Assembly (NCBI GenBank): GCA_946807835.1
Contig: OX327700.1
Coordinates: 22,604,001 to 22,668,000, forward strand
Reading direction: 5' to 3'
Origin: Ailanthus altissimus
Lineage: Eukaryota; Streptophyta; Magnoliopsida; Sapindales; Simaroubaceae
Length of the DNA: 64,000 nucleotides
Shown: one piece after another, positions 1 through 64,000 of the stretch
How positions within the stretch are numbered: position 1 is the first letter of the stretch
Layout: every line of letters begins with the position of its first letter
Program-made: the position numbers and the translations under genes
The notes under the pieces: model-generated
The model's database searches: none
What the model was told of the DNA's origin: nothing
The model's input: the letters and a program-made list of their open reading frames with translations, nothing else

Positions 1-3000
1 AGAAAGTTTGGTTATGCATTGATCATGAATTGATTGTTGTTAGTGTGTTACTATATGTTGGTGCCCCGCAGAGCCGCAGACTCCACATTTTACAATTATG
101 ATAAAAGCATAAAAAAGAAGAAAAAAAATTTATTGCCACATCTTCTTTCTTTAAGATATCCAAAGAAAAATATTAATCCTTTAATAAAATTATCTTGTAT
201 ATATATATATTTTTTTCTTTTATTTATCTAAAAAAATATATTAATAGCATTTATTAGGATTATATGCAACAAAACTTTATTAAATTGTGATATGATGAAG
301 TAAAGGTTTGTTGTATACATTCAATTTAATGATTGAAGAATATAATACATATTAAGTAATCTGGCCTGAAAGTTCTTGGAAACAAGATTGACACTGAAGA
401 TGTCAAATGTAATTTTCTAGGATCCGTATCGAGAATTATTTATTTCGTTTTAAGAGTTCTGTTATGTAATTTTTTTTTCCCTTTCCCTTTTTCTAATAAC
501 TTTGATGAAGCAAAAAAAAAAAAAAAATTGTATAGGAAGAAAATAAAAGAAATAATAGCTAGTCAAAAATAGCCTTGTACGTGAGTGTTATTGATAAAGC
601 CTTTTGTATTAAAACATGAAGTGTGAAATTCAATTCTCACTTACATCTAAGAGTGAAGCTGTATTAGGGTTTAGAGGGTCATGCCCCCAAGCTCCAAGAC
701 TTTTAATTTTACTCAATAATAAATTTTTATAATTTTTATTTTTTAAAAATATATTTTTATAATTTAACTCTTTTAAAATTTTAAATATAACATTAAGACC
801 TCGTATAATTAAATTTTAACTCAATATAAATTTTAACTTTAATGTTTAACTCTCCTCACTTTAATTTCTAGTTCTACCCCTACTCACACCAAAGTACTTT
901 AAAGTTAATTATAAAATTATGTAATAAAAAAATTATCTCACTCATTACCAAAATATCCTTTAATATATATAATAAATAAAAATTTTAATTTGTCTCTTAA
1001 TAAAATCAGTAATTATTATTTTCTTTTTTGGGAATCTTCCTTTAACTATTTCTTCTCCTAAAAGTTGATATATTACACTCTTAAGAAATTTTCAACAATT
1101 GCAAATTTATTAAAGAAAAAGATAATAATTATCAATTTCATTGAAAAGAAAATTTTATAGTAATTTCATTTCAGTGGATTAGTGGATCTAGATCTACATA
1201 AACTTCTCTCTCTTACTATATAAACGTGAGCAAATCACCATGGGTGGCAGGCTATTTTTATCATATAATTACGATATTTATCTTTTTTTTATATATATTT
1301 TTGCATGTAACACGTGTTCGCACTCATTTGATTATAATAAAATTACACTTTCAACTTGACAATTATTACAGGGAAATTTTATGTTGATTAATCTGCACGT
1401 GTGAACGGGCTAAGTAAGGAATGCCACTCCATAGTTCTAATGGATGACAATGTGTTGATAAAAGTTCAACGTGACTCGCATGGATTGGGTGCATTATCCT
1501 TTTAATTTGAAAAATTACTAGGTCAGTCTTTGTATAAATTATTTCTTGAGTACTTAATTTTTTAAATATACTTCGATTAGTTTTTATTATTTAAAAAATT
1601 CAATTAAATTCTTACTTTTTCGGTTCTATTTTTATTTTACTGTTAACTGAATGATGTGATATATATACTCTTAATAATGATAAAAAAAATTAAAATTAAC
1701 GAATGATTACTAATTTTAAATTAATTGATTATTAAGTAGTGATTAAAATTAAAAATACTACATCTTATTGGTCCAAGATTATAACTTAAAAAAATTAAGA
1801 ATAAAAAAATTAAAATAGTTACAAAACAACAAGTTGAAACTATGAAACCACTATTCATGCAATACTATCAATCACTAAACCATCCTTACAATATTACCAA
1901 TTTCTAAACTATCATTCCAACAATACCACCAATCGATGAACCATCATCCAACAATAACACATTAATTTGTTTTAGGTTTTTTATTTTCTCCCGCATAGGC
2001 GGCGAGGATGAAAATAGTGGGTGGGTGGAACAGTGGCACGGTGGAATTTCACAATGCAGAAATCATGAAATTTCATATAATTATATTAAAAAAATAATTT
2101 CAAGAATTTTAGTCAAAATTTGGGTTACGCAAACAATTTGGTTAATGAGATTAAACAAATAATTGGACTTTTGATAAGAACTCGCTGCTCAAAAGTGTTG
2201 GGTGTTTTAACTCTAAATATTATTTCAATTATATATTAAATAATATATTATCATGTATATAAAATATACAGATATTAACAATATAAATATAAGTAAAATA
2301 AACAATAAAAAAAGTTAAAACTTAATTTTGATTATGAAGCATGATAGTAATATCGTCTCAAAGTTAAATAAACTTTCTATCATACAGTAGTGACAATTCT
2401 ATATAACTCTAAGATATATAAGTCCACTACTTATAGTCTCTCTCTTCAATTAGCATAATTGTTAAAAACAAATATCCAAATGCTCAAAGTCATAATTGCT
2501 CATTTACATATTTGATATGTATACATATATATAAATTTTCTTTTTCATCACCACACACTAACAAAAAGGGTATGGGCAACTCTTAATACCATAGTATGTA
2601 GCCTTATTTAATAATTTTATGGTAATAAATATGATTTAATGCATTGTAACTTTTAATATATTTTACTAGATATAATCACTAATATTAATATATTGCAACC
2701 ACCATATAAATAATAATATATAAATATTCATATAATTTCCCCTCAACTATCTTATCTAGAAGGATATCTTTTATAATCTTTATTAATTGTGTTGACCCTA
2801 AAATTTTAAGTAATTTTAAATCAATAATTGAAATTATTATTTTTTTTTTCAAGAATAGGGATTGTTAAAGCAATTGAGCTTCGTGAAAAATGAGCTAGAT
2901 TGGTTTGCTATAAGGCTATTAGGCTTGATAAGGATCATGCAATCATAAAAGAGTTAGACTATGCTGAAAGATTTTTCGACGATGGCATTCTGATATTTAA

Positions 3001-3030
3001 GTTAGCAAGGGTTAGAAAAAGGTAAAAAAA
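1..3030. other. AT-rich intergenic DNA without a recognisable gene
   Basis: This stretch is strongly AT-rich, with homopolymer A and T runs and no open frame that resembles a known protein. One dispersed repeat (about 640-890) is annotated separately. A short plus-strand open stretch near 2860-3020 has fairly normal amino-acid composition but I cannot assign it to any family. Confidence 0.6.
640..890 (+). repeat. Dispersed repeat, copy 1 of 3
   Basis: A C-rich head (around atgcccccaag) is followed by an AT-rich body with repeated tttataattttt and ttaaattttaactcaatata blocks, and a tail reading tctacccctactc. The same order of blocks recurs near 23220-23445 and 37715-37925 in the same orientation. 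I do not recognise the family and saw no terminal inverted repeat or target duplication. Confidence 0.5.
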
Positions 3031-3241
3031 TAAAAATAAAAAGGCAATAAAAGATCAATAGAGAGAGAGAAACTACAATGTGTTTTGAGAACCTAAAAGG
3101 TCTAAATTTCTTAGCTCAGCAATTTAGACCTTATTTATAAGATTGTGATGTGAGTTCAATTTATAGTCATAGAATCCTATTAGAATTGGAAAGCATCGAG
3201 ACTTCTGCTTCTTGGATTCATTTATAAGAATTTTACCAAAA

Positions 3242-5153
3242 TCAAAGAAAGCGACTGAAGATAAACATTGAAGCTATGAAGAAGGCTGCTTGAAAGACCA
3301 TGTGAACTAACTTAATTCTACCAAATATAAACAAAATCTTCCCTTTCCAACTACTAAGCTTAGCACGAGCCTTATTTGCTAAAACTTGCAAATGATAACT
3401 ACAAGGATAGCATTTTAAAACTGGAACCCTTAAGTAAGTAAAAAGAAAGGTGCCTTGAGAGAAACCTAAGGATACCAAGAGATCATGGCTACAATGATTA
3501 ACATGTGCCTAAGAAAAAAATGACTTTCGTCCTTATTGACAGTCTACTCTGAAGCCAAATTGTAAGACCTTATAAATTTCATCAAATTCTCAATAAACCT
3601 ATGACTCACTCTAAAAAAAAATGAAAATAAAAACATCATTGGCATAAAGAATATAAGTGGAAGCTATGCAATTCCAACGACTCAAAATTCTAGCCGCTGG
3701 TTTTGGAATTGACTAAATTATGAATGCCTTTAAAAAGCACCTCTTCCGCCAAATAAAAATAAGGTGAACAAATAATCTCCTTCGTGCACTTCCCTACGAC
3801 AACTAAAATAACTCCTTGGAGTGCCATTAATCATGACCAACAACTAAGTGAAATTGAGAATTTTGAAAATCTAGTTGATAAAAACTATATCAAATCTAAA
3901 ATGCTTAAGGACTTAAAGAAGAAATTTCTAATTAAAGTTGTCAAAAGCCTTTGTAATATTTAGTTTCAACTCGACGTTACCTCTAAAAGATTTCTAGTCA
4001 AGCATTTTAACACTTGCAGGAATCATAAAAATACAATCATGAATACGCCTACCTCAAATGAAAGTCATTTGATTTTGCTAGACCAATTTAGGCATAAGAA
4101 CCGCAAGTCTATCTATAATAATCCTAATAATAATTTTGAAAACAAAAATTGGCTAGAGCTATCGATCAAAACTAATTGATCCTAATAGCATCTACCACCT
4201 TAGGAATCATAACAATAAAGCTAAAGTTTAGATTAGTTAGGAGAAAAATGTGAGAAAAAAATGCTTAAAACCAAAAAGTACATCCTTTTTAATAATATCC
4301 CAATAAAGTTGATAAAATAATCCTGAAAATTTATCAAACCTAGGGCATTAGAAGGATCCAACAAAAAAAAATAACTTGCCTCACCTCCTCATTCAAGGGA
4401 ATGCTAGTCAACATTTTATTATCAATATCTAACACCAAATTATGGATGTGACTATGGACCTAGGAAATCACATTAGGATCCACTAAAGCACTAGATTAGA
4501 GATCTCTGAAATAATCTACAACATGAGAGTAAATGTGCTACATATTATCATTCCAACCATCATTAACCCTTTAATACGAGAGTTTGCTGCTTGAAGTTTT
4601 GTATAGGCATAAAAAAAACCTTTGGACACTTATCTCCCTCTTTTTCCATCTAACTTTGGTACGATTCCACCAAAATTCAAACTCCAAACACAAAGCATAA
4701 AAAACTTTGAATGTAGCCTCAACATCAATAAAATCCAGCATGACTATACCAGCTTCAATCTTTGCTTGAAGAGAAGCAAGGGAATTCATAATCTCTTTCA
4801 AATGGTCAAGAATATTACCAAAAGTATTCCAATTCTAATTCTTCAAGTGATTTTTCAGTACCATTAGCTTCTTTGTAACTATAAACATGAGACAATTATA
4901 ACTAGGAAACAAATTTCAAACTTGATTAACCATGTCTTTGAAACCAACATGAGAAGTTCAAATAGATTGAAATCAATAAAAAAAAGTGACTCAAATTATA
5001 TGAGGAAGAGCAATACAATAAGATAAAGTCTAAGAATCCTGCCATGCTAAATTATAAAGAGCACGGTCTAATTTTTCCTCTATGTGGCTACCATTCTCCA
5101 TGGTTCTAGCCATGTGAAAAATAAACTCAAAGTAGGGACAACCGTGAAATCAT
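3242..5153 (-). pseudogene. LINE A reverse transcriptase and distal endonuclease remnant
   Basis: On the minus strand the block at 3478-3242 matches the conserved stretch after the LINE RT palm: a YLRVP motif, then KARAKLSSWKGK, then a GRIKLVHMVFQA-like segment. The catalytic YADD box is visible at about 3632-3648, but as YAND, with its first Asp changed to Asn. Further upstream are an INGTP motif near 3830 and, at about 4650-4700, a segment equivalent to the RSKVQWLKEGDRNTKFFH region before the RT domain. Near 5150-5040 lies the end of the endonuclease (a LFFTWLE segment). Stops and frame changes are frequent throughout. This is a fossil with no function. Confidence 0.8.
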
Positions 5154-7288
5154 TGTTGTCGGGGATCTAATATATATGGATGTATGCATGTACAATTGTG
5201 TCTCTTACCTAAAATAAGTATCTTATACATATTCTACACAACGAAAGCATGTAAATTACGATAAATACAATAAATAAAATATAGTAATCACATTAATATA
5301 TTACTAGTATAGAGAACTCACATTAACGTGTAACATTATACACGTATTTTTTTCGGAGTCTGCATGGAGACCAACTCGCAGACAGTTCTAGTCACCAATA
5401 CGGTGAGCTTGGTGAGCTAGAACAGCAGCCTTATACGCAGCACTGGGTTTAACTCTTAAACCCCAAAATGGTCAGTGTGTGTTTTTATCATTTTCTCCAA
5501 AATGATAAGAAATGAAGAATTTGAAGCAATCCACAATTTCTTCAATTGGAAGAATAGAAAAAATAAAATAATTTCATTTTTCCCTTTTTTTGCTTCTTCT
5601 TCTTCTTCCTTTATTTCTTTTCTCTCCATTTCTCTTCTCTTTTTCTTCTCCATTTTCGTTTGCTTCTCTTGGCACAACACCAACACACACACAACACTAT
5701 TTCTCATCTCTCTCTCTCTTTATATATATATATATATATAAAATAATAATATAATATATATAATAATAAAATAAATACATAATGGGTGCCAACTATTTGG
5801 CACCCAAATAAAATATTATTATATATAAAATATAATATAATATAATAAGAGAGATATTTTGATTATTTAACCATTAAATAACTAAAGAGTGAAATAACCA
5901 TTGTGCCTATCATAAATAATTACCAAGCCTACTCTTAGTGGGTCCCATCAAATTTTACATTTGGGTAAACTCAACTGAGAGTTCACAATATGCCACGTGT
6001 CATTATACAATTAGTAAATAATAATTATTATCTAATTATTATATTTAACACTTAAATACAGATATACACGTATTCTCATGGTATTACTAAATATTACTAA
6101 ATTAAACACTTTAATTCGGCATGCTGCCCCAGTGCACAACAAGTACACTCTATATTGCAGGACTCTCTAAGTCCACGTCCAATTCATCAAATGGAACTAT
6201 TCCATGAGTCCATGAGCAATGCCCCACGCACACGTCACGAATATACAAATCAGCGCGTTGAACCATGCAAGCTGAGGTTATAATGCATACGTATAGTCCT
6301 TCAGTCATGATATCCTGGATGTGCGAAGATATAGATTATCACCGTTAAGTCCCCTAGTGCTCATTCATATCTTATCTCCAGACTTGTATCTCACTGAACA
6401 ATATGTGCAAACTCTTTTTCCATATTATTTCACCCTAGTAAAACGCTTTCCAGAGATTAATGCTTGTGGCCGCAACAGTTTCTGAAATACAATCTCGAAG
6501 CATCTAGATATCAAACTTCCTATGTGAGCTGATGGATCTCATATCTGTACACACTGAACTCCATAAGTATCAGATCATACCCAGCGACACCCAGCGATCA
6601 CACGATGAAAGGTTTGTGATATGCGTAGAATCAAAGTATGGTGGATCACTTACAAGCCCACCGTGGCACTCGAGTCAAAGGACTATATATACTACTCAAC
6701 TCGAGAGGACTCTCCATTGACAGCTTACATAGGGTATTTATCGAATGCCCTCGTGAGTTTGTCCTATATCCAGTCTTAACTGGAAACTTATATGTCAATA
6801 TGAGCTCTAAGCTCACAGCCGGCTTGGAACAACCATCTATACCCTATTGGTATGACATATACTGATCTATATTAAAAGCTTGCATCGGCAGAAATAGATC
6901 AAGGACAATTATTCGAGAACATACTTGTACAGCTAGCATTTCCTGGCACCCGATTACAACTCTTGTAACTATGCAGTTACTAGTATATTCTCAGGTTTAT
7001 GTCCCATTACAGACAAGGCTCTAACTCTTAAATATGCTGAGTATTATAACCAGCTAACCCTTAGCTGTGCTAACATTTAGCATTTATATCTCTCAGTGTG
7101 GCTAACTATAAGCTCTTATCTAAACTCCTTTAGATCTGATCTAAACTCTTTTAGATCTATAATGTCTGTAATGTTACATTGCATAATACCATATAAATGA
7201 GTATTAGCGATTTAATGAAAATGTACACTTATATAAATACACAAGTAAATGTACATTTAAGGATGGCACATAAGCACCGATCTTAACA
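5154..7288 (-). mobile_element. Solo LTR (2135 bp) inside LINE A
   Basis: The block starts tgttgtcggg and ends cttaaca, so it has TG...CA termini. It is flanked by atcat (5149-5153) and atcac (7289-7293), a 5-bp target duplication with one mismatch. LINE A endonuclease sequence resumes on both sides. On the minus strand a TATA-rich tract followed by a GA repeat (plus-strand ctctctctttatatata at about 5709-5740) suggests an LTR promoter pointing to lower coordinates. A small hairpin, gggtgcc/ggcaccc, lies at 5784-5806. Short open frames inside are chance. No internal retroviral-type region remains, so LTR-LTR recombination is the likely origin. Confidence 0.75.
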
Positions 7289-7870
7289 ATCACAAGAGTT
7301 ACTAAAATTCTAGAAATCTAGACAATAATAATGCCTAGGAAAGTAATATATTAGGGAGTTGAATAAACAAATAATAGTTAACAAGAGTAGCACTAAAATC
7401 CCCAACCACAAACCAAAGAAATTGACTAGCTAAAAAAGAAGTTCAGACCAAAGACTTCACCATTGAATATATAGGAAAGTTGCATGAGCATATAATAGCT
7501 GACGAGAGCAATAATTGATAATAGTTATGATAGTGAGATGTTAAGCACCACCACCAACAATATCTATGACAATAACCATATTACTTTTAGAAACACGTAA
7601 TTTTGATTAGGAGTTGGTTGTGTGCCTTACAAAAGAAAGATGCAATGATTGTTAAAAATAGAGTCTAAAGCAACTATTGGTTCATTAGCAACAATAAATA
7701 AAAGTTTGTGCTTCTAACATGAGGAGGCTAATTCTTGATGAGATTAAGGATTGGCCTTCCCTCTAATAGTTTAGAATAAAATATTTATAATTTTATATCT
7801 ATATCCACATTTCGCGACCTATAAATTACCTTAATATGCTTTTTTTTTGCTCTCAATCTTCTTTTCTAAG
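7289..7870 (-). pseudogene. LINE A endonuclease remnant
   Basis: The minus strand encodes a segment FVVGDFS near 7388-7420, matching the GDFN box of LINE apurinic-type endonucleases, preceded by further endonuclease-like sequence with many stops. The sequence continues across the solo LTR into 5153 and below, where the FTW-like region of the same domain appears. It is inactive. The assignment rests on motif order only. Confidence 0.6.
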
Positions 7871-8390
7871 ATTTAGAAAGAACTATTTGAAACCATCCTC
7901 CACAGATGGTCTAGTAAATACGTACCACTTTTTAAAGTTTTTCATATAAAGGATAATCACTACCAAGCTCTCTAGGCACTTCAGGAGTTGCAAACATAGA
8001 AGTTCTATCAACCTCTACTGACGTAACTATATCAAAGTCCATTATTTTATCATCATCTCCACTCACTGACAAATCATCCTAGTTTGGACGTTGTCAATCT
8101 ACATGATATCCACACCCCTCTTAACGTTATAGGTAATACTGAGCAATAAGTCATAGTTCCCCTTATCATATTCCACTAACTTGTTATTCATAATTTCATC
8201 ATCCCCCTAATCTTTATATCATTGATGGCTCTGAGCAAAAATACCACCCGACTTCAATTCACCATGCACGACCTCTTCCATGTCAATATCCATATATTTT
8301 TCTCCTTAAACAATAACTCCTTCCTCTCAACCATATTGTTGGTGAAACCCATCGAGCCCTAAATCGTCATGCATGACCTCCTCTAGGTCT

Positions 8391-9584
8391 TTAACCCCAT
8401 GAAAAAAAACTCAAAGCCATGGGAGTTCTAGCCATAGTTCCCTGCACATTTGTAGTCATTTTTGCATTAGCCAAAGGCTGCTCCAACGAAACATCCATAG
8501 CTTTTAAGCCTTGTAGAAGGAAAATGTCCTTATCCTTAGGTATTAAGTTAAGAGAAGAACTATAATAGAGATCAATATTAATACCCTTGCATAGCGAAAA
8601 TATAAGATTATCAAGCAAATATAACAAGAATATAAAGCAGATCAATAAGAGCACAACACAACTAATATACATGGTTTAGTAATTGTTTACGCCCACAGTG
8701 GATCAAAGGATCTTAACCTCTCTTATTAACTCTTCTAGAGAATTTTACAAGAAAAACAAAGTGAAAAACTCTCAAAGGATTTATGAATGGTGTACTTTTG
8801 TTCTTCCAAGAACATCAACACTCAAACAATGGTTCCATCTTAGTTTTTAAAAATACTTAGTGTCTACCTAATTCTTTTTTTCTCTTAAATCTCTCTTTTT
8901 AATGCTTGATCTCAAAATAAAGGGTTTACAAGGTTTATATAGAGAATAAAACATCTCTAGAAACTCTAAACCTAATTGAAATAAGAGTCCACGTATTTAA
9001 GAGTCTAAAACCTCCTCAAACAAATCAAGACGAGCCAAAATAAGACTTTCTTAAAACTGGGCACCGCAGCGCCAAAACAACCCCGAGCCAGCACTGTGGC
9101 GCTGGCCTTTTTGCTTCCAACGTTGCGATGCTACGACCTTGGCGCTACTGCCTGGACATCAGTCCTTCATTTTTCTTCTCCTTTTCATACTTCTAAGTCC
9201 CGTCTTGCTCCCCCCATATGCATTTAATGTGTCCCAGCTTAACTTCAACAAGACTTTCCCCTTTGTATTCATCTTTCTTACCCATACAAGATTTTTGAAT
9301 CACCATTTCTAACAAACCCGTTAAAATTACCCTTCATCAGATTCTTTTTAGCCTTGTTCCAAGAATAAGAACGAGTCTGACCTCGAGTTTCTATGATCTC
9401 CTTTCAAAATTTCATACCAGATAAAACCACAATCGAAACATTTTAATGGTAGATTCTCATAATGTACCTTAACTTGAAATTGTAGCCTTCTCTTTCCACT
9501 ATTAGGAACTGAGGCAACTAACTAGAAACATCCACCTCCACCAGGACTCTCGCATAAAAACTATAAATGTCTTCCCTTGTAGCC
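8391..9584 (-). pseudogene. LINE A ORF1 middle and 3' part, interrupted
   Basis: Between 9575 and about 9220 the minus strand encodes a YARVLVEVDVS segment, then VERRGYNFKL, characteristic of plant L1 ORF1 (the DUF4283-type nucleic-acid-binding protein) just before its zinc knuckle. A related segment (FARVLVKMDVE) occurs in LINE B near 48.5 kb. The frame is lost about 100 codons later. The LTR retrotransposon at 9585 inserted exactly in this ORF. The part from about 8540 to 9215 does not look like ORF1 and is described separately. Confidence 0.65.
8540..9215. other. Unassigned insertion-like block within LINE A ORF1
   Basis: This block interrupts LINE A ORF1. It is AT-rich except for a short GC-rich tract at about 9060-9160 holding repeated gcgccg/gcgctg words (gcaccgcagcgccaa). 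A similar tract of repeated cagcgccg words occurs inside the solo LTR at 33.46-33.54 kb, so the block may be a fragment of another LTR. I could not find matching ends. Confidence 0.35.
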
Positions 9585-11141
9585 TGATGAACACTTGAAA
9601 ATGCATGTTGTTAGGAGATTCAATCACCATTTAATGTCACTAATTTTAGTATTTTCTGTATTTTTAGCTTGAAATAAAGTGTTCTCCTTAAATTGTGATT
9701 AATGAATGTTATTTGGACAGGTTTAGGTAAACTGGACATAACTCTCAATGTAGAAATCGAAATGAAGAAATTCTTGAACCTGGTGCAACATGACTCAATC
9801 TTACATAAATTTTAAGAATAGTGGAAAAGCCAAATCCAATATGTTATGGGCCAAAAATTGAGATACAACAGAATCGGATTACAACTCTTACCTAGCTTGA
9901 CCCAATTTACGTATTTGGACCGTATCTCACAAAATATGTATTCAATTGGTGTAATTCTTGAAGCTATGAATTGCTAACTTAACTATCAACAACTCGTATG
10001 TTTATGGTAAAGTCCAAATCAGCCGTTATCATGGACCAAATCGCATTGCAAGTGGGTAAAATGGTTGTTGGCCGAATTCTGATGTATCTTCGGAATTTTG
10101 CTCATATCTCATTGGATACTCATCCAATTTGCATAACATTAGTGCCTATGGAAAGAAGAGTCAAAATGCTACAACTTTCATGTCGGCTACTGAAGCTGAA
10201 TTGATCATTTACATTATCAAAAACATGCTGCAAATGGATACACGAGTTATTGGCTTAAAATTATTGAAGATTGATGTCATCCATGACATATGTCCATTCA
10301 TTGCCTATATAAGGAGACACTTAGGACGTTTTTAATAATAGATAATTCTCTATTTTTTTATTCTCATTAACATGTATTGTAATTTAGGCTAGAGTTCCTA
10401 GCAAGGCTAAGAGATGAACTTTTATGTGTAGTAAATCTACTTCCATGCTTTAATTCGGTGTCAAGAGCTATAAATGTTGTAAGTTTGGTTTTGATTAAAC
10501 TCTTATCTATTTTATTTTCTATAATCCAGAGGTTATAATTCTCATGTCTCATATATGTTCAGTCATGCTTTTCTTATGTGATTCATGTTGATTTATAATT
10601 GTTACTGGTTACATTGTTTTATATGTTAATCTTTTACTGCAGTATTGTCAATTTGATATATTGTCGATCTTGGATAACATGTAAGGGCAATAAATGTTTG
10701 ATATTCAAGTTAATCTTTTATTGCAATATTGTCAAAATGATATATTGTCGATCTTAGATAACTTGTATAAATAACATGATGTGTGTTAATGCTTGCAAAG
10801 AGTTTAACTAAATCAAATACATGTGTTATCAAATGTGCTATATATTACATACCTTCCGATTGATTGTTTGGAATGTGAAACTTTCAGTTGAGTTATAAAT
10901 ATCGAATCAAAGTATAAAGTAGATTTATAAATCATAATTGTGATTCTCAAAGCCTTGCTTAAATCATCATAAGACATTTTCCTCAATTCATAGATAATTC
11001 TATCTCATCCGTTTAAATCAATTAACCCTTTGCTACTGCTTTAATATTTTACTTCACCAACCTATTTTGCCAAGAGCTTCCTCGTGGGATCGACACCTCA
11101 ATCTATACTGCGATAGCCGCGTTATATTTTGAGTGTAAACA
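9585..11141 (+). repeat. 5' LTR of the LOG-carrying retrotransposon
   Basis: 1557 bp, starting tgatgaacac and ending gtaaaca, the same length as the 3' LTR. A TATA-like motif (cctatataagg) lies at about 10305-10315, a likely promoter for the genomic RNA. Near the 3' end is a gggatcgacac motif that also occurs near the 3' ends of the solo LTRs at 33.2 and 38.5 kb. Small open frames on both strands recur in both LTRs and are not genes. Confidence 0.95.
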
Positions 11142-11147
11142 AAAATT

Positions 11148-11165
11148 TGGCGCCGTTGCTGGGGA
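11148..11165 (+). other. Primer-binding site, tRNA-Asp type
   Basis: tggcgccgttgctgggga begins six bases after the 5' LTR end. It matches the complement of the 3' end of plant tRNA-Asp with one difference (T for C). This primer choice is typical of Athila/Tat Ty3 elements. Confidence 0.9.
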
Positions 11166-11280
11166 GGCACACTAAGCGAAAGTCGGTTGCGATTATAAAT
11201 ACTAAAGTGGTAACTTTGTACATTTTTTTTCTTTATAAAATCTTAGTTTTATTTCCTTTGTTGTAATTTATTTATTATTC

Positions 11281-11822
11281 ATGGTTGGTTCTACCACCTA
11301 ATTTATTTTTTTTTCTTTAGTTAATTTGTTATATTTTATATTATCTTAATGGCTGATTTTACCGCCTAATTAGTTTATTTTCTTTTATCTATTTATCGCA
11401 CTTTATTTTCTTTAGTTTATTTATTGCACTTTTTTTTAATGGCTGGTTTTACCGCCTAACTTCGTTCACTTTCTTTTATTTATTTATTGTACTTTATTTC
11501 TTTAGTTAATTTGTTGTATTTTCTTTTTATTTTGTGGCTGGTTCTACCGCCTAACTTAGTTTATTTATTTATTATTGTACTCTATTTATTTATTGCACTT
11601 TTTTTATTGTACTTTATTTTCATTTTTACGTATTTATTGTAATTTATTTTCTTTAGTTAATATGTTGTATTTTCTTTTTATGGCCGGTTCTACCGCCTAA
11701 CCTTGTATTTATTTACTTATTGTATTTTCTTTTTATTATTTATTTATTGTACTTTTTTTTCCGTACTTTATAGTCTTTTGTTTAGTTATTGTATTTATAT
11801 TTCATGGTTGGTCTTACCACCT
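11281..11822 (+). repeat. Degenerate tandem repeat in the retrotransposon leader
   Basis: Six copies of a core close to ggctggttctaccgccta occur at about 11281, 11350, 11439, 11535, 11680 and 11804, spaced 70-145 bp apart by T-rich filler with tttatttattgtactttattt words. The stretch lies between the primer-binding site and gag, with no open frame. It could be a leader or packaging region that expanded by slippage; that role is inferred. Confidence 0.7.
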
Positions 11823-11913
11823 AACTTATTTCTATTTCTTGTTGTGTTTATTCCACTTCTTAATTTTCCTTAAGCATTTCTTTCCTTAAAAAAAAAAAAA
11901 AATATTAGGATGT

Positions 11914-13569
11914 ATGCATCGACCTAGAGACAAACGAGGAAGATTTGTGAGAGAACTAGAACTAGAACTAGAACCACCCTCACAATTTGTAAGTGAAGAT
12001 AATTCACCTTCTAGTTCATCTTGTAATTCTAACACAATAAGCCAACACGAAGAAAATCCCGTTAGAACTCTAAAAGATTACTTGCATCCTACTCGCACAG
12101 CCACACTATCATGCATTATATTTCCACCTAACACACCACATTCGGATTTTAAACCTGGAATGATACAACTTCTTCCCACTTTTCATGGTCTAGATAGTGA
12201 AAATCCTTATGTACATGTTAGTGAATTTGAAGAGGTAATTGCCACCTTTCATAGCCAACCTGAAGACATAGACACTGTTAGACTTAAATTTTTCCCTTTT
12301 TCTTTGAAAGACAAAGCAAAGAGTTAGTTATACTCTTTGAGGCCGAGGTCTATAGGAACTTGGGCAGAAATGACCCAAGCATTTTTTAATAAATACTTCC
12401 CACAACACAAAACTAATGGCCTGAAAAGACAAATTTCTTCCTTCTCCCCAAAAGACAGTGAAACCTTATATCAAACATGGGAAAGGTTTAAAGAGTTGCT
12501 AAATCTGTGTCATCGCCATGGGTATAAAAATTGGCGCTTGGTTAGTTATTTCTATGAGGGACTCACAATTAGAGAGCGCCAATTTGTTGAGATGATGTGT
12601 AATGGGGAGTTCTTTCATAAAGATCCTGAGGAAGCCATAGAATTTCTTAATGACTTAGCCGAAAAAGCCCATACATGGACTGGACCTAGCATTACTGAAA
12701 GCACAAATAGGTCACGACCCAATGGAGTTTTCCATCTTAGGGAAGAAGATAACCTCAAAGCCTAATTAGAGGTCTTAACTAGGGAGTTAGAGGCCTTGAA
12801 AACCAAAGATAGAAGGGTCACCCACACGGTTGCTAGAGTTGAGTCACACGATGTCTGTTTTGTCTGTGGAGGAGCGAAACACTTAGCTCAGGATTGTCCC
12901 ACGTATAGTGAGATGAGAGGGATATATGAGGAACAATGTAATGCCCTAGGGATGTACAAGAAGCCTTATTCACCCTACTCTGAAACATATAATCCTAGCT
13001 GGAGAAACCACCCAAATTTCAGTTGGAAATCTAACCAACAAGCCAACAACCAATGGAAACAAGAACAACAAGCACCCAAGTCTTATGTTGCACCTCAATA
13101 TAATGCACGACCAACTAGGAGTTCTTTAGAGGATACATTACAAGCATTTATGGAGGCACAAAGTAAGACTAATAAAAAATTTGAAATAATTCTTGCACAG
13201 GTGGTGGACGAAAACAAAGAAATCAAGAGTCAAATCACAAAGTTGACCAGTGCCTTAACTGTACAAGAGCGAGGTAAGTTTCCATCTCAACCTCAATCCA
13301 ATCCGAAAGGACAATTCATGGCACAAGCTTCTACTTCTAATGTTCAAAATCTCAAAGAAGTCAATGCCATTACTACTCGAAGTGGTAAGATTGTAAGTGA
13401 GCCTACTCATGAAATTAACACATCTACGAGTAGTAAAGACGCCCCCCTTGAAAAAGAAGCCACAATGGAAAAAGAGCCCGAAAGTAAGTTTTCAATCCCA
13501 GTGCCTTTTCCTCAAGCTCTTTGACCGGTTGGAAAAAATTCAGAAATTCAAGGTGAGATTATAGAACAT
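11914..13569 (+). pseudogene. Gag of the LOG retrotransposon, three in-frame stops
   Basis: The ATG at 11914 opens a frame that stays in register with protease to about 14.03 kb, broken only by stops at 12325 (TAG), 12763 (TAA) and 13522 (TGA). Around 12190-12700 is the retrotransposon gag core: a LKFFPFSLKDKAK segment followed, after the stop, by LYSL and TWAEMTQAFFNKYFP, then ETLYQTWERFKELL. A CX2CX4HX4C zinc knuckle (CFVCGGAKHLAQDC) lies near 12860-12900. The first stop falls where related gags have a conserved Trp. All three stops can be explained by single C-to-T or G-to-A changes, so the protein was recently intact. Gag packages the element's RNA into virus-like particles. Confidence 0.9.
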
Positions 13570-14070
13570 TTGAAACAAGTTAAAATTAATCTTCCCTTGT
13601 TACATTTGATTAAGCAGGTTCCAACTTATGCCAAAGTCATCAAGGATTTATGTACTATCAAAAGAAAACACCATGTGAAGAAAACTGCATTTTTGGCAGA
13701 ACAGGTAAGTGCAGTGATTGAACAAAAGACACCACCCAAGTATAAAGACCCAGGATGTCCCACAATCTCCTGCCAAATTGGGACACATGAGTTTGGTCAA
13801 GCTTTATTGGACTTAGGAGCAAGTGTAAATTTAATGCCTTATTCTATTTACTTGCAGTTAGGACTTGGTGAGATTAAACCAACCTCTGTAGTCCTACAAT
13901 TAGCTGACCGATCAATCAATAAACCACGGGGAATAGTAGAAGATGTTTTGTTGCAAATTGATAAATTTTACTACCCTGTTGATTTTCTTGTTTTAGATAC
14001 TCAGTCTGTTGTTAACATGGAGTCAAAAATCCCTTTTTATTTTGGGGAGACCTTTTCTTGCCACTGCTAA
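13570..14070 (+). pseudogene. Retropepsin-type aspartic protease, frameshifted at its end
   Basis: The frame continues from gag. The catalytic motif LLDLGASVNLMP (the DLGAS variant of the retropepsin D-T/S-G triad) lies at about 13804-13840, followed by the flap and hydrophobic strands ending in VDFLVLD. The enzyme would process the Gag polyprotein as a dimer. A one-base shift in the T run at 14033-14037 throws the frame out. The next conserved box (ILGRPFLATANALID) continues in the frame that starts near 14009. One indel in a homopolymer could also be a sequencing error. Confidence 0.85.
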
Positions 14071-14890
14071 TGCTCTTATTGATTGCAGAAATGGTCTAAT
14101 GAAATTATCTTTTGGGAATATAACTCTTGAGGTGAACATTTTTCATATTGATAAGCAATCACGAGAAGAAGACGAATGCTATCATTCATATATGATAGAC
14201 ACACTTGGAGCGGAGGAAGCTTATAAAAATCATGGCTCTAATTCTTTAGAAAATCTCTTTGATTTTGATATTGAAGAATTGTATTATCCTGATGAAACAA
14301 CTGATATGTTTAGTATTTTTGACTCACAGGATAAAGGAATTCGATTTTGGAAACCAGGCATTGAAAAGTTGCCATGTGAGAGGGAGAAACCAAAATCATC
14401 AAAACTCGAGACACCACGTGTCATCATTGGTGACCAAGGAACACATTTCAGTTCTAGAAAACCTCATAAAGCTTATTGGGCTGTCAAAGCCCTTAACTTT
14501 GATTTGAATGCTGCAGGTCTCCAGAGAAAGTTACAATTGTCAGAAATAGAAGAGCTACGAAATGACGCATATGAAAACTCCAGAATTTATAAAGCTAAAA
14601 TGAAAGTAGCTCATGATAAACAGATCTCAAGGAAACAATTTGAGCCAAATCAACGGGTCTATCTTTATGATTCTCGATTGCATTTACACCCTGGAAAGTT
14701 GAGATCTCGATGGACTGGTCCATTTATGATAAGACATGTTTTTTCTAATGGTGCTGTTGAAATAGAAGACCCCACTGATGGACGGACTTTCAAAGTGAAT
14801 GGACAGCGGCTAAAAAGCTACATGGAAAAGGTAAACGACTCTATGTACCTAGGCGAGATCCCTCTTATGGATCTTGTCTATCGTGATTGA
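14009..14890 (+). CDS. Protease tail joined to integrase C-terminus; RT, RNase H and integrase core deleted
   Basis: This 293-codon open frame starts with the end of the protease region (LGRPFLATANALIDC). At 14400-14460 it shows an integrase segment, VIIGDQGTHFSS, corresponding to the second catalytic Asp region (IISDGGSHF in related elements). It then jumps directly to PHKAYWAVKALNFD, which in full-length Athila/Tat elements lies more than 100 residues further on, past the catalytic Glu. The rest is the integrase C-terminal domain (KLRSRWTGPFMI near 14694-14730, then a DGRTFKVNGQRLK tail). No RT (YADD-type) or RNase H motif exists in the element. The frame is open, but no catalytic polymerase or integrase can result, which marks a deletion derivative. 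Confidence 0.85.
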   Translation: MLTWSQKSLFILGRPFLATANALIDCRNGLMKLSFGNITLEVNIFHIDKQSREEDECYHSYMIDTLGAEEAYKNHGSNSLENLFDFDIEELYYPDETTDMFSIFDSQDKGIRFWKPGIEKLPCEREKPKSSKLETPRVIIGDQGTHFSSRKPHKAYWAVKALNFDLNAAGLQRKLQLSEIEELRNDAYENSRIYKAKMKVAHDKQISRKQFEPNQRVYLYDSRLHLHPGKLRSRWTGPFMIRHVFSNGAVEIEDPTDGRTFKVNGQRLKSYMEKVNDSMYLGEIPLMDLVYRD

Positions 14891-15138
14891 TCAGGTTCAA
14901 TCTATCTGTACCATATTTTATATTTTGTCTATATTTTACCTTTTGACTTTCTATTTTTGCTTTTATTTTCTTGCACATTTTATTTTACTTTATTTTCTTC
15001 TTTTTATTTTTTCTTCAGTGTGATTTTATTTCCCGGTCAAGTGGCGGATACGGTACTCCGTGACTATTAAAGTCAGTTTCTCAGTTCCCTAAAAACTATC
15101 CCTCAAATTGTGCATTCATCTCTTTTCTTTCTTTCAAA

Positions 15139-15756
15139 ATGGATCGCATTCTTGCCAATCTTAAAAAACGTTTTCCTTCATTTCCTCAAAATGCTCTACT
15201 TAAGATTTACAAAGCACGGTGTGAAAGCCTAAGGCTATTGATGTTGGGTAATATCCATGTGGACCTTCGTTGGTTAATTTAAGCCAAGGTTCGGTTGTCT
15301 GGTGAGTTTGAAAATAATTTTGTTTCTCATATGCCTGGTCTTGGAAGAAGCTCTTATGCCAAAAGACGACGAGCAAAAAGGTTACAAGTCTGTCATAAAT
15401 GTGCTCGATGGAATTGTAATTGGAGTTGTCGTTCTTTAGGATTCGTATCTAGAAATCGAGAAGACAAAATTCAGTTCATTAAGGATGGACTGAGTAAGGA
15501 GTCTTTGGATGATATCCTATTGACTCTTGAGACGCATCCCTGTGAGCTCGTGCAACGTGAACTTTTCGATTTATGAAACAAATTCAAAAATGAACATCAA
15601 CGGTATAGTCTTGGGAATCTGACTCTAAAAGACCCTGTTTGCCAATTTATAAGAAAATTGGATGGGAAGCCTATCCCCGACCCATAGAGGGCGTTTAAGC
15701 CGTTACTGGACGTAAAACCAGAGGAAGATGTGAGCCACAATCACAACTACTTGTAA
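15139..15756 (+). pseudogene. Unrecognised Cys-motif ORF in the retrotransposon, three in-frame stops
   Basis: From the ATG at 15139 one frame runs about 205 codons to a TAA at 15754-15756, with only three internal stops (TAA at 15280, TGA at 15574, TAG near 15685). The product is basic at first, with a segment YAKRRRAKRLQ, followed by a possible metal-binding motif CHKCARWNCNWSC (CX2CX4CX3C) near 15391-15430. A charged segment with KDGLSKESLDDIL follows. I do not recognise the family. It is not a gag zinc knuckle and not integrase. It lies between the integrase tail and LOG, and its decay pattern resembles that of gag. It may be an accessory element gene or a second captured host sequence. 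Confidence 0.55.
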
Positions 15757-15942
15757 ATACATGTGTTTTAATTTCAAACTTTATTTTATGAATAGTAGGG
15801 CTACTCATGTAGATGTCTTAAATTCAAATCTTTTTGTTCAATAATGCATGTGGGTCATTATGTTTAAATTTTTGTGTTTTATTTTGAACTCTCTTTTGAT
15901 AAACTGTCGGGTTACCATAATCATTGTTATCATTTGGCACTC

Positions 15943-15950
15943 TATAAATA
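15943..15950 (+). promoter_or_regulatory. TATA-like box upstream of the LOG ORF
   Basis: tataaata sits 53 bp before the LOG ATG, within ctctataaatacagc. That spacing would put a transcription start near 15975 and leave a short leader. It suggests, but does not prove, an internal promoter independent of the LTR. AT-rich DNA makes chance TATA boxes common. Confidence 0.4.
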
Positions 15951-16002
15951 CAGCACCTCAGTTTCTTCATTTTCATATATTGAGATAAAGGTGAGAGTAG
16001 AT

Positions 16003-16650
16003 ATGGAGGAAACCCAAGTTCGACAATTTCGAAATATATGTGTATTTTGTGGATCTAGTCCTGGGGAGAGTAAAGTGTTCGTAGAAGCAGCAAACAATCT
16101 AGGAAAAACATTAGCTGCAAGAAAAATTCATTTGATTTATGGAAGAGGTAGCATTGGGCTAATGGGGTGTGTGTCAACAGCTGCACATTTAGGAGGAAGT
16201 CAAGTTTTAGGTATTATTCCTACAGCTTTGGCCGTAGGAAATCTGACCGGAAAAACAATAGGAGAAGAGTTACAAGTCTCATCCATGCATGAACGTATAG
16301 CCAGAATGCTTTGTAATGCAGACGCTTTTATTGCTTTACCAGGTGGTTTCGGTACCTTGGAAGAAATTTTTCAAATTGTCTCTTGGGCCCAACTGAATAT
16401 CCACTGAAAACCCATAGGTTTGTTGAATGTTAATAACTATTTTGATTGCTTACTTTGTTTTCTTGATCAAGCTGTGGAACAGAATTTTATTTCACATTCG
16501 GCGCAACAGATCCTGGTTTCTGCTACTGAGGCAGATGAATTGATTAACAAATTACAGACAGTTACCTACGAACCTGACCCAGCAATAACTCGGATCGATT
16601 GGTCAGTGGGCCTTAACAAGCGAAAATTGGATCTGACACTTCGTTTGTAA
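16003..16650 (+). pseudogene. LOG-like: Intronless LOG-like cytokinin riboside 5'-monophosphate phosphoribohydrolase inside the retrotransposon
   Basis: LOG enzymes release active cytokinin bases from cytokinin riboside monophosphates in the cytosol. The frame has 215 codons, the normal LOG length, and is broken only by a TGA at 16405 (codon 135). Visible landmarks: RNICVFCGSSPG near the N-terminus; YGRGSIGLMG at residues 46-55, where the usual GGG has Gly48 changed to Arg; MHERIARM at 95-102 with the catalytic-type Arg98; and PGGFGTLEE at 113-121 ending in the catalytic Glu121. After the stop the frame continues with KPIGLLNVNNYFD and ends in RKLDLTLRL. Plant LOG genes normally contain several introns, so an uninterrupted copy between LTRs points to capture from mRNA (inference). 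As it stands, translation would give a 134-residue N-terminal piece that keeps the catalytic motif but lacks the last third. Confidence 0.9.
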
Positions 16651-17987
16651 ATTTTTCTTTTTATTTATTTATTTATCAGTACTATCATTTTAGTTTATAT
16701 TTGCTTAAGTGTCTCTCAGGTTTGTTTCTTTCAAATAACTAGCGTTTCAGGTAATGTCTCCTATACTTTATCTCTTTCTATTTAAACATTGAGGACAATG
16801 TTTCATCTGGTTTGGGGGGAGGATAGTAGACATACGTTGCATTTTGTAAAAAAAAAAAAAATTGTGGTCCGACATTTGATTAAAATGGCAGAATAAAGAG
16901 TTCATTCTTGAACTCTTGAAACGCATTCTAGGTCAAATTAGAATGGCAGAGTAAGGAGTTTTAGTACTAACTTTTGAAATGCATTTTAACTAACTTTTTG
17001 TTATTTTGTTTTATATTTCATGCATTGTCGTTTACTGCTTGTAGTCTTGGTAATTCTTGTATAAAGGAATTTGCTTTTCTACCTAAGTATGATTTCAGAA
17101 TTATTTAGGTTGAGTCATTGTTTCTATCTAGGTTACTAAAGAATGACTTCCAAAATATGTTTGAGCACAATGCTAAGCCTTGTGGTAAGATGGATGATTC
17201 AATTTATATAGTCAAGAGAATTCCCATGTTTAAGTATATATTTTTCTAATCTCATATATCTTTTGTGAGTAAGTGGAAAGGTTGAGAAAACAGCTTATGA
17301 ACCTTCATTGATCCTTTGAATTGGTTAATTTTTGTTTAGAATGATATTATTTGAATTAAGGGATAAGTTGGTTACATTTGTGCATAATATAATTTGGTGA
17401 GAAACCTTTGTAATGCTTCCTTGTATTCTTCAAAAAAAAAAAAAACACAAAAATACCAAAAACAAGAAAAAAAAAAAAGAAGCAATTGAGTTTAATAAAG
17501 TCTTCATTCAATTTTAGAAGACAAATATCTTGTAAAACAGTTTTCTCACCAAGTTATAATTGTATTATTCTCACAAGCCAATTAAAGTTCCAAAGTTGGC
17601 GTATGATATGAATAATTGATTTTTAAACAAATAATTTTCCTATCTTCGGATCAATGTTAGTTTATATGTCTGTCCTTAAAATTGAGTTTTTCTTGAGTGC
17701 TTAACCGTTTTCCAACTCCATAAGAAAAGTCCTAACCTTTTAAACAGTCATACACCTGTGAGGATATGGAGTTGAGGCTTTTACTTGGAGAAATTCTCAA
17801 GGCTATATCTATTGTGGTTTGTGGTTAGATGGTTATGGTTTAGTTCACACACACACAAATTATGGAAGTTGTAATTGAAAAAACCATGATAGCAACAGTG
17901 ATCTCGAACTGACGTTTTGATTGAAGTGCTTAGGTAGTTTTGCATATTCTATTTACGCTTGAATTGCTAGAGACTAGCAATAAGCTG
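16651..17987 (+). other. Untranslated 3' region of the retrotransposon
   Basis: No plausible ORF is present. A purine-rich tract, ggtttggggggaggata, lies near 16809-16825 and resembles an extra polypurine tract. A-rich runs occur at 16848-16861 and 17433-17480, and a CA microsatellite near 17848-17857. The stretch connects the LOG ORF to the 3' LTR. Confidence 0.5.
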
Positions 17988-17998
17988 GTTGGGGGCTG
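17988..17998 (+). other. Polypurine-tract-like sequence before the 3' LTR
   Basis: ggttgggggct immediately precedes the TG of the 3' LTR. Its position is right for the plus-strand primer of LTR retrotransposons, although it is interrupted by pyrimidines. Confidence 0.55.
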
Positions 17999-19555
17999 TG
18001 ATGAACACATGAAAATGCATGTTGTTAGGAGATTCAATCACTATTTAATGTCACTAATTTTAGTATTTTCTGTATTTTTAGCTTGAAATAAAGTGTTCTC
18101 CTTAAATTGTGATTAATGAATGTTATTTGGATAGGTTTAGGTAAACTGGACATAACTCTCAATGTAGAAATCGAAATGAAGAAATTCTTGAACCTGGTGC
18201 AACATGACTCAATCTTACACAAATTTTAAGAATAGTGGAAAAGTCAAATCCAATATGTTATGGGCCAAAAATTGAGATACAACAGAATCGGATTACAACT
18301 CTTACCTAGCTTGACCCAGTTTACGTATTTGGACCGTATCTCACAAAATACATATTCAATTGGTGTAATTCTTGAAGCTGTGAATTTCTGACTTAACTAT
18401 CAACAACCCGTATGTTTATGGTAAAGTCCAAATCAGCCGTTATCATGGACCAAATCGCATTGCAAGTGGGTAAAATGGTTGTTGGCCGAATTCTGATGTA
18501 TCTTTGGAATTTTACTCATATCTCATTGGATACTCATCCAATTTGCATAACATCAGTGCCTATGGAAAGAAGAGTTAAAATGCTACAACTTTCATGTCGG
18601 CTACAGAAGCTGAATTGATCATTTACATTATCAAAAACGTGCTGTAAATGGATACACGAGTTATTGGCTTAAAATTATTGAAGATTGATGTCATCCATGA
18701 CATATGTCCATTCATTGCCTATATAAGGAGACACTTAGGACGTTTTTAATAATAGATAATTCTCTCTTTTTTTATTCTCATTAACATGTATTGTAATTTA
18801 GGCTAGAGTTCCTAGCAAGGCTAAGAGATGAACTTTTATGTGTAGTAAATCTACTTCCATGCTTTAATTCGGTGTCAAGAGCTATAAATGTTGTAAGTTT
18901 GGTTTTGATTAAACTCTTATCTATTTTATTTTCTATAATCCAGAGGTTATAATTCTCATGTCTCATATATGTTCAGTCATGCTTTTCTTATGTGATTCAT
19001 GTTGATTTATAATTGTTACTGGTTACATTGTTTTATATGTTAATCTTTTACTGCAGTATTGTCAATTTGATATATTGTCGATCTTGGATAACATGTAAGG
19101 GCAATAAATGTTTGATATTCAAGTTAATCTTTTACTGCAATATTGTCAAAATGATATATTGTCGATCTTAGATAACTTGTATAAATAACATGATGTGTGT
19201 TAATGCTTGCAAAGAGTTTAACTAAATCAAATACATGTGTTATCAAATGTGCTATATATTACATACCTTCCGATTGATTGTTTGGAATGTGAAACTTTCA
19301 GTTGAGTTATAAATATCGAATCAAAGTATAAAGTAGATTTATAAATCATAATTGTGATTCTCAAAGCCTTGCTTAAATCATCATAAGACATTTTCCTCAA
19401 TTCATAGATAATTCTATCTCATCCGTTTAAATCAATTAACCCTTTGCTACTGCTTTAATATTTTACTTCACCAACCTATTTTGTCAAGAGCTTTCTCGTG
19501 GGATCGACACCTCAATCTATACTGCGATAGCCGCGTTATATTTTGAGCGTAAACA
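17999..19555 (+). repeat. 3' LTR of the LOG-carrying retrotransposon
   Basis: 1557 bp, collinear with the 5' LTR without indels. By eye about 24 substitutions separate the two, most of them transitions and most in the first 700 bp. It ends gtaaaca and is followed at once by the target duplicate tagcc and then LINE A ORF1 sequence. Confidence 0.95.
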
Positions 19556-20177
19556 TAGCCTTATTTAATTAAGAGGCAGAACCATACCCCTAATGATACC
19601 CATGACTATCTTTGGACTTCAATATTCTCAGCATATACTGTAAATCCAAACCCATACTTGATAGTTCTTATGAATTTCAATAGTATAAGGGTTAAAATTC
19701 GGATGCCATTAATAAAGATGGAAATAGCCCGAATTCAGAGTATAAGTGCCCCTGCCTCAAACTCTTTGCATGTTCACAGCATCCTTAGGACTTAGAAACC
19801 TTTTGGCTTCGAAAACAAGTCCCAATCATGTTTAGAGTTCCATAATTTATTAAGTCCCAATTTTAGGGCATCCACTTTGATTGGTTGCGATTATTTTTTT
19901 AATATCAAACGATCAATAAAATTAGATTTACTTTGAAGGAGACATTTTTTATGTTCTATTTCATCAATCATGATAAAAAAAAAAAAAAAAGAAACTGGTC
20001 CCCATTGAAGCAAAGAGGTGGAATTTGCAACGGATGTGTAGTGATATCCGGTGAAAAGGAAAGAATAGATGCAAAGGACCTTTTCACTAGAATTGTCGAT
20101 GTTGCTTCCACTGATTCCAGTTGCTTCTGTTTATACCGTGCCAGCGGGTTAGCCATCTCCTCAATCACGTCGGCCAT
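19556..20177 (-). pseudogene. LINE A ORF1, 5' part
   Basis: On the minus strand an ATG at 20177 opens MADVIEEMANPLARYKQ, followed by RSFASIL and an IPPLCFNGD segment, a typical beginning of plant L1 ORF1. An A/T homopolymer at about 19976-19990 shifts the frame. The remaining DUF4283-like sequence (a W-G-WDLFSKPKGF region and VWVWI) continues to the retrotransposon boundary at 19556 and resumes at 9584. Confidence 0.6.
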
Positions 20178-20570
20178 GGCGAGACCGACGGAGGAGAAAG
20201 CTGAGAGCTAAAAAAGGAAGGTAAAAAGAATAAATCAGGTTTAGGCAGTTTAATGCTTCCTAATTTGGTTCTACGAGACGGGGCTCTCCTACATTGCTTT
20301 TCGATGCCAAGAAAATAACCTTCTCAACTTATTGGAGCATGGCATATTCAAGCATTACTTTTGATAATTACTTGATTGGTCACGTAGATCAGCATACATG
20401 TTATAAAGTCATTGAAAGTCTTGTTAATTTAACGAAAATTAAGTTCTTGTAACAATGTGAAAATGTGATGTCAATTTATTGTGAGTTAATACTTTCTCCA
20501 GATCAAACTTTTGTGACTCGATAAATACCGATACATTAGTCTGTTGTTTGTGGTCATTTTAATTTATTTT

Positions 20571-22752
20571 TCAGAAGTCAATTCTGTTGCTAGTCTTTTC
20601 AATAAGTCTGGCATTGTACTCAGCAATCCAAAGTTCAATAATTTTGATCTCTCTCTGTCTCTGTGCAACCAGCCAATAAGGATCACTTGGAGTAGAGTTG
20701 AGTATATCCAAGCAGTGAGCTCCTAGATAAAGTTACTATTCACAGTCAAAATTCTGTAAGAAAATTGAGAAGAAAAAAATTCCGAGACTCGATCATAAAA
20801 AAATAAGCATACCTTCATTTGTAAATATAGCTACAACAGTGTCAGATATGTCCTGTAAAACCCTGTAGTTTTAAGTTTTAACAAAGATAAATTAGTGGAT
20901 GCATAATTCCTATAAAAAAAAAAATTGTATGATCAAACCAGAAGGGCTGAAATTTTTGGTTCTTTACCCTCCAACACTATATGGGTCTCGCAGTCCATTG
21001 GAAAATATGATATTGCTTGCAAAATTTCCAAGGACGGATTTTATATCCTGGAGATTATATAAAAAAGCAGTAAATTGTTAGTTTTTTGTTAAAATGTTAT
21101 GTGTATTGCTACCGCAATTGGCCATATGTTTATTAATATTGTAATGGAAATAGAATTGGAAGAAATGTAAATGAACTGTAAAAGATGATTACATGGCCAC
21201 CAAATTCTGTTGTGATCCAATGCGGTCTTGGGGTTACGCCGAAGAGAGCTTGACAGGACTTGGTGAAATTGTTCAAATCAAATGGCGATGCTTGGAACAT
21301 TGTATCATTGCCACCATGTCCAATCGGCATTACCATCTCGGTGCATGTCTGAAACATACAAATATTTTGCATAAAAGAAATAAGTTAATGACTGTGATAC
21401 AATATCTTCGACAAAACTTATTCCTAGAACAGAAATGAAACTGAAACTGAAAAGCAAAGTAGGATTGCAACAGTGAAAATGCTAAAGAAGCAAACAGAAA
21501 AAGAATTACATAATTTAATTAAAAAAAGATGACCAACTTGTGCGGTGCTTATAATTTGATTAATAAACTGAAGAAACTTTCAAATTCAAACGCATCAAAC
21601 TTCTCTAAAATAGGTTCAGTACCAATTATAAGCTAGCATTAGTCCTAATCAGGACTTAGTACTATTTATCTACCACTCAACCCAATTGCTTAAGTGAATG
21701 TCCAATAGTTTAAAATTCAACTTAAAAATTTAAACTGTTAGATAAAGATATAATATTAGTATTAGAAATAAATTTTAATAATTTAATATTAATATTAAGA
21801 ATAAATTTTAACTGTCTCCTTCACATAAAACGTAAATTCAAATTTAAGGTTTTATATAAAATGTAAAACGTAAATTTGAGTTTAAGGTCTGAAAACACAA
21901 TAAATCCCTCAAAAATTGAAACATAAATGAATTATGAAATTAATTAAAAATAAAGACAACTCAGGACTTTAACTCTAAATTATTAGGTGAAGACGTAATA
22001 TTAGTATAAAAAATAAAGTTTAACAAGTACCATGTTTTTCTAGCATTAATTCCAAATTTAAATTGATTAGAACGGATGCAAGAATTCAAAGTTATAAATG
22101 ACTTGATTAAGTCAAGTCTTGCAAATTACAAGGTTATATCAAAGTATTCTTCTTTAGTTTTCTACCTGTGACAATTAGTATATTGTTATTTAGAATTTAA
22201 GAAAAAAACTTAAAAAATATATGTTTGGATACCTGCCATGTCCATCCACTCTTATTGCTTGGTTTGAAGTCCAATATATAATTGCAATGTCCTCCGCCGA
22301 GAAAACTAGCGTTGAGACCTGCTGCTACTTTGCCAAGAATATCAGTTGAATCCTACTCCATCGATGGCATTGCAGATTTTACTGACCGGATTATCGGGCG
22401 GATTATCGTACTGAGCAGAACCCACATAAGCAATTTCCAGATAATCCTTGAGTTCTTGTGATGAATTCAAGGGACTTGACAATTGAAAGAAACGGATAAA
22501 TTAACGCCACTACAACAATCAGCTTTTTCATCAAGTGGTTCTGGCAAAAGGAAAAAAAAATGTATTGAATTTGAAAAGATGAGTTTAGGATTATATCGAT
22601 TACCTGCAAGCGCTGAAAATATTGCTGAGGTTTAGAAGGCCATTTGTTTGAGCTGCAACTCTATCAATTTCAAACCAGGACTGTTTTATGGTGCTGTAAC
22701 AACTTTCACTAAATTCCTGCGTCATCCAACAGGTATATTACGGTAGCATTTT

Positions 22753-22795
<43 letters not shown>

Positions 22796-23155
22796 GTGTA
22801 TGAAATATGAGGTCAGAATAGATTTGAATATATAAATTCAAAAATATATATTAATTTTTTATTATTCATAGCATATAAACAAATAAATGTTTGAAAATAC
22901 ATGTTTTGACATGCTATGTCCTATAGGCAAATAAATAAATATTTTGCGGGAAAGGGATAAATAAAATTTATATATAGGAGTGTTTTAAAATACTAAGCAA
23001 TTATCAGATATTAATTTGAGTTAAAAAATTTCAATTAATTTGTTCAGATTTAAAATATCTTATTTTCACTGGCATACTTGAAAACAAATCACCTTGCTGA
23101 AAAACGCTACTTAAACCATGACAAGTTCGACTAATATATATGTTTATTATATACA

Positions 23156-23194
<39 letters not shown>

Positions 23195-24950
23195 ATCCTA
23201 TGCCATAAATCATAATAGGTTCTATTTGTATCTCTATCGGGCGGAGCTTCTTATGGGCTTAGGGTGTCTATGTCCTCCCAAACTTTAATTTTTACAATTT
23301 TTATTATGTAAAATATGTATTTTTATAATTTATTCTTTCAAAATTTTAAATTCGACAATAAAACTTCAATATAATTAAATTTTAATTCAATATATTTTTT
23401 ATCTACCGTGCCATCTTAAATTCTTATTCTGCCCCTAATTCTAATTTCTATAATTATAAGTGTGTTTATATATCTTACCATAAAATCCTTGGTGACAACA
23501 ACATGATATCCATTTTGTGGTGTGATGTCGTCAAAGTAAAGTATTGGCGCAGATGATGCCAAGGATCCAATAACAATATGTGGATATTTCAGCCGTAACC
23601 ACGATGCAAGCACTGAAATTTTAACAACCATAAGAGTTTAACCAATACGAAAATTGAATAATAATTTGTGCTAGCAACTTTCTGTGGGGCATACACATAT
23701 ATATATATATTCTTCTGGAAGAAATTTGTAAAATGACTTACTTCCACCGTAAGATCCTCCGACAGCAATAACGGGGCAATTTTCAGCAGACAGGTTCTTT
23801 TTAACATCTGTTATCAATTGTGCATAATCTGCCAACGCTTGCGTTGAGCTGAAAAATCTAAGAGTACTAGTATTTCGGTATGCTTCATCTACGGATCCGA
23901 ATGGCATTGAGTCTCCATAATAACGATGCTGTATATTGTAAAAAGTTATTCTTATCCCTTTCCTGACAATGAGATAATATCATCTTTTTACAAAGTTTAG
24001 ACATATTAATTTAGTGCTTCAAAATCCAGATAAACGGCTGTTATTAGCGTTAGTCAAAACAGAGACCCATTTGATCACTTTGTAATAATATCAATTATGG
24101 AGTAATTAATGGAATAGAAAATTTTGTCAGAATCTATAAACAAAATCTATTCGTCAAAGGAGCTTTTGTCTGCATGGTTCTCTCTCTTTACTAACTGTTT
24201 AAACTTGAGTTCGATGGTAATGCATTTGAAACTATACTTAGTCATTGAATTTGTTGTAGACTTATGTGGGTCATCACCTAATTGTGCATAAATTTCATTA
24301 TAATAACCTATGATATAACATTAAGGCTATGATATAAATTATAAGAGTATGTCGTGCATTTTATTTTAATTATCTTCTCTTTTCTCTTAATTACCATGAT
24401 AGTTAACTTTCAAAATCAATATATATGTAAAAAAATTCCTAAATATGCTTTACAATCGCATGACTCACTCCATATTATATTCTATTTACGACCATTTGTG
24501 AACACATCCCTTATATATGAGTATCAACTATCGTCAAATGTATTCATTTTCTGGAAACACACTCACCTCTATATACAACAGCAGGCCTTTGAAACGCGAA
24601 GCAAGATCAACAATAAATCCAATATTAGGGATGTCCGAGGTCACCGAAGCCTCCTCTCCGGTGTAAACAAAGATTGGAGAGCTAGTATTTGCCCCGCCCC
24701 AGTACTTGAAGTTCATGATATATTTCTGTTGAAAGGTGGCGTAAGTCTCACTAGTCTCAGGCTCAAAATTAAAATGATCCAAGGTTTGCGTGTAATAATA
24801 TGTAACAAATTCTGATGGGAGGTCTGAGTAGGACTTGCTACTCACTGGTGACCTCCTCAACCTATCAAATCTTATTGACCTGGGATATGTTGCGGCTGCA
24901 TGTATTGTTGTGAGCAATAGCAGCAGCTGAAATGACAATTTTAAAGCCAT
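20571..24950 (-). CDS. Peptidase S28, lysosomal Pro-X carboxypeptidase-like, nine exons, one frameshift
   Basis: S28 serine peptidases remove C-terminal residues after proline in acidic or secretory compartments. I placed the exons at 24567-24950, 23742-23928, 23479-23612, 22604-22716, 22233-22474, 21193-21348, 20968-21047, 20813-20862 and 20571-20722, all with GT/AG borders and compatible phases. The product would be 498 residues, a normal family length, with an N-terminal signal peptide ([18 protein letters not shown]) and a mature start near the [17 protein letters not shown] segment. The triad is Ser187 in GGSYGG (codon split between exons 2 and 3), Asp426 in GLRDPYS and His451 in GAHCLD; the Asp-His spacing of 25 equals that of human PRCP. 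The residue after His451 is Cys where relatives often have a second His. Exon 5 has one extra base at 22352-22353 that shifts the frame. Everything else is intact, so this is either a very recent pseudogene or a base-call error. Confidence 0.9.
22749..22794. repeat. T14-G32 homopolymer junction in intron 3 of the S28 gene
   Basis: Fourteen T (22749-22762) are followed directly by 32 G (22763-22794). A pure 32-base G run is very rare in plant DNA and may be an assembly or base-calling artefact. If real it could form G-quadruplex structures on the plus strand, which is the non-template strand only with respect to plus-strand transcription. Confidence 0.9.
23158..23191. repeat. (CT)n microsatellite in intron 3 of the S28 gene
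   Basis: About 17 perfect CT units. On the transcribed minus strand this is a GA repeat. It creates spurious Arg-Glu open frames that are not coding. Confidence 0.9.
23220..23445 (+). repeat. Dispersed repeat, copy 2 of 3, in intron 3 of the S28 gene
   Basis: Begins near gggcggagcttc, with the same order of blocks as the copies near 640 and 37715: C-rich head, tttttacaatttttat body, aatataattaaattttaa block and a tail tctgcccctaattc. It sits just before exon 3 (ending 23479) of the oppositely transcribed gene. Confidence 0.5.
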
Positions 24951-24985
24951 TCTGAGCTACGAAGATCTAGCTGCCTTGACTTGGA

Positions 24986-24995
24986 TACATATATA
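24986..24995 (-). promoter_or_regulatory. TATA box of the S28 gene
   Basis: On the minus strand, ctatatatgt lies about 40 bp upstream of the ATG at 24950. This is a good TATA match but would leave a very short 5' UTR, so the true start may use another site. Confidence 0.5.
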
Positions 24996-24999
24996 GGGA

Positions 25000-25462
25000 C
25001 TACTTAGCAGTTTCTTATGTCTTTTTAGTCTTTTTATTTATAATATCTTGTTTTGAGCGTCATTTACAAAGTAAGTGGTTTATTTTTTATGCTAGCCTCT
25101 AGTATAAAATATATATTTTTTATGATCTTTACGAGGAAATTAACCTACTAATTGAACTATTATCAGCAAAATTAAATAATAATATATGACTCCTAATTGT
25201 TGTTGATGTCACAAAGCGAACTCTGAAGAGGAATATGCATGTTATTGTTGTGCAATTAAAGGAAATTCTCCCATCATCTAAGGAGTATAAAATTCATATG
25301 GCCAAATCGAATTCTAGAATGAATACTACTTTTAGTGGGAACCTAAATTTATTATTTGAAAACTTAATAATTTAATTTTAAAGTTTTTATTGAATTATTC
25401 TTTATTGGAAGATAATTAGGACTTTTTAAGATGAAAATAATAAAAAGAATGTAATTAAGTAT
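25000..25462. other. Intergenic, AT-rich, nothing recognised
   Basis: Upstream flank of the S28 gene up to the old LTR at 25463. No ORF or clear element end. Confidence 0.5.
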
Positions 25463-27200
25463 TGTTGAAGGATAATTTCTGACTGTCTATGTAAATGAAT
25501 GATAGACTGATATGTGAAGAGACCTCTGCATTAGATTGGCCATTCAACTCAAATTGACAGCTGGCCACCAGACTCAGTATGAGACCAAGCTCATTAGTCT
25601 TCTTCATTTTACCTAAAGGTACGTCAGATGAGCCTTACCTAAGATTTCACATTACTAGTCAGTCTCATAGCTAAAGAATAGGTCAACATGGTCAAGTACT
25701 TGTCACATTATTATTGAGCCCTACAATCGACATATATATTAGCAAATCGTCACACTTACCATGTTGGTGTACAAGTGACAATCAAACAATTAAAATGAGA
25801 TACCAGCAAAATAGCTTAGCAATCCACGTCACTATTGAACCCTACACTTGTCACGTCAGTTCACAGAAATCACATCAAATGACAGTTGACAAGAGAAGAG
25901 ATCATATAGGATTGCAAAAGTTCTCCTTCACTACAAATGGTAGTGCAAAAGTTATCATCCACTACAGCAATTCATTGAAGATAAGATCACATGAGCAATT
26001 AGCAAGGGACTAATCCTGAAGCACTATATCATACTCCCCTATCAACATGAGAGACAAAGCACAATAGAATTGCCAAATGGCACTGAATAGGGATTGCATT
26101 GACACCAATATCCATTCCCTATTTGACATGTGTCAAATCACTTTTAGGATAATAACACCTTTTAAGTAGGATATTTCTTAGTACAAATATTCTCACACTC
26201 TTAGCATAATACCTAACCCTAAAGGCATTATACTCTTAACTCTACTAAAAAGTCTCCAAGTGGCCCAATTAGCTCATACTATCCTCTATTATATAAGCCT
26301 CACTTTCTCCAAGGTGAGAAAAGTTCATTTATTACTCCACTTTTTTTATATTCTTTTCATTTTCTCTCTTAGAGAACTCTCTTTCTCTTTATTTCTATAT
26401 TAGGGTTTTTTCCTCCAACTCACTTAACAATCTTATATCATTTGATAAATTATCAAAAATCACCATATCTCCTTATTAAGAGAACATCTATCAAGGCATG
26501 TGAAAATGGCCTCAACAAGTCTAAATAAGGAAAGAACATATGAGATCCTAACTTACAAGTGTTATTATATTTGCTGTAATTTATGTCTTGTAATATCTCC
26601 TTTATATAGTTGATTTTGATAATAAGCTCTACCCGTGGATGTAAGCCTTAGAGCCGAACCAAATAAATTTGTATGTTAGTTCTCTTTCTGTTGTGTTTTC
26701 TTACTAGTTGTTTATTAGTTTGTGTTTAACTGAGAAACCATAAGATTGATACAAACATGCACCTAATCCAGACCTTAATCCCATATCTACTAAGCTAATG
26801 ATCTTAAAAATCCTTCTTTGTTCTAATATTGAGTTGTGAGCTCTATCCGGGTGATCTCTACTGAGTCTTACTTTGTATAATCACCTCTAGACAGCTCTCT
26901 GAACTTAGTTATGATTTAAACCATCCTTTGACTATTTTTTGAAAACTAAGTATCCTCAGCCATGCTTAGATTTGTATCTCTTGAGCACCTCCTTTAGTCT
27001 TAAACACGACCTCAATAACCTTTTTTAACTTAATTGAGCCAAGTTATCCCCTCTAAGTAGCTCTCCAATCATTGCCTACAAGCTCTGGCAACTTCTATTG
27101 AGTTGATGTTATTCCCTCAACAAACAATTTCCCACTTGTTTAAGCTCAAGAAACGGTTGGGCCTTTAGGCCCATAGGCTGACTAAATTTAGGTATAAATA
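25463..27200 (+). repeat. 5' LTR of the old non-coding element
   Basis: About 1.7 kb, with a TATA-like tattatataagcc near 26290 and a 3' end at ggtataaata just before the primer-site-like sequence. A 99-codon open frame at 25714-26013 lies wholly inside it and has no counterpart in the other LTR, so it is not a gene. Confidence 0.55.
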
Positions 27201-27479
27201 GTTGGCATCATCTGTGAGAACGCAACAAAAGGTTTTTCAATGAAATCTACTTGAAAAATTACTTAAGGAACTATATGAGAAGTTTGAGATTATGATATAA
27301 GATCATAGTGCTGTTCTCTAAGGTCAGAGGTAAAGGTAAACCCTACAGAGAAATTTATGCTAAGAACTCTAAGTCTAGATTCTAAGGTAAAGTGCTAAAG
27401 GAAGCTCGTCACCAAGAGTTTAAGGTAACCTCTTTTCTTTCTCATTTTCTTTGTTATACATAAGGAATCATAACCCAGT

Positions 27480-28345
27480 GTGATGAGTTGTATAGATCTA
27501 TTTAAGGTCAAAATCACTAAGATATGTAGTAAGACCTCCTAAAAGTTATGTATAAAGACCTTGGTTGATATTATCATTTTAAACTCTTGACTGGATTATA
27601 TTAAGACCTCTACTAAGGTCTGGAGAACGTTAACCTTTCATAGGTTGTAAATTTGAAGCCTTTATAGTACAATGCATTAAGACCATCAAAACTTTCAAAA
27701 ATATTCGAGATAAATATGTTACGACCTTTTAAGGTTTTATGTTGGGACCTCAACTAAGGCCAAGAATATATATATCTCAATTTAAGAGTACCAAGGCCTT
27801 CATAAAGATCATGGATATTAAGACTCTTTAAAGGTCTATGCTCAAAGCTATATAGAGCTCAATGTTGAATTCCAAAGCTATGTAAGAGCTCATTTATATT
27901 TTCAAAGCTATGTATTGTTCAGTTTTATCTCCAAAGCTATATAAGGTTTACTTTCAGAGCTGTATAGAGCTCAGTGTTGAATCTCTAGAGCTGTATAGTA
28001 CTTAGTTTTATCTCTAAAGCTATATAAGAGCTCATTTATACCCCTAAAGTTATGTAAGAGCTCATTTATACCCCTAAAGTTATATAAGAGCTCATTTATA
28101 TCTCCAAAGTTGTATAGTACTCAATTTTATCTTTAGAGCTATGTAAAAGCTCATTTGTATCCTTAGAACTATATAGGGCTCACTATTAAATCTAGAGCTG
28201 TGTAAGAGCTCATTCGTATTTTTAGAGCTGTATAGAGCTTAGTGTTGAATTTCTAGAGTTGTGTAGTGCTCAATTTTATCTCCAAAACTATATAAGAATT
28301 CATTTGTATTTTCAGAGGTGTGTAGAGCTCAGTGTTGAATTTCTA
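27480..28345 (+). repeat. Degenerate minisatellite, about 30-bp unit
   Basis: From about 27840 to 28345 a unit close to aaagctatataagagctcat plus about 10 more bases recurs some 16-17 times, with regular variants (agagctgtatagagctcagt and aagctatgtaagagctcat). Three neighbouring units at about 28015-28105 are almost identical and exactly 30 bp apart. The part from 27480 to 27840 holds a looser, older series built on aaggtc/gacct words. No coding frame survives across the units. Confidence 0.75.
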
Positions 28346-28439
28346 AAGCAATGTGGAAGCTTCGAAGCCCTTAGTCTACAACTATGGATAGTACCTTGAA
28401 AATGACAAAGATGGTTATTAAAATTGCAAATATTTTTGA

Positions 28440-29200
28440 AAGGATTGTTACTTCCAATAGTGGGCTCCCTTAGTTTACACCGGTGAGTGGTGCCCTAAAG
28501 ATGCCAAAAATGACTTTATGTGTGACAAAATCAATCCTTTTTTTAGGGTCATTACACTCGACTACTAAAGCTCATCTGTGTACAAAGTACCTTGAGGATG
28601 CTAAAAAAGGATTTTTGTGTGACAATTATTTTTTATGCTAAAAATGATTGTGTTAAAATCTTTTTTAATGGGTTTATTACATCCAGTAAGGGTTGAGCCA
28701 CCACGTGCAGTAATATGTCTCTATAATGGTTTATCTCCATTTGGTACCAAAGGGTTAAGCCTTAACGTGTGTCAATATGTCTCCAAAAAAGTCGATATTT
28801 ATTTAGCATTAAGGGGTTGAGCCCTAACATATGCTAATATATCTGCAAAGTAATTTGTCTTTATTTGGCCTTAAAAAGCTGAGCCTTATATTCTCCAATG
28901 AATCTCATATGGGATATGTCTTTAAATTTATTTTATCTCCTCTTAGTACCAAACTTGGGATATGTACTCAGAAAAATAAACGAAGGTATATGTTGTAAGC
29001 ATGGAGGAGGCAAAGCTTATAAAGCATTGAGGCATAATCTATAATTTTGGTCTACCTCATGCCACAGCCACGAAAAATAATACTTAGTAGGTAATGAGAT
29101 GCTAAACACTGATGTTGAATCTTACCTTCAAAAAGTATAGATTTTGGTCCATGTATTTTTTAAGAAGTTTTTACTATCTTCATACTAGAAACTAGAAGGT
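28440..29200 (+). other. Interior of the old LTR element, repeat-like, non-coding
   Basis: Loose repeats of gatgc(c/t)aaaaa...ttttgtgtgac (28500 and 28600) and of gggttgagcc(c)taa...atatgtct (28690, 28755, 28815). No open frame above 61 codons. A short A/G-rich stretch precedes the second LTR. Confidence 0.4.
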
Positions 29201-30130
29201 TGATATTAAGACATACTTTGGGACTGCCTATACAAACCAATGATAGACTGACATATGACTTATTGAAAGCAAGATTGAGCTCTACACCAGATTGGCCACT
29301 CAACTCAAATTGAGACCTGACTACTAAACTCGGTACGGGACCAAGCTCATTAGCCTTCATCATCTAACCAGGGGGGCACATTAAATGGGACCCACTTAAG
29401 ATTTCACATCACTACTCAGTCACTTGACACATTATCATTAAGCTCAACAATTGATGTACACATCAGCAAAGCCCACACTTGTCATATTAGTGTACAAATG
29501 GCAATCAAACAGCTAAAATGAGATACCAACAAAATACCTTAGCAATCCATATCACCAGTGAACCCCACACTTACCATATTAACTCATAGAAACTACGTCA
29601 GATGACAGTTGGCAAGAAAAGAGATAAAAAGGCACAAAATGATGTAGATGGTATTGTAAAAGTTATTATCCATTTCAGCACTTTATTAAAGATAAGATCA
29701 TATGAAAATCAATAAAGGACTAACCCTGAAGTGCCACGTCATATTGCTCTATCTACAAAAGGGATATATTAGTACAAAATTACTAAGTGGCATTGAATGG
29801 GGACCGTTTGTCACCAATATCTATTCCCCATGTGACATATGTTAAAACCACTTTTAGGATAATAATACTTGTTGAGTAGGATATTTCTTCATAAAATATA
29901 TATTTTTTTGTATACTTTAAGCATTACACCTAGTTCTAAAGATATTATACTTTTCTCTCTACTAAAAATTCTCCAAGTGGCTCCAATGAGCTTACATTAA
30001 TCTCCACTATATAAGCATCACTTTCTCTAATGTGAAGAGGGTTCATTTATTATTCCACTTTTCTATATTCATCTTATTCTCCTTTTCTAAAGAACTTTTT
30101 AAAGAAATTTCTTCTCTTCAATTCCATTTG
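29201..30130 (+). repeat. Truncated 3' LTR of the old non-coding element
   Basis: Collinear with the first 900 bp of the LTR at 25463 but with frequent substitutions and indels. It includes the ccactatataagcatcac TATA region at about 30005. Confidence 0.55.
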
Positions 30131-30137
30131 ATAATTA

Positions 30138-30605
30138 AATACAATTATTTTTTATTTAATAAAATGTTTAAAAAAATCAAGAAAACATTCAAGTATCGTC
30201 TATTAAAATTTTTCTCTTCCTCATTTCTCATCAGCCAAATTAAACCCTCAATTTTGGTTAATTTTGTTTCCATTTTTTTCACTTTCATGTAATTTAAGCT
30301 TTTATTCTCTCTTTATCATTCCTCTTGTTTGAAATATCTTCTTTATCGATTGATTTTTATTAAATAAAATTAATATGCTCTTTGTATATCTATAAAATAC
30401 AATTTAGGTTTTGTTAAATAAAATATTAGAAAAGTTCAAGATTAATCTATTAAAACTTTTTCCTCATTTCTCATCAAAGCTAAATTGAATTCTCATTCTT
30501 AGTTAATAATATTTTTCATCTTGCTCACTCTCACCTGATTTAAGCTTTCACTCTCTCTTAATCATTCTTTTTGTTCAGAATATATTATTTGTATTTTCGA
30601 TCTTT
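30138..30605. repeat. Tandem duplication of about 250 bp
   Basis: The segment starting near taaatacaattatttt (30138) is repeated from about 30392 (taaaatacaatttagg). Shared landmarks are ttaaataaaat...aaaa, tcctcatttctcatca, aattaaaccctcaattttggtt versus aattgaattctcattcttagtt, and tttaagctttcactctctc. The open frame at 30032-30292 overlaps the LTR and this duplication and is not a gene. Confidence 0.6.
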
Positions 30606-30814
30606 CAACTTCTGCTGGTAATTATATTTTTAAAAGAGATCTATATATCCTCTGTTACTTTAAAATGGGAAGTTAATTATTCTAAAGGACATTGAAGAAG
30701 AAGAAGAAGTATTTCATACATGGGATGAAATTCTAATTAATTGGATCTTTTTTTAGATGCATTGCCAATGATGAATCCTTAATATACTGTTTGAAAGGTT
30801 TGGCTTTAAGGCAT

Positions 30815-31115
30815 TGATTGAGAATTCAAGACAAAGAGGAAAATAATAATGAAATCAACTTAGAATCTTTATAAAGAAGGGGAAAAAATATCATTTTACT
30901 ATTATAGTCTTAAATATGTAAAAAAAACAAATATATTATTTATTGTTCAAGTTTAAGACAAAGAGTAAAAAGATAACGAAATCAACCTAGAATCCTTATA
31001 AAGATTAAAATGAGGGAAAAAATTTTGTTCAACTATTATGGTCTTGAATATGAAAAAATATTATTATATATTGTTCGAGTTTAAGATAAGAAAAAAGATA
31101 ATGAAATCAACATAG
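30815..31115. repeat. Tandem repeat, about 128-bp unit, three copies
   Basis: Units start near 30821, 30949 and 31078 with (t)tcaagacaaagag / tttaagacaaagag / tttaagataagaa, each followed by gaaatcaac(t/c)tagaatc and a run of A and T. Non-coding. Confidence 0.6.
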
Positions 31116-34100
31116 GATTCTTGTCATCTAAGCCAAGTTTCTTTTAAGAAACAAATTCAATTTGTTGACTCCCAAGTTACCAAGAATCCCAATTCCACAT
31201 TTGCTAAGCCCCGATAGAGTGTTTTGTTGATGATGATATCTATCTCTATAAGAAGTAGTAAATGAACCTGAAGACATCACATGAAGATTCATCATAAGCA
31301 TATTATGGACCACATCCTAATCGACTAGTTGTTTTCCCATCTCCTTTATATTAGAAGGCCTTCAAGGAGTGGTCCTTAAAATACCTCAACCTTAGTTAGT
31401 AGTAACTGAATAACCACAACCAGAAGTGGTAAAACAACCACGGCTAAGATTCGACGATCGTTCTCACTATTCCACACCAATAACGCCACCAATGGACCCT
31501 CGAATAAGAGATCAACTAGAAGAAAACTCCTCTTGGCAATTGCGCTTTTAACTATCAACGCCATTTTATATATCTACCAAGAAAACAAAAATAAGTACCA
31601 ACACTCAAAGAAACTAGAAGTCAGAGGGATAATACATACTCCCTTCTTAAAAATAACTCACCCTGAGGAGGAATGCCTCTATTATTCTTCCTCACTAATA
31701 GGACTTCCTCACCATAACTCGGTTCAATCTTAATTGTTGCTCTTGCTTGAGCCTTCAAGTCACGGGGATCAAGTTGATTCAAGGAATACATAATTCCTAA
31801 GCAAAACCAGAAGCTACCAAGAGTAAAGGTCAACAATCATCACAAGAAAATCAAAAGCCTCAACTTCTCAAATAAAGAAGCTGTATGAGGAATAAAGTCA
31901 ATAAAAACTTAAGAAAGATCCTAAAAACCATTCGTAAAAGAAAAGAGGAAAGCAAAGAAAAATTTTAAGTCATAAATATACATCACTTATGGTGGAAGAC
32001 AAACAGACAAGAAGAAAATTCTAGAAGAAAAGTTAGAAATATAGTACTTTCTCTTTCAATTATGAAGCAAAGCCAAAGGCAGATTATGAAGAGTTTAAAA
32101 TGGCTTCCTTCAATATAAGAAATCCTAAAGCCTAACCATAGATTAGATCTAATAGCTAGAGAAATTTCTGCCTAAAAGCGTTTTCCCAAGCTAAAAGGGG
32201 GGAAATAGATTATATTCGCCAGAAGCCCCAAAGATGTAAAAGAGCCATCCTCATAGAACATCATTGATGGAAAAAGAAAAAAAAAGCCTAAAATACAAAT
32301 GGGGCATATTAAATGTGAAATTAACAAATGATAGAATAAACAGAACCCACCACAAAGGCTTCTTAACAAAACAAAGTCTCAATCCTTAAAGAAAATAGAT
32401 TACACAAAGGATAAAGAAAAATGTCAACCATATGATATCGAGCACCCCGTTTGAGATACGTTCATCATAATGAGCACCATATTTGAAGGAAATTTATGGC
32501 CATCCTCAAAACAAGTCCCTAGCAATCTCCAAAAATTAAATTACGCATCCAAGACTTGCAAACATTCGAGCATATCCAAACAAGATAGCAAGAGATAACA
32601 ATACTCAGAATGTTTAATGAGCAATAAAAAATAACACAAATACCAAGATACAAACATTAAAGCAAAAATAAATATTTTTCATTCATCTTCAAAGAGTTCA
32701 CTACAAAAATTCAAGAAAAGAAAATAAAAAAAAATCAAACAACTAGAGGGTTAAGGTTATCTTTAGTAACAACAAATGTGGAGGCAGAAGCATCATCAGC
32801 TTGAGGAACAGTCGAAGAGTCAGCAGCAGCCTGGACAAGAACATTCTCATTATCCTATGGGGCAACAAAAAGTTCCTCTACCCAAAAGAGATCTACCCTA
32901 GCATAATGACTCTTGAAAATGCCCATTAACTAAGTTAAAGCCTCAAATACCTTATCAACTACATGAAAACTCGAGAGTTTAGTCTTCCTCATTTGTTTAC
33001 TGAAGAAAAAAGCCCTCCTCTTAAAGGATCCTGGCCTATTTCTCAAGCTCCTTAACCTCAGCCTCAAGCACCACAACCCTACTCTCAACCAAAGTAGCCT
33101 TAGCTTTAGCTACCCCCACATTGGCTTCTCCTCAGTATGTTTCATCTTAGATAAGTAGAAGTTGAGCTCATGCTTAAAGAACTTTGACTGCTTCTTAGTT
33201 TTCTTTAAGGCCTCCTTGGCCCTAGTGACCTCACCTCAGCAGCCATTGATAAGGCGTAATTGTATAAACTATTTTATCTTCCTAACTTGATATTTATTCA
33301 ATTTATCTCAATAATTTGGCTATTTATGCATCGTTGTTACTTTATAGGTTTAAGTATTATCGGAGCAAAAATACCAGAAAACGGACGCAAATCGGAGCGT
33401 TAGAGATAAAAATACAAATGGAGGCATTGTTGCTACAGTAACACTATTGCTACAGTGCAGCGCCGCAGCACTGGATTTCAGCGCCGTGGCACCGATTGCA
33501 AAAAGTGAGCGCCGCAGCGCCAAATTTCAGCGCCGCGGCGCCGGGACCTGGACAGCAAATGCTGACAGGTTGCTGAAAATCAGGAAATCCAAAAACAGCC
33601 CCAAGTGCGCCCTAATTCCGTGCTTTTACCTATATATTTGCACAAAACTTACATTTTGAGGGGAGACTCCAGCTGGGACAGCAGCTGGAAACACAAAGAA
33701 ACACCTAACTTCTAAGTTTAGAGAAATCAAAGAGGAGGGAAGCAAGCTTCAACAACAAAGACATTTGACAGGGATGTCTTCTTTGCTTTGATTCTTTACT
33801 TATTGTAAGATGTTTAGTTTACATGTATTGATGGAATTAGCTTCAAGATTGTGTAGTTTAATGATGAGCTAATTTCATTCATCTAGGATTACATCCTTGA
33901 ACTCATTATGTGATTGATTTTAGTTCTCTCTTTTATGGTATTAATTCAGCTTTTGATATATTCATTGTGCTTGTGCTTAATGCTATTTGATTACTTGGCT
34001 AGTAGTTAAATTGATCTAGAAATGCTTAAATAAACTTGACAAAGGCATTTAGGTATTTAGTCTTAAGCATATTGATGCATGATCATAGTGTAGTACACTT

Positions 34101-36360
34101 GAGTTTCATATGGGATAGACATATACTCATAAGGCATGTATGGCTCATAAAACTTGTGCTTAATGAATTTTGTTCAATTTATTTATCATAGACATATAGA
34201 TATTTGATTGGATTGAATAGATTCACTTGACCTGCAAAAGAGGCTTGTGATGTGTTAAGTGTTTTGGTCAATATATCAAGTTGAGAACCAATAGACCTAA
34301 AAGAGATTCTGCTGAATTTATTTGCATAATGGGGGATAGTTTGTAATCCTAGGATTTCTCATATCGAATTTAACTTGTTGGTAATTTAGTTTATCACTTA
34401 GCATAATTAAGTTGTTCTTTTACTTGAGTAGTTTAATATCATACATCAAATCATTTTCTGGATAATAGTAGAAAGACACCATTTCAGTACTTAAACTAGA
34501 AAAGACAAATCATTCTCTGTGGGATCGACACTTTTCTCATCATATATTACTTGTTGCGACACGTGCACTTGCGCTAATTTGTGTTATAGAAAACACACAA
34601 CAGCCATCATCTAAATATCAGTCATTGCCTTTCAAATATCATGAGATGATTGGTGAGGGCAACCATACCTTACAAAAGAAAAATAAACTAAGAAATTAAC
34701 AAGTATAAATTTTAAAAAAAAGAACTAAAAACTAACAATAAGAAATATTAGAGAGCAAGATGATTACCTTTAGCAAGCACCTAATTCTATAAGACACAAC
34801 CTAAGAAATACTACACATCAACACTAGCATAGCATGGCCCTTTGGAAGTGTCTGTTCTACCTCCCTCAGAATAGGCAACACATGTTCATACTTTTCCCTC
34901 TTTGTCAATGGGAGATCCAAATATGAAGAGACCTTGGTCTATGCCATAACTAAGACCTCAAAAGTCAAAAACCTACTAAGACCTTCTACATTAGCCCATC
35001 CTCCACTAAATTTAGAAGAAGGTGGAAAAAAGGGAGAAGTTACCCCACTAGACAGAGGAGTAATATTATCCACGCCCTAAAGCAAAAGACTTGGATAAAC
35101 AGGAAAAGAGACATCCATTGGCTCCTCTCTTTAAGAAGTCCTTAAAGCTTTTTCCAACCTATTCTTCTTATGATGAGCACCTGATAAGGTCTCCTCTATT
35201 AGACACTTAACCTCTATATTGAGAAGGTTAAAAACAAGCCTTTATTCTTCTTGTTTACAAAAAGAGGCTCAACATTAAAGAGAGACTTCTTCTTCTCCTT
35301 CCGCATAGCTATAAATAAGATATAGATAAAAATATTTACCCACCAATACAATCAAATACAAAAAAAATAGATAAAAGCAATTACCCTCATTTCGGGACTT
35401 AAAAGAATTCGAGGGAGTAGAAATGTCTTTAATCAGACTATAGAAGATAAGATTGCCTCAATAAAGCAACTTCTCATAAGGACCACTAAAGGCAAGAGTT
35501 GCTCTGACATGGTTCATCTCCTCTTTAGAAAGCTTAGGCTTCAAAGACTAAGAAACAGCTAAAAAAATAAAAACAAACGTTAGAAAAAATAATTAAAAAA
35601 TAATTTATCAAACAAGAGAAAAGGGAACCAAATAACGAGTGAGCTTTCTTGGAAAAATATCAGAGGCATAATTAAAAGCCATAGAGACCCTCATAAATCT
35701 ATCCTCATTCTCCTCTAGCAAAAAACTAGAGATGCTTCCCCCCAGCATTCTTAGAAGGCAAGGAAGAAGAATGCATTTACCAAGAAAAGAAGACCAAAGA
35801 ACGATATCTTTAGAATGTAAAAAGTAAGAAAAACACTTTGAATCACAAAAGATAAAGTGCTCTTTAAAGAATGGTAGCAAAGAAGTGAAAAACTAAAAAA
35901 GCCACAAAATCATATATACTATCAAATAAAGAGAGGTCTCAATTGTTGATTCAAAGTTTGAAAGTCAAAAAAACGGTTGAAAATACATCTCTTTAAATAA
36001 ACAATGCGATTAACAATTAATTCCCAAGATGATGATACGTCACTAAAGAAAAGGAATGTCTACTTATTAAAACCATCAGACAGAGGCAAACTTCTTAAAA
36101 GATTGCAAATATAAATGCAATAAAAAGCACCGACTAAAAATAAAAGTCTAATCACCACCATAAATTACACATCCACTAAATATAGGCCTAAAAAGCATCT
36201 ACTCAAAAAGAGAAAGTCTACTTGACAAAAGAGTAACTACAAAAGGGCCCAAAGAATCGAGGACATAAGTCAAACACAATTAAAAGGCACTCTAACTAGC
36301 ACCTCAATTCAAAAGCATTACTTATAAAGTTTTCAGTGTTAATAAGTTAGTATTAAAACT
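31116..36360 (-). pseudogene. Decayed minus-strand retroelement protein sequence
   Basis: Short minus-strand frames follow one another here, broken by stops and by the solo LTR at 33247. The best piece (33241-32755) is charged and helical-looking, with an EEVTRAKEALKKTKKQSKF-like Lys/Glu/Ala segment and an Ala/Ser-rich tail ending near QAAADSSTVPQADDASAS. Another open piece is 35880-35608. Antisense accessory ORFs before the 3' LTR are known in Tat-type Ty3 elements (established knowledge). Assignment to that class is an inference from position and composition. I could not identify a domain. Confidence 0.3.
33247..34602 (+). mobile_element. Solo LTR, 1356 bp, TSD gccat
   Basis: Starts tgataaggcg, ends aaacacacaaca, and is flanked by perfect 5-bp repeats gccat (33242-33246 and 34603-34607). 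No primer-binding site follows, so it is a solo LTR left by recombination. It contains a GC-rich patch at 33463-33545 made of repeated cagcgccg words, a TATA-like tatatatttgc near 33631, and a gggatcgacactt motif near its 3' end. A related but diverged copy lies at 38459-39897. Confidence 0.9.
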
Positions 36361-36369
36361 GAGAGATCC

Positions 36370-37390
36370 CTGTTTTGCCCTAGATTTTATCGTACAAGAC
36401 CTAAGGTCTTCGGTTCATAAGGCACAAAGACATCGACTCATAAAATCCTAAAGAGGACTTCGATACATAAGACCCAAAAGAAAAGTGTCGGCCAACAAAA
36501 TGTCCTCGAATCGTACTATCTTCTCCGAGCTTATCAAAATAATGGTCGAAGCCCGATTACCTTATTCAGTCAAACTTCTAAAAGAGAAAAGATAAGTTCA
36601 CACCCTCTAAGCTGGTTAGAACAATGGTCGAAGCTTAGCTACCCTATTCGGTCAAACTCCTCAATGAAAACTAAGATCTCTTCAAGCTATTTAGAGGAAT
36701 GGTTAAAGCCTAACTACCCTACTCGATCAGACTTACTACCCATAGAACAGATAAAATAATAGTCAAATACCAACTACCATGTTTAACCAAGCCCTGAACA
36801 ATGAAAAATAACCCCTACTTATGTCAAATAGGGGAAGGTCCAAATACAACCGTCTCAGATAATCAAAAAAGCTCTTAAAAATGACTTAACTTATAAAAGA
36901 CGAAGAGAATTATGGATAAAGTTAAATTTATCAACGAAGAATCTCTAAAATAAAAGAATATTCCTAAAAACACAATATAAATCCTACCAAGGCAAATAAG
37001 ATCAAGTGCAATTTAGAAAAAAACTCTGATAGCAGAATCCAAGAAAATAAAGTCCATAAAAGAATTTTAAAAGTTATGAGTAAAACCTACATCCTTGCCC
37101 TATAAATAGAGGAGAAAATTATCACTAGAAAAAAGAAAAAAGATTGAAAAAGAAAGATAAAGATAGACACATCTATAGATACACATATCTATATAGCATT
37201 CTGCTCAATCTTTTTTACTTTCTCTTTATATGAGCCCTTACTAACTTAAGCATCAAAGTGCCTACACCGAAAATATTTTAGCGTGGCCTCACATTTTACT
37301 TGTAGGATTTTTGTTAGACATTATATTTTATAGGGACAAAAACATTTTTATTGATCTAGTTTTTTGTCACATCCTTACTGTCTAATCTAA
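36370..37390 (+). repeat. LTR-like region with promoter and direct repeats
   Basis: At 36520-36800 a unit of about 80 bp recurs three to four times, around aatggtcgaagc(t)tagctaccctattc(a/g)gtcaaac. Downstream, a TATA box (ctataaataga, about 37101) is followed about 100 bp later by cttaagcatcaaagtgc, caccg and gtggcctcac words, the arrangement seen in the R/U5 part of Tat-type LTRs. The exact ends were not found and no target duplication was recognised. Confidence 0.4.
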
Positions 37391-37714
37391 ACTTCCCTAG
37401 AGAATGTTTTGGATAAACACTTATATATTTATCAATACATTTCAATTTATGAGTAATTATATATATTTAGCGCTAAATGCAGTGTTTCTTTTGAAATGAC
37501 ATATATGAAGCATTGTTTTTCAAAAAACAATAATGAAGAGTATTGCTAGAAAAAAAAAATGTAGTATAGTTCAAATCATAACAACGATCTCTTGAATGGT
37601 GTCTAAGAAACATATAGTAACTAGACAAAATTATTTTTCGACAGAGAGTTCTGTAAGTGCATATATGTTATCATAAATTTAGATATAGCACATCAAAAGC
37701 TTGAAATAGTGATC

Positions 37715-37925
37715 TCTTTAAGCAAGGGTAGACCCACATAAAGGCTTAGGGGGCTATGCCTCCTTCCCTAGCCCTTGAGAAAATTTAGATTTTTTAAATT
37801 TTACCTTTTCAAATAGGTTTTTTATGATTTGTGTCCCCCTCTCTCTTCAAGATTTTGTCTAACATTAAAATTCTATATAATTTTTAATCTTACAGATATA
37901 TTTGGTTTTACCCCTCATTCTAGCA
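37715..37925 (+). repeat. Dispersed repeat, copy 3 of 3
   Basis: Starts near gggtagacccac. It has the C-rich head (ggggctatgcctccttcc), the ttttaccttttcaaat and aacattaaaattctatataat blocks and the ttttacccctcattc tail shared with the copies near 640 and 23220. Confidence 0.45.
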
Positions 37926-38215
37926 AATAAAGTCTTATAAAATTTAAATATGAGGAAAGAAATAAGAAAGTACTATTTCACGCTCTCACTTGAGTGTTAG
38001 AGCAAAGCTAGCATAATGACTAAGCTATTTTAGAATATCTAGAAAGCCAATTGCGTGTAAAGCCTACGTGTGACATTATCCCACAAACAAGCAAAATTAT
38101 TTATGCCAATAAATTTCATAGAAAGCATATGTGTGAAACTGAGGCACTACCATGCAACATATAATATGATCATCGATCCCATTTAGCACGCTTTTACCAT
38201 GCAAAGCCTAACTCT

Positions 38216-38458
38216 CCTATAAATAGCCCTCGTTCTCAACATCAAGCAATGAAAATTGCATACAAACACTAAGTTAAGTGTCTACCAAACAGCAATATAT
38301 AGAAAAGCTTGCACTTTTCATCCTCATCACCAATGCCTCAAATCACCGTACCACCGTCTTGATTAACTTGTAAAACCCTATCCAAGGCTAGAGTTGCCCA
38401 GAGCAGATACAGAGTCTGTTGCCAAATGTTCTTGTCAGAGATATGGCTCAGTGGCAGA
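38216..38458 (+). pseudogene. Possible promoter and 5' part of a degraded small secreted-protein gene, cut by a solo LTR
   Basis: A clean TATA box (cctataaatagccc, about 38216) is followed by a leader. About 90 bp further on is sequence reading KLALFILIT in one frame, like a signal peptide. After frame breaks, bases around 38395-38458 (cagagcagata, then gatatggctcagtgg) resemble a hevein-type chitin-binding domain (AQSR..., CC, RYG, CG). The solo LTR at 38459 interrupts it, and the flank resumes at 39898. The similarity is weak and needs frameshifts, so the identity is a guess. Confidence 0.22.
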
Positions 38459-39897
38459 TGATAAGGCGTAATTATATAAAATATTTTATCCTCCTAAACT
38501 TAATATTTGTTCAATTTATCCTAATAATTTGTCTATTTATGTATATTAATGTTGTTTTATATATTTAAGGACTATCAGTGCAAAAATACCAGAAACCGAA
38601 TGTAAATGATATTTTTAGAGATGAGAATTCGAGAAGGGACAAAAATGGTCAAAATGTGAACAGTGCTGTGAACAATATCCATAAACAGTTCGAATGAACA
38701 ATATATTACTACAGTACGATAAACAATGTCACGCTACAGTAATATAAGCAATGCATATGTTACAGTTTGCCCATTATAGTGCAGCGTCAGGGCATTGGGT
38801 GGAGTATTAGAATCAGTGGCTACAAAATAACTCAATGTCACAGCATTAAGGCCTGGGCAATAAAAATTGACAAAATACATAAAATATTGATATTTTTGGA
38901 TCCAAAAAAACCCTAATTTTGGTGCTCCTATCTAAATATTTGTCTAAAACTTACTATTTGGGTTGGGAAGTAAAGAACACTAAATAAAACACATCATTTG
39001 GGCTTGAAAGCAAGAATCAATAAGAAGAAGAAGAAATTCTGCATTTTGAAGGAAGAATGCCACTGTTGCATCAGGGGAAATTTTCTTTTCTCTTCAATTT
39101 CGTACTTTGTTGTTGATTTTAATATGTATAATGATGTTGTTAGATGCTATGAACTTACGTTTACAATTATGAACTAAGTTTTATTGATAAAGTTACAATG
39201 TGAACTCAATATGTAGTTTGAATTTATTATTTTCCCTTATTCATATTGTTGGTATTGAATTGTTCAATTTGTTATATGCTTAATGCTTTTAATTACATGA
39301 CAATGAATTAGAATGATTTGATAACCTTAATGAACTTAGAAAAGAGAATTTCGTGTTGGCCATGGATGCATTTATGTATGATCATTACAAGTAGCTTTAA
39401 GTTTCATATGAGATAAGAATATACTTATATGGCATATATGACCATTTAAAGAACTTGAACTTGATGAATCTTATTTTAATTTGATTATCATATTAATACT
39501 GGTAATTGATTGAATGAGATATACTCACTTGACTTTCGGAAGAGGCTTATAAGGATATTAGAGTTCTTGGTTAACAATTCAGATTAATAGTTCTAAGGAG
39601 AGTAATTAGATTCAAGTGAAATATTGAGGGATTATTGTAATCCTAGGCAATTGAGTATTGTTGTTGTCACATTTGTTCTCTTTGCTTAATTCTTGTAATT
39701 ATTCTTTTTGTTTAGTTAGTTTAAATATCAAAATCATTGAATTGCCAATAGTTTGAATAAGAGTAGAAAGACACAATTTTAATAATTAGCAAGTAGTAAA
39801 GACAATTTCTCGTAGGATCGACACTTTTCTCATCATATATTACTTATTGCGATAACATGCACTTGCATAAAAGTATATACATACAAAATACACAACA
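38459..39897 (+). mobile_element. Solo LTR, 1439 bp, same family as 33247-34602
   Basis: Starts tgataaggcg and ends aaaatacacaaca. Flanks are gcaga (38454-38458) and gcagg (39898-39902), a 5-bp target duplication with one mismatch. It shares with the 33.2-kb copy the head, the aaaaataccagaaa block, the central gcttaatgct region and the gatcgacacttttctc block, but with many differences and without the GC-rich patch. The two copies therefore inserted separately. Confidence 0.85.
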
Positions 39898-41610
39898 GCA
39901 GGCAACGGGGATCATACAATCAGCAACTACACTTTGGACTATACTACCATACAATCAATAATAATTTGGACACCAAATGTCGCTTCCCAGAGACTACAAC
40001 AATGTTAAGGACCTGAGTGCAACATGGCCAGTTCGATGGCCAGGAAACGTGTCAACTCGATTTGAATCGCTCCTAATTCATTTTTAACCATATTGCAATC
40101 TTCAAAATAAAGTAGCGCTCTTTATGAAAATTCTACCTTGTACTAATTTTCTATTAGTGTCAATTAAGAAATTCCTGTATTTCTTTAAAAAAGAAAAAAA
40201 GAAAAAAAGAAAATCCTTTGTGTTTTATATTTCTATGAAATGCCAAATAAGAATCTTCATATGCAACATTAAACCTAGGGCTAGATAACTTGAGATCTGA
40301 GATGGGTCTATGATGGAACCAAACATACCTAAGTCCCACTTGAGCACTCAAATCGATTGTGAATGGGACTTGAATTGAGACTGTCCCAAACCGTATGGGA
40401 CAACTCTTTTTGGACTGGTTAGATTAATTAGTTCATATCTCAAATTAGTCCAATTTTTATATGTTTCGACCATTTTTTAAGTTTTTAAGTATTGGACTAG
40501 TTGAAGTTTTTGAGTTAATTTTGGCCCAATATTTTTTGTATTTTTATATTGTGGATATTTTTTATTTTTGAAGACCTTTTTTGAAATATTTTATTTTATA
40601 TTGGTTACTAATTTCATTATGAAAAATTTTGCACAACTTCTATTTTGAAGTTAATTTTTTGACCTATTTTATGTTAATTTCTAATTATATGTAATCTAAT
40701 AAGTAATAATTAATAACTAATAAATTTCAAAATACCAACATAAGAAATTAAATGACTAAATATAAAAAATAAATAAATAAATAAACAAACACATAGCAAA
40801 ATGTTTGTTTATATTCATAGTAAAATTAATAAACATTCATTCTAAAATACTTAAGCTTGAGTATATGCATGCACATCTTAGATTCTTAACAAATGTTTTA
40901 AGTTTTTAAAACATTCAGGAAAACCTCCTCAAACATTTGAATATTCCCATAAGCATAAATCATAATATATACTTGCAAAAAATTATAACATTTAAATATA
41001 AATTATCACTACCAAATCACCATTTACCAAACACCAATAATAATCAAATAATCCATCTAAATTTTAAATTTTTTAATATATCATTACAGATTCCATAAGT
41101 TCACAATACAAAATCACAAACCATAAGTCCATAAGTCCATAAGGGCCATAACCATAACATTCACAAATAATAAATAAAATATTACACATCCACAACACTT
41201 AAATAAATATATTAAGTCCAAAATTAAAGCTAAAAATAAAAACATGTAAATTTAATATAAAATATCCACTGAAGTCCAAAGTTAAAACCAATTACAAGTA
41301 ATTGATCTTCAATTCTTCATTCACAAAATTGTCTTTTGATTCTTTAGTAATCTGCAAAACTTTAACCAAAATCACTTGTTACACAACATACATATTATGC
41401 TTAAAATATATATCTATTTGAAAAAGAAAAAATTCATGATTATTTATATTTATTGATTGAAACATTACCTAAAAACTAAAAATAAAATAAAATAGCACAA
41501 GTAATCTCTTGTTGGCTATTATAGTAAAGGTTCTTGTATCATAATTTGTGCAAACTCTACATAAAAGTTAAAATATTTGCACAAAATTAGATTATCAAAT
41601 AATACTAAAA
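39898..41610. other. AT-rich DNA, no gene recognised
   Basis: Apart from the flank of the possible secreted-protein remnant (to about 40150), this is AT-rich low-complexity sequence with repeated cataagtcc words at about 41115-41145. Open frames here are short and unlike known proteins. Confidence 0.45.
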
Positions 41611-41619
41611 AAAACAAAT

Positions 41620-42183
41620 AAAACAACGCCGTTTTGGGCTACAAAATAACCCACCAAATGACGTCATTTTACATTCTAGGTTCAAAATGTAAAACGACAT
41701 CATTTTAGCTACCTAATAATAAACAAAAACAACGTTGTTTTCAAATTGTCCATTCAAATTCAGAACGCCTAAAACAATGTCATTTTAATCTGGATTCTAA
41801 TACCAATTACGACGTTGTTTTGTCTTTACTATAAGAATAATTCCAAAATGATGCCATTATTATAATTTCTAAAAAGAAAATCCATTTTTTGAACACTCTC
41901 ACTTTTCACTAAATGCACTTATACATGTTAGCTTTTTTTAATTTTTCTAATATACAAAATTTCTATCACTAATTTTTTGCAAAGATTTTGTGATTCTTTG
42001 TACCACAATATTGTATTACATATTGTCACAAGGTAATGCTAAAAAATAATAAACTTTCATTGTGACACAATCTATTTTAAATTACTAATACTCTAAAATA
42101 GTTGATAGTATCTATCATAAATTTTTTATAGAATCATATTTTTATCACAAAATTTCTATCATAAATTCCTTTTTTTAGTAGTG
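41620..42183 (-). mobile_element. Inverted end of a CACTA element (second copy of the 43714 family)
   Basis: Read on the minus strand from 42183, the sequence begins cactactaaaaaaagg and continues with atgatag-type subterminal words. About 300 bp in (41860-41620) follows an array of short near-palindromes (aacaacgccgttttg, aaatgacgtcatttta, acaacgttgttttc, acgacgttgtttt). The left end of the large CACTA element at 43714 has the same order: terminus, subterminal words, then the same kind of array (at 49850-50190, pushed away by LINE B). No matching other end was found, so this copy is truncated. Confidence 0.6.
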
Positions 42184-43110
42184 ATGGCAGGTCTAACACT
42201 ACACTCCCTTTGAACTCAATTTTCTCTCTTTTCTCACAATTTTGAAAAGCTTACAATCTCACCATAGAAGATCTCACATATTTCATAGCATTGCGTATAG
42301 AAATAATACTCTCATTCAATTCTTTTAACTTATTAGTCATAATCAAATTCAAAATGTACATATATCAATGCATATGCATAAACTCACCATTTAACACTAG
42401 TGCATCCTTTATATCATTGGTACTGGCATTATTGATTGTTGTGGTTACACTTTTTTTATGCCCCAATCCAACAAGCAAAATTCAAGTTATTTGATAATCA
42501 TTTCTCCTTTATGGTTTAAAAGAGGAGAAAACCTCAAAATCCTCCTATGTAACTTCCAATCACAATCTATAAATTGGGTAATTACAATTATGTAGCTGTG
42601 ATTATAAGTGGAAATCCAAATGTCTATTGTCAAACTCACTCATTACTTAATCCCACCAACTATACTCTTTAATATAGTTCTATTTTTAGCAAACAATTGT
42701 TAATATCCCTAGTTATGATTTTACGTAATGGGACATGAAATCTGAGAGCTCTTGCATTATAAAAATATCAAAACTCATCATTCTACAAAAAATTGAATGG
42801 TAATTCATGTATAACTACCATTTTTATAACTATTTGTCGATATGAATCTTCACTCTATCCCTTAGCCACAACATTACTACTATTTCTCTCGCCGTCTCTA
42901 ATAGATTCTTTACCTAAAAAACTTTTGTTGATTATCAACCAATATGTTTCGATATTAGTTACATCTCCATAAGTGTTTCCTAATACCACTAGTCCTATCT
43001 TGAGCTAAATTACAGGCATACAAATTTTCACAATAATAATGCTTTGCTTTATCTTTTGTGGATTTACATCGAGTAAAGTGCAACTATAGTTTTAATCTTG
43101 ATGCTTGTGA
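42184..43110 (-). pseudogene. hAT (Ac-like) transposase remnant
   Basis: Minus-strand segments in changing frames line up in hAT order. A BED zinc finger (CENLYACNLAQDRTSGIRKH) lies at about 43050-42965, then a VVIHELPFNF segment near 42820, a TFGFPLIIT/DWKL-type block with NHKGE near 42530, and MYILNLIM with NAMKYVRSSMVRL at about 42370-42250. It ends at VVLDLPS, just where intact hAT transposases read LDVPTRWNST. The last codons abut the CACTA terminus at 42183, so the CACTA copy interrupted it. Stops are frequent and the protein is dead. Confidence 0.7.
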
Positions 43111-43713
43111 TACAAATATTCTCTTTTTGAGATTCGTGTGTAGAGGCAAAAAATTTTCTTCAAGTGCTTCCCTCATTTTCATAAGATTCTAAATCTATAT
43201 TATTTTCTAAACTTAAATCTAAACTCATCTACAAAATAATGAAACAATGAAAAGTTATTAATGAGTTTGTTGTTTATAAATAAAAATTATCAAATATTAT
43301 ACTAACAGTAAGCGACACCAGAAAGAATGAATGCAACAAAAATAAATAATTGATTATTATTGTCAAACCACTCCAAAAAGAATAAGTTACCCGAATATAA
43401 GTTCTAAACCAAAACCACAATTAAGAAAATAAAAATGAAAACTTTGGAAATATCACAAGTTCAAACTTCAAGTAATCCAGATCACAAGTTTAGAACAAAT
43501 CAACAATTTATGGCACAACATAAAGTCAAATGAACTATTACAAAGGAATAAAGAAGAAGATTTTTAATTTTACAATTGACACTGTTAATTAGAATTTTAT
43601 TTATTAATATAAAGGCAGCATCCAGTAACCAATGTTATCTTTTTGGATTTTGAATTGCAATAATCTTGGCAACATAGATCTATTGTCATTGTAGTGTTAC
43701 TTATAAATACTAA

Positions 43714-43728
43714 CACTACTACAAAAAG
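43714..43728 (+). repeat. Left terminal inverted repeat of the CACTA element
   Basis: CACTACTACAAAAAG. The right end (56527-56541) is its inverted partner with one or two mismatches. Confidence 0.9.
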
Positions 43729-44249
43729 TAGATTTCGCGATAAAATTTTTGTAATAAAAAATTAACGATAGATACTACCATAAATTTTTCATTATCACTA
43801 ATATGTAAAAAATAGTACCATAATATATTTTAATACTAATTGGTGATTATAATCTAACACTATTTTGTAAAAGAACGGATCACAAAATTGTTTGTAATAG
43901 CAAATTGGTAAAGTATATTAACATTTACTAGGGTAAAAAGATGACATAAACAACATTTTTTTTGTAAGTAAAGAATTTTTATAAATGTTAAATCTAACAG
44001 GTATTACAAAGAGAATAATCAAGGGAAAGAAGTTAAGACATTACAATTCTTAGAAGTCTTAGATACATTTACCAACCAACTGTAATGTGATCTATCCCTT
44101 GGCTATTGATAGCACTTATACATCGAATTCAGACAACATCCTTAATATTTTGATAGACATAGCTAGTAGAATGAGTTTTCTATTAGAAGACAACCAGATT
44201 TTGCTCTCTCCAAATAAAATAGATTGTAGCACAGAATGAGACTCTTCTG

Positions 44250-47200
44250 ATCTTACTGAGCGTAGATTTGCCTTTAGATTTCCTACAGAGAAAGGAGATC
44301 ACTCGTTGCCATCTGTCCAGGCATTGATTGAGTTGACACGCCATAAGTACTTTGTGTCATATATCATTACTAAGCCTGCATTGGAAAAATAAGTGTGCAC
44401 TTGTCTCCTTGTCACAACCACAAAGAGGACAATCATCTGATGGAATAAGCCCTTATTGTTTTAGTCTCTCCCTTGTAGATAATCTGTCCTTCAAAGCTAA
44501 CCAAGTAATGAAGCTGTGTTTAGGAATATGTTGCATTCTCCATATCAGTTTATACCATCCCACCTTAACATCATTATTCTTGAGACTCCTCCAAGCACTC
44601 GCAATAGAAAACTTTGCATTGGGGCTTGCTGTCCATGAAATTCTATCCTCTCTTTCAGTAATTGAAAAAAAATTTCGGAGATAATCCTATACCTGAGCAG
44701 TGTTCTCGTCCAAAGGATCAGGGAGGTTCTAATGACCATGCTTCCATAGATTATTAACCTTAGCATCCCGTGGAATATCCACATCAAAGATGTCAATGTA
44801 GGGAAATTTATCAACTATTGATTCCCTACCCAGCCATGGATCCCACCAAAAATAGAAGGATTTGTCGTTACCCAAATCATAGGAGAACAATTATTTTATC
44901 TGACTTCTCAATTCAAGGATTTTCCTCCATGTCCAGCTGCAATTCATTGGCTTTGTGATTCCCCAGAAACTTAGCTTCAGCAGTTTGTTATCAGTTACCT
45001 AATTTGCCCATAAAAAGGTTTCCACAGAAACTAGCTCCCAGATATGCTTAGTAACCGCTGATAAATTCCACAAGCTTATAGATTTAATGCCAATATCGCC
45101 TTCTTTTTTTCCTTTGCACACCTCATTCCAGCCCATTAATCCTCTCTTCCCCTGTTAGTTACCTCCATACAATAAGAAATTACGGCATTTGCTATCAATT
45201 TCTTTAATGACTGACTTAGGCAGGGTGAACATAGAACACCAGTAGACGTGCATACTCATTATGACAGATTTTATTAATTACAGCTGTGAGGATATGCACT
45301 GTTTAGTCTGACAAGCCGGGACATACCGGTCCCAGTGGGCCATCACTGGTCCAGACCTCACAGTGGCCTCCGAACATAGTACCAATTATTTAACTTTGGC
45401 CTCCCTAACGCTCGAACCCGGGTAGGACATACCACCTCAAATGCCTAACGAGTTCAAAGTCAGTACCATTGGAGCTGGCCAGCTCTAATGGTACTGACTT
45501 CGAACTCATTAGGCATTTGAGGTGGTATGTCCCACCCGGGTTCGAGCGTTGGGGAGGCCAAAAGTTAAACAATGGGTACTGTGTGAATGGAGGCCACTAT
45601 GAGGTCTAGACCAGTGATGGCCCACTGGGACCGGTATGTCTCGGCTTGTCAGACTAAACGGTGCGTATCCTCATAGCAGCCTCCCCGCATAACTCAAATA
45701 TTTCACAGTCTAACTTGAGATTCTAGCAGTTATCCTATTAAGCTCCTGACAGTGGTATTTTTTCAGTCCACCTGAAATTAGGGAAATACTAAAGTATTTG
45801 ATAGGCAGCATATCTTGTTGGTACTGGGTAATCTATAGAATTGTCTCCTTGATAGACTAAGAAACATTCTCAAAGAAAATGAAACTCTTACTAGCGTTAA
45901 GGTGTAGACCTGAAACCATTAAAAATTTATTAAGAACTCGCTTAAAGTGACCCACCGACCTGTCATCGCCATAAGAGAACAGGAATAAGTCATCTGCAAA
46001 TATCAAGTGATTTAACTGCCGCCTCTTACACCCCCTATGATATATAAACTGGTTTTGAGGAATACATCTCAGGCTTTTACTAAGGTATTCCATGGCCAAC
46101 ACAAATAGTAGAGGGGACATGGGATCCCCCTGCTTCAATCCTTTCATCCCCGGGAAAAAGCCCTCTAATCTGCCATTAACCACAACTGAGTACTTGTTTA
46201 TTCTGAAACACTTTATGATGATATTGATAAAGTGATAAGGAAAGTTAAACTCCATCAATACCTCTTTCAGGAAATTCCATGAGACTGAATCATAAGCCTT
46301 GCGGAGGTCTATCTTAAGAACACATATTGGGCTACCACTATTTCGATCATAGCCCCTCACAAGTTCATATGCCAATAAAACATTATCGGTTATCTTCCTA
46401 TTAGGAATAAAAATTGATTGAGTGGGGTTGACTAAATACCTCACCACATTCCTTAGCCTGCATGTTATTATTTTGGTGATACATTTGTAAAGGACCGTAC
46501 AACATGCAATTGGTCTATAGTCTTTCAAGCTATGAGGATTATGAATCTTAGGCATGAGAGTAATGGCAGTGGCATTTATGGGGTTGTAGAATTGACCTGA
46601 GGAGAAGAAATGTTGCACAGCTTCAGTCACCTCCTTTCCAAGAATGTGCCAATATTTTTAAAAAAATTAACTGTTATAACCATCAGGTCTTGGGGCTTTA
46701 TCACCATTGATGCTAAAAATAGCATTTTTGACTTCTTGGGCTATGACAGGAGCATTCAGCATGTCTCTATTGTCTACCTTCAGTTTAGGGCCAGCATCTA
46801 TGATTCTCTTTTGTATAGACGCCCTATAAAAAGTGTTGGTACCCAATAAATCTTTGTAGTAACTGACTATAGCATCTTTCCCCATTTTGGCTCTTAATCG
46901 AAGTGATCTATTCTGAGCTCTTCTCTGCTTAACTGACTTATGAAAGTAGTTGGTGTTTGAATCCTCTATCTAAATCCATCTAATTCTTGATTTTTGTCTT
47001 ATAATGCTTTCTTCAGCATAAATAAATTTCCTTAAATGCTGATAAATACCCCTTTCCTCATCTTGAAGAATTTGGTTGAAGGATCAAACTACTTTGTAAG
47101 GAGGCCAACATCAATTTGTAGTCTTCAATCTTTTGCTGGACATCAGAGAAAAACCCTTTGTTAAGCTCTTTTAGCTTGGGTTTTAATAACTTGAGTTTGA

Positions 47201-48028
47201 ACCAGACCCGGACCATTGGGGAGCCATAATAATCATACTGCCAACCTCGCTCGACTGTGGAGAGGAACTCGGGATGGGCACATCAGGCATTGAAGAACTT
47301 AAAAGGAATAATGCCACTATAGGAAGCTCTAGAGATGGTTACCATAAGATGGGAGTGATCTGAAATGCCTGCTGGTAAAACTTCACACTCAGAAAACGCC
47401 AATGCATCTAACCAGTTTTCATTAACAAATGCCCAGTCAATTTTCCTCCAGATTCGTTGTCCTCCTCTTTGATTATTGCACCAAGTATAGCGACAGCCAT
47501 GGTTCTTTAACTCGAATAACTCTAGTCTCGATGTCCAATTTTTAAACTGTTCCTACATGTTATCATTTACCCATTGGCCCCCAATTTTATCATTATTGCT
47601 GAGGACATTGTTGAAGTCCCCTTGCATTAAATAAAGTGTAATGTTGGAGTCAAGTCATCACAAAGGTCCTTCCACAGGTTTTCTCTCTCAACAGAGGTAG
47701 AGGCACCATAAATAAGGGTCCAGTAAAATACCATACCATTAATAAGAACTCTACTATGTATGAATTATTGGTGCTTTTGTAGGATCGTGACATTGCATCT
47801 AGCAAGATTAAAGACAATCCAAATTCTTCCCATATCTAGACGCTCTGAATTATTTTCTAGCTTCCAATCCCGTAATGCTAATTTCTTCCAAATGGTATCT
47901 AGATTAGATAGTTTAACTTTTGTTTCTAACAATCCCAAAATACATAATCGACAAGATTGAATCAAAGACCTTACCTTTGATTCTTTACAAGGGTCATGGA
48001 GACCCCGAATATTCCAGCTTGCGATCAT
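44250..48028 (-). pseudogene. LINE B ORF2: endonuclease, reverse transcriptase, zf-RVT
   Basis: The endonuclease starts at 48028 (IASWNIRGLHDP) with LETK near 47915, QGDFNNVL near 47620, IWRKIDWAFVN near 47450 and the SDHSHL box near 47360. The RT core is an uninterrupted 257-codon frame (46630-45857): LMPKI...DYRPIA, KIDLRKAYDSVSW, GLKQGDPMSPLLF and the catalytic FADD at 45989-46000. After it come SYAGRL (split by the SINE dimer) and a C-terminal zinc-binding region at about 44560-44270 (HIPKHSF, DRLSTRERL, DCPLCGCDKET-SAHLFFQC). Stops lie between EN and RT and after RT. ORF2 proteins nick target DNA and reverse-transcribe the LINE RNA. Confidence 0.88.
45284..45676. mobile_element. Head-to-head inverted pair of SINE-like sequences (fold-back)
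   Basis: Two arms of about 195 bp (45284-45478 and 45479-45676) are inverted copies meeting at a palindromic centre, gagctggccagctc (45472-45485). Each arm, read outward from the centre, has an A-box-like agctctaatggtac and a B-box-like gggttcgagcg, the pol III promoter layout of tRNA-derived SINEs. The arms are over 90% alike by eye. The flanks are cag on both sides (45281-45283 and 45677-45679), and the LINE frame (SYAGR-LQLI) resumes exactly across it. The RNA would fold into a nearly perfect hairpin. Confidence 0.8.
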
Positions 48029-48149
48029 TGTCCCCTATTTGGGGATTTAGAGCTCCTAGTGGCACGTCGACCCTTCCCTATAATTCCCACATCATGCGTC
48101 AAATTAATAGCTTTCCTTAAGTTGAATTTGTCCACTACCTTAGGAATCT

Positions 48150-49738
48150 CTAATCCCCGTTACCTGACGCTTGTTTCATTGCCTTATCTATTGGGACATT
48201 CTCCTCATTGCCTTCTAGAGTCTGTATATCCATCTCTGCTTTGCCTGTATTTAGCTTTTTTTGTTCCTGCTTTTCAAGGTTGATAATAGATGCTTTAATT
48301 TCACCTTGATTGTTCTGATCCATCTCTTTTTCTTTCCACACATGTTTTATCCCTATCTTACAATCTTTCCCATCATGACCAATCCGTTTATATTTGGGGA
48401 AAACAGTGGACTTCCATTCATAAGTCACCTCCTGCATAACCATATTACCCTCTTCATCCTCTAAGGTAATCATAGAAGGAAAATCGTCCTCCACATCCAT
48501 TTTCACCAGGACTCTCGCAAAAGCTAGCCTTGTTCTATTCAAAGTACATTGATCACAGAATTTAGGGGATCCCAACGAGCTAGCAATATGACTCAAAAGT
48601 TGGGGGTTCCAGAATTCCCACGGTAGTCCTGGGAATTACACCCAAATAGGTAGAGTTCTGATACTAGCTAAATCCATAACCATTCTGGGCTTCCAAGCTT
48701 TGAGGATCAATGGGCGTTTATCAAAGGTCAGAGGTCCATCCTCAAGTGCTTTCAATTGCCCAAGTTCATTCTCAAAGTTAAACAGAAATAACCCATCTTT
48801 GATGGAGTGAACCGAAACTAAGCCAAAATGCTTCCAACGATTCATTACAAAGGCTTAGAGTGGTTGAAATCTAGGAAATAATCCATACACACAACTAATT
48901 AACGTATGCTGCCATCTATTCTCATCTTCTTTAAGTTTATTACAATTGAATTTAACAATTTTCTTACCATTCAAAATAGTAAGGGGAACAAATTGTAGTT
49001 CACTTCCATAGCGTCGAGTTCAGTTGTCAGTAAACAAGGACACCCACGGCTGGTTGGTGTACAAGACAGTAGGCTTGCTGCCAACCCTTTTCACCACTGT
49101 AGCAACCGCAGCCAATGGTGGTGCACCAGAGCTCATCCCCCCGCCAATAGAAGCCGAAGCCGAGTTCTTGTCACCTTCAGCCATCGCGACAATAATCCTA
49201 CAGCCAGATCGGTCGACCATTGGAGGAGACTGCCCAGAACCAGCGTCAGCGGGAACCTGTCCAGAACTAGCGCCAGTGAAAGCCAGCTCAGAACCAACAC
49301 CTGCGACAGCCTACCCAGCACCAATGCCAGCGAAAGCATGTCCAGAACCAGTGCCAGCAAAACCCTGCCCAGAACCACGCCAGCGAAAGCCTGAGACAAA
49401 GTGTCCAAGTTTGTCATGGCACAGCCGCCATTTGCGAGCGTCGAAGCGGAGCATGTGAAAGCTTCACTAGTAGTAGAATCAGCAAACACAGTCGGCAGCC
49501 CCTCGATAAGTTTTGAGACAGTGGGATACACAGACAGCTGCACCTCAGCCAGGTCTGTATGACCTTGTCCCGACCAGGAAGAAGCATCTGCAGTAGCCGG
49601 AGGGTCACTCGCGACATACGCCGGAGACAACCCCGATAAGGATGGGAAGGCAGCAGGTTGGTTGCAGCTTGCAACCTCCATCGCTCTGACATGAGGAATA
49701 GCAGAAGAAGAGTGCCCCATGATAGCTAGGAGCGGCAA
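48150..49738 (-). pseudogene. LINE B ORF1, DUF4283/zinc-knuckle type with a Gly-rich repeat
   Basis: The minus-strand frame holds an N-terminal region, then a tandem decapeptide tract rich in AFAG/GSGQ words (DNA unit about 30 bp, 49215-49400), then GGGMSSGAPPLAAVATVVKR. This is followed by a DUF4283-like part (MNRWKHFGLVSVHSIKDG at 48845, KPRMVMDLASIRTLPIWV), FARVLVKMDVE at about 48530 and a degenerate zinc knuckle (KYKRIGHDGKDC). Stops at about 49022, 48857 and 48640 break it. The product would bind LINE RNA. The long plus-strand frame at 49024-49458 is the antisense shadow of the repeat. Confidence 0.75.
49215..49400. repeat. 30-bp minisatellite within LINE B ORF1
   Basis: About six units around ccagaaccagcgccagcgaa (plus strand), each 30 bp, so the protein frame is kept as a Gly/Ala-rich ten-residue repeat on the minus strand. 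Confidence 0.75.
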
Positions 49739-49849
49739 GCGGTGGCATTTTACTTGATTTTTTTCTCCCCATAAGAAACGGCGTAGGTTAGTACCGTGCG
49801 CCGAGAGAAAAAACCTAGACTTTTTGGTTAACTTTTTATTTTATTTTTG

Positions 49850-50190
49850 GCATTTAATAAAACGACATTGTATTTCAAACTTTATGGCTACAAAAACAAT
49901 GTTGTATTGGCATTGAAATAAGTTTTTTTTTCACAGCTTTCGATAAGACATCATAAACAACGTCATTTCATCCTTTTCAAACCAGGAAAACAATGTCATG
50001 TGGGTAATTGCTAGTACCTAAATATGGCGTCATTTTAGGTTAACATTATTTGAAGCTGAAAAAGCCAAAAACGACGCCGTGTGATTTACATATTGGAAAG
50101 TAAAATGACAAAGTTTGTGTGGAATTATTATGATTAAGAAATGATGTTATTCTGTGGTGTTTTATGAAGCTGAAATGACGTTGTTTTACA
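49850..50190. repeat. Array of aacgacgt-type near-palindromes in the CACTA element
   Basis: Spaced words such as aaaacgacattgt, aaaacaatgttgta, aacaacgtcattt, aaacaatgtcatg, ggcgtcatttta, aaaacgacgccgtg and atgacgttgtttt recur every 30-70 bp. The same kind of array lies at 41620-41865 in the inverted CACTA copy. They may be protein-binding subterminal repeats. Scattered GACGT words could also be CpG-rich regulatory sites. Confidence 0.6.
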
Positions 50191-50939
50191 TGCCCACAAT
50201 TATAAACACAAAAACATGCTCTACACTTAGTCATTTTCAACACTTTCACTTTCACCACTTTCCTCTTTCTCAAAATTGTAGAACAAACAACATTAAAAAA
50301 TTTCAAATCGTTTTCGTTATGTGGATATGGAAGTGGGTTTGGACACAAATTACAAAAATTATCTCAGCTCGTTGTTCAAGTAAATTTTTTTAAAATTTGT
50401 TTTTTATTGTTATTTTTGGCACAAGATGTTGTTTGAATAAAATACATAAAATTTTCTTTTTGAGGCATTATTTTGTATTGGATGTTGTTTTCAATTATTT
50501 ATTTTTGGTATATGAGATAACATGTTGAAAAGTTGGAATATTTTTTATTTCATCCGCGCCATGCATGTGGTCCCTGAGTTGTATGATTTTTTATTGTGCT
50601 TTTTTCTTTTGTTTATTAAGGCATGTATATGGTTATTATTTTGTTGTTTGTAATTGTTTTTTATTTAGGGGCAGCGTGTGGTCTCTAATATTTTAAATGA
50701 TGTACTAGTCCAGGATGATGTCTGGTAAAGTATTTTTTTTTCTTTTTCTCGTGTCCTTATTAAATTTTCCTATGTATGTGGTCCTATTAGAAAATGGGTT
50801 AATGAATCTCCACTTGAAAAAGTATAACTTGGACAAATTTTATTTTGAACCATTTGGTTATGTTGTTATTTATTATCTCAGGAACTCTATGAGCAATTAT
50901 TATCACTGTACATCTTAGAAATTCTTTAATTAATCTTTT

Positions 50940-51064
50940 TTTTTTGAAGGATTACATACATATACATATATATATATATATATATTACATCGTGCATATT
51001 TGGGGGAGGAAATATTTGAACCCAAGTGAGAATATAAGGCTTCGGGGGTTGAGCCCTCGTACTC
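50940..51064 (-). mobile_element. Single tRNA-derived SINE with 18-bp target duplication
   Basis: An 18-bp direct repeat ttctttaattaatctttt (50922-50939 and 51065-51082) brackets about 125 bp. On the minus strand the insert reads gagtacgagggctcaacccc (A-box region), then cttgggttcaaatat (B-box-like), a (TA)n tract and a terminal A run (plus-strand T run at 50940-50945). Long duplications and an A tail are typical of LINE-mobilised SINEs. Confidence 0.8.
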
Positions 51065-53067
51065 TTCTTTAATTAATCTTTTACAAATCATATCTTTGTT
51101 ATCATAATATGATAACGTACTTGTTGAATTAATTGCATACAATAACCTTGTATTTGTGTTGATGTTGTATAAGCAATAGTTGGTGGTGGTTCTTGTGTTA
51201 GTGTTTTTTTGAAATAAATGACATTTACTGGTGGTTCCTGTGTTTGTGTTTTTTTGAAATAAATGATATTTAATGGTGGTCCCTATATTTGTGTTATTTT
51301 TTCTTGATTGCATGTTGTTGTTTGGTAATTTCGTAATGAACAAATATTATGATAATTTTGTAATAATCAAATGTCCCTGTGTTTGTGTCGATATTCATGC
51401 ATGTGACTTTAGTAATTTATAATAGTATGATTTAAATACATAAGTCTATGTAAAATCACACAACAATATTTTGAGTTAAAAGAAGGGAGAGGGAAGATCA
51501 AGGGTTGATCGTCGATCTAACAATCAGGTGCTTTTGAGTTGGAAGACATTGCTTCATATTCGCTATTATTGTCACTAAGACTGACAGGCACTTAACGAAG
51601 ACAAATGCCAGCCTCAATGTCAATGGTGGCAACTATTGAGTATTGATATAAATAAATAAATCTAGAGCATTGCAACGTAGCCAAGAATCGATAATTGAAT
51701 TAAAGTGAAGGCAATACAACACTTATATAACCTTTTAACTGCAGTTATGCATGCAATAGTACATGCTAGTAATAATTTGGCTATTGACTTTGTGCTTTTT
51801 TTTTTTCTTTTTTTTTTATTTAACTGCTCAAAGTATTGTATATGATGTTTTAAGTTTGTTTAGATCTTTAGAACATAGTAATAATTATTTTTTGCTATTT
51901 TTGTTTTTGTTCATTTAGCTATTCATAATATAGTCATAATTTGGCTGCTTACTTTGTGCTACTTTATTTTGTATTTGTTGCAACATGATAGAGAAGGATT
52001 CAGTAAATAGTAGGAACAAGAATGAATCAACTTAATATAATAAGGATGGCAACAAAATAATTGTCAAGTACAACAAATTTGGGGTGTTATAAAAGGATGA
52101 AACTAGACAATGGATTCTCATTGTCTACATTGATTGACAAAATGTGCCTTATCAATTGAATGAGGCCTTTTGGAAATGGGTATAGATAATATCTTTAGTA
52201 ATATTAATATTCCTACCAATAACTGCCTAGTATTGGCATTAATAATTGATTGTATTCTTGAATAGTTTATTAGTAACTTAAAGTTAAACAATGGATTCCC
52301 TTTACTACAATACTAACCTAATCATTTATGATGTACAAGATCATTTTTAGGTGGATCTTCACAATAAGAAACATATTTTGCATTCCATATACATTTCTCA
52401 TTGCACCTTTAGATATCATTTCATAATAGATTACATTTTACCTCACAAGGACAATAAACAAGCACTAAAAAAATCACCCGTAGAATATAAGTGGATTTAA
52501 AAAACTAGATTGAAAGGTATTTTTTTATTCTAGGTTATCTGTGAATTTTGCGATAAGTCAGTTATTAAATAAGTGTTTGTTAAAAAAAAATATATGTTTA
52601 TGAGTTTACTATTCTTTAGTAAAAGCTATCATTTAAATATTTTCTTATGTTAACATGCAAAAAGTTAAGGAGGAATGTAAAAAACAAAAAAGCTAACAAG
52701 TATAACCACATTTTAAGCTGAAAGGGTTATGTTAGCCTCATTGAGGAGAAAGTAACTGCCAAAACCATATCCTTTTTTTTTATCAATTTCTTATGTGTTT
52801 AATTGATATAACATTGATATACTAATTGCTTCATAACTAGATGGAGGAAACGGGTTTACTAGGGATGCAAATTGATTGGAGTGTCACTTGAAAGAGACCA
52901 AAGAAAAGAAAGAATGGCAAATGCACTTTGGATGTGATGTCTGTTATTTCAAAAATTGTAATAAACATTAACTTTGCAACAAGTTTATTTTCAAAGTATT
53001 TAATTTCAAAGCATTTTATTATAACATGTTTGTGAGAATGTCATTGTAAAACCAACTTGAAAGTGAA

Positions 53068-53412
53068 GTGAGAAATGGTTCGACCAAGTTAGAAGGCATC
53101 AATGATATTTTGGCTCAATCTTTGCAAAAGAAGACAAGTAGTAGACATTTTCAAGGTCTCGGCAAGTATATCACCAGCAATATCTATTTCAACATACCTA
53201 TTGAAGATGTGTCATTAGCCATAGAGAGGGAGAAGAATGATGAAAAGTTAGCAAGAATGATGGAAAAATTAGATGCTTTAGAGGAGAAGGTCATCAAAAT
53301 CAAGAAGGCTTCAGAGGTGGTCAGTTTTAATAGGTTATCTACTATAAAGAAGTTGGATATAGATGTTGGGCTCCAACAGGCCAGTTCCAACAAGTCAATA
53401 TTTTTTACTTAA
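53068..53412 (+). pseudogene. CACTA-encoded coiled-coil ORF fragment
   Basis: 114 open codons. A segment SRHFQGLGKYITSNIYFN is followed by a charged stretch, EREKNDEKLARMMEKLDALE, and further heptad-like sequence predicted by eye to form a coiled coil. Similar arrangements occur in the plant transposase-associated proteins of En/Spm elements. That assignment is an inference from layout and location. It lies 0.8 kb upstream of the Ulp1 remnant in the same orientation. Confidence 0.45.
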
Positions 53413-54184
53413 TTTAATAGACTAACATCTACTAATACCACTAACTAATTTGTTTCTGAATGATGAAACCATAAAGACCATCCACAAAATAACCAAGAAA
53501 ACACTCTTAAAAAAATTCCAAGCATATCCAAGAAACTAATATGTTGTGTACTCCCAAACAGTTGGTAATATAATATGATAACATAAGTTTAATTGTCATA
53601 GTTAAATATCTTGCAAACAATTAGTCATCATACTTGTAAACACTTGGTTATTACATAATCAGGTTGCTACCTTAAATGATTTAGTTTAATATTTTGTAAA
53701 ATTTTGCTAATATGATACCAAATTGCAGTTCCGGTTTAATCTTCTTGTCTTCCTCTCTCTTATACTGATGCACTAATAAAATTACTTACATTATATTGTA
53801 ACTTGACTTGTAAGTTGTTGTCGTCACTCTGAGGAAGAAAATGGATGTCACTTCTAACACCGTATATGCCTTTAAGAGGTGTACAAGGTAAGCAAAAAAC
53901 TACAACTTGGCTAGATGCCTACAACTAGCAAATTTTAAGACAATGATTGACAAATATCTTGAAATGAAGGCAAGGGAAGTGAAGTTTGAGGAGGAAATTT
54001 TTGGAACTGAGTATAATTTATGGGTATAACAACAGGACTTTGAGTATGTATTGTACTTAACACCACTTAGTGTGACCTGCATTCAGTTGTATATAATGTA
54101 AGTACAATATTGATTTAAATTATAATTTTTACCTTTCTTTCATTTCCAATATTAATAAATCTAAATTTATTTATTACCCAAGTT

Positions 54185-54895
54185 ACTGTATGAAAAACTA
54201 AAAGTCTCCAAAATGACTAGAAAGTATAGCTTCATTGATCCTTACATTATCTCCATGTCAGGAATGTTAGCAGCAAGAATCGTGGTCAATGACCATTTGC
54301 ATGCAATTGATAATCAGCTTCAAACTACAGCATAGAAATAGATTTAACTCGTACTTTATAATCCCAAGTATAACTTGTTTTACTTGTTATTTTATGTTTT
54401 ATTCTATTTATCCATTTAGTAATGTTTTTCTTTTGAATTGACATAGTTTCCATTAAGTTCTCGTTGTTATTAACTTGTCCAATACGATTGTGTATCACAT
54501 TGACCCTATGGAAAACCACATATGCAACGACTTTCATTCAATCTTGAATAAGTGCAATCTTGTCTTCTAAACAATAATTTAATTTCTCTTCACCTTATTA
54601 AAATAGTAAAAGTTATTTTATCTTCGTGCTTGCAATGGCATTTGCATTCATTTGGCACAGGGAGGCAATAAAAAGAGATTGACCATTAATTAGATTGAAG
54701 TAAAGGTAATGCAACACTTCTATAAACCTTATAATTGAATTCTAATTTAAATTATTCATCAATAACTTTTTAAAAATTATTTTGTAGGCTCCGATTCAAT
54801 CAGGATCAATGGAATGTGGGTTGTATGTCATGGTATACATAAGAGATATAATAAATGATCCTGACATGCTCTTATATAACATAAGTTACTTCTAA
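54185..54895 (+). pseudogene. Ulp1/C48-type cysteine protease remnant inside the CACTA element
   Basis: Ulp1 enzymes cleave SUMO-type conjugates. Segments in order: YSFIDPYIISMSGM at about 54225-54265; the His box at 54451, where HWVLVVIN of the family reads H-stop-VLVVIN; the Asp box, YHIDPMEN, with Asp at 54502-54504; and, after an apparent intron ending ttgtag at 54787, PIQSGSMECGLYVM with the catalytic-type Cys at 54815-54817, then IRDIINDPD. All three catalytic residues are still visible, but the Trp codon has become a stop and introns or frame breaks separate the parts. Ulp1-like genes carried by plant DNA transposons are known. Confidence 0.75.
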
Positions 54896-55819
54896 ATCAT
54901 TTTACTAGTTCTTATGACATAAATACATATATATGTTCATTATATAAATTGTTTAATTCTTTTACTTCATCTATTTCAAGTTAATAGATAAGAGTATATA
55001 CATTGAAGAAGAAATTGATGAGCTTCGGGTTGAATAGGCATCATTCGTATCTACTAATACATAGAGTAAATAAGAGGTATCAAACTTTAGTCTATTTATT
55101 AGATGTTCATTTGTCATATTTTGTTTTGTTTTCCATGTTTAACTGAAGCTAATACACATTTTTTGTTCTTCAATTTTCAACATGAAATCTTTTATGTTGA
55201 TGTTCGTGACTTGCAACCTTGTTAAATGTTTTGTTGACTCTAGTGGTTACCATGTTGTTAGTTACTATATTGTTGTTTTTTAGACTTTGCTGGATATTGT
55301 TGGTTACTATGTGCTTGCTCTGGTCTTAGAATATAACTTACTGTATCCATCCATTACTTGCTGGAATTTGAACATTAGTTGCTCTAATGTTTGCTAAATT
55401 TTTAACATTTACTTGTGGAAGTAGTATTGAGTTGCTTTGCTAGTTTGCTAGAATTTGAACGCAATTTGATAGAAGTTAATATGTTGCTACAAGCTTGTTA
55501 TCTAAATTTTTATAATACTTGCTGATAGGTGTTACTTTAATTACAACTTATAGTGAATGTAAAATATATATGTTGGAGGTTGAATTACTTGCTGTATTGG
55601 TGTACAATACTCATTTAGCAAGAATATTTTGGTATTCCTTTATGTGTATGCAAGAATATGTTATATATTTTTTATAGTGCATGTAAATTATATATACGAA
55701 TGGGTTTGTTGAAATTTGTAACATTACTTGTTGTATTGTTATATTATAGGTGGATATTATTAAAAATACAAAAAATATAAGTTAATTAAAATTACTCAAT
55801 TTATTAATTGTATTTTTTT

Positions 55820-56541
55820 TGTGCTGAATGAAATTTCTATCACAAACTAGCAATAGTAATATATCACAATTTTGTGATAGTAATCTATCACAGAATTGTG
55901 ATAGATTTAGTAATAAACATAGTCTATCACAAAATTGTAATAGACATTATGCCCTAGATAAAGGTGGAACGGTAATAATGTCATTTACTATTAGTTTTAG
56001 CCTTGATAGCAACTTTCCTTATTCTTCAACTCCAGCAACGTCTATCTCAACTAGTTAGGGTCAGGGTGAAAGTGCAATAATTACAAGCCACATAACACTA
56101 AATTGAGATAAATTCTATCATATAATTGAGATAGAATTTATCACTAAATTAAGTAATTGTTGATATAATCAATATGACATCATCATTGCCAATATAACTA
56201 CCACATCATCATCAATAATGAATGTCAACATCATAGTATGTCAGCATAATGACATCATCAATGACATCATTTGTTAGTCATCTCACCCACCACGCCATCT
56301 ACCACAACATTCACCACATCATATTCTATGTGTACATTCAATTGTCATTTGGCAAAAAGTATCATAACTTTGTGATAGAATATATATATATATATCATAA
56401 AGTTAATTCTATCATTATTTGGTGATAGATTTCATCTATCACTAATTAGTGAGCCCAAATAAGGTGATAGATGAAATCCATCACAAATCATGCTTTGTGA
56501 TAGTTTTTCATTATTACCTTATCTCCTTTTTTGTAGTAGTG
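55820..56541 (+). repeat. Right subterminal repeats and terminal inverted repeat of the CACTA element
   Basis: Words such as tatcacaattttgtgatag and its variants (tatcacagaattgtgatag, atctatcac, ggtgatagat) recur at least ten times on both strands, many as small palindromes. The terminus cttttttgtagtagtg ends at 56541. These are probable transposase-binding sites. The open frame at 55828-56058 consists of these repeats and is not a gene. Confidence 0.8.
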
Positions 56542-56645
56542 TAAATAGGTGAATAAAAAATAATATATACTTTATTAATATGCTAAATTTACCAAAATAA
56601 ATCCAAAGGCAAGTTGACTTGAAATCAAAAATATAATATGACAAA

Positions 56646-57353
56646 GGGAAAAGGACATTTGGATCCCACAGTTATAATAAAAGTGATAATTTACTCACTC
56701 ATTTTTTAAAATTATCCATTTACATCTTGCCATTAATTTTTTTCTGTTAAATTGAAATGTAATAAGCGCAATGTAGTCTTTTACTTATAAAAAATACGTC
56801 ACACAATCTAAAGGGCACTAACCAATATTAACTAACATTGACCAGTATTGACTAGCATTAACCAGTGTTAACCATCAATTGCCAGTCATTAACTGGCAAC
56901 CAATGATAAATCAAAATTGACATTATTGAACTCAAAATTTTGTAATCTACGCAATAGTAGAATATTTTTCATCAATGGAGCACCATAGAGGTGCCAAAAG
57001 TGGGGAGAATTTGGTCCGCCGCCTCTCCCCCCATATTCTCCCCACTTTTGGCACATCTACAATGCTCCGTTGATGAAAAAAAATTTACCATTGCGTAAAT
57101 CATTTAATATTGAATCCGATGATGTTAATTTTGATCATTTTTGCTATCGGTCGTCTTTTAATATTAGTCAACATTCAGTTAATACTGATTAATTGTCAGT
57201 TAATGACAGTCAATGGTATTACAATAATTGTAATATTTTCTATTCAATGTAACAAAAAAAAGTTAATAAAAAAGAATGTAAATAAATAATTTTAAAAATT
57301 GAGTAAGTAAACTGTTTATTTTACTATAATTGAAGTCCAAATGTCCTTTTCTC
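56646..57353. mobile_element. Mutator-like MITE with long inverted arms, 708 bp
   Basis: Ends are gggaaaaggacatttgg and its inverted partner ccaaatgtccttttctc, with similarity continuing far into the arms. Flanks are tatgacaaa (56637-56645) and tataacaaa (57354-57362), a 9-bp duplication with one mismatch, as expected for Mutator-type insertions. The centre (about 56990-57050) is a GC-richer perfect stem, gtgccaaaagtggggagaat with its complement, around a short loop. No coding capacity. Confidence 0.75.
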
Positions 57354-58869
57354 TATAACAAATTAGGAATTTACAAAAGAATCTCTTGACTTGAAATTGA
57401 AAATATAATATGGTAAATTAGAAATATACAAAAGAGTCCCTTTAGCACAACAATCAGTAATTTATCTAATCCTAATATGCTAATTGCATAATTACAAATA
57501 TGCTTCATCACATTTAAAACCCAAAATGGTTTTAAAAAAAATTGAAACAATTACTAAACTTTTAACTAATCTTATAGTTCCAAGATTATGCTTCGTTACA
57601 TTTAAAATAAAATAAAAATAAAAATAAAATATTATAAATAAAATTGAAACAATTACTAAATTTGTAATATGAAAATTTTGGTAAGTATTAAGCTCATGAC
57701 TATGAGTCATGGTTGTAATCATACCTCAGCATCGATGGTGAATAACGATAACAATGTATGTAGTGGTAGCAACGATCGACGAGGGTGAAAGATGAGGTTC
57801 GAGATATTAGCCGAAAGCTCGGGATGACTAAGTGAACAGCTGGGGCGAATGGTGGTGACGAGACAGTCGTGTTGTGCTGACGGTGTTGAGGATGACAACT
57901 GACGAGTGATGATGAGTTGAATTGATGACAGATAAATTGCGTGAAGTCTGAGAAAAGATAAAGAGAAGAAAATTAACTCCATCCAATTTTGGTTTTGAAT
58001 TTGCAATTGAGAATTTTCAATTAGGAGTTGAACGGAGACAAAACGTGTCATTTAACACCTTTTTTTTTTGTTTTTAATTTCATTTTCAAGACAAATTCAA
58101 GTTTGATTCCGAAAAGATCAACTCCCTCATTAAAAGACCCAATTTGTCATAATTTGCAACCCAATCCCATTCTAACCCATCAATCTGGCTTTGAAAACGA
58201 CCTGCCATTTTAAGGATTCGGGGTGAATAGAAAATATTAGTTTTATGCACGTAGGTTGATTTGGTTGGACTTCTTAAATAAAATTTGTAAATGTAAAAGT
58301 TTTAGAAATAATTTTTTTTAAAAACAATTATTTATTATTTAATTATTAATTAAAAAAATTTAAAATATTAAATTGTTCGATTACATATTATTAAAAATAT
58401 TTATTTATTATTAAATTATTAAAAATAACACTTAAAAAAATTTATATTCAAATTCTAAACAAATTTTAATGTATAATTTTAATTTATCAAGTATTTCTTC
58501 AAATTCAATTTTTTAAAATACAATAATTTTAGTAAAATTATTACATAGTAATCAATTAATCAAATAAATTATTGTGTTTAATGCAAAAATTATAAATAAA
58601 ATAAAAATAATATTCATCGATGACAAAAGATTTTTGGCAAAGAGTGTTATAAAGATATGATAGTTGTAGAGATATAAAAATATGATAATTTTTTAATAAA
58701 ATATTAAAAATATGTTAGTTAAATAAAATTTATTTTTATTAAAGTATTTCTTAGAATTAAAAAAATATTATTAAGGTATATATAACATTACATAAATATA
58801 AAAAGAAACTCAAAAAGCACTACTCTAAATTTTAAGCTTTTATAAGTAAAATAATATAGATATTTTAAT
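57354..58869. other. AT-rich intergenic DNA, no gene recognised
   Basis: The sequence beside the MITE (cttgacttgaaat...aaaatataatatgg, about 57385-57415) repeats that on its left side, so the locus was locally duplicated. A richer patch at 57720-58050 has open frames on the minus strand (110 codons) without resemblance to a known protein. Confidence 0.45.
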
Positions 58870-59733
58870 GGGATAATGACTTTTTATCCTAGAAACATGG
58901 GTTAATACATAATTTTATCCCAAAAATTTAAAAATAGACAATTTTATCTTAGTCTATTAGTCAATTTTTATTAAATTTGATAATAAAATGGTAAAATCAA
59001 AATTCAATACAAATTTAAAGTATACTAATAAAGTATGACACATGTTAATCTCTGATTGTCAATCTCTAATTGGTTAATAATAAAAAAAAACACATGGCAC
59101 ATTTTTATAAATTCAATTTTAATATTTATTTTTAATAATATAATATAAAAAATAACTCTGTCATTGTCACCAATAGCCGCGCGGCCTTTAATGATAAAAA
59201 TGATCAAATTTTATATCATTGGACTAATTTTTTATTATCTACACAATAATGGCAGTGGCCGTTGCTCCCTCTCCATCTTTTTGACTATTTTTCGCCATCT
59301 TTTTGTATTCTTTTATCAAAAATGACTCAACAATTATGTAGATAAAAAAAAATAAAGTTTAATTATATAAAATATAATTATTTTTATGAACTTCACCATC
59401 ACTAAAAAATAGCAATCGATGGCGATTCACCGAAGTTTTTTTTGGGTTTATTTATAATTTATAAAATAAACTTTTAAATCTATCATAATGTGACACGTGT
59501 TATATTTTTTATTTTGTTAAAGTTTTTAATTTTATTTATGTGTTATGTGTCCTGTTAAAATTGTGTCACATAGAATTTAATAAGGACAAGATTATTATTT
59601 TATAAAAAAAAAATATTTTTTGTCAAATTTAATAAAAATTAATTAGCGAATTAGGACAATATTATTTATTTTTAAATATTAATGATAAAATTAAATATTA
59701 ACTTATATTCTTGGAATAAAATTATCATTATTC
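58870..59733. mobile_element. Probable DNA element with inverted ends of about 120 bp
   Basis: The left end (gggataatgactttttatcc...) and the inverted right end (gaataatgataattttattcc...) match loosely over about 120 bp, including the shared block aatttttattaaattt. No coding frame lies between. The target duplication is unclear. It may be an old MITE. Confidence 0.4.
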
Positions 59734-60110
59734 ATTTTTTAATTTTAAAAAAAATTTCTTTAATTATAATTAAATATTGTTAAAAAAAATTTAAAAAAAA
59801 ATTAAATTTAAAAGATAAAAAATTTCAATTAAACAAATATTTAATAAAGATTGATGGAGCACGGTTCACAGAGAATATTAACACTGTCAGTCCTGAAGGT
59901 TTGGCGACTTTTATTTTAATTATATTGTCATCCCATTTACTTAATTGAAAAGGCTACTTTGATGCTTTTGCAAATTTGTCACGTAAATTATTAAAATAAC
60001 CTTAAAAGGTGAGGTTATTGTCGTCTTTTGACCATATTTTGTGCCAACCACGGCGTAACAGTGTAATATCCCCCCTTACACCGATATCGGCGCCGTGTAC
60101 GGACAGACTA

Positions 60111-60119
60111 ACACGTGGC
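60111..60119 (+). promoter_or_regulatory. G-box/ABRE-like element upstream of polyubiquitin
   Basis: acacgtggc contains the CACGTG core, 60 bp upstream of the TATA box. Such sites bind bZIP and bHLH factors. Function here is inferred. Confidence 0.5.
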
Positions 60120-60175
60120 ACCATCGTGTTTGTCCGTTACTATCAACCTCAATTCTCTAGGTCGGCTATCTCCTT

Positions 60176-60182
60176 TATAAAA
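60176..60182 (+). promoter_or_regulatory. TATA box of the polyubiquitin gene
   Basis: tataaaa within cctttataaaaaacg, about 95 bp upstream of the 5'-UTR intron donor. The transcript probably starts near 60205-60215, followed by a CT-rich leader. Confidence 0.75.
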
Positions 60183-60273
60183 AACGAGTCCAATCCCTAG
60201 TCATTACCGATCCAAAATTCTCTCTTTAGATCTATTTAGACAATTTTCTCGCTCACTTAACAAGCTCTTGAAG

Positions 60274-61248
60274 GTAATTTGCAAATTAATTTTTCTTTAT
60301 TAGGTCTGGATATTATGTGAATTATGATTGAAAGATTTAACTTCTTGTGATTTGGTTGATTTGATTCAGATTCTTAGGTACAGTATTGAATCGATTTGTG
60401 GTCTTTTATGTTTTAACTATAACATCTTAATAATTGATTCAAGTTTGTCTGGATGGTTTGTTTAATTAGGGTATTTTGATTGTTAACCGATAATTAGTTG
60501 CGATTGGATTTGCAGATATAATTGCTGTTGAAGTTTCCTTTCATTTATGATTTAAGAATTTTATTTTGTTATCCTCGGAGCAACTTTTTGCAGCTAGGTT
60601 TTGTGTTTTTGATTGATTTATGCTGTATTATATTCAGATCAAACACTAATGAATTGATCTATATAGTATTATATATATATATATATAATATTTCCATTTT
60701 CTTGATCTTATTTGAAGGTCCTAATGTTTGTATGATATGATTCATAACCCAATTATATTGATGTGGAACTTCTATATGATTGATTCGTTGAATATTATTT
60801 TCTTTATTTTATTCTTTGCAATATCGGTGGTTCTTGTTAATTCTTTAAGAGTGTTGTTGTTCTTGTGAATTAATTTAGTTAACAATTGATTGTATTAGTT
60901 TTTGTTATCATTGCTGATGGTATTAGATGTTGTTTGCTTTCTGGTCTGTTGTTAATATCTTGGTTCTTGTGAATTCTTTTAGTGTGTTTAAGAAAACTAG
61001 GTCACCATTGATTTGTTCAGTGGAATTACTATTGTAAAGTTAATGCTTTTCAACTTTTAATAGCTTATAAATTTTATTGCACAAGTATGTTATTTTATAC
61101 TCAAATGGTGAGTTTTGATTACATTTGAGGAAACACTTGTGTTGATGGCAGATCAAGCTTTTTCATTTGTATTGATTTTTGTTGTTAATTATAACGTTTT
61201 GACGCTTCCTGGAAGCATTTCTGATGTTATGTTCTTTTGGTCCAATAG
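60274..61248 (+). other. 5'-UTR intron of the polyubiquitin gene (975 bp)
   Basis: The donor aag|gtaattt at 60273/60274 and the acceptor ccaatag at 61242-61248 place the 3' splice site directly before the ATG. The intron is T-rich with no coding frame. A leader intron in this position is a hallmark of plant polyubiquitin genes and usually enhances expression (established knowledge). Confidence 0.85.
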
Positions 61249-62622
<1,374 letters not shown>

Positions 62623-62801
62623 TGGCATTGTGGCTGTATGTTAGTGTCTCTTTTGTTGGGACTCTTCTGGATGGTCCTGGTTTGTGTTTGAAGACCTTTA
62701 TGGATGGTTTAGAATAAGCTTCTTAGCTTCTGTTACTTCAACGTATTTGTTTCTATATTCGGTTGTTGAAATGGGGTCCTTCACTTTAGTGTTTAGTTCC
62801 T

Positions 62802-62807
62802 AATAAA
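62802..62807 (+). terminator. Polyadenylation signal of the polyubiquitin gene
   Basis: aataaa in tcctaataaagtttc, 180 bp after the stop codon. T- and GT-rich sequence follows. Confidence 0.65.
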
Positions 62808-62829
62808 GTTTCTTCCATGGTACAATGCT

Positions 62830-63735
62830 GTGCTCTTAATATACCATGGTTTTGTTCATGTTTCTGACTTTGATATATTAGTGATTTGTTTGTTTGCTTT
62901 TATTGCATTACCTTTGTTGAAGCTATATATACGAAATGGATGCACAGTTGGCATATGGTTGTGCTTATGCCTGGTTTATCTCGCAAATGCGTGGTAGATT
63001 AGGGGCAAGGTTTTGATGGCACAACTTGATTATTGAATTTGTGCTTGCGCGGTTTATCATGCAAAAGCTGCCGCAAAATGAATGATTCGTTTCAGTTATT
63101 GGCTTTTTGATTGATTGGAATTCGAGGGGTTTGTGTGGGTCTGAATTTAGGGGTGGGCGGAAGGCCGGTTCCTGACCAGGAATGGATAACTACACACAAA
63201 GATTTGGCTTAAAATATCTTATACCTCTTTAGCTTTAAAATTATCCTCAAAACGCCCTTTTTATTCAAAAAATTTCATTAAATCAGCTGAATAACATTAC
63301 TATAGCATCTTTTAAACTATAATTAAGTTAAAATTTAAATAAAATTGATGCATTATTGGCATGTTACACAATTTAAACCACTTATTTTGTTTAATATATT
63401 TAAAATATTATAGATAAAAATGAAGTACATTATTATTAATAATGTATTGGTTTATTTAATATATTTTAATTAAAAACTTATAAATAATTAAATGAATTAA
63501 AATATAACATTAAAAAATTTAAAAATAAAACAAAAAGCAGCAATTGGGCACTTCCAGGCGATCATCATCATCAACAACAATAATAATAATGAAGGATTGA
63601 GTTAAACATTCATTCCAACGAAATCTAAATTTTGTTGTCTATGGATTGTAAAGATATTTTTGTCAAATAAACACTAAAAAATGGGGGAAAAAAGGAAGAT
63701 AAATATCAATTGGTGCATTTTGGCACACTACCACC
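62830..63735. other. Intergenic flank of polyubiquitin, nothing recognised
   Basis: No gene-like frame. AT-rich from 63200 on, with an ATC/ATA-type short repeat near 63562-63590. Confidence 0.5.
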
Positions 63736-63737
63736 AC

Positions 63738-64000
63738 TAGGGGTGCGCAACGGTTTGGTTTAACCGAAAATTAAACTGAATTTTTTAGTTCAGTTTAAAG
63801 TTTGGTTTTTTTTTTTTTCAAATCAATCGATTCAGTTTCAATTTGATTTGGTCCGATTTGGTTCAAACCAGAAAAAATACACTAAAAATTAAAACCAAAC
63901 CGATTCAATTTTTAAGTAGTAGAACCGATCAGTTCTAATTTGTTAGAATCAATCGATTCAGGTTTAGTTCGGTTCCGACCCAAACCGAACCGAACCGAAA
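63738..64000. repeat. AACCGA-rich dispersed repeat at the window edge
   Basis: Begins taggggtgcgcaacggtttg and continues with many cggttt/aaaccg words on both strands, ending in aaccgaaccgaaccgaaa, where the window stops. Such sequences are widespread in plant genomes, often as hAT-type MITEs. The right end is not visible. Confidence 0.45.

Follow-up and report, generated by a model that had tools for sequence, protein, structure and literature searches.

Anatomy of the element

An LTR retrotransposon occupies positions 9585–19555 of a 64,000-nucleotide stretch of Ailanthus altissimus DNA (OX327700.1), referred to here as the window (Table 1). A sequence-only reading of this DNA had recognised a perfect target-site duplication, a pair of 1557-bp LTRs and a primer site, and all of these were confirmed; transitions account for 20 of the 24 mismatches between the LTRs, and the primer site presumably fits plant tRNA-Asp. 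The same reading had reported gag and protease. The former is secure, with a Retrotrans_gag match (E 2.4e-13) above the Pfam cut-off, and the latter is weak, the aspartyl-protease match (E 0.0013) lying below it. What had been overlooked is that the RT, RNase H and most of the integrase are missing, as judged by reading the frames, that the gag–protease frame has three stops and that a second accessory gene is present at 15139–15687. No tRNA-like gene was found.

Table 1. Features of the retrotransposon and its flanks (window coordinates)
Feature	Position	Strand	Remarks
Target-site duplication TAGCC, left copy	9580–9584	.	
5′ LTR, 1557 bp, TG...CA	9585–11141	+	24 mismatches to the 3′ LTR
Primer binding site TGGCGCCGTTGCTGGGG	11148–11164	+	
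Leader, six diverged copies of a ~83-bp repeat (family D1)	11225–11830	+	
gag and protease frame, three internal stops	11914–14070	+	
Protease end in another frame, fused to integrase tail	14009–14890	+	
Short spacer between pol and NABP-like gene, nearly identical in L001	15030–15067	+	
Carlavirus NABP-like gene, two internal stops (codons 48 and 146)	15139–15687	+	
117-nt segment spanning the NABP-like stop codon; possible RNA structure	15643–15759	+	5 mismatches to L001
LOG-containing stretch	15760–16745	+	In L001, ~115 nt without LOG instead
LOG (cytokinin riboside 5′-monophosphate phosphoribohydrolase) pseudogene	16003–16650	+	TGA at 16405–16407; YGRG
LOG C-terminal tail: basic residues and LDLTLRL (EAR-like LxLxL)	16605–16647	+	
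Polypurine-tract-like GGTTGGGGGCTG, abutting the 3′ LTR	17987–17998	+	By eye
3′ LTR, 1557 bp	17999–19555	+	
Target-site duplication TAGCC, right copy	19556–19560	.	

The integrase tail is matched by no Pfam model; it aligns with the last part of the integrase ORF carried by a related element, L001, in which the order of integrase followed by extra ORFs is visible. RT sequence is absent from both the window and L001. In both, a pyrimidine-rich run with CAG at its end, resembling a splice acceptor, comes before the short spacer. Paired LTRs, target-site duplication, primer site and a gag–pol order with integrase last are those of Ty3/gypsy elements, the pol core being missing from the window, and no frame of this copy, be it pol core, gag, NABP-like or LOG, is intact. 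We conclude that the element is a decayed, non-autonomous Ty3/gypsy copy, probably Athila-like, the placement with Athila being one that we assume from earlier reports.

The LOG frame and its lineage

The sense, intronless LOG frame described between the integrase tail and the 3′ LTR is indeed present. It matches the Pfam family Lysine_decarbox with an E-value of 2.3e-38, matches TIGR00730 as well, and carries both expected motifs, MHxR with its Arg (as MHER) and PGGxGTxxE (as PGGFGTLEE), which assigns it to the LOG fold family. The frame is not a product of chance, since it holds 1 internal stop whereas base-shuffled sequences average 14.8, and none of 2000 shuffles had as few. It had been taken to be of normal length and functional. 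This does not hold for the window copy: the in-frame TGA at codon 135 leaves 134 LOG codons and the nearly invariant YGGG has become YGRG, so that no intact full-length enzyme is encoded.

In phylogenetic trees, a copy that is 97% identical falls with 24 relatives on a single branch (100/98) apart from plant LOG3 and LOG8, and 11 LOGs of this element clade group with 9 ordinary plant LOGs, separate from 5 bacterial LOGs (100/99). The proposal that the frame is a LOG retrocopy thus stands in part. The frame is intronless and of plant origin; it is not recent, belonging to an old clade. A plant origin by one old capture is the most likely history, as part of the explanation that we favour below. 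A bacterial origin was considered and rejected, as the 172 plasmid records that matched are all below 60% identity and the tree sets the bacterial LOGs apart. Neither P0002, nor alignment A2, nor a 21-base pattern had a match among the viral contigs searched.

A lone LOG retrocopy lying inside the element was likewise rejected. There is no A run of at least 8 in 15760–16745, no convincing flanking duplication, and relatives are many and dispersed in other genomes, which answers the concern that the LOG might be an isolated later insertion. Such A runs lie at 11888, 16848, 17432 and 17467, all outside the extra segment. The 8-bp repeat TTGTAAAT at 15751 and 16645 is at chance level, as is TATAAATA at 15943, of which the element has 6 occurrences on its + strand.

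Among the matches listed, LOG relatives are dispersed across several plant genera. The one hint that other relatives may also belong to elements is a gag/protease-like stretch in the Xanthoceras protein P0003 (E 0.095). That the clade is instead a normal, intronless, multi-copy host family, from which the window copy was carried into the element, is quite unlikely: Reevesia pubescens loci make up 35 of the 120 LOG matches listed, under 17 chromosome labels, a transposon-like spread, and published Gypsy consensus sequences of Citrus and Populus contain the domain (PMC9289625), even though annotators have labelled several relatives as LOG genes and a LOG is seen inside an element on DNA in this window only, the other relatives being known as proteins.

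The active site is conserved in the element clade. Across 113 relatives with a median identity of 61%, R98 of the catalytic motif is kept in 95.6% and E121 in 99.1%. A basic tail ending in LxLxL, the form of an EAR motif, is found in 99 of the 120 LOG relatives listed, its strict form being missing from the other 21, and in none of 120 LOG1/LOG3-type plant proteins. The AlphaFold model of LOG has a pLDDT of 86.7, with tail residues 202–215 below 50 and predicted to be disordered. Compared as protein, the element-clade LOG has only ~50% identity with LOG3 and LOG8 of Arabidopsis, and because identity is this low, the siRNAs against host LOG genes that had been envisaged are unlikely.

A carlavirus-type gene between pol and LOG

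The second accessory gene belongs to the carlavirus NABP family: the window piece scores 33.0 bits with PF05515 (cut-off 23) and 30.8 bits with PF01623 (cut-off 20.9). Its ~182-residue counterpart in L001 scores 34.2 bits with PF05515 and 19.8 with PF01623, the latter below the cut-off. Among nine relatives scanned, six pass PF05515, three falling below its cut-off, and four pass PF01623, whereas local shuffles (seven of nine made) matched no Pfam family. The gene has 277 database relatives. Used as a profile against the PDB, the NABP alignment yielded nothing beyond a chance match (E 0.27), and the AlphaFold model, at a pLDDT of 47.7, is unusable. Both stops in the window copy precede a TAG that also terminates the L001 frame. 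The gene is under purifying selection, with a dN/dS of 0.208 between the window and L001 over 180 codons, the two stop codons skipped. No description of a carlavirus-type gene in LTR elements was found in the titles and abstract openings of the literature matches listed, and its presence between pol and LOG is new here.

L001 contains integrase and an intact NABP-like gene and lacks LOG at the homologous place, between two homologous flanks. It is a lone example of an element without LOG, and the gene could have been lost from it. Synonymous divergence from the window is 0.875 in the integrase tail and 0.491 in the NABP-like gene, and because these values differ, the two regions may have different histories. 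This window is the only DNA on which a NABP-like gene and a LOG have both been observed. A LOG relative, P0014, and a NABP relative, P0131, both lie on 2128-base contigs, which hints at a single contig with both. The 117-nt segment around the NABP-like stop codon has folding z-scores of -3.38 and -1.95. We give no weight to these or to a double base change within the segment, which 257 of 500 shuffles equal when two sequences are used.

Under ordinary transduction, the element would have picked up a LOG from the host and a piece of a virus by chance, as passengers that decay with their copy. Capture of host genes by plant LTR elements is documented (PMC7264820), and the broken frames of this copy fit such a course, but the account is strained, and improbable, in the face of the many NABP relatives, the spread of LOG relatives over plant genera, the selection on the NABP-like gene and the active site and tail kept by the LOG clade.

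Proposed functions

The explanation that we consider the most probable, and hold with moderate confidence, is that the window contains a decayed, non-autonomous copy from a Ty3/gypsy lineage that bears two accessory genes, both in sense, downstream of pol and ahead of the 3′ LTR, one NABP-like, with a putative role in silencing and/or transcription, and the other an old plant-derived LOG that has retained its active site and acquired a basic LxLxL tail. By analogy with the carlavirus proteins, the NABP-like zinc-finger protein would most likely dampen RNA silencing and/or act as a nuclear transcription factor. The LOG of intact copies, judged from its residues, most likely remains an enzyme that produces active cytokinin, and its tail may recruit a TOPLESS-type corepressor. 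We infer both biochemical functions, as well as a nuclear location and a benefit to the element.

The two proteins might instead help only the element itself, binding RNA or nucleotides as chaperones or from an env-like position, and have no part in hormone biology or silencing. The stretch between pol and the 3′ LTR is where env-like genes lie (PMC7264820), NABP is a nucleic-acid-binding family, and the cytokinin specificity of LOG is a prediction, the cytokinin-specific NCBIfam equivalog model NF058542 giving P0002 117.1 bits against a cut-off of 300; conserved LOG active-site residues and the silencing and transcription roles of carlavirus relatives weigh the other way, and we regard the proposal as unlikely. 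A doubtful extension of the favoured explanation, to be viewed as speculation, is a two-gene module for host manipulation, in which a virus-type protein would block silencing and reprogram transcription while a nuclear, corepressor-recruiting cytokinin enzyme kept cells dividing or meristem-like, placing new copies in cells that pass to the next generation.

With a gene of a carlavirus silencing-suppressor family under purifying selection in the same element, beside a LOG whose clade has acquired a tail like that of a repressor, what had been an odd cargo suggests an idea that can be tested: proteins for anti-silencing and growth control may be among those that plant retrotransposons themselves encode. 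A further question is whether carlavirus NABP came from retrotransposons or the reverse.

Comparison with known systems

Steinbauerova et al. are said to have described, in 2011, a LOG extra ORF (YgdH, LOGL4-like) in Athila-like/Gypsy elements. The sequence-only reading had called LOG a new kind of cargo; in plant Gypsy elements it is already published, as a domain match. For two Citrus species and Populus trichocarpa, Alvarado-Marchena et al. (2022; PMC9289625) report Gypsy consensus sequences that contain the YgdH/LOG domain, in agreement with Steinbauerova 2011. Those elements resemble the one in the window in having a LOG-family domain inside a plant Gypsy element; unlike for the window lineage, section 12 of that paper makes no mention of a carlavirus-type gene or an LxLxL tail. 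Orchid Gypsy elements offer a parallel, a Gypsy lineage there having kept an additional ORF for an enzyme, an AlkB-type m6A demethylase, but the enzyme and the plants are different and activity was shown in vitro there (PMC9289625).

In carlaviruses, p12 of chrysanthemum virus B is a nuclear transcriptional activator and silencing suppressor (PMC7588395). The carlavirus NABP/cysteine-rich proteins (PF01623, PF05515) share with the element gene a basic stretch, a Cys motif and a preceding helix, whereas the latter is encoded by a retrotransposon and its cysteine spacing looks, by eye, shorter. Athila and Bagy2 have env-like ORFs in sense orientation that can be likened by position to the accessory genes, lying between pol and the 3′ LTR with possible spliced expression (PMC7264820). 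Finally, the plant LOG1, LOG3 and LOG8 proteins (PDB 2a33, 1ydh) share fold family and active-site motifs with the element LOG, which nevertheless forms its own clade and carries the basic LxLxL tail that all 120 LOG1/LOG3-type proteins lack.

Structure, age and decay of the element

The element is delimited by paired LTRs and flanked on either side by the target-site duplication TAGCC, and these ends show the coordinates of the sequence-only reading to be exact. The LTRs differ by 24 mismatches, 20 of which are transitions; assuming 1.3e-8 substitutions per site and year, this divergence places insertion roughly 0.6 million years ago. Pfam recognises gag and gives only a weak match to protease. 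The gag–protease frame contains three internal stops, and its protease end shifts to another frame before joining the integrase tail; the copy lacks reverse transcriptase, RNase H and most of the integrase. The 64-kb window holds no further copy of the element parts tested. Two sense accessory genes lie downstream of pol, one resembling carlavirus NABP and the other belonging to the LOG family of cytokinin-activating enzymes.

Six diverged copies of an approximately 83-bp repeat lie in the leader that separates the primer site from gag. Antisense to gag is a full-length match to snoR71 (Rfam RF00097; 51.1 bits, gathering threshold 40); retrotransposon sequence may have entered the seed of this family or inflated its membership. 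The window also holds a reading frame of six ubiquitin units, probably a host polyubiquitin gene, and an open frame resembling, by eye, a LINE-type reverse transcriptase.

Positions of features in the window and in the related stretch L001
Feature	Window	L001	Remarks
Element	9585-19555
5' LTR	9585-11141		1557 bp
Leader repeat	11225-11830
snoR71 match	12418-12524		minus strand
Integrase ORF		to 1591
Pyrimidine-rich stretch and motif	15017-15067	1680-1710
First BLASTN match	15026-15774	1662-2436
NABP-like gene	15139-15687	1799-2347	plus strand in window; intact in L001, 182 codons
93-codon open piece	15295-15573
117-nt segment	15643-15759	2303-2419
LOG frame	16003-16650		plus strand
Second BLASTN match	16745-16819	2533-2608
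3' LTR	17999-19555		1557 bp
LINE-type frame	45857-46657		minus strand
Polyubiquitin frame	61249-62622

The NABP-like gene

A 93-codon open piece of this gene scores above the Pfam cut-offs for both Viral_NABP (33.0 bits, cut-off 23) and Carla_C4 (30.8 bits, cut-off 20.9). In the relative search, 277 of 279 candidates pass E 0.001, and of the 120 listed, five are assigned to named plants, with one Populus alba entry (a cluster of 74), two entries from Populus x canadensis and two from Rhamnella rubrinervis. Among nine relatives scanned, six pass the cut-off for PF05515 and four that for PF01623; seven local shuffles of protein P0134, from a set of nine, gave no family match.

A scan of genome_contigs matched 84 stretches, one of them a relative, L001 (DAIEQH010000041.1; 3330 bp), from a Nomurabacteria MAG record. 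Because L001 holds a Ty3/gypsy integrase (rve, E 2.4e-16) alongside the NABP-like gene, it is most likely plant contamination of the bacterial record. Between window and L001 the gene has a dN/dS of 0.208 (dS 0.80, 180 codons), despite partial decay of the window copy, and has been kept by selection between the two elements. Synonymous sites of the integrase tails are saturated, at 0.875 versus 0.491 in the NABP-like gene (Fisher 1.6e-8, approximate counts); either the gene was transferred between pol lineages or constraint acts on its RNA.

The 117-nt segment spanning the stop codon differs by 5 mismatches, and synonymous change is lower in the last 25 codons (2/17 sites versus 55/99; P about 0.001). 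Shuffles fold as well in 1/200 cases for the window and, more weakly, 8/200 for L001; the two sequences give no covariation support. The segment is possibly an RNA element or a site of stop-codon read-through. Both sequences share a 22-codon open extension past the TAG, into which read-through could proceed. Upstream of the gene, a pyrimidine-rich stretch ending in CAG precedes a near-identical motif of 35–40 nt; the CAG site is a putative splice acceptor for a subgenomic RNA.

The LOG gene

The LOG frame matches Lysine_decarbox (Pfam, E 2.3e-38) and has one internal stop, compared with a mean of 14.8 in shuffles. That stop, a TGA, falls at codon 135, and the YGGG motif of relatives is changed to YGRG; the window copy is dead. 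Intact copies do exist, as the stop-free 215-residue relative P0002, from a public contig and 97% identical, demonstrates. L001 carries no LOG in its 3330 bp, and the spacing of the BLASTN matches leaves about 870 bp extra in the window, LOG included. The simplest reading is that a NABP-bearing lineage gained LOG; that L001 lost it instead is conceivable.

Of 8000 candidate relatives scored, 7871 pass E 0.001. The best 120 of these comprise 35 loci of Reevesia pubescens spread over 17 chromosome labels, Diplodiscus (9), Populus (6), Xanthoceras (4), Paulownia (2), one each from Melia, Parasponia and Primulina, and 61 without a species name. Both trees leave out the window's own broken LOG. In the first, of 42 rows (25 element-clade including P0002, 15 LOG1/LOG3-type, LOG8 and one bacterial), a single branch sets off the element clade with support of 100/98. 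The second includes five bacterial LOGs; there, all 20 plant rows group at 100/99, and LOG3-type and LOG8 at 97/92. Both trees thus argue that the element LOG is plant-derived and was captured earlier than a recent retrocopy would have been, provided that the clade's outer position is not an effect of fast evolution; the paralogues sampled are of the LOG1, LOG3 and LOG8 types.

Across 113 relatives of 205–235 residues (median pairwise identity 61%), the active site is conserved: R98 is present in 95.6%, E121, G115, G117 and T118 in 99.1% each, and M95 in 85.8%. R98 and E121 are invariant in 94 ordinary LOGs. A strict C-terminal LxLxL, the pattern of the TOPLESS-binding EAR motif, ends 99/120 listed relatives versus 0/120 LOG1/LOG3-type proteins, and a basic cluster occupies the last 25 residues in 105/120 versus 1/120. 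Among the 21 relatives without this exact ending are predictions that are truncated or fused, as well as a few variants differing by one letter. AlphaFold models LOG with a pLDDT of 86.7, and below 50 in the tail (202–215).

Possible roles and precedents

The NABP-like protein might counter silencing or reprogram transcription, and LOG might raise active cytokinin or act in the nucleus through its tail; together they would favour the element in dividing cells. Among the papers listed in the literature searches, none describes a carlavirus-type gene in LTR elements. For LOG, Steinbauerova 2011 reportedly found LOGL4-like sequence in two Athila-like elements. In PMC9289625, Gypsy consensus sequences from Citrus sinensis and C. 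clementina carry the YgdH/LOG domain, as do those of Populus trichocarpa when that paper's filter is lifted, in agreement with Steinbauerova 2011. On the viral side, carlavirus p12 is described as activating transcription in the nucleus and suppressing silencing in the cytoplasm (PMC7588395), and silencing suppression is a common role of carlavirus cysteine-rich proteins (PMC12172455).
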